Part shown: piece after piece, positions 1-25,880 of the stretch
Numbering within the stretch: the first letter of the stretch is position 1
Layout: every line of letters starts with the position of its first letter
Source of the DNA: a virus
Direction: 5' to 3' (one strand)
DNA length: 25,880 nucleotides
IMG/VR virus record: IMGVR_UViG_3300027754_000383
Span: 1-25,880 of that record
The notes under the pieces: generated by a model
What the model was told of the DNA's origin: nothing
Seen by the model: the letters and a program-made list of their open reading frames with translations, nothing else
The model's database searches: none
Position numbers and translations under genes: made by a program

Positions 1-114
1 GCCAAGCACAAACGCTTGCTTCTGCGCCTGCGCGCTGCGCCCAAGGGCCAGATGGCCGCGCGACGTGCAGAGCTAGTGGCTTATGTCGCGACGTTGTTGC
101 GGGCGGCACCATGA
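1..114 (+). CDS. 3' end of a small hypothetical phage protein (partial)
   Basis: An open frame enters from the left edge and ends at a TGA at 112-114. The visible 37 residues are basic and Leu/Ala/Arg-rich (AKHKRLLLRLR at the start, ATLLRAAP at the end). The stop overlaps the next ATG as ATGA, which is the junction used throughout this operon, so this is probably the C-terminus of a real upstream gene. No family can be recognised from so short a piece. Confidence 0.5.
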   Translation, partial: AKHKRLLLRLRAAPKGQMAARRAELVAYVATLLRAAP

Positions 115-347
115 CCATGTACCCGCGCATCTCTGCAGAACAGTATGCGGCCGACCGCGCAAAGGAGACACAGATGAGCGATAACATTATGGCCGAGCGC
201 CTGCGCGCGATTGCCGACCGCACCTCCGACGAGGGCGACCGGACTTTTCTGCACATGGCCGCCAACTCAATGGACTTCCAGGACGCACAAAACAAACGCC
301 TTACCGACAAGCTGCTGAGCATCGCAGGGCTGGAGGATTACAAATGA
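111..347 (+). CDS. small hypothetical phage protein
   Basis: Encodes 78 residues, acidic and helical in character, with no recognised domain. The start at 111 overlaps the preceding stop as ATGA, but no good ribosome binding site lies before it. An in-frame ATG at 174 (MSDNIMAERL) has AAAGGAG about 7 nt upstream and would give a 57-residue product; either start is possible, or both may be used. The stop overlaps the next ATG by 4 nt. It belongs to the tightly coupled early operon that leads to the excisionase and integrase. The function is unknown. Confidence 0.6.
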   Translation: MTMYPRISAEQYAADRAKETQMSDNIMAERLRAIADRTSDEGDRTFLHMAANSMDFQDAQNKRLTDKLLSIAGLEDYK

Positions 348-673
348 GCGATGAGCAGCCGTGGCGCACAATCCCGCTCGACCGCGTCAACTGGCGCCTC
401 GCCGCCAGCTCGCGCAATGCAATGGTGCTGTTTGCACATTCGGTGCCGCCGCGTGATCCAAAATATCCCTCCGGGCACGAGTGGGCCGGCATGACGCTTG
501 GCGAGCTGGCCGACATGGGCGAGCGGAAATGGTGGCGGGCAACAAATGTTGGCGTTAAGGCCGTGGCAGCGATCAAAGAGCTGATCGACCGCGCGGCGGC
601 CGGCGAGGATGTGACAGTCGGAATTGATGGCGACTCCTATCAGCCGCAGCCGTGGCCGAGGATCGAGCCATGA
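344..673 (+). CDS. small phage protein with RNA polymerase alpha-CTD-like helix-hairpin-helix segment
   Basis: Encodes 109 residues. Residues about 48-85 (starting GMTLGELADM, then ATNVGVKAVAAIKELID) resemble the C-terminal domain of bacterial RNA polymerase alpha. There, a helix of the type IGDLVQ is followed by the helix-hairpin-helix TPNLGKKSLTEIKDVL; the TN-[VL]-G-x-K and IK-[ED]-L positions match. In alpha the module binds UP-element DNA and activators, so DNA or polymerase binding is a reasonable guess. The resemblance is by eye and the N-terminal 45 residues are unrecognised. The C-terminus ends in QPQPWP, a motif repeated in the small ORF at 1368-1457. Start and stop both overlap neighbours as ATGA. 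Confidence 0.65.
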   Translation: MSDEQPWRTIPLDRVNWRLAASSRNAMVLFAHSVPPRDPKYPSGHEWAGMTLGELADMGERKWWRATNVGVKAVAAIKELIDRAAAGEDVTVGIDGDSYQPQPWPRIEP

Positions 674-963
674 CATCCATTGCCAGGATTATAGATGCGC
701 TTTACCGCGACCCCGACGAAACCGTCGCGACGGCGCGTGTTGATATTGCCTACACTGAATCCGAGACGACAATCGAAGTCGGGCCTCATCCGGGGTTTTC
801 CGATGGGTCCATGGTCATAGTGTGTACCCAAGGGTCGGGCGAAAATTTACACCTGTACGAATTAGAGTTCCGCCGAACCGACGTGCGAGAGGCGCGGGTG
901 CTTGCCGCCGCGCTCGCCGCGTGGGCGGTCTGGGCAGACGAGCAGGAGACGATTGATGAGTGA
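670..963 (+). CDS. hypothetical phage protein
   Basis: Encodes 97 residues from the ATG at 670, chosen because it overlaps the preceding TGA as ATGA. A GTG at 652 in the same frame would add six residues and overlap more. The body alternates short beta-like stretches, and the C-terminus (EARVLAAALAAW, then WADEQE) forms an Ala-rich helix. That last segment is nearly duplicated at 1301-1375. No known family is recognised. It lies in the compact operon upstream of the excisionase and integrase. Confidence 0.6.
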   Translation: MTSIARIIDALYRDPDETVATARVDIAYTESETTIEVGPHPGFSDGSMVIVCTQGSGENLHLYELEFRRTDVREARVLAAALAAWAVWADEQETIDE

Positions 964-1033
964 GATGGACGACACTCTGCGCCACGCCGCCGTCATCAAA
1001 GCCGCCCTCACCAAGGAGAACCCCGATGGCTGA
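956..1033 (+). CDS. micro-ORF, 25-residue peptide
   Basis: An ATG at 956 opens a 25-codon frame (MSEMDDTLRHA...) ending at TGA 1031-1033. It overlaps the upstream stop by 8 nt (ATGAGTGA) and the downstream start by 8 nt (ATGGCTGA). It thus fills exactly the space between two larger genes and keeps the chain of coupled stop-starts unbroken. An internal AAGGAG serves as ribosome binding site for the next gene. It may be a real small protein or only a translational-coupling leader. No function can be assigned. Confidence 0.4.
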   Translation: MSEMDDTLRHAAVIKAALTKENPDG

Positions 1034-1289
1034 TCGTCACGCGCGCCGCTTTGCCGACGAAACGACGGCCACGATCAAAGAGTCCGTTCGCGAATTGGCG
1101 AAGCTGTTAGGCGGGCGGGCGGCCATTATTTCCATCCGCACGAAGTACGATGAAACCATCGTCATCGACGTGCCGATCAACGGCGACGCGCGGGCATTTC
1201 TAATGTGCGCGATAGAAACTCATGCGTCACTGGAAAGCCTCCTCAAATTGATGGCCGAGCGGATCGACGCCGCGAAGGGGAAGCCATGA
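1026..1289 (+). CDS. hypothetical phage protein
   Basis: Encodes 87 residues. The ATG at 1026 was preferred to a GTG at 960 because AAGGAG lies about 7 nt upstream and the start overlaps the stop of the micro-ORF before it. Residues 14-30 (ATIKESVRELAKLLGG) look helical, residues 35-50 look like beta strands, and the C-terminus is again helical. No family is recognised. The stop overlaps the next ATG as ATGA. Confidence 0.6.
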   Translation: MADRHARRFADETTATIKESVRELAKLLGGRAAIISIRTKYDETIVIDVPINGDARAFLMCAIETHASLESLLKLMAERIDAAKGKP

Positions 1290-1375
1290 CCCGCGACCTC
1301 GAGGCGCGAGCGCTGGCCGCTGCCCTCATTGCGTGGGCCGACTGGGCAGACGAGCAGGAGGCGGGCGATGAGTGA
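1286..1375 (+). CDS. micro-ORF duplicating the C-terminus of the 670-963 protein
   Basis: Encodes 29 residues (MTRDLEARALAAALIAW, then WADEQE). Residues 6-29 match the last 24 residues of the 670-963 protein at 19 of 24 positions, including the shared DE-stop. The frame starts in an ATGA overlap and ends in an 8-nt ATGAGTGA overlap, so it is positioned like a genuine gene. It is either a free-standing copy of a helical domain or the remnant of a duplicated gene that lost its N-terminal part. Translation is unproven. Confidence 0.4.
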   Translation: MTRDLEARALAAALIAWADWADEQEAGDE

Positions 1376-1457
1376 CATGCTGACCGGACCAGGCGCGCTT
1401 TCGTATCAGCCGCAGCCGTGTCCGTGGCCGCGTGAGCCACGAGGGCGCAGGACGTGA
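1368..1457 (+). CDS. micro-ORF with QPQP motif
   Basis: Encodes 29 residues (MSDMLTGPGA, then YQPQPCPWPREP) and ends in a very basic tail. The 17-nt stretch at 1404-1420 is identical to 638-654 at the end of the alpha-CTD-like gene, in the same reading frame, so the YQPQP motif is a second duplicated gene end. It overlaps the upstream stop by 8 nt and the GTG of the excisionase-like gene as GTGA. It could be a coupling leader for that gene. No function is known. Confidence 0.35.
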   Translation: MSDMLTGPGALSYQPQPCPWPREPRGRRT

Positions 1458-1702
1458 CCGCCCCCGACACGATTCCCTACCCGCCGCGCGGCCTCAGCCG
1501 GGAGGAGGCTGCCCGCTACGTTGGCGTTAGCCCGTCGACCTTCGACAAGCTGGTCGAGGAAGGCCGGATGCCTCGCCCGCTCCGGGTCGGCAAGCGAGTG
1601 ATCTGGGACCGGCTCAAGCTGGAAGCCGCTTTCACCGAGCTTGATGAGAGCGCCGGCGGCAATTTTATCGACCGCTTGCGGATGGTCGGCGGCGGCCGGT
1701 AA
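1454..1702 (+). CDS. excisionase-like helix-turn-helix protein (AlpA/Xis type)
   Basis: Encodes 82 residues and starts with GTG in a GTGA overlap. Residues 14-60 form a typical MerR-like winged helix: LSREEAARYVGVSPSTFDKL is the helix-turn-helix, followed by EGRMPRPLRVGKRVIWDR, the wing, and a short helix. This is the architecture of excisionases and AlpA-type regulators, which bend DNA at the attachment site and steer recombination towards excision. The gene lies 9 nt upstream of the integrase, the usual xis-int order, so the two are probably co-transcribed. A purely regulatory role cannot be excluded. Confidence 0.8.
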   Translation: MTAPDTIPYPPRGLSREEAARYVGVSPSTFDKLVEEGRMPRPLRVGKRVIWDRLKLEAAFTELDESAGGNFIDRLRMVGGGR

Positions 1703-1711
1703 CGTCCCGGC

Positions 1712-2845
1712 ATGAACCGCCCCTACCTCTCGTCCTACAAGGACCGCCACGGCACCCTACGGTGGCGCTACAGGCGCAAGGGCCTCGTCGTGGCACTCCA
1801 GGGCCATCCAGGCGAGAAAGCCTTCGAAGCAGCCTATTCTGCCGCTCTGGAGGGCCAGCCAATACGGGCCCAAGTGGTCCGTCATCCGAACCATGCCCTG
1901 CCCCGCACCCTCAAGGCTGCCTGGCGCCTGCATGTTCAGGGCCTGGAATGGACGGCCCTGCGGTCGACCTCCAAGGCTCAGTATATCGCGCGGGCCGAGC
2001 GGTTCCTGGACATGCAGGTCGCGCCGCCCCATCCGACCACCTACGCCGACGTGCCAGTGGCCGACCTCAAGCGCCGGCACATCAAGGACTTGCTGGCCTC
2101 GATGGCCGATCGCCCACACGCCGGTTCCGACGTGCTGGTGACGCTGCGCAAAATGATCGTGGTCGCGCTCGACCAAGAATGGATCCTGCACGATCCGACC
2201 CACCGGCTGCGCTACGCGCCCAAGATCGACGGCCACCGCGCCTGGACCGATGCCGAGCGGGCGGAGTTCGAGGCGCACTTCCCGCTCGGCACGATGCAGC
2301 GGACCATCTATGCCCTCGCCCTCTATACCGGCCAGCGCCGCGGCGACCTGGTGCGAATCAGGTGGAGCGACTTCACCGGCACCAAAGGCAGCCAGCAACT
2401 CGCCCTCACCCAGCAAAAGACCGGAAAGCGCCTGCGCTTGCCCGTGCTTCCCCATCTGCGCGCGGTCCTCGAGGCCACGGCACGGCGGGGCGACACGGTG
2501 CTCGCCCTCGAGGATGGCAGCGCGCGATCGGCCGAGGGCCTAACCAACGACTGGCGGCGCTGGACCGAGCGCGCCGGACTCAAGGGCACCAGCATTCATG
2601 GCCTCCGCAAGACGTTGGGCAAGCTGCTGGCCGAGGAAGGCGCCACCACGCGCGAATTGATGGACGCGCTGGGCCACGATGCCATCGCGCACGCCGAGCT
2701 TTATTCGCGGGAAGCGGCCCAGGAGACCATGGCAAAATCGGCATTCAACAAGGTCAGCAATCGGCTTCGGCCTCGCCTCAAGGTTGTCGGTGGCGAACCT
2801 ATTGGCGAACCTTTGTCTCCCCTTAGGACCAAGCCGTTGAAATGA
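1712..2845 (+). CDS. int: phage integrase, tyrosine recombinase
   Basis: Encodes 377 residues, full length for the family. It catalyses site-specific recombination between the phage and host attachment sites. An N-terminal arm-binding-like part (residues 1-60; LSSYKDRHGTLRWRYR) is followed by a SAM-like core-binding domain (about 65-155) and the catalytic domain (about 175-345). The catalytic set is complete: R209 in TGQRRGDL, K236 in QQKTGK, H296-x-x-R299 in IHGLRK, H322 in LGHD, and the nucleophile Y331 in AELYSRE. The tail carries GEPIGEP, encoded by two direct repeats of TGGCGAACCT. It follows the excisionase-like gene closely. The 367-bp gap downstream probably contains the attachment site. 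Confidence 0.95.
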   Translation: MNRPYLSSYKDRHGTLRWRYRRKGLVVALQGHPGEKAFEAAYSAALEGQPIRAQVVRHPNHALPRTLKAAWRLHVQGLEWTALRSTSKAQYIARAERFLDMQVAPPHPTTYADVPVADLKRRHIKDLLASMADRPHAGSDVLVTLRKMIVVALDQEWILHDPTHRLRYAPKIDGHRAWTDAERAEFEAHFPLGTMQRTIYALALYTGQRRGDLVRIRWSDFTGTKGSQQLALTQQKTGKRLRLPVLPHLRAVLEATARRGDTVLALEDGSARSAEGLTNDWRRWTERAGLKGTSIHGLRKTLGKLLAEEGATTRELMDALGHDAIAHAELYSREAAQETMAKSAFNKVSNRLRPRLKVVGGEPIGEPLSPLRTKPLK

Positions 2846-2954
2846 TTGTCACCTTCTACATGATCATGATGCCGCGAAACCGTGGTTTATCAGAGACTTA
2901 GCTGAAGTTCGGCCAGCCGATGTCACCATTGTGTTCTAGGAGGTTTGGCGAACC
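2791..2954 (+). repeat. three TGGCGAACC direct repeats at the int end and in the gap
   Basis: TGGCGAACCT occurs at 2791-2800 and 2803-2812, with a 12-nt period inside the last codons of int. TGGCGAACC occurs again at 2946-2954 in the gap. Short repeats next to int can be arm-type integrase or excisionase sites. The first two might equally reflect the GEPIGEP protein repeat alone. Confidence 0.35.
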
Positions 2955-2984
2955 GGATACGCGCGGAAGCTGTACCCCAAACGC

Positions 2985-3018
2985 AAAAAAGGCCCGCCAC
3001 TCCGATGGGCAGCGGGCC
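2985..3018 (-). terminator. leftward intrinsic terminator next to int
   Basis: Read on the - strand, GGCCCGC (3018-3012) pairs with GCGGGCC (2997-2991) over a 14-nt loop, and six T residues follow (2990-2985). No - strand gene ends just upstream of it. It therefore probably stops leftward late transcription, which would otherwise run antisense into int and the early operon. Confidence 0.65.
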
Positions 3019-3127
3019 AGGTGGGGGAGGAAACGCCGACCGGAGCCAGACCGGAGCCGGCCGGATCGTGCAGGGAATGACTCCAGCGCGATTTCTGAAT
3101 ACGCAATAAAATTACTGTTCGCCGCGC

Positions 3128-3163
3128 TTGCAATCCGCCGCGCCGTGTCCTAAATACTGGACA
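3128..3163 (+). promoter_or_regulatory. candidate promoter with overlapping inverted repeat
   Basis: TTGCAA (3128-3133) and TAAATA (3151-3156) are 17 nt apart, a weak sigma70-like pair upstream of the small gene at 3213. The inverted repeat TGTCC-N8-GGACA (3146-3163) covers the -10-like hexamer and would suit a repressor dimer. Either signal alone is weak; their overlap makes the call worth recording. Confidence 0.3.
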
Positions 3164-3212
3164 TGCACAGGGCAATCAGGCCCGGCAGATCAAGGGCAGG
3201 AGGCCCGGACAA

Positions 3213-3449
3213 ATGACCAACTATTTTCGCGACGACAATACCGAGGGCTACAGCGCAGCCGACCTCGCAAACCTCAACGACCTGTACCGCGCGATGTGCG
3301 CGGCGGAGGGCATCTCCACCGAGGACGGCGAGGACGACCGCGCCGATCATCGCCAGAATCTCGGGGAGCGGATTCTCGCGGAGTTCGACGCGGGCCGCGA
3401 GAGCGGGATCGTGGAGATCGGTTCCACCACCTCGCAAGAGGCCCGCTAA
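3213..3449 (+). CDS. small acidic hypothetical phage protein
   Basis: Encodes 78 residues, rich in Asp and Glu (for example TEDGEDDRAD), with no recognised domain. The ATG at 3213 is preceded by AGGAGG at a spacing of 9 nt, a strong ribosome binding site. It is the first gene of a four-gene + strand group that lies between the integrase gap and the convergent lysis genes. The reading direction and the upstream promoter-like element suggest a separate transcription unit from int. The function is unknown. Confidence 0.65.
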   Translation: MTNYFRDDNTEGYSAADLANLNDLYRAMCAAEGISTEDGEDDRADHRQNLGERILAEFDAGRESGIVEIGSTTSQEAR

Positions 3450-3450
3450 C

Positions 3451-3630
3451 ATGACCGTCATCGACACAATCCGCATCGCTGCTGTGAAATACGAGGACTA
3501 TGACGACTGCCTCACCGCTGCCGCCGCCGACGTGGCCGCACAGCGCGGGCTGCACGGCTGGGATCTCGCGCCGCGCTGGGAGGACGACCAGCGCGAATAC
3601 ATCCTCGTCACCGTGCCGCAGGAGGCCTGA
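3451..3630 (+). CDS. small hypothetical phage protein, 59 residues
   Basis: The frame starts at ATG 3451, one nt after the stop of the preceding gene, and ends at TGA 3628-3630. AAGAGG about 9 nt upstream is an acceptable ribosome binding site. The product (starting MTVIDTIRIAAVKYEDY, later LHGWDLAPRWEDD and ending EYILVTVPQEA) is Ala/Asp-rich with a likely beta-alpha-beta pattern. No family is recognised. The tight packing with both neighbours supports a real gene. Confidence 0.6.
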   Translation: MTVIDTIRIAAVKYEDYDDCLTAAAADVAAQRGLHGWDLAPRWEDDQREYILVTVPQEA

Positions 3631-3633
3631 GAG

Positions 3634-3915
3634 ATGACCCGCATGAACACCATTGAACGCTCGCAAGTTGAAAAGGACGATCTGCTCTACAATGGCGTCC
3701 TGATTTACAGTGACGAACGCAGCAACATTATCGACTGGCTGCGGGAATACGACATCGCTTCGGACGATGAATTTGTTTTTGGCGACGATCAATACGACCG
3801 GATTTTGGGCCGCGCCGCCGATTACCTGATCGCCGAACGCAAAGAGTTCAAAACAACTGAACTGTCCTCGGATGTGATCGATGACGTTCTCGCTCGTGCA
3901 AAAAGTGACCAATGA
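3634..3915 (+). CDS. hypothetical phage protein
   Basis: Encodes 93 residues. AGGAGG lies about 10 nt before the ATG at 3634, and a second ATG at 3643 is possible. The protein is strongly acidic (DIASDDEFVFGDDQYDR) and probably mostly helical at its C-terminus (SSDVIDDVLARAKSDQ). No domain is recognised. Base composition is less GC-rich than in the neighbouring genes. The stop overlaps the next ATG as ATGA, so it is probably translated together with the helix-turn-helix protein that follows. Confidence 0.65.
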   Translation: MTRMNTIERSQVEKDDLLYNGVLIYSDERSNIIDWLREYDIASDDEFVFGDDQYDRILGRAADYLIAERKEFKTTELSSDVIDDVLARAKSDQ

Positions 3916-4130
3916 CCGCCTCTCTTTTCCGCGAGGCCGGCGAGGCTTTATTCGGCCCTCGCTGGCAGTCAGAAATGGCCCGCGCGATAGGCGTTGCGGA
4001 TCGCACCGTGCGTCGATGGGATTTGGGATCGCATGACGTGCCGCCCAGCGCGTGGGCCGACATTCGCGCGCTGTTGCGTGACCGTCGCATGGTTATGGCA
4101 ACGGTGCGGCGGAAGCTGCCGCGCCCCTAG
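3912..4130 (+). CDS. small helix-turn-helix DNA-binding protein
   Basis: Encodes 72 residues. Residues 14-40 (FGPRWQSEMARAIGVADRTV) read as a helix-turn-helix of the XRE/YdaS-like kind, with WQSEMARAIGV as the first helix and ADRTVRRW as the recognition helix. A helical tail and a basic C-terminus follow. Such small proteins usually act as transcription regulators. It may control the nearby promoter-like element, but no CI/Cro pairing is visible. It starts in an ATGA overlap, and its TAG overlaps the stop of the convergent Cys-rich gene by 4 nt, with no terminator between them. Confidence 0.7.
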   Translation: MTASLFREAGEALFGPRWQSEMARAIGVADRTVRRWDLGSHDVPPSAWADIRALLRDRRMVMATVRRKLPRP

Positions 4131-4462
4131 CCTCTCGGCTGGGCTGGCGTGAAACAGTAAACCGCGCCCATCTTCTCGCAGAGGTGATTTCGCCCATCGC
4201 CGGCATAGTCAGTCGGCAGCACGCGGCCGGGCGGCACGGTCAGCCAGTTGATGCCGTCCCACGCGCGCCACAGGCCATCGTCGCCCATGTAGGCTCTCGT
4301 CGGCCGACAGTCGGTGTTGTCGCAGCACGATAAAGCGGGATTGTCTGGAGCGGTCCAATCGCTATACGGCCCGTGCGCGCGAACAGGCCGCCCGAGCGCC
4401 ACCGCCACCGCCCATATTGCAAGCGCGACGACGACTGCCGTGGCGACGGCGCGGGCGGTCAT
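4127..4462 (-). CDS. secreted Cys-rich protein of unknown function
   Basis: Encodes 111 residues. Residues 1-29 are a signal peptide or membrane anchor (AVATAVVVALAIWAVAVAL) ending in VRAHG. The mature part has five Cys (C46, C47, C52, C95, C103) and motifs such as CCDNTDCRP, RAWDG and VPPGRVLP. Similar short periplasmic proteins are, as far as I recall, common in alphaproteobacteria and their prophages, but without known function. It is the last gene of the late operon and its start overlaps the Rz1 stop as ATGA. A cell-envelope role at lysis or after lysogeny is possible. The odd Cys count leaves at least one free thiol. Confidence 0.7.
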   Translation of the reverse strand: MTARAVATAVVVALAIWAVAVALGRPVRAHGPYSDWTAPDNPALSCCDNTDCRPTRAYMGDDGLWRAWDGINWLTVPPGRVLPTDYAGDGRNHLCEKMGAVYCFTPAQPRG

Positions 4463-4758
4463 TTGGGCGCCAACCGGCCCGAATTCATGGCCGCATTGTG
4501 CAAGTCAACCAGCCGCACGATCTCGGCGTGGCAGGTCCGCAGCTCGGCCGTGCTGGCCCGCTCGTCACCGTAGGCGACCATTAGCTGACCGACCGTTTTG
4601 ACGGTTGCCGGATCCGTGACGCCAAGTTTTTCAGCGCACGCGCGGAGGTGCGACGGCAGGGCGAACGGGACGCCCACCGGCCGGGTCACTATTAAATCGG
4701 GCAAGCAGGCCGAGAGCATCAAGCTCGGCAGGATCAAGAGGGCGGTTGCTGTTCGCAT
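4459..4758 (-). CDS. Rz1: Rz1-like outer-membrane spanin lipoprotein
   Basis: Encodes 99 residues. The N-terminus (MRTATALLILPSLMLSAC) is a lipoprotein signal with the lipobox LSAC, giving a lipidated C18. The gene starts inside the upstream spanin gene and runs in its +1 frame for 128 nt, the nested arrangement typical of Rz/Rz1. Outer-membrane spanins bind the inner-membrane Rz across the periplasm and fuse the two membranes in the last step of lysis. It is longer than classical Rz1 and not especially Pro-rich, so the assignment rests on the lipobox and position. Confidence 0.75.
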   Translation of the reverse strand: MRTATALLILPSLMLSACLPDLIVTRPVGVPFALPSHLRACAEKLGVTDPATVKTVGQLMVAYGDERASTAELRTCHAEIVRLVDLHNAAMNSGRLAPK

Positions 4759-5053
4759 TGGCGTTCACCCTGGCGCGAAACTGCTGATTGCTGGCGTGGA
4801 TGGCGGCCACGTCGGCGTTGAGCCGATCGAGGCCGGCAAGCACGCTGGCCTCAAAGGCCCGCCGCTTGTCCTCAAGCTCAAGCCATGTGGCGTTGGCGTC
4901 GGTGGCGATTTGGAGCTTTTGATTGGCGAGCTCGGCCTCCGCTTCAGTGCGGCCGAGATACTGCCAGGCACCCCAGGCCGCGACGCCCGCGAGCAGCAGC
5001 AGCGACCAATTGCGCCGGATGAAACCGAGCACCGGCAAGGCAGCCGCAAGCAT
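4631..5053 (-). CDS. Rz: Rz-like inner-membrane spanin
   Basis: Encodes 140 residues from the ATG at 5053, which overlaps the endolysin stop as TGATG; a GTG at 5056 is the alternative. One transmembrane helix lies at about residues 15-33 (NWSLLLLAGVAAWGAW). A long periplasmic helical region follows (RTEAEAELANQKLQ... to about residue 105), suited to the coiled coil of Rz. The C-terminus is Pro/Arg-rich. Together with the embedded lipoprotein gene it forms a two-component spanin that disrupts the outer membrane after the endolysin has cut the wall. Confidence 0.8.
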   Translation of the reverse strand: MLAAALPVLGFIRRNWSLLLLAGVAAWGAWQYLGRTEAEAELANQKLQIATDANATWLELEDKRRAFEASVLAGLDRLNADVAAIHASNQQFRARVNANANSNRPLDPAELDALGLLARFNSDPAGGRPVRPAVAPPRVR

Positions 5054-5481
5054 CACTCAAGCCCGTGCCGCGTGCCGGCGCCGTCGATGGTGAGCACCAT
5101 GCGGCGCGGCTGCGGCGACCAGGCGATGTGTACCCACGCGCGGAACTCGTGGATAAGCTGGTCGAAAACGATGTCGCTTTGGGCGATCTCGCGGGCAACC
5201 TCAAGGGGCGAGCCGAAGGCGGGGCAAGAGAAGTCGGCGGCGCAGCCCAGCATGTGGGCGCTGTTGGCGGCACCGCCCACGGCGCGGTTGACCAGTGGCG
5301 CGCGATAGCCGCTCGACACCAGGATCGGCTTGCCGAGAAGCGCGCGGACTTTTTCAAGCAATTGAGCCGTGCGGCGGAGCGCGTCCACCATCTCGGGCGA
5401 TGGCGTGTTGTCGATGCCCAGGCGAGCGGCGGTCTGCGAAGCGCAAAGTTCCGCTAAGGTGAAATGATCGCTAAGTCGCAT
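5053..5481 (-). CDS. endolysin, M15-family peptidase
   Basis: Encodes 142 residues, the usual length of single-domain M15A enzymes. Zinc-site residues can be seen: H76 and D83 in SAHMLGCAADF and H118 in VHIAW, with the family motif SSGYR at 56-60. These are D-Ala-D-Ala-type carboxypeptidases or endopeptidases; phage members cut peptidoglycan cross-links during lysis. There is no signal peptide, so release depends on a holin. It starts 11 nt inside the upstream membrane-protein gene, with GAGG before the ATG, and its stop overlaps the Rz start. Confidence 0.9.
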   Translation of the reverse strand: MRLSDHFTLAELCASQTAARLGIDNTPSPEMVDALRRTAQLLEKVRALLGKPILVSSGYRAPLVNRAVGGAANSAHMLGCAADFSCPAFGSPLEVAREIAQSDIVFDQLIHEFRAWVHIAWSPQPRRMVLTIDGAGTRHGLE

Positions 5482-5767
5482 CTCGACCTCGCCGATCGTT
5501 CACCGCCGCCCAAATCAATACGGTCACAATCGTCGGAATCAGTATCCAGCGCGACGCCGGCCAGCCAGGCGGCGCGTATTTCCAGGCGTCGATCGCTTCC
5601 CACGCGAGTGCGCCAGCCAGCGCGGTGTAGGTCCACCATAGCAGCGCACAGGCGCAGCGGTGACGGCCGCGCTGTAGGGCGAAGATGGCGAACATGCCGG
5701 CGAGGCATATTGCGATGTAGGCGAGCTGGATCAACCACACCGCGATCACCGCGGCGGCCCGCGCCAT
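5471..5767 (-). CDS. three-helix membrane protein of the lysis cassette
   Basis: Encodes 98 residues from the ATG at 5767. Upstream in-frame codons would overlap the preceding gene heavily and read as its shadow. Three hydrophobic segments are visible: about 5-31 (AAVIAVWLIQLAYIAICLAG), 39-58 and 73-90. It lies between the probable holin and the endolysin and overlaps both (22 and 11 nt). It may be a second holin, an antiholin or a holin-associated regulator. The family is not recognised. Confidence 0.55.
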   Translation of the reverse strand: MARAAAVIAVWLIQLAYIAICLAGMFAIFALQRGRHRCACALLWWTYTALAGALAWEAIDAWKYAPPGWPASRWILIPTIVTVLIWAAVNDRRGRDAT

Positions 5768-6090
5768 AGCGACCACAGCCAGGCAAACGCGGCCTGCGGA
5801 TCCTGCCGCCACTTCTCGCCGAAGGTGCCGAGGCCGGCCAAAATGTTGGCGCCAAGAAACGCAATCACCAGCGCCAAAATGCGCTCCTGCTTGTGACTGG
5901 CTCCCAGCCATTCAGTGACGCCGGGCGTCGCGAAAAAGCTCAAGCCCCAGGACGAGATCACGGCAATAGCACGCGTTAACGGCGTCGAATCGACAAGCGT
6001 CCTTAGCGTCAGCAGCGAGCCCACGGCAGCGGCGGCCATCGTCCAAAACGATACGCCAGAGCCCGGCAGCGGATCGTTCAGGTCGGCCAT
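5746..6090 (-). CDS. probable holin
   Basis: Encodes 114 residues from the ATG at 6090; a GTG at 6099 is also possible. Three hydrophobic segments occur at about 13-31, 41-57 and 71-90, followed by a Trp-rich amphipathic tail (AFAWLWSLWRGPPR). Size, helix number and position directly before the lysis enzymes fit a holin, which opens the inner membrane to let the endolysin out. PLTRAIAVISSWGLSFF resembles segments of phage holins with a conserved LTRA motif, but the exact family is not certain. The start overlaps the end of the tail-fibre gene. Confidence 0.6.
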   Translation of the reverse strand: MADLNDPLPGSGVSFWTMAAAAVGSLLTLRTLVDSTPLTRAIAVISSWGLSFFATPGVTEWLGASHKQERILALVIAFLGANILAGLGTFGEKWRQDPQAAFAWLWSLWRGPPR

Positions 6091-6092
6091 GG

Positions 6093-7727
6093 CTACCACT
6101 GCCTGCTAGCGATGAACTGATAATCCCAGCTCGCGAGAGTGAGCGTACCGACGACAGTGCCGGTAATTTTGGTCATCGCGTTAAATGCCTGATTTGAACC
6201 AGCAGTAATTCCGATGAGTTTACTGGTCGTCATTATAGCCAGCGGGATTTCGTTTCCTCCGTCGTAGGCGCCGAGGTCGTCATTCATCAGCACATCACCA
6301 ACCGCGTAGCCGCGATCAATGGTGTTGCAGCGGATGGCGAACTTCCGAAACTGCGGCACAACGCCGATATTGTGATTCGCCGAAGTGAACGTGCCAATCG
6401 CCGGCAGCGTTGCCGCGAAGGCAGACTGATATCGGCCGTTGTACGCATAGGCCACGGTCGAGATCACTGTCGTGGCGTCGGTTGCGGCCTCACCGAATAC
6501 AACAAGCGCAACCTGCGGCGCGGTGACACCGTTGCCAAGATAGCATTTCATTTCGGAAATATTGAACGTGATTTGCCCGGAGGTGACGGCAGGCGTTCCG
6601 CCCGACTGATAGAGCGGAGCGACGGTGGTCGATGCATAGGCAAAGACGCCAGCCGCGATTGTGGCATAAATGAAATTCGGAGTTGCTGCTGCACGGTTGG
6701 CGGCAAGGCCGGTCCATACGGGGTTGGCCGTGCTCGATCCGACATAGTCGATCGGCTGACCCATCACGCTCCATCCGGCAGCCGAGGCCGCCACGAGAGG
6801 CGCGCTGCTCGTCACGTTCTGGCCGGTGAGGGTCAACGATGCCGATGTCGACGGCAGGAAGGTCGGCAGCCCGGCTGTATCGACCGGGCCGGCGGCCACC
6901 GTCTGCCGCACGCCGGCATAGGCCGGGGCCGGCGTGTAGTCGGTGCGCCATTGCAGCTTGGCGCCGTCCCAGGACAGGCGCGTGAGCCTGTTTGGCGGGA
7001 TCGTGAGCGAGGCAGCGGCTGCGCCCTGGTCGATCTTCTCGGATCCATTCGGCGCGATCACCACGCCGTTGGTCGTGCTGCCGTAGCCCATCACCCAAAC
7101 GCTGAAGCCGTGGCCTATGCCGGCGGTCGCCCCGGCCAGGGCGGTGAAGGTGCGCGCCGCCGCCGAGCAATCGAAGAGGATTATTTGTCCAACGTGCGTC
7201 GTCGCCATCGTGAGGCCAGCGGCGCCGTTGTCCACCCACTTGTTTCGCGGGCTCGGCGTGAAGATTCCGGCCGCAATATCATATCGCCCGTCCTCAATGT
7301 TGACGGTGCCGGTCCAGCGGTTTTTGACCCACGTGACCCCGAGGCCGAGCGTGTAGTCGAGCCACTGCCCGCCCGCCTGCAACCACGCCGGCCGCGTCGT
7401 GTTGATCCCGCCTTTTATCAAATGCGTAAGCGCGGCGGCGGTCGGCGCGGAATAAACATAAATCGGCGCGTCAGCTAATACCCACACGATAAGCGAGCCG
7501 GTGCTTGAAGCGATTAGCGTGCGTGCGACGGTATCGGGCGAGCTGTAAGTGAGCGTGCCGTAGCCGATCTCCCAGATCGTGCCGTCGCTGTTCTCGGCGC
7601 AGTAAAAAACTTGTGAAAGGTCAGCGAACTGTGAGCGCCAGGACTTGAACGAGCCCACCGCAGCATCAAGTGTATAGGCGCCGGTGCCGGTAATGTTGCT
7701 GCTAGCTAGTGTTTTTTCGCCAAACAT
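6093..7727 (-). CDS. putative tail fibre / receptor-binding protein
   Basis: Encodes 544 residues. The N-terminal 110 residues (GTGAYTLDAAVGSFKSWRSQF, then DGTIWEIGYGTL and DTVARTLIASS) match a pattern common in phage tail-tip-attached proteins. The rest is rich in Thr, Ser, Ala and Gly with a beta pattern, as in fibres. It is the last tail gene before the lysis genes, where receptor-binding proteins usually sit. The start follows the sequence TAGGAG, in which the previous stop codon forms part of the ribosome binding site. Host recognition is inferred from position; no enzyme motif was found. Confidence 0.65.
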   Translation of the reverse strand: MFGEKTLASSNITGTGAYTLDAAVGSFKSWRSQFADLSQVFYCAENSDGTIWEIGYGTLTYSSPDTVARTLIASSTGSLIVWVLADAPIYVYSAPTAAALTHLIKGGINTTRPAWLQAGGQWLDYTLGLGVTWVKNRWTGTVNIEDGRYDIAAGIFTPSPRNKWVDNGAAGLTMATTHVGQIILFDCSAAARTFTALAGATAGIGHGFSVWVMGYGSTTNGVVIAPNGSEKIDQGAAAASLTIPPNRLTRLSWDGAKLQWRTDYTPAPAYAGVRQTVAAGPVDTAGLPTFLPSTSASLTLTGQNVTSSAPLVAASAAGWSVMGQPIDYVGSSTANPVWTGLAANRAAATPNFIYATIAAGVFAYASTTVAPLYQSGGTPAVTSGQITFNISEMKCYLGNGVTAPQVALVVFGEAATDATTVISTVAYAYNGRYQSAFAATLPAIGTFTSANHNIGVVPQFRKFAIRCNTIDRGYAVGDVLMNDDLGAYDGGNEIPLAIMTTSKLIGITAGSNQAFNAMTKITGTVVGTLTLASWDYQFIASRQW

Positions 7728-7736
7728 AATCGGCTC

Positions 7737-8567
7737 CTAGATTACTTCGCGAAGAGGAAGGGCCACGGTGAACATCACGTCGCCGCCGTTGAACTGCGGA
7801 ACAATTTGATGCTCCTGCGGCGAAGTGAATACCGCCTGCATTGAGAATCGGTGAAAGTCTGTTGTGGCGTTGGGATCGAGGCAAACGATCACGTCGCCGT
7901 GGCCGCCGCGGAGCCGTTGGATTTCGGCCACGCCGTCGAGCGTCTCGCGCTTGTCGCTCGCGCTGATCTGCAACGACATACGCCGCGCGGCCGAGCGCTG
8001 GCGCCGTTCGGTGAAAAGCTCGCCGTAATCGGTGCGGGTCTGCACGTCGATTTGATCGAAGCCAAGCGGCGTGCCGCCTAGATTGAAGTTGAAGGTGGGC
8101 TGCCAATACGCGCCAAGCATGAGCCGGCCCGCCTCGATGTAGCCGGCAGGGTTTGCGCCATCGGAAAAATCAACGCGCCAGTAGCGATACGCGATGCTAT
8201 TCGACCAAGAAAGCCAGGCAAGGAACTGAGGCCAGTAGGCATCCGAAGGCTTGCCGGTTGCCGGCCACGCTGACACCGCCCCCGTGTCCACGGCAGGCGA
8301 TACCGTGACGTTGGATGTTGCTTTTCCGCGAACACGAATGGTGGCAGCAGAAGTAAGATTGTGGCCGATAACACCAAGACCGTTACAGGCCGCCCCGGCG
8401 GCGCCGAAATCCAGCGTGAGGTACGGCGTAAGGCTTGCGCCCGAGCGCCACTTCCGTTTTGGTTGAAGCGTTTGCAGGTTTGTGGCGGGCAACGTGGCGA
8501 CCTCTGACGACGCGGCGAGGGTGGCCGCATCCGAAAGAGTGGGCGAGAGGATGACTACATTTGCCAT
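7737..8567 (-). CDS. tail protein, distal-tail/tip component
   Basis: Encodes 276 residues. The N-terminus (NVVILSPTLSDAATLAAS, then PATNLQTLQPKRKWRS) and the following YLTLDFGAAGACNGLG-like stretch resemble beta-sandwich, discoidin-like modules seen in tail-tip proteins. YWRVDFSD near residue 130 and LMLGAYWQP fit the same fold. It lies 3 nt behind the large hub-like protein gene and before the fibre gene, as expected for a tail-tip component linking hub and fibre. The precise role is not known. Confidence 0.6.
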   Translation of the reverse strand: MANVVILSPTLSDAATLAASSEVATLPATNLQTLQPKRKWRSGASLTPYLTLDFGAAGAACNGLGVIGHNLTSAATIRVRGKATSNVTVSPAVDTGAVSAWPATGKPSDAYWPQFLAWLSWSNSIAYRYWRVDFSDGANPAGYIEAGRLMLGAYWQPTFNFNLGGTPLGFDQIDVQTRTDYGELFTERRQRSAARRMSLQISASDKRETLDGVAEIQRLRGGHGDVIVCLDPNATTDFHRFSMQAVFTSPQEHQIVPQFNGGDVMFTVALPLREVI

Positions 8568-8570
8568 CGT

Positions 8571-10325
8571 TCAGCCCCACAACTTCAGAATGATTTTAGC
8601 GCCGCCGTTGACGGCGACACCGGAACAAAAGCCGCGCCATGCCGAGCCCAGGCCGAGGCGCTCCGCATCGGTGATGCTGATAACGCGGCCGGCGTAGTCT
8701 CCGAAGGGATCGAGCACGGCCGGGATTTCGAAGACTTCGCGCCGCGTGCGGAGCAGCCGCATTTGGCGGTTGGCTTCCAAGGTCGCGGCTGATTGGCTTG
8801 AAAAGCCGCCCGCGACCGTAACTACAGGCGCGGTGGGATAGCCCGAGCTCACCCAGGGGTCATCCGCAGTGACGAGGCGCGAGGCAGCCTGGAGAATAGC
8901 AGCATCGGCCGCAGCCGCGCCGGCAATCTGGTTGGCGCTCATCGGCGTGTAATTCCGACGCCAGCCCATCAGCGTTGCACGACGCGGCGGCCTGTAGTCG
9001 GTCATCGCAGGCTCATCGAGGCGCGATTCGGTGTCGTTGGCGGCCGAAGGATAGGCAAGCGCGAAAAGCGGCACGGCGGTTGCAGGGTCTTCGAGTTGGC
9101 CAACGGCGAGCTTGCCGCTGATCCGCATCGTCCACCAGCCGAGGCACCCGGCCATGACTTCGGCAATAGCTGCGGCCTTGCTTATTTCGCCGTCCCAGAA
9201 ATAGCCCAGCGTCGCGGATTGGTATTGCTCCAGATACTCGAAAGCCGCGAGGTCGATTTCCGCCGGGTCGCTTAAGCGAATGTTGCCGCGGCCGGTGGCG
9301 ATGCGCCGAGCGATCGATGCCCGCGTGTGCGGATAGGTGATGCCGTTAATGGTGTCGTTGTCGCCGCGCGCATCGGCGGTAATGACGAAAACCGGCGTCG
9401 CGCCGAGCTTGAAGAGGCCGAGCGCTTTGCACGTCGCGAAGTGTCCCGCGCTCACCGATGCAGCAGCAAGAAGCGCATATGTTGCATAGTCGGAATCGGC
9501 GGCCAGCGCCGCGCCGCCATCCTTCACCGCGTCGATGGCCAGGACCGAGGTGCACGAGACTTGATAGATGAGGCCGGTGGCGTTGATGAGCACCGGCGAG
9601 ATATTGAACACGTCGCCCATCGCAATCGGCTTGATGCGGCCGGCTAGCGAGGCATCACCATCGAAGCCGCCAGTGCCGCCGTAGCGCTGGCCATGCAGCT
9701 CGCCCTGGGTGAGCTGGTGCGTAAGATCGCGCAGGAGGATTTCTTTCTTCCGCGTGTTGTAGCGCAGGCCAGCCGTGGTGAGCTTTGCCACCGTCGAGAA
9801 GGTGTTAAAGAGAGCCTCTGGTTCGCCGCGCTTTAATTCAATCGGCGCGCCGTCCCATCCGAGCGTCCGCAGGTCGTCCAGCTCGCCGTCCGGGTCAATC
9901 AGCTCAAATATGCCCACCGTGGCCGAGCCGCCGCCGGTAGGGTCTGCTCCGGAAAACAGCGAGATTTGATAGTTGAAGGCGCCCGAAAGCTTGCCGGGCA
10001 CCCACGTTGAGGCAGGCGTATCTGTCGCCACGCTCGACCGTGCCGCGTTGCCGGTAGCCGCCGGATAAATGGTCGCCGCTCGGCCCTGGCTGGTGAAATA
10101 GCGGGCCGTCCGCCGATCGATGCAGCCGAACGGCAGCGGCGGCCCCGGCAAATCAATCGTGAGTTCGGCATCGAAGGGCGCGAGCGACAGCAGATAGCCT
10201 TTGCCTTCATGCGCGCCCAGGTTCGCCGGATCGACGCCGGTATAGAGGATAAAAGCGCGCGCAACATCGCGCGCGATCGTGCCGAACGGAAACGGCGGGC
10301 CGCCATGGTAGACAACCTCGGCCAC
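8571..10325 (-). CDS. large tail-tip (hub-like) structural protein with internal N-terminal repeat
   Basis: Encodes 584 residues and starts with GTG 3 nt after the tape measure stop. It sits where distal-tail/hub proteins are encoded. The N-terminus contains an internal repeat: G9-F25 (GPPFPFGTIARDVARAF) and G61-F77 (GPPLPFGCIDRRTARYF) share the pattern GPPxPFGxIxRxxARxF. The middle and C-terminal parts are mixed alpha/beta (for example LDEPAMTDYRPP near residue 438) with no enzyme motif seen. The structural assignment rests on gene order and size. Confidence 0.6.
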   Translation of the reverse strand: MAEVVYHGGPPFPFGTIARDVARAFILYTGVDPANLGAHEGKGYLLSLAPFDAELTIDLPGPPLPFGCIDRRTARYFTSQGRAATIYPAATGNAARSSVATDTPASTWVPGKLSGAFNYQISLFSGADPTGGGSATVGIFELIDPDGELDDLRTLGWDGAPIELKRGEPEALFNTFSTVAKLTTAGLRYNTRKKEILLRDLTHQLTQGELHGQRYGGTGGFDGDASLAGRIKPIAMGDVFNISPVLINATGLIYQVSCTSVLAIDAVKDGGAALAADSDYATYALLAAASVSAGHFATCKALGLFKLGATPVFVITADARGDNDTINGITYPHTRASIARRIATGRGNIRLSDPAEIDLAAFEYLEQYQSATLGYFWDGEISKAAAIAEVMAGCLGWWTMRISGKLAVGQLEDPATAVPLFALAYPSAANDTESRLDEPAMTDYRPPRRATLMGWRRNYTPMSANQIAGAAAADAAILQAASRLVTADDPWVSSGYPTAPVVTVAGGFSSQSAATLEANRQMRLLRTRREVFEIPAVLDPFGDYAGRVISITDAERLGLGSAWRGFCSGVAVNGGAKIILKLWG

Positions 10326-10328
10326 GGT

Positions 10329-13300
10329 CTAGGCCGTCCGCTGCAATTGAGCGGTCAACTCGGAAACCTTGTTTTGCAACGCCGCACTGTTGGCCTGCGA
10401 AATCTGAAAAGCGCTCATCAATTCGGCGAACTGCTGCGCGAGCGCGTTGGTCTGAGCGTCGTTCGCCGCCCCGCTCGCCGGTGCGTTAGCCCCGCCGCCC
10501 ATTACCTCAAGCAGGTCGCGACGAAGCTGAACGACAATAGCGGCATATTCCGGCCCGCTCGCAAAGAAAGAGCGCGCCGAGCCTGCAAATGATTCGGCCG
10601 TGCCGGCAAGATTGTTGAGCGCCACACCGCTGCCGGCGCGGGCCTGGGCAAGCGTTGCATTGTAGGTGCCGCGCGTGCCGGTGTAGGACGTATCCGGCGA
10701 AGCGTTAGCAAGATCGCCGTAGGTGAGCCGGCGGATGAGCGCCTGCAACTGGCCTACCGATGCCTCCTGATATTGCGCCTCGAGGTCGATCCTCTTGCGG
10801 TTCCAGTACTCGGTGATTTTGGCAATATCGACGTAAACGTCTTTCACGTTGTCGCGGATGTATTCAGCGCTGGCCAATGACTGCGAGCGCTGATCGTCAA
10901 AGGCGCGCAACTGGACCGCCAGGGGATTCAACATGCCGTCAACAAAGTCGTTCGCAAGGCGCGTTGTTTGTTTGGCCCGCTCCGCGTTTACTGGTGCCAG
11001 CGACAGCCCGAGTGCTGTAGCCGTATCGGCCATGTCGATGAATTGTTTATTGAGATTCTCAAAGCTTGGCCGAATGGTCGCAATGGCTTTTCCAAGTTGA
11101 TCGTATGTGTCTGTGACAAAGACAACGCCCTTGGCGACATCCTGCAATGTCGTCGTTGCAGGCAGCATGGCGGTCACGGCGGTCCGCATATTATCCGAGA
11201 TTGTACCTACGGCGCCCTCAAGGATTGATCGCATCGCGACCTGCGCCGACGCGGTGTCGTACATGTTGCTTTCGTTCATCCGCCAGGCGCTTCGATTACC
11301 TCTCGGATCGACCAGATCTGTTGCTTGAGACGTGTAGCTCCAATTACTGCCGGACTCGGTCCAGCTCGAGGCGTCCATGCCCCAAACTTTATTTTGATCT
11401 TTCACGCCGCCGAGCAAACCAAAGACTTTGGAAATGTTCCCGCCCAACGATCCAAGCGCAGATTGCGATTGACTGACATTGGCACCCGGTCCCCATGCGC
11501 CGCCGGTAGTGCCGTAGCCACCGGATCCATAGCGCAGCGACGCGTTTGTTTGGCTGGAGGTGCGTTTTTCCGCGTCAGGAAACAACATAGGAGCGAACTG
11601 AGACGCCATGCTGATGATCGCGCCCGCTGCCATGGTCCATGGCGTCGGAATCATCATCAGCGCGCTGCCGATCATCTGGCCGGCGCCGGCAATAGTTTTT
11701 CCCGTGCTGCCGTTGGCGGTGGCTAATGTGTAGGCGCCCATGCCAACGCCTACGGCGCTCATCGCATTACCCATGCCGAAGCTGCCCATTTCCAGGCCAC
11801 TCCCAGCATTGAGCGCGCCCGGCATTTGCGGCCCCATCACGCCCGCTTCCGTTGGAACTGCGCCTTGAAATAACCCGCCCACACCGTTTCCGCGACTTGC
11901 CGTATCCCACATCCCGCTAATGCTGGAGCCGCTTCCGCCGCCGCCAAACAAATTTCCGAACAAGCCACCACCGCCGCCGCCGCCGCCCATTGACGGCATC
12001 GAAATACCACCACCACCACCGCCGCTACCGCCCAGCCCCATGCTTGAGGCCATGCCGGGCGATACCGCGTTGACCAGCACCGACATCACCGGCCGAATTG
12101 TCGCCAGCGCCATGAACTCGGCAGCCATGCGGATGACGATTTTCTTAAAGGTGTCGCCCAGGCTCTGAAACGTAAAGTTACCGTTCGTCAGCATCTGCTC
12201 AAAAGCATCGGCGCCGACGCGCTGAATGCTTTCAAGCGCGCTCTTGAGCGGCGCAGTCCACAGCTCGTTGGCCTTGCGGAGCTCCTCGCCTTGGGCTTTG
12301 AGGCGCTCGTTTTGTTCGATTGCAATACGACGCCCGTCCACGTCTTGAGGTGTCAGCGCCTTCCCGGCCTTGTCGGCGTCCTGTTTTGCTTTGATTAAAG
12401 CAATCTCGGCGGCGCGCGCCGGAATGGTGGCGTTAATAAGCCTGATTTCGGCTTCTAGGACTTCGTTTTGTTTTTCGATTTCAGTGGTGGCTGTAACGTA
12501 GGACTGCGCTGCCTTGCCCATCGTGTCGCGGCTGATGAGCTCCTCGATCTTCTGTAGGCGCGGGTCGGTGGCAGCAAGCGCCTGACCATAAATGCCAAAG
12601 GCTTTTTCTGCCGCCTTAAGTTTGATCTCCTGATCCTGGAATGCCACGTCGCCACTGCGTGCGGCAGCGGTCATTTTGTCCTGAGCGTCGGCGGCCAATG
12701 TGAGCTGTTCAACAAGCTTCGCGTATTTGTCGGCCTCGCCCTGGCCGGCGCCTTTGATGGCCGGGTTTTTCGCGCCATCGGGGTCGATCTTCTCGGTCGG
12801 GGCAAAAGTCCCGGAGACCACGAGCTGGGTGGCGTACTGATCTTGAACGACACGCGCGCGTTCAGCAGGGTCATCGACAGCGCCAGCGTTCGCCGTTGCA
12901 TTCTTCAGCGCTAGGTTCGCGCGACGCGCCCTCTCTATTGTGATAGCGCGAGGACCAGTGCTAACGCCCGGAATAATTTCGCTTTCTTTTGCGAGCTGAG
13001 CGTTTGCTCTGGCCGCGTTGTCTTGCACCATCTTTAAATCGGATTCGGGAAGCACGCCATGCTCCGATTGCGCGCGCTGCGCTTCCATCTCCTTCAGCTT
13101 GCCGAGGATGCTGCCCAGGATCCGGTCCACCGCCTCCATGGCGGAGGTGGCGATCGGCGCGCCCAGCGTGGCGACCAGGGCGTTCCACTTCAGGGCCGAC
13201 TCCTCGGCGTGCGACTTGAGCGCGGCGAGCTGCTTGATGACCTTGTCGTCAATCATCGCCCCGGCGGCGGCGGCCTTGGCGCCCATGGCCTCGGCGCCGG

Positions 13301-13907
13301 CCGCGATGTCCGCCAGCATCGGGATGAGCTGGGCGCCCGACTTGCCGAACAGCTCGATCATCGCCGTGACGCGGCGCGCCGGATCCTCGATCTTCAGGAT
13401 GGCGGCGGCCGATTCCTGCAGGATGACCTCGGTCGAACGCAGCTTGCCGCCGGCGCTGAGCAGCTTCACGCCCAGCTGGTCGAACATCTCGACCGAGCCC
13501 TTCTGGCCCTGGGCGGCCTGGCCGATCACCTGCGAGGCCTTGGTGTAGCCCACGCTCAGCTTGTCGATCGCCACCGTATGCTGGGCAGCCGAGAACATGC
13601 TAGCCTGGACGAACTTGTTGCTGACGCCCAGCTGCTCGGAGAAGTCGCTGATGGCGGAGGCCGAATCGCGGGCGGCTTTGAAGAGGCCGAGCATTTTATC
13701 CGCGATGTCGTGCACAACCTTGACGGCGATGAGCGCCTTGGCCACCAACGCAGCCACATCAAAGCCGCTCTCCATTTTCTCGAGGGCAGCCGCCGCCTTG
13801 CCGGTCTGCGCCTCGATTTGCTCAAGCGCGCGAGTAGCCGCAGCCGAGCCCTCGACGGCCTTTGAGGCGTTGATTTCTAGATAGATGATCCTTTTATCTT
13901 CGGCCAT
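10329..13907 (-). CDS. tape measure protein
   Basis: Encodes 1192 residues, by far the largest product. It is helical and Ala/Gln/Lys-rich, and sits directly behind the chaperone pair, as tape measures do. It sets tail length and helps DNA entry. Residues 50-250 resemble tape-measure N-termini (SDFSEQLGVS, then VTAMIELFGKSGAQLIPML). Residues 549-610 (LWTAPLKSALESIQRVGADA... SLGDTFKKI) resemble the lambda gpH C-terminal family. A Gly-rich stretch (about 624-662) and a hydrophobic region (about 715-775) follow. The DNA for residues about 70-280 uses almost only G/C-ending codons, unlike the flanks, which suggests a mosaic origin. Confidence 0.9.
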   Translation of the reverse strand: MAEDKRIIYLEINASKAVEGSAAATRALEQIEAQTGKAAAALEKMESGFDVAALVAKALIAVKVVHDIADKMLGLFKAARDSASAISDFSEQLGVSNKFVQASMFSAAQHTVAIDKLSVGYTKASQVIGQAAQGQKGSVEMFDQLGVKLLSAGGKLRSTEVILQESAAAILKIEDPARRVTAMIELFGKSGAQLIPMLADIAAGAEAMGAKAAAAGAMIDDKVIKQLAALKSHAEESALKWNALVATLGAPIATSAMEAVDRILGSILGKLKEMEAQRAQSEHGVLPESDLKMVQDNAARANAQLAKESEIIPGVSTGPRAITIERARRANLALKNATANAGAVDDPAERARVVQDQYATQLVVSGTFAPTEKIDPDGAKNPAIKGAGQGEADKYAKLVEQLTLAADAQDKMTAAARSGDVAFQDQEIKLKAAEKAFGIYGQALAATDPRLQKIEELISRDTMGKAAQSYVTATTEIEKQNEVLEAEIRLINATIPARAAEIALIKAKQDADKAGKALTPQDVDGRRIAIEQNERLKAQGEELRKANELWTAPLKSALESIQRVGADAFEQMLTNGNFTFQSLGDTFKKIVIRMAAEFMALATIRPVMSVLVNAVSPGMASSMGLGGSGGGGGGISMPSMGGGGGGGGLFGNLFGGGGSGSSISGMWDTASRGNGVGGLFQGAVPTEAGVMGPQMPGALNAGSGLEMGSFGMGNAMSAVGVGMGAYTLATANGSTGKTIAGAGQMIGSALMMIPTPWTMAAGAIISMASQFAPMLFPDAEKRTSSQTNASLRYGSGGYGTTGGAWGPGANVSQSQSALGSLGGNISKVFGLLGGVKDQNKVWGMDASSWTESGSNWSYTSQATDLVDPRGNRSAWRMNESNMYDTASAQVAMRSILEGAVGTISDNMRTAVTAMLPATTTLQDVAKGVVFVTDTYDQLGKAIATIRPSFENLNKQFIDMADTATALGLSLAPVNAERAKQTTRLANDFVDGMLNPLAVQLRAFDDQRSQSLASAEYIRDNVKDVYVDIAKITEYWNRKRIDLEAQYQEASVGQLQALIRRLTYGDLANASPDTSYTGTRGTYNATLAQARAGSGVALNNLAGTAESFAGSARSFFASGPEYAAIVVQLRRDLLEVMGGGANAPASGAANDAQTNALAQQFAELMSAFQISQANSAALQNKVSELTAQLQRTA

Positions 13908-13917
13908 TGATCACCCG

Positions 13918-14735
13918 TTACTTTTTCGACCGCGACCGAGCCGCAGAGGCTTTGGCTTCGTCGGCGGCGCGGCGCACTTCGATCTCGACGTGGAAGTCGT
14001 CAATGCGCGCCACGATGGTAACGAAATCCTCGAGGCCCTCGCCTTGATGGCCGAGGCGCAGACCCTCGCGGCGGATCGCTTCCAGCGGCACCGGCCTTGG
14101 AAGCGAGAGGCCGCCCGCCATGCCCATCGAAATGGACTCGTGCGGCCGATCGCGTGCAAGAGTGAGGAAGGCCGACCAGTACAGCGCGGCATCGCTCGTT
14201 AGGCTCGGGCGGGATAGCAGGCGGTCAACGGCCTCTTCGTCGCCCTTGTCCGCGCGATCCGTCCAGCCGCGAAGCTGGCCGGCGTTGTCGCCATCCCACC
14301 TAATCAGTTTTTTGCGGCTTCGACCGTGGCTTCGATGCGAGCGCCGCGGTAGTTTTTCGATTCGTAAACCACGCCATCGACAATGGCATAGGCATCGTCG
14401 GCGGCCATCAGGAAGGCCGCACACGCCTCGGGCGAAAACGGAATTTGGACGCCCTTGCTTTTGACGCCAGACCACCCGATCACCAGGCACTGCGAGTAAA
14501 TCGTCGCAAGGTACTTTCGCACCCGCTCGCTCGGTGCGCGGGCATTGCGGAGCCTGTTGAGCTCGGCCGAAATCTCGTCGGAACGGTTCCGCCATCGCGG
14601 GTTGCCATCGGACGCGGCCAGCACCGTAAAGGTGATGCCGCCGGGCAAGCCCAGCTCCGTGCCCTTCTCGCCTTCGATCTCGCGATTGCGCTGCATCGGC
14701 GCGATGTTGTCGAATTCATATTCTGCTTTTGACAT
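13918..14735 (-). CDS. tail assembly chaperone, -1 frameshift fusion (gpGT-like)
   Basis: A -1 slip at 14307-14313 joins the 143-residue chaperone to a downstream frame of 129 residues (LIRWDGDNAG... ending RSRSKK, stop at 13918). The fused product has 272 residues. The downstream frame has coding character (EEAVDRLLSRPSL, DAALYWSAFLTLARDRP) and no convincing start of its own near the join; earlier codons in that frame are a shadow of the chaperone gene. In lambda the equivalent gpGT binds tape measure and tube protein during tail assembly. The gene order chaperone, fusion, tape measure is conserved here. Confidence 0.8.
14304..14735 (-). CDS. tail assembly chaperone (gpG-like, unshifted product)
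   Basis: Encodes 143 residues. The ATG at 14735 follows GGAGGT at 4 nt, which fixes the start; an upstream extension would run through a hairpin. The product (KAEYEFDNIAPMQR, then LAASDGNPRWRNRSDEI and VRKYLATIYSQCLVIGWSGV) is of the type found before tape measure genes in siphoviruses. It is thought to keep tape measure soluble while the tube polymerises. Translation ends at TGA right after A AAA AAC, so most ribosomes yield this short form and a fraction the fusion. Confidence 0.8.
   Translation of the reverse strand: MSKAEYEFDNIAPMQRNREIEGEKGTELGLPGGITFTVLAASDGNPRWRNRSDEISAELNRLRNARAPSERVRKYLATIYSQCLVIGWSGVKSKGVQIPFSPEACAAFLMAADDAYAIVDGVVYESKNYRGARIEATVEAAKN
14307..14313 (-). promoter_or_regulatory. 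programmed -1 ribosomal frameshift site (A AAA AAC)
   Basis: Read on the - strand, the chaperone ends gcA AAA AAC TGA. This is the canonical X XXY YYZ heptamer in the correct phase, immediately before the stop. After a one-base slip, reading continues CTG ATT AGG TGG into the downstream frame. Small GC hairpins begin 14 nt (GGCG-ACAA-CGCC) and about 29 nt (CCAGC-N6-GCTGG) downstream and might act as stimulators, but neither is strong. Confidence 0.88.
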
Positions 14736-14756
14736 AGTACCTCCGGTCGGTGAGGT

Positions 14757-14787
14757 GAGGCCCGCCCGCCGACCACGGGCGGGCCTC
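14757..14787 (-). promoter_or_regulatory. strong hairpin upstream of the tail chaperone gene
   Basis: GAGGCCCGCCC (14757-14767) and GGGCGGGCCTC (14777-14787) form a perfect 11-bp stem with a 9-nt loop. It lies 22 nt before the chaperone start. No T-run follows, so it is not a classical terminator; RNA processing or stabilisation, or partial termination, is possible. Confidence 0.55.
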
Positions 14788-14822
14788 GGTTCGCGGGCCA
14801 TTACTGGCGCCGCTAGGACGGC

Positions 14823-14993
14823 CTAAGCCGCCTTGGCGAGCCCCTTGGCCACCCAGTCGGCGGCGGACTGGCCCTGGGGAATGTCGGCAGCTTCCACGAC
14901 CATGCCCTTGCTGAAGCTGGCCTTGCGCTCGGGCTTGTCGTCGCCCTGGCCGACATACACGTGGAAGTTAGCCTCGATGAGATACTTGCCCAT
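14823..14993 (-). CDS. small phage protein between tail tube and chaperone
   Basis: Encodes 56 residues from the ATG at 14993, preferred because AGAGGAG lies about 9 nt upstream. The alternative ATG at 15038 overlaps the tube stop as TGATG and would add 15 residues that look like non-coding leader. The product (MGKYLIEANFHVYVGQGDD, then KGMVVEAADIPQG and WVAKGLAKAA) is a compact beta-rich domain. No family is recognised. Its place between tube and chaperone suggests a tail role. Confidence 0.6.
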   Translation of the reverse strand: MGKYLIEANFHVYVGQGDDKPERKASFSKGMVVEAADIPQGQSAADWVAKGLAKAA

Positions 14994-15037
14994 GGCTGCG
15001 GGCTCCTCTGCAATGGGGTTGAGATTACGCGGCGGCA

Positions 15038-15961
15038 TCAGGCCACCAGGCGAGTGATCTTGATGGCGGCAGTGTCGCTGGCGAAGTAGCGCGCCATGAA
15101 GTTGAGCGTGACCATGTGTTCGCCGGTTGCGCCGGGATCGTCGATGTCCGGGTTGAACACGTCACAATTGCCCAGGACGATCGTGTCCTTAAACAGCGTC
15201 GTGGCGCCGATGGTGAGCGAGAGCGTCTGCGCCGTCTGCCGCGTCATGAATGTTGAATAGTCGGCTGCGGCAGAGAAGTAGAGCTGGACGGAGCCGCTGA
15301 CATCGAACAGGCCAAGGCCGATGCCGTAGGGCGCATTGGAGCCCCAAGCATATTGTTCTTGCAGACTGTTGGTGATGGTCATGTTGAGGCCCATGACCTT
15401 GGGCGAGCTGACGCCGAAAAGGTTGTTGACCACGATATCGGCCGGCGTGGACGGATCGTAGCCGGGCGTCGGCGCAGCATAGGTTGCGCTGGCGATCGCG
15501 GCGGTGGCCGATGTCTCGCCAAGCGCGCGGATGCCGAAGCTCAGTGTGCCGGGCTCACCGTTGCGGAAACCGATCGAACACGAATCGACCATGCAGCCGG
15601 CCAGACGGCGGTAGGGGTCAGTAGCGCCGCCCTCGTACTTTTCCTCCAGCGTGAAAAACTTAGCCGTGCTGGCGTTCTTCAGGACGTTTGACGCCCAGGT
15701 GCCCATCAGCGTGGACTCCCAGAGCACGTCCGTCGCCGCGTCGCGGACGTAAGGCAGCTCAATCGTCTTCGGAAAGCTGTTGAGCCCCGTGGTCATGTTC
15801 GCCGCCATGCGGTCGGCGCGGCGCTCCGGCGAGCGCGTTGCCGGCCGGCTCGGCGAGCCGCTGACGCGAATGTCGCGGGTGAGCAGGAAAGCCGGCGTGG
15901 CCGGCGTCGTGCCCTGGGTGACCTCCGCGATGATCGCGGTCTGTTTGTTGGCACTGTCCAT
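15038..15961 (-). CDS. major tail tube protein
   Basis: Encodes 307 residues. Position directly before the small tail gene and the chaperone pair, preceded by the tail-terminator gene, is that of the tube protein in siphoviruses. The sequence is beta-rich and Thr/Ser/Ala-rich (QTAIIAEVTQGTTPATPAF, LFDVSGSVQLYFSA, LSLTIGATTLFK), as in tube subunits that stack into hexameric rings. AGAGGAG lies 8 nt before the ATG, a strong site in keeping with high expression. A terminator-like hairpin precedes the gene. The C-terminal part (GATGEHMVTLNFMARYF) is typical of this family as I know it. Confidence 0.8.
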   Translation of the reverse strand: MDSANKQTAIIAEVTQGTTPATPAFLLTRDIRVSGSPSRPATRSPERRADRMAANMTTGLNSFPKTIELPYVRDAATDVLWESTLMGTWASNVLKNASTAKFFTLEEKYEGGATDPYRRLAGCMVDSCSIGFRNGEPGTLSFGIRALGETSATAAIASATYAAPTPGYDPSTPADIVVNNLFGVSSPKVMGLNMTITNSLQEQYAWGSNAPYGIGLGLFDVSGSVQLYFSAAADYSTFMTRQTAQTLSLTIGATTLFKDTIVLGNCDVFNPDIDDPGATGEHMVTLNFMARYFASDTAAIKITRLVA

Positions 15962-15988
15962 TGCGGTGGCTCCTCTAAATTGGACAAG

Positions 15989-16009
15989 AAAAAACCGCCG
16001 GGAAGGCGG
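15989..16009 (-). terminator. intrinsic terminator/attenuator before the tail tube gene
   Basis: On the - strand CCGCC (16009-16005) pairs with GGCGG (15999-15995) over a 5-nt loop, and TTTTTT follows (15994-15989). An alternative 6-bp stem with a longer loop is possible. It lies between the tail-terminator gene and the tube gene, within the late operon, so it is probably a partial terminator or processing site. Confidence 0.6.
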
Positions 16010-16034
16010 CGGCGGTCAGTCGATGTGTCGGATA

Positions 16035-16496
16035 TCAGCCGACGTTATAGATTTCGTACCCGAGGGCGATGGACTCTGCCCACATGCCGGCGTCATCCTC
16101 GCCGCCGCCCATCGGCGCGGTATCGGTGATCCGGCAGGAGCGAGAGCCCACCGCAAAGCGATCCATGCGAAACAGAGCGCGAAGAGCGGCGGCGTAGGTT
16201 TCGGCCAGGTCGCGCGTGGTCGTGCCGGCACGCAGGCGGGTCACGACGCGGATTGTGACCTGGCCCTGTTCGCGGTGAAAGTTGGCGGCCGGAGCGCCGA
16301 AAGTGTATTGCGCCTCGCTGCCGCCGGGGAATTCCAATTCAAGATAGCCCGCAGCGCTTGATGCGCCTCCCGCGATCGGCGGGGACGGCTGCGTTGCCGT
16401 GTTCAGCGTGTCTTTGATCGGCCACGGAATGCTCGCAGCCGTGGCGTGCGTCGACAGCCGCGAGCGGAAGGCGTCGCGGAGTGGATCACCGGCCAT
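16035..16496 (-). CDS. tail terminator / tail completion protein
   Basis: Encodes 153 residues with GAGG 5 nt before the ATG. The product (LRDAFRSRLSTHATAASIPW, later GYLELEFPGGSEAQYTFGAP and QVTIRVVTRLRAGTTTRDL) has the alpha-beta pattern of phage tail-terminator proteins (DUF4128-like in my reading). These cap the tube and join it to the head. It lies in the usual order after the gp10-like protein and before the tube. The hairpin with T-run follows directly. Confidence 0.7.
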   Translation of the reverse strand: MAGDPLRDAFRSRLSTHATAASIPWPIKDTLNTATQPSPPIAGGASSAAGYLELEFPGGSEAQYTFGAPAANFHREQGQVTIRVVTRLRAGTTTRDLAETYAAALRALFRMDRFAVGSRSCRITDTAPMGGGEDDAGMWAESIALGYEIYNVG

Positions 16497-16506
16497 GGTC
16501 GCCTCG

Positions 16507-17202
16507 TCAATTCGCCGAAGTGACCGGCTTTATAAAGAAATTCAGGCTGGGATAGACCTGGTCGCGAAGGACTTTTTTGCGGTTGGCGCCGCCACCCTGC
16601 TTGCCCCACACCTTCACGCCGGTCTTGAGGTTGACTAGTTGGTAATCAAAAAACATTGAGCGATTGTAACGGTTTACTAGATCGCGCAGCACGGCCCGAT
16701 AGACGCCGTTCTTTGCCTTGGCAGAAATCCCGGCGCGCTTCTCGCGTCCGTGTCGCTTCTTCGTGGCCTTGCGCGCCGTAGCGCCCTCGATCTTGCGGGC
16801 ATAGGGCTGTGGATTGACGATCTGAACGCGGTCGGTGTCCTTGATCGCGCGCAGGGCGGCCCAAATGTTGCCGCGAATCTCGTGGTTGTTAATCATCACG
16901 GTGTGGGTTGAAACGTAGCGACCCGTCAGCACCGGGCTTTTCTTTTGCAGCTCCGTCAGCGCCCACTGCACGACTTCGGCCATGTTAGGGCGAGCGGCGA
17001 AGATGATCTTGCCGAACGGCTTGACCTGATCCGGCGCGCGTCTTGGCATACCGTCGGTAATAACAACCGGCTTGTTGTCAAAGCCACGATCAACCTCGAC
17101 CCGCAATTCCTCGAGAGCAATTCGCACCGTGGCCCGCTTGACCCACTCGCCGGTATTCTTCGCGATCTCGCCAATCGAGGGACCGACAAAAACCGCACCC
17201 AC
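16507..17202 (-). CDS. HK97 gp10-like minor tail / head-tail joining protein
   Basis: Encodes 231 residues and starts with GTG in a TAGTG overlap with the preceding gene. The central part is very basic (ATARKATKKRHGREKRAGISAKAKNG at about 142-167) and the product contains LTELQKKSPVLTGRY and NRYNRSMFFDY. The motif SPVLTGRY is reminiscent of the KTGxLR signature of gp10-like neck proteins. Position between stopper and tail terminator supports the assignment. The length is greater than usual for gp10 (about 110-150 residues), so extra domains or a distinct family are possible. Confidence 0.55.
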   Translation of the reverse strand: MGAVFVGPSIGEIAKNTGEWVKRATVRIALEELRVEVDRGFDNKPVVITDGMPRRAPDQVKPFGKIIFAARPNMAEVVQWALTELQKKSPVLTGRYVSTHTVMINNHEIRGNIWAALRAIKDTDRVQIVNPQPYARKIEGATARKATKKRHGREKRAGISAKAKNGVYRAVLRDLVNRYNRSMFFDYQLVNLKTGVKVWGKQGGGANRKKVLRDQVYPSLNFFIKPVTSAN

Positions 17203-17528
17203 TAGCCGGCCACCTCAAGGTCATAGAGAACCGTCACGCCGCCGTCGTTGAGCGGGCGAACGTCCATCACGGCGCGCACCAGGCCGCCTACGGTGAGCGT
17301 GTCGGTCGCCGCGCTTGGTATCTTCGTGGCCCAGGCGGATGCCAGCAATTCAGCCTTGCCGATCTTGACCCTGAAGCGCTGTTGTTCGGCCGTGTTGCCG
17401 ATCGCCTCCGTCGTGCCGGGGATGCGCTTTCCCTTGAGCGCGATGGTGGTGCCCTCGCCCTCGCGCGCCAGCGTCATGCTTTCGCCGCGTTGCGAAATAA
17501 ACCGCGCGGTCGTTTCCAGAATGCTCAC
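17202..17528 (-). CDS. head-tail stopper / head-closure protein
   Basis: Encodes 108 residues and starts with GTG in a GTGA overlap with the adaptor stop. It is small and mostly beta (RGESMTLAREGEGTTIALKG, then VMDVRPLNDGGVTVLYDLEVAG), which fits the small beta-barrel stoppers such as SPP1 gp16 or HK97-type connector proteins that close the portal channel after packaging. Assigned mainly from gene order. Confidence 0.6.
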   Translation of the reverse strand: MSILETTARFISQRGESMTLAREGEGTTIALKGKRIPGTTEAIGNTAEQQRFRVKIGKAELLASAWATKIPSAATDTLTVGGLVRAVMDVRPLNDGGVTVLYDLEVAG

Positions 17529-18220
17529 GGCGCAGGATTACGCCAGGGCGCGAGCATGTCGCGCACGGCCGGGAGCAGCACGTTGGCGCCCATCACATCG
17601 CCGCCCGGCACCGAGTAGGAAACGGCCGCGAGGTCCGGCACATTCTCCGACCGGATAGTGGGATCGCGGTCGGCGGCAAAAAGCATCCCCTTGATCTGCT
17701 CGATGGCCGCCGCCTCGATCGCCGCGTCGATGTTGGTGGCAAGCGAAGTCGCGACCGAGAAGCCGGCTTTGAACGTGACAACGATCTTGCCGGTGCTCCA
17801 TTCGATCGGCGCGTCGCTTGACACGCGGCGAAGGCGGCCCGGCGTCGAGCCCATCAACAGGTAATCGGTGCTCACGGTCAGATTTGTATCGGCCTCAACC
17901 ACCGAATCTATGGAATACACCGGCACGCGCCACGGCAAATAGAGCTCGCTGCCACGATTAAAGATTGGCTCGGAATGCCATGTGGCGCGCAGCGTCTCGC
18001 GGGCGAAGGTCGGCTTAGCGCCGGCAGCGTCGCGAGCCAGGCGGCAGCCGGCCACGATGAGCGCCGTAGCGCGAGGAATAAGCGCAGATATCAGCGTATC
18101 GGAATCAGTATTGGTAATCTTGAGCGCGGTCTTGACCGTGGCAAGCGCCGTCAGATTGCGATTGGTGGCGTCGTCCGTCGCCGCAGCCGTCGTCTCCAAG
18201 AGGTCGGCAAAGGCGCGCAT
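17525..18220 (-). CDS. head-tail adaptor (gp6-like connector)
   Basis: Encodes 231 residues. A helical N-terminus (VKTALKITNTDSDTLISALIP) is followed by LYLPWRVPVYSIDSV, and then VVTFKAGFSVATSLATNIDA and a helix that starts near AIEAAAIEQIKGMLF. This is the pattern of HK97 gp6-like DNA-packaging/connector proteins, in which LKxxxxxDDxLIxxLI helices pair with a beta-rich middle. They form the ring below the portal. GGGAG lies 8 nt upstream of the ATG. It lies between the decoration-like gene and the stopper, the usual order. Confidence 0.75.
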   Translation of the reverse strand: MRAFADLLETTAAATDDATNRNLTALATVKTALKITNTDSDTLISALIPRATALIVAGCRLARDAAGAKPTFARETLRATWHSEPIFNRGSELYLPWRVPVYSIDSVVEADTNLTVSTDYLLMGSTPGRLRRVSSDAPIEWSTGKIVVTFKAGFSVATSLATNIDAAIEAAAIEQIKGMLFAADRDPTIRSENVPDLAAVSYSVPGGDVMGANVLLPAVRDMLAPWRNPAP

Positions 18221-18241
18221 GGTCGGTGCTCCCGAAAGAGG

Positions 18242-18268
18242 CCCGCCGCCGGGGTTTCCGGCGGCGGG
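18242..18268 (-). terminator. strong hairpin between decoration-like and adaptor genes
   Basis: CCCGCCGCCGG (18242-18252) and CCGGCGGCGGG (18258-18268) form a perfect 11-bp stem with a 5-nt loop. On the - strand it is followed by CCTCTTT, only a weak T-run. It lies directly downstream of the 18287-18715 stop, so it may be a partial terminator or a stabiliser of the 3' end of the capsid mRNA. Confidence 0.5.
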
Positions 18269-18286
18269 TTGCTAGGTGGCTGCCGT

Positions 18287-18715
18287 CTACTGCGGCGGGT
18301 TGGCGGTCGGGCTGGATGCCGGATTGCCTTTGAGCGCGACAGCGGATACGGGCGCAGCGCCCGAGTCGTTGCCGGTCGGCGTGATGGTCAGGCGCGTGTA
18401 GCGCTTGCTGCCAACATAACCGATCTTCCGGCATTCCTTGTCGTCGTCGAACTGGAAGGCCGCAAGCGCGAGCGTGCCCACCAGGTCGGGAGCGGCCACC
18501 GCCGCCGTGTCGGACAAAGCCGAGTCGTCGCCGTGTTCCATCGTGACCGCAAAGGTCGCGTTAGCGTCCGTCATGGTGCCGGCGGAAATGACGAACGTGA
18601 GCGACTCAAAACCCGCGCGATCGACAATTTCACCGACGATGGCCGAGCTGGAGTTAGTCTGCGTCTGCGGCGCAATGGCCACCACAGGCTGGATCAGAGA
18701 CATCTGGTCGCGCAT
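18287..18715 (-). CDS. probable head decoration protein (hypothetical)
   Basis: Encodes 142 residues with AGGAGG 8 nt before the ATG, one of the strongest ribosome binding sites in the window. It lies between the capsid gene and the adaptor and is flanked by two hairpins, as expected for an abundantly made protein. The sequence is beta-rich and small-residue-rich (SSAIVGEIVDRAGFESLTFV, then MEHGDDSALSD and YTRLTITPTGNDSG). I read it as a capsid-decoration or similar head protein, a conserved but poorly characterised phage family; that role is an inference. Confidence 0.6.
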   Translation of the reverse strand: MRDQMSLIQPVVAIAPQTQTNSSSAIVGEIVDRAGFESLTFVISAGTMTDANATFAVTMEHGDDSALSDTAAVAAPDLVGTLALAAFQFDDDKECRKIGYVGSKRYTRLTITPTGNDSGAAPVSAVALKGNPASSPTANPPQ

Positions 18716-18746
18716 GGCGCAAACCTCCTTGAAAAAAACCGAATTG

Positions 18747-18781
18747 AAAAGGTGCGGTGGCTATTGTGGCCCGGCCACCGC
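18747..18781 (-). terminator. intrinsic terminator downstream of the major capsid gene
   Basis: On the - strand GCGGTGGC (18781-18774) pairs with GCCACCGC (18761-18754) over 12 nt, followed by ACCTTTT and, 8 nt later, a run of seven T. It begins 18 nt after the capsid stop. This probably raises the ratio of capsid mRNA to downstream genes. Confidence 0.6.
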
Positions 18782-18798
18782 GGCGGGCTCTCGACCTC

Positions 18799-20043
18799 TT
18801 ACGAAGTCGCCATCTTCATCAGCTTGATGGCTTCGAAGTTCGTCACCTGGCCGCCGACACGACGACGCACGTAGAACTTCACGTAGGGCTTCGCGGTGAG
18901 CGCGTCGCGGATGATCTGCGTGCCGAGGCGGTCCACGATGGTGTAGGCGCGTCTCCAATCGGCGAACGCCACCGAGTAGGAGTTGCTCGCCACCACCGGC
19001 ATCGAGTCCGAATACTCGATGGGCTTGCCGAGGAAGAGCTCGACATAGGGCTCGCTCACGGTGACGCCGGGGCGCCACTGGAGATTGCCCGAACCATCCT
19101 TGAACTTGCGGACCGTCGCCACCGTCGCATCGGCCATCAGCCACCGGCCGTTGGCGCGATAGATCGGCTTTAGCGCATGCAGCAGGTCGGTGAAGGCATC
19201 GACCGGGCTGACCGAGCTGGAGGCCGTGGCGAACGCGCCAGCGGCACCAGATGCAATGTAGCCGATCGAGCCCCAGGCATAGGACGCATTGGCGATCGGC
19301 GTCTCAAGCAGGAAACCGCGCGGGCGGTTCACGCCGGTGCCGGTGGTCGAGGTGATGAAGGCCGCCTCTTCCTGCTCGTTGAAAGCGATCCCGGCCTCAT
19401 CGGCCAGCCACGCCTCAACATTCTGATCGGAATCCTCGAGGAATTCCTGCGTGGTGCGGGGCTCGGCCCACAAGGTACCGGGCGTCAGTTCCAGCTCCAC
19501 CAGGGCCGGGGTGCCGGTCTCAGTAGGAGCGGTGGTCTCGTTGCCCCAGCCACCAATCGCGGCGCCGCTCTTCTGGGTGATCTTCTTGAGGCTGCGGCCG
19601 TTGATGCTACGGACCGTCGCCAGGCTGCGCATGACTGTGACGGCGCGTGCCACCCGGTCGATCATGGTGTCGAGCTCCGGCCGCACGGTATAGCCGCCGT
19701 CCGCGTTGTTGCTCGTCACCAGCGCCTTCTGCTCCAGGTCGCGAAGGCCGTTCTCGTTACCCTTTCGGATATAGTCGAAGAAGCCCGCCTTGTAGGCGAT
19801 CTCTTCCGGCGTGGACTTGGTGCCGTCGCCGCGATTGGGACGGGCCGCAGCGGACTCGGCCGCCTCGGCGCGATCGTTGGCGCTCTTGATGTCCTTGGCG
19901 AGCCGGGTCAGCTCGTCGTTGAGCTTCGCCGTCTTGGCCTCGGATTCGGTCGTGCGCGCCTTCTCTTCGGCGGCAAGGGCACCCTTGAACTCTTCAAAGG
20001 CGCGGCCTTGCTTTTCAAGCAAGTTTTTAATGTCGTCGCTCAT
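18799..20043 (-). CDS. HK97-fold major capsid protein with delta domain
   Basis: Encodes 414 residues from the ATG at 20043, fixed by AGGAGG 6 nt upstream; a longer frame to 20121 reads into the protease gene and is a shadow. Residues 5-67 are a long charged coiled coil (LEKQGRAFEEFKGALAAEEK...), the scaffold-like delta domain. The fold proper starts near residue 108 (ALVTSNNADGGYTVRPELD), where the protease is expected to cut. Further capsid motifs are visible (TGTGVNRPRGFL, LMADATVATVRKFKDGSG). No separate scaffold gene exists, as in HK97. It forms the icosahedral shell. Confidence 0.92.
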   Translation of the reverse strand: MSDDIKNLLEKQGRAFEEFKGALAAEEKARTTESEAKTAKLNDELTRLAKDIKSANDRAEAAESAAARPNRGDGTKSTPEEIAYKAGFFDYIRKGNENGLRDLEQKALVTSNNADGGYTVRPELDTMIDRVARAVTVMRSLATVRSINGRSLKKITQKSGAAIGGWGNETTAPTETGTPALVELELTPGTLWAEPRTTQEFLEDSDQNVEAWLADEAGIAFNEQEEAAFITSTTGTGVNRPRGFLLETPIANASYAWGSIGYIASGAAGAFATASSSVSPVDAFTDLLHALKPIYRANGRWLMADATVATVRKFKDGSGNLQWRPGVTVSEPYVELFLGKPIEYSDSMPVVASNSYSVAFADWRRAYTIVDRLGTQIIRDALTAKPYVKFYVRRRVGGQVTNFEAIKLMKMATS

Positions 20044-20053
20044 GGTGAGCCTC

Positions 20054-20716
20054 CTACTTATTGAATAATGCAGTGTTGCGGCGGATGATTTCCGCCAACT
20101 CTTCGGCGTTGTCGCCAGCATCGCGCAGGCGCTTTAGGCCGTTGAAGCCATCGGCCATGAAGGCCTTGGCTTCGGCACGCGAGAGTCCTGCGTCGCGCAG
20201 GATCTTCTCGATCTCGGAAGGCGCGGCCGACTTCACGTCGGTCACGCGCGCCTTGTCATTTGCGGGAAATGTCACCGGGCTCACCTCCCAGAGGTGAACC
20301 TTCTTGATCGTGCGCTTCGGGTCGCTGGCGTTCACGCGCGGCGACGAATCCAGCGTGGTGAATCCGATCGACAGGCCGGTAACGGCCTTTTCCTTCATCT
20401 CGATGTAGGTGTCGCGCCCGAGCGTGGTCGGCAGCAAACGCCCCTTCACGGCCAGACCGCGGCCGTCTTCGGCAAGATGCGTCCAGATCCCGGCGACCTT
20501 GTCGCTTTGATGCTGATACAGCATCGGGATGGTCTTGCCGGCCGACTGCGTTGCCGCGAGCGTATCGGCGAACGCGCCCGGCACGATCACGTCGCCATAG
20601 CCATCGATATTGTTGAAGTAGGCGCCGTAGCCCTCAACGAGCATGGCGCTGTCGCCAGCGCTAGAGTCAGCGAACTTCCACTCCGCAGGAACCGCGGCCA
20701 GAAACTTGTCGTGCAT
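20054..20716 (-). CDS. HK97-family prohead protease (S78)
   Basis: Encodes 220 residues. Catalytic H69 lies in IPMLYQHQ and the nucleophile S116 in AVTGLSIGF, with the family motifs EGYGAYFNNIDGYGDVI and HLWEVSPVTFPAN clearly visible. The enzyme matures the prohead by removing the capsid delta domain and then itself. The C-terminal 45 residues (PSEIEKILRDAGLSRAEAK...) are helical, as expected for the encapsulation tail. GAGGA lies 8 nt upstream of the ATG. The gene is directly upstream of the capsid gene. Confidence 0.93.
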   Translation of the reverse strand: MHDKFLAAVPAEWKFADSSAGDSAMLVEGYGAYFNNIDGYGDVIVPGAFADTLAATQSAGKTIPMLYQHQSDKVAGIWTHLAEDGRGLAVKGRLLPTTLGRDTYIEMKEKAVTGLSIGFTTLDSSPRVNASDPKRTIKKVHLWEVSPVTFPANDKARVTDVKSAAPSEIEKILRDAGLSRAEAKAFMADGFNGLKRLRDAGDNAEELAEIIRRNTALFNK

Positions 20717-20730
20717 GGCGTGTCCTCGCG

Positions 20731-20910
20731 TTAGGTCGGCGTCGATGCCGGCAGATTATCGACCGGCGTCGGCGCGGGCGTCTCGACGGCCTGCTGCTGC
20801 GCGTTGGCCTGCTCCGCGATCTGCTCAAGCACGACAACGGTCTGCTGCTGCAGTGCCTGTAGCGCGTGGCAGATGACGTTGATCGCCGGGACGGATAAAT
20901 CGAGCTTCAT
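20731..20910 (-). CDS. small coiled-coil phage protein
   Basis: Encodes 59 residues from the ATG at 20910, chosen because it overlaps the preceding TGA as TGATG. A helical Gln-rich part (residues about 10-43: AINVICHALQALQQQTVVVL, then EQIAEQANAQQQ) is followed by a Pro/Thr-rich tail. No family is recognised. It may help assemble an oligomer with the neighbouring structural-type proteins, but this is a guess. Confidence 0.55.
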   Translation of the reverse strand: MKLDLSVPAINVICHALQALQQQTVVVLEQIAEQANAQQQAVETPAPTPVDNLPASTPT

Positions 20911-21242
20911 CAGACGGCCACCCACGGCAACGGCAGCACCTGCGTCGTCGGGTTCTTCTGGGCCTCAATGCTCTGGTCGAGCGCGGCCTGATACTCAGCC
21001 GTCTGCTCCGGTGTCCACGCATCGAGAACCCAGCCCGCGACTTGCTCCTGCGTCAATTCGTTGTACGGCGTGAACGGCGCACCCTGCGTGTAGGTGATAT
21101 CGGTCGTGATGAAACAGGACGCCGTGTATTCGCCGTCAGCGGCGACGTAGCTGGCGATCACACGATAGACGACATCTGTCTCGCCTTCGGCTGTCGGGTA
21201 GTTGACGAGCGTGGTCGGCGTGAGTGTGTAAGTGGTGGGCAT
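20910..21242 (-). CDS. conserved hypothetical phage protein
   Basis: Encodes 110 residues. TAGGAG lies 6 nt before the ATG and overlaps the preceding stop codon. The first half is beta-rich (VYRVIASYVAADGEYTASCF), the second half helical (YNELTQEQVAGWVLDAW, then QTAEYQAALDQSIEAQ). The sequence type (beta domain plus TxEQVxxWV helix) recurs in small proteins of environmental tailed phages, as far as I recall, without an assigned function. It belongs to the insert between portal and protease. Confidence 0.6.
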   Translation of the reverse strand: MPTTYTLTPTTLVNYPTAEGETDVVYRVIASYVAADGEYTASCFITTDITYTQGAPFTPYNELTQEQVAGWVLDAWTPEQTAEYQAALDQSIEAQKNPTTQVLPLPWVAV

Positions 21243-21251
21243 TAACTTCTC

Positions 21252-21890
21252 CTAGTCGTTCGTCGTCTTGGCGGCGAGGTAGTACGTCGTGCCGCCGTAG
21301 CTAATCGTTATGGTGCGGTTTGGACTCGTGGGCGAGACGCTGTTGGCGGCCGTGATCGTGAAGTCCGAACCGGCCGCAGCCAACGCGGCAGCGCGCAACG
21401 TGCCTGCCGTCGAACCCGCCGCGCCAGTGCCGACACCGATGATGCCTGCGGAGATGCGGGAGAGGCCGGTGTCGGAAGACGCACCGAGTGCGAACACACC
21501 GGAATTGCTGGCGATATTTACAATCGCTGGGCCGTTATAGCCCATATTGATAATCCCTCCGACCCGCACCGCGACCGCGATGTCAGTGAAACCATCATAT
21601 CGAACTCTGAAAACGCTCGTAGTGCCCGCTGCACCAGCATAAATGGTCATCAAATTTGTCGCAGAAGTGCCGTGCGCGGTGTCTGTTACGCGCAATGCGA
21701 ACACATCAATATCGCTAGCCGTATTGAGTGTATGGCTGATGTCGATGGGCGATACAGTGCCCGAAGTCGTGCTGCTTCCTGTGCTGCGGATGAGCCCTTG
21801 GTTAGCAGCGGAGGGAGTAAGCGTTTGCAGGCCAGTAAAGGTGTTCGCGCCGAGCGACGCGCCGTAGGCATCGACTTTACGAATGGTCAT
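21252..21890 (-). CDS. fibre-like structural protein in the head module
   Basis: Encodes 212 residues from the ATG at 21890; an ATG at 21908 would overlap the preceding gene by 14 nt. The sequence is beta-rich with many Gly, Thr, Ser and Ala (ANTFTGLQTLTPSAANQGLI, then GTSATNLMTIYAGAAG and FALGASSDTGLSRIS), typical of trimeric fibre shafts. Its position between portal and protease, rather than among tail genes, suggests a head fibre or other accessory virion protein. The assignment is by composition only. Confidence 0.5.
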   Translation of the reverse strand: MTIRKVDAYGASLGANTFTGLQTLTPSAANQGLIRSTGSSTTSGTVSPIDISHTLNTASDIDVFALRVTDTAHGTSATNLMTIYAGAAGTTSVFRVRYDGFTDIAVAVRVGGIINMGYNGPAIVNIASNSGVFALGASSDTGLSRISAGIIGVGTGAAGSTAGTLRAAALAAAGSDFTITAANSVSPTSPNRTITISYGGTTYYLAAKTTND

Positions 21891-21894
21891 GCTC

Positions 21895-22479
21895 CTAGGC
21901 CCCCACATACACGGTCAGCACCTGGGCGTTGGTGCCGATTTGCGTCATGGCCGACTGCGCCGCTTTGCCTGTGATCTCGATAGTCGCGCCAGGTCCAATC
22001 GGAATTCCTGCGGTCAAAGAACAGGTGCCGCCCGTGGGATCGATGGCCGCGACGGCGTTTGCGGCGGGGTTGGATACCATCACCGACAGACGTGCAGCCG
22101 ATGCACCCACCAGCACGCCAGACGCGCCGGTCATGGACACGGCGGCTTTGGTGAGCGTTGCCTGATCTTCCGGCTTCTCAGTTTTGAGGCCGCCGCCCGC
22201 TCCAAGCGCCGCAGGCAAAAGCGCTATCAGCGACGTGATGCGCTGAGATACTCTCTGCAACCGACCGTTAAGACCGCTTGATGCGATGTCCGTTGCCGGT
22301 GCCGTTTCGGTAATGATGCCGAGCTTGGCCTCAACGTCCGCCGTATCAAGGTTGATGCTGTCGGCGGTGACGGTCAGGCCGCTAACCGTGATGACTTCAG
22401 CATATGTACCATCGCCCATGTCTTTGAATTTCTTCAAAAGACTTCCGGCAAAGGGGAAACTCAGATTTGCGTCAGCCAT
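21895..22479 (-). CDS. conserved phage structural protein (possible capsid-surface protein)
   Basis: Encodes 194 residues with AAGGA 6 nt before the ATG. The N-terminus (MADANLSFPFAGSLLKKFKDM, then GDGTYAEVITVSG) and the Ala/Gly/Thr-rich C-terminal beta part (MTGASGVLVGASAARLSVMV, GPGATIEITGKAAQS) resemble virion-accessory proteins of siphoviruses. A helical middle (RLQRVSQRITSLIALLP) could trimerise the protein. Together with the next gene it may form a surface fibre. No enzyme signature is visible. Confidence 0.5.
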   Translation of the reverse strand: MADANLSFPFAGSLLKKFKDMGDGTYAEVITVSGLTVTADSINLDTADVEAKLGIITETAPATDIASSGLNGRLQRVSQRITSLIALLPAALGAGGGLKTEKPEDQATLTKAAVSMTGASGVLVGASAARLSVMVSNPAANAVAAIDPTGGTCSLTAGIPIGPGATIEITGKAAQSAMTQIGTNAQVLTVYVGA

Positions 22480-22494
22480 GTTCTTTCCTTCACT

Positions 22495-23736
22495 TTAAGG
22501 CGCTGGCGTATTTGCCGGCAGCTTTTCGGCCGGCATCGGCGTGCCATCGTCGCGCACTACGGTCATGTTGAGCGGGATGCGGAAGCGATCGAGCTCGGGC
22601 CGCTGATCCATTTCCTCGAGCGCGCGAATCTCATTTGGCGAGACGGCGCCCATGTTGACCAGCAACTGATAAAACTCGCCGCGCTCCTTGGCGGTGCCGC
22701 GCAAAAGCGCCTGCACCGTGAACTTGAAATAAAGCCCCTCGGCGTCTTCGTCGTCGGTGAGCAACTGCGTGCCCATCGCCTCTTCCCACGCGACATGCCA
22801 GGGCGAAAGCGTATGCACCACGTGCGCGATAAAGAACTGTTCCGCGCTGGCAAACGTCGGCGCCGAGTCTCCCGAATGGCCGACCATCTGCGGGAACACC
22901 GAGAAGCCGCGGCAGATTTCCTCGATCTGCTGGCCGCGAAGCTTCATCGTGTCGGCGTCGGTGTTGCTCATTGCGAGCGTCTTAAACTCGAGGTCGCCTT
23001 CCATAAGCGCCGAGCGGCCGGCGTTCGAAGCGCCGCCGTGCATGTCCGACCACGCCGCTTTCAGCACAGTTCGCTGCTCATCGGTCAGCGGCGTCTTGGC
23101 CGTGAGGATGCCGCCCGGCCGTGCGCCGTTGGCAAAGAGCTTGGCTTGCGCCTCGTCCACCGCCAGGCGCAGGCCGATAGCCTCGCGGGCATACTTCACG
23201 GCGCCGAGGCCCTGCACGGCGTCCCATGACGGGCCGCGAATTACAAAAACCTCGTCCTGCATGTAGGTGTCGCGACCGCCGCCCGGCCAATCCACAGTGT
23301 ATTGGATTCTCCAATCGTCGCCCTGCGCCCACGATATCCAGGCCGGCGGAACCGGCAGCAGCTCGAGCGGGCGCCCGTCCGATGGCGCGCGTGTAATAAG
23401 CGACAAGCCGAACGGGCCGAGCGCCGCGTGCATCGTCATGGTGCGGCGCCATTCGCTCGGCGTCATCCAGCCATTCGGACGGCGGCGCATCAGCTTCGCC
23501 ACCGGATGATCGGTCACCGCCTCGCGGCCCTTGCCGCCGTTTAGCGTGCGGTAGAGCTTGAACGGAATCTGCGAGCAACCGTTGCCGAGCAACGTGGCGC
23601 AGCGCAGCACCGTCGTCACGCCCAGCGCCCGCTCCACCGTCACTGCCTGGCCGCTGAGGGATTCCGCCCCGAGCAAAAACGAACGCAGCAGGTCGAGCGA
23701 GTTGCTCTTGGCCTCGCGCCGAAATGGATTCCACAT
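22495..23736 (-). CDS. portal protein, HK97 family
   Basis: Encodes 413 residues, the usual length. It forms the dodecameric ring through which DNA enters and leaves the head. Family motifs are visible: the N-terminal VTVERALGVTTVLRCATLLG, then LYRTLNGGKGREAVTDHPVAKLM, TPSEWRRTMTMH and, further on, EEICRGFSVFPQMVGHSGDS. The C-terminal KERGEFYQLLVNMGAVSPNEIRALE is typical as well. GAGG lies 7 nt before the ATG and the gene is 9 nt behind the large terminase. Confidence 0.93.
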   Translation of the reverse strand: MWNPFRREAKSNSLDLLRSFLLGAESLSGQAVTVERALGVTTVLRCATLLGNGCSQIPFKLYRTLNGGKGREAVTDHPVAKLMRRRPNGWMTPSEWRRTMTMHAALGPFGLSLITRAPSDGRPLELLPVPPAWISWAQGDDWRIQYTVDWPGGGRDTYMQDEVFVIRGPSWDAVQGLGAVKYAREAIGLRLAVDEAQAKLFANGARPGGILTAKTPLTDEQRTVLKAAWSDMHGGASNAGRSALMEGDLEFKTLAMSNTDADTMKLRGQQIEEICRGFSVFPQMVGHSGDSAPTFASAEQFFIAHVVHTLSPWHVAWEEAMGTQLLTDDEDAEGLYFKFTVQALLRGTAKERGEFYQLLVNMGAVSPNEIRALEEMDQRPELDRFRIPLNMTVVRDDGTPMPAEKLPANTPAP

Positions 23737-23745
23737 CGGCGGGCC

Positions 23746-25437
23746 TCAATCTAACAGAGTGATGGCTGCGCCTCCGCGTGCTCGCGGGTTCGTCCCCATT
23801 AACGAGATTGCGTTGAAGCTCGCCATGAGCGGATCGATCTTCGCCGAGCCCGCAGCTTGTTTCGTGATGATGATCGCGTTGCCGCGCGGCTCGACCTTGG
23901 CGTTGCCGACGCACCAGGCCATCATCGGCTGGCCGCCATGTATCAGCGTGCCATCGGCAAGCGCCCGTTCCATCGTCTTGATGGCGCCGGACAACCGCCA
24001 GCCTTGCGATATGCCCTGGATCATGCCGCCGGCCTCGGTGCCCCTGATGCCGGCCTCGCCCAGGGCGTCGATGATGCCGCCCACGCCGGCCGGATCGACG
24101 CCGACCTTGTAGAGCTTGCCGGACGCCAGTACCTGCTCGGCTATGTCCGTGAGGTCGTCCATGTCCTCGCCCAGCCGCTGGATCACGCGGAGGTCGCCCA
24201 CCTTCTCGAAATCGCGGAGGACCGAGGCTTCGCCCTTGCGCCGCTCCAGCACTGAAGTGAAAGCCCACGCCTTGCACCACAGCAGCAGCCGGCCGGTCTT
24301 CTTCTCGCGGCCCATCACCGCCAGGCCGAGCAAATCGTCCAGGCCGCCGCCGTCCGCGCCCATCACGACCACCTCGGAGCGTGTCAGGAGCTCGCTCAGG
24401 GTTAGCGTCGTCTCGGCTGCCGCCTGCCAGTGTTCCGCGCCGGCCCAGCGATCCGACCCAAGCGCCAGGCCGATCTCGATGTTGAGGTGCTGCGACGCCC
24501 AGCGGATTACCTCGCCGTCGCCGTCGCGCTCGGCACGTTCAAGCATCTCCTTGAGCTTCGCCAGCGTCACCGACTTGTCGAGGTTAGGCGTGACCATCCA
24601 CCAGTTTTTCGGCTCTTTCCAAGCCGGCGGGATGGCCTTGTCCTTGATGAAGCGCTCGGGAAACTCATAGAGCACCGAGAGCGTGCGGCCCGGCGTGCGG
24701 CCGTCGCGGATGCCTCGCGCGTTTTTCAATTCTGCCGCGAACGCGCCGCGCGGCGGCTGGTCGCTCTGCGTCGTAATCATCGCGAAGAACGCCTCGGGGA
24801 TGGCGATCATGCCGCCCCGAATCTGCCCGATGATCCGTTCCGCCGCCGAACTCCGTGCGATCTCGTGAAGTTCATCAAGCAGCACGCCGGCCGGCTTGAT
24901 GCCGGTCAGGATGCTCGCGTCAAATGTCTTGATCGCCAGCGACGCCTTGGTGCGCCGGTCGGTGATCTTCCGCATGTGCTCCTGCACGTGCATCCGGCGC
25001 GGCAGGAAGCCCGCCTCGTCGGCCTCGATCATGCCGACAGCTTGCGTAAACGCCAGATGGGCAATCGCCAGCGACGGCGCCACCAGCAGAAACTCAGCCC
25101 GCGGGCGCTCGTTCATCAGCAGCGCCGTGACCATGAAGGCCGCGCCGTAGCTCGTCTTGCTCGACTTCTTCGGCGCCAACAGAAACAACTCTGGCACCTG
25201 GCGCTCGCCCGTTGCCTGGTCGATCGAGCCCAGCACCGTGCCGACGATCTGCCGGAACCATTCGCCGCTGGCCTCTTTCAGCGCCGGCTTGCCCTCAACG
25301 TCCGGTAGCCGCAGCTTGTCAAATATCCCGGTGGCCCGATCGTATTCGCGCCGGTCAATCGGCAGCGCCGGCAGTAGCGACTGCCCCGCCTCGATCCGCG
25401 CCGCCCAATCGGGAACCGCGAAAGACCAGTGCGCCAT
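23746..25437 (-). CDS. terL: terminase large subunit
   Basis: Encodes 563 residues from the ATG at 25437, which overlaps the small-subunit stop as TGATG. The protein is the packaging motor. The ATPase part has a deviant Walker A (LLAPKKSSKTS, about 86-96), Walker B (GVLLDE, D188-E189) and a coupling motif (ITTQS, about 221-225). The nuclease part shows acidic residues at D362/D367 (GADGGGLDDLLG) and D449 (VGVDPAGVGG). The APKKSSKT form is usual for Terminase_1-type proteins, so it is not a defect. Confidence 0.93.
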   Translation of the reverse strand: MAHWSFAVPDWAARIEAGQSLLPALPIDRREYDRATGIFDKLRLPDVEGKPALKEASGEWFRQIVGTVLGSIDQATGERQVPELFLLAPKKSSKTSYGAAFMVTALLMNERPRAEFLLVAPSLAIAHLAFTQAVGMIEADEAGFLPRRMHVQEHMRKITDRRTKASLAIKTFDASILTGIKPAGVLLDELHEIARSSAAERIIGQIRGGMIAIPEAFFAMITTQSDQPPRGAFAAELKNARGIRDGRTPGRTLSVLYEFPERFIKDKAIPPAWKEPKNWWMVTPNLDKSVTLAKLKEMLERAERDGDGEVIRWASQHLNIEIGLALGSDRWAGAEHWQAAAETTLTLSELLTRSEVVVMGADGGGLDDLLGLAVMGREKKTGRLLLWCKAWAFTSVLERRKGEASVLRDFEKVGDLRVIQRLGEDMDDLTDIAEQVLASGKLYKVGVDPAGVGGIIDALGEAGIRGTEAGGMIQGISQGWRLSGAIKTMERALADGTLIHGGQPMMAWCVGNAKVEPRGNAIIITKQAAGSAKIDPLMASFNAISLMGTNPRARGGAAITLLD

Positions 25438-25808
25438 CAGTGCTTCACCAGCTCGCCCCACTCGCCAGCCGGCGGCAGCTTCGCCTCGATCTCCTGCAAT
25501 TCCTTTTTGCCAAGCCCGTCCGTCGATGGCGCGCCAGGAACACCCGGTGTCGCGGACGCCCGCGCCTGCCAAGCCTTCATCGCCGCCACGTTCCCGGCCT
25601 TGCCAGATTCGAACAGCGCCTCGTTCATCTCGGCATTCCGCTGCGCCGCCCCGGCGGTCAATTCCTCGTCAAAGTGCTTGCGGAGCGTCCCGACTGACAC
25701 GCCGAAAACCCGCGCTATATCTGCCTCGCTCATGCGGGCCGCAGCCAGCACCGAGCAACGGTAACGCTGGGCCTTCGTCGGCTTAAACGGCGGCCGACCT
25801 AGTGCCAT
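25437..25808 (-). CDS. terS: terminase small subunit
   Basis: Encodes 123 residues from the ATG at 25808, chosen because AGGAG lies 8 nt upstream. An in-frame ATG at 25850 would add 14 residues without support. Residues 26-47 form a helix-turn-helix (MSEADIARVFGVSVGTLRKHF), used to bind the packaging start site. A basic N-terminus (GRPPFKPTKAQRYR) precedes it, and a helical, then Pro-rich C-terminus follows. The gene lies directly before terL and is the first late gene visible. Confidence 0.85.
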   Translation of the reverse strand: MALGRPPFKPTKAQRYRCSVLAAARMSEADIARVFGVSVGTLRKHFDEELTAGAAQRNAEMNEALFESGKAGNVAAMKAWQARASATPGVPGAPSTDGLGKKELQEIEAKLPPAGEWGELVKH

Positions 25809-25880
25809 TTTGAAAACTCCTAATTCTTGACAAGAAAGCGTGCCGGCCAAATTCCCCAGCCGGTAAAATCTCTGAATGCG
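25809..25880. other. leader of the late operon at the window edge
   Basis: This 72-bp stretch contains the AGGAG ribosome binding site of terS and a GC-rich imperfect inverted repeat (GCCGGCC ... CCGG) near 25842-25862. No convincing - strand promoter is seen; on the + strand a TTGACA occurs at 25827-25832 without a good -10. The late promoter is probably beyond the edge. Confidence 0.3.

Follow-up and report, generated by a model that had tools for sequence, protein, structure and literature searches.

The stretch of DNA analysed here, referred to as the window, is a virus record of 25,880 bases with a G+C content of 63%. Its structural genes are found on the minus strand in an HK97-like order leading from terminase, portal, head protease and major capsid protein via the connectors to the tail terminator, followed by the tail tube gene, a gene coding for 71 amino acids, a pair of reading frames with features of tail assembly chaperones and a gene coding for 1192 amino acids that is probably the tape measure gene (Table 1). 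The pair is thus located between a tail tube gene matching PF18906 and a putative tape measure gene. Its first gene terminates in GCC GCA AAA AAC TGA and contains, next to its end and in the phase of the zero frame, a heptamer of the form X_XXY_YYZ that is directly followed by the stop codon. The corresponding open reading frame opens upstream at 14801, and its true start is most likely the ATG at 14735 (MSKAEYEF), which is common to relatives. Past the heptamer, the -1 frame reads L-I-R-W-D and continues for 129 codons beyond the end of the zero frame up to a TAA (13920-13918), which precedes the likely ATG of the tape measure gene at 13907 by 10 bases. The original prediction of a canonical heptamer placed in the right phase against a TGA, with a second frame of 129 codons extending to just before the tape measure gene, is thus accurate in all its coordinates.

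Table 1. Features of the tail gene region of the window
Feature	Position	Strand	Basis
Zero-frame gene, gpG-like tail assembly chaperone	14304..14735	-	ORF, 143 aa, ATG 14735, TGA 14306-14304
Slippery heptamer A_AAA_AAC, X_XXY_YYZ phase	14307..14313	-	sequence; swapped only for other shift heptamers in relatives
Zero-frame TGA abutting the heptamer	14304..14306	-	sequence
-1 frame T-like extension, 129 codons and TAA	13918..14307	-	open frame, phrog_3817, PF23812, purifying selection
Probable tape measure protein, 1192 aa	10329..13907	-	position, length, weak phrog_33360 match
Tail tube protein	15038..15961	-	PF18906 Phage_tube_2, E 6.4e-30; phrog_290, E 5.3e-41

In other parts of the window, an integrase is encoded on the plus strand (1712-2845; phrog_1, E 7.7e-28) and the phage is therefore probably temperate. 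A minus-strand frame of 142 amino acids (5053-5481), whose match to the peptidoglycan L,D-endopeptidase MepK is weak and far below the cutoff, is possibly a phage endolysin. The frame of 71 amino acids between the tail tube and the chaperone genes (14823-15038, minus strand) has no Pfam, NCBIfam or significant PHROG match.

Both parts of the pair resemble known tail assembly chaperones. In PHROG, phrog_8233 is matched by both parts, phrog_313 (tail assembly chaperone, E 4e-8) by the first and phrog_3817 by the second. The match to phrog_3817, a tail chaperonin family, extends to 17 of 17 members and that to PF23812 (Phage_TAC_18) to 16 of 17, with the window itself scoring below the gathering threshold. 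In phrog_8233, another tail assembly chaperone family with a profile of 271 positions, the first part covers positions 11-132 and the second 166-251, and this family thus spans both parts. A search of BFVD with the structure predicted for the first part (mean pLDDT 74.5) retrieved tail assembly chaperones, the best match being the pre-tape measure chaperone of CcrColossus (E 4.7e-6). No significant match was found in a fold search of the PDB with the models of both parts, in NCBIfam for either part or in a tblastn search of the zero-frame protein against named phages. Together with the location of the pair, the homology of the second part is in line with the tail chaperone arrangement that had been proposed for the locus. 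For the 1192-residue protein, the assignment as probable tape measure follows from gene order, with a weak match to the tape measure family phrog_33360 (E 0.09), no tape measure match in Pfam and a match at chance level in NCBIfam. If this assignment holds, the tail is predicted to be about 180 nm long, at the 0.15 nm per residue that is implied by the tape measure protein of phiCbK with 1,964 residues for 295 nm (PMC3556154).

The conservation of the junction was investigated in relatives found by scanning viral contigs with alignments of the first and second part, and genome contigs, where a narrow alignment retrieved no relatives and a wider one seven loci. The resulting 38 related contigs comprise 31 of viral origin and these seven from bacterial genome assemblies, mostly of Reyranella and other alphaproteobacteria, and, with the window included, the 39 junctions contain 32 distinct sequences of 450 nucleotides. 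Relatives of the zero-frame protein are 43-98% identical to it, and both frames are kept wherever the contig is long enough (L043 ends early). At the same junction, the related contigs contain AAAAAAC in 29 cases (30 with the window), GGGGGAA in five, GGGAAAA in three and GGGAAAC in one. The contigs with heptamers other than A_AAA_AAC are L037, L025-L027, L059-L060, L028-L029 and L075. GGGAAAA and GGGAAAC conform to the pattern XXXYYYZ, and GGGGGAA is a recurrent slip motif termed 'fivetwo', of which PRFect found about a thousand instances in SEA-PHAGES data, mostly in tail chaperone genes (PMC10885494). Relatives that keep both frames but lack the heptamer had initially been named as evidence against a frameshift. 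To the letter such relatives exist, with nine of the 38 contigs lacking AAAAAAC, but since each of them carries GGGGGAA, GGGAAAA or GGGAAAC at the same spot, they instead support it.

The heptamer also leaves its imprint on codon choice. The codon preceding AAA AAC is GCA in 23 junctions, ATA, GTA and ACA in two each and CTA in one, thus coding for five amino acids with an invariable A in the wobble position, in contigs that are related, so that these are not independent events, but that represent several lineages. In the window, GCA accounts for 11% of alanine, ATA for 5% of isoleucine, GTA for 6% of valine and CTA for 4% of leucine codons, and AAA for only 27% of the lysine codons of its genes. 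Selection acts on the nucleotides of the heptamer and not on the encoded amino acids alone. In-phase XXXYYYZ heptamers are found seven times in the 5,122 codons of 12 minus-strand genes of the window. At the codon usage of the window, any such heptamer would occur in a random stretch of four codons with a chance of 0.8%, and A_AAA_AAC exactly abutting a stop about 1.6e-5 times per gene. A stronger argument than these odds is conservation: as each of the 38 related contigs carries a shift heptamer, its location at the chaperone junction is not a matter of chance.

The evidence for how the second frame is entered comes from the pattern of substitutions and from the distribution of start codons. 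In frame-checked pairs, dN is lower than dS in the zero frame before the heptamer and in the -1 frame after it, and higher in the other frames. In the comparison of the window with L021, dN/dS amounts to 0.089/0.668 in the zero frame before the site and to 0.168/0.679 in the -1 frame after it. Purifying selection thus changes frame at the heptamer. As an alternative, the second frame might be a gene in its own right, whose start codon is used independently or whose translation is coupled to termination at the upstream stop. Such starts are at hand in some members, since the window offers an ATG (14595) and, further along, GTGs in its -1 frame, a GTG is found at +32 in several relatives and the second part of phage JM2 is annotated as a separate CDS. 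However, ahead of the heptamer dN exceeds dS in the -1 frame of eight of eight pairs tested, this frame is broken by stops in relatives, and the first start codon past the junction in the window (+179) is located inside the conserved domain. Similarly, the -1 frame of L023-L027 has no start codon until about +176, well within this domain, and in L077 it opens just eight codons ahead of the zero-frame stop. Ten contigs are devoid of in-frame ATG, GTG and TTG between the point at which the -1 frame opens and 50 nucleotides past the zero-frame stop, and thus have no start near the junction from which the domain could be translated, which led us to reject independent initiation. By their sequence, the second frame can be entered by a shift alone in several relatives, and we regard a separate gene as very improbable.

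Slippage might also be ascribed to the RNA polymerase, which would act on the run of six adenines found at the junction of the window and of 29 of the 38 relatives, and leave a subset of mRNAs with the altered frame. A run of this length is short for polymerase slippage, other homopolymers of at least six bases in the window are without such an arrangement, and in the nine relatives with GGGGGAA, GGGAAAA or GGGAAAC the longest homopolymer has at most five bases. We regard this explanation as very improbable, too. The remote prospect that the break results from a sequencing error, to which homopolymer runs are prone, or from the decay of a gene once contained in a single frame is the least credible of all and is refuted by the comparative data, which show the same break, at different heptamers, in 38 further contigs from numerous samples, and purifying selection on both of its sides.

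Almost certainly, the locus thus employs a programmed -1 frameshift that yields a G-like chaperone and a G-T fusion, for which slippage, its frequency and the respective tasks of the two products are inferred. Most ribosomes would terminate at the TGA to release the G-like chaperone of 143 residues, while a small fraction would slip back by one base on A_AAA_AAC, with tRNA-Lys and tRNA-Asn re-pairing on AAA AAA, and read 129 more codons of the open and selected -1 frame to produce a fusion protein of about 272 residues. By analogy with gpG and gpGT of lambda, coating of the tape measure protein may fall to the G part and recruitment of the tail tube protein to the T part.

Within 50 and 75 nucleotides downstream of the site, neither the window nor its relatives contain a conserved, shared or unusually stable structure, and folding is not consistently better than that of shuffled sequences (z mostly -1.7 to +1.2). 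The stem-loop predicted in the window (z -1.7) was rejected, as it is not conserved in relatives. There is also no consistent Shine-Dalgarno-like sequence in the window and relatives, where the best match comprises 3-5 of 6 bases at inconsistent positions. By these stem-loop and Shine-Dalgarno searches, the junction shows no sign of a stimulated -1 signal of the dnaX or IS3 type, which is marked by a stem-loop or pseudoknot downstream or a Shine-Dalgarno stimulator upstream. Moreover, A_AAA_AAC is much less shift-prone in E. coli than A_AAA_AAG (PMC5009743). Both properties do not exclude the programmed shift, because frameshifts in phage tail genes can proceed at low efficiency without stimulator, as seems to be the case for some tailed phages, with a ratio of products near 30:1 in lambda (PMC5009743). 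The weaker A_AAA_AAC suits a low product ratio, and a frameshift at this heptamer without established stimulator was proven for an insertion sequence (PMC4066793).

A second pronounced feature of the junction concerns the proximity of the stop codon, which adjoins the heptamer in 34 of the 39 junctions and is set off from it by a single codon in the remaining five. The zero-frame stop is set by the -1 codon after the heptamer, with CTG giving rise to TGA and CTA to TAA. Among 25 distinct junctions with AAAAAAC, this codon is CTG in 20, CTA in four and CTC in one case, while CTC and CTT together account for about half of the CTN codons here. In the two lineages with GGGGGAA whose stop directly follows the heptamer, this position is taken by ATA, a rare codon. 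An immediate stop thus seems to be preferred, given the CTG or CTA in 24 of the 25 junctions and the ATA in the GGGGGAA lineages. The proposal that termination and frameshifting compete directly is supported only in part, by an arrangement in which the stop would compete kinetically with slippage. The more far-reaching idea of a shift site that is a replaceable module (A_AAA_AAC, G_GGG_GAA, G_GGA_AAA or G_GGA_AAC) without stimulatory structure, next to a stop that is itself under selection, even though it requires a rare CTA or ATA in the -1 frame, and that tunes the product ratio, appears doubtful.

Collectively, the chaperone pair of the window adds one more example of a well-known phage frameshift and leaves the general picture of the production of phage tail chaperones unchanged. 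Its relatives form a natural series of one junction, in which four heptamers replace each other across many related phages while the neighbouring stop hardly varies, and which is useful for the correct annotation of the second frame and for the measurement of slip efficiency outside E. coli.

Among known systems, the heptamer of lambda is GGGAAAG. The gpG/gpGT pair of this phage shares the architecture and presumed role of the pair described here (PMC5009743). In Acinetobacter phage Loki, gp12/gp13 contain AAAAAAC directly at the stop codon (PMC5313236), and a Loki tail assembly chaperone was retrieved in the structural search with the zero-frame model of the window. Loki infects another host class and its frameshift is likewise only predicted. 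A pre-tape-measure chaperone with an extended -1 form is also found in Caulobacter phage phiCbK (gp93/gp94) and in CcrColossus, with AAAAAAC in phiCbK and relatives and GGGAAAC in Colossus (PMC3556154), but these are very large phages of distant sequence. In the Pseudomonas phages JM2 and YuA, GGGAAAC is located 39 nucleotides before the stop. As had been anticipated, gene callers err on the second frame, which has no call in YuA and is a separate gene in JM2, starting 24 nucleotides after the end of the first. The RefSeq record of YuA (NC_010116.1, our L049) is without a second-part gene at 2454-2743 although the -1 frame is open. The same order of tail tube, chaperone and joined -1 fusion as in the window is found in the Rhodobacter phages RcRudolph and RcSimone-Hastad, whose second parts are 35-38% identical to that of the window. 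They differ in the heptamer GGGAAAC and the stop TAG, and RcRudolph also in an extra minor tail gene ahead of the tape measure, but in both the heptamer is placed directly against the stop, as in the window, and the two parts are annotated as a joined CDS.
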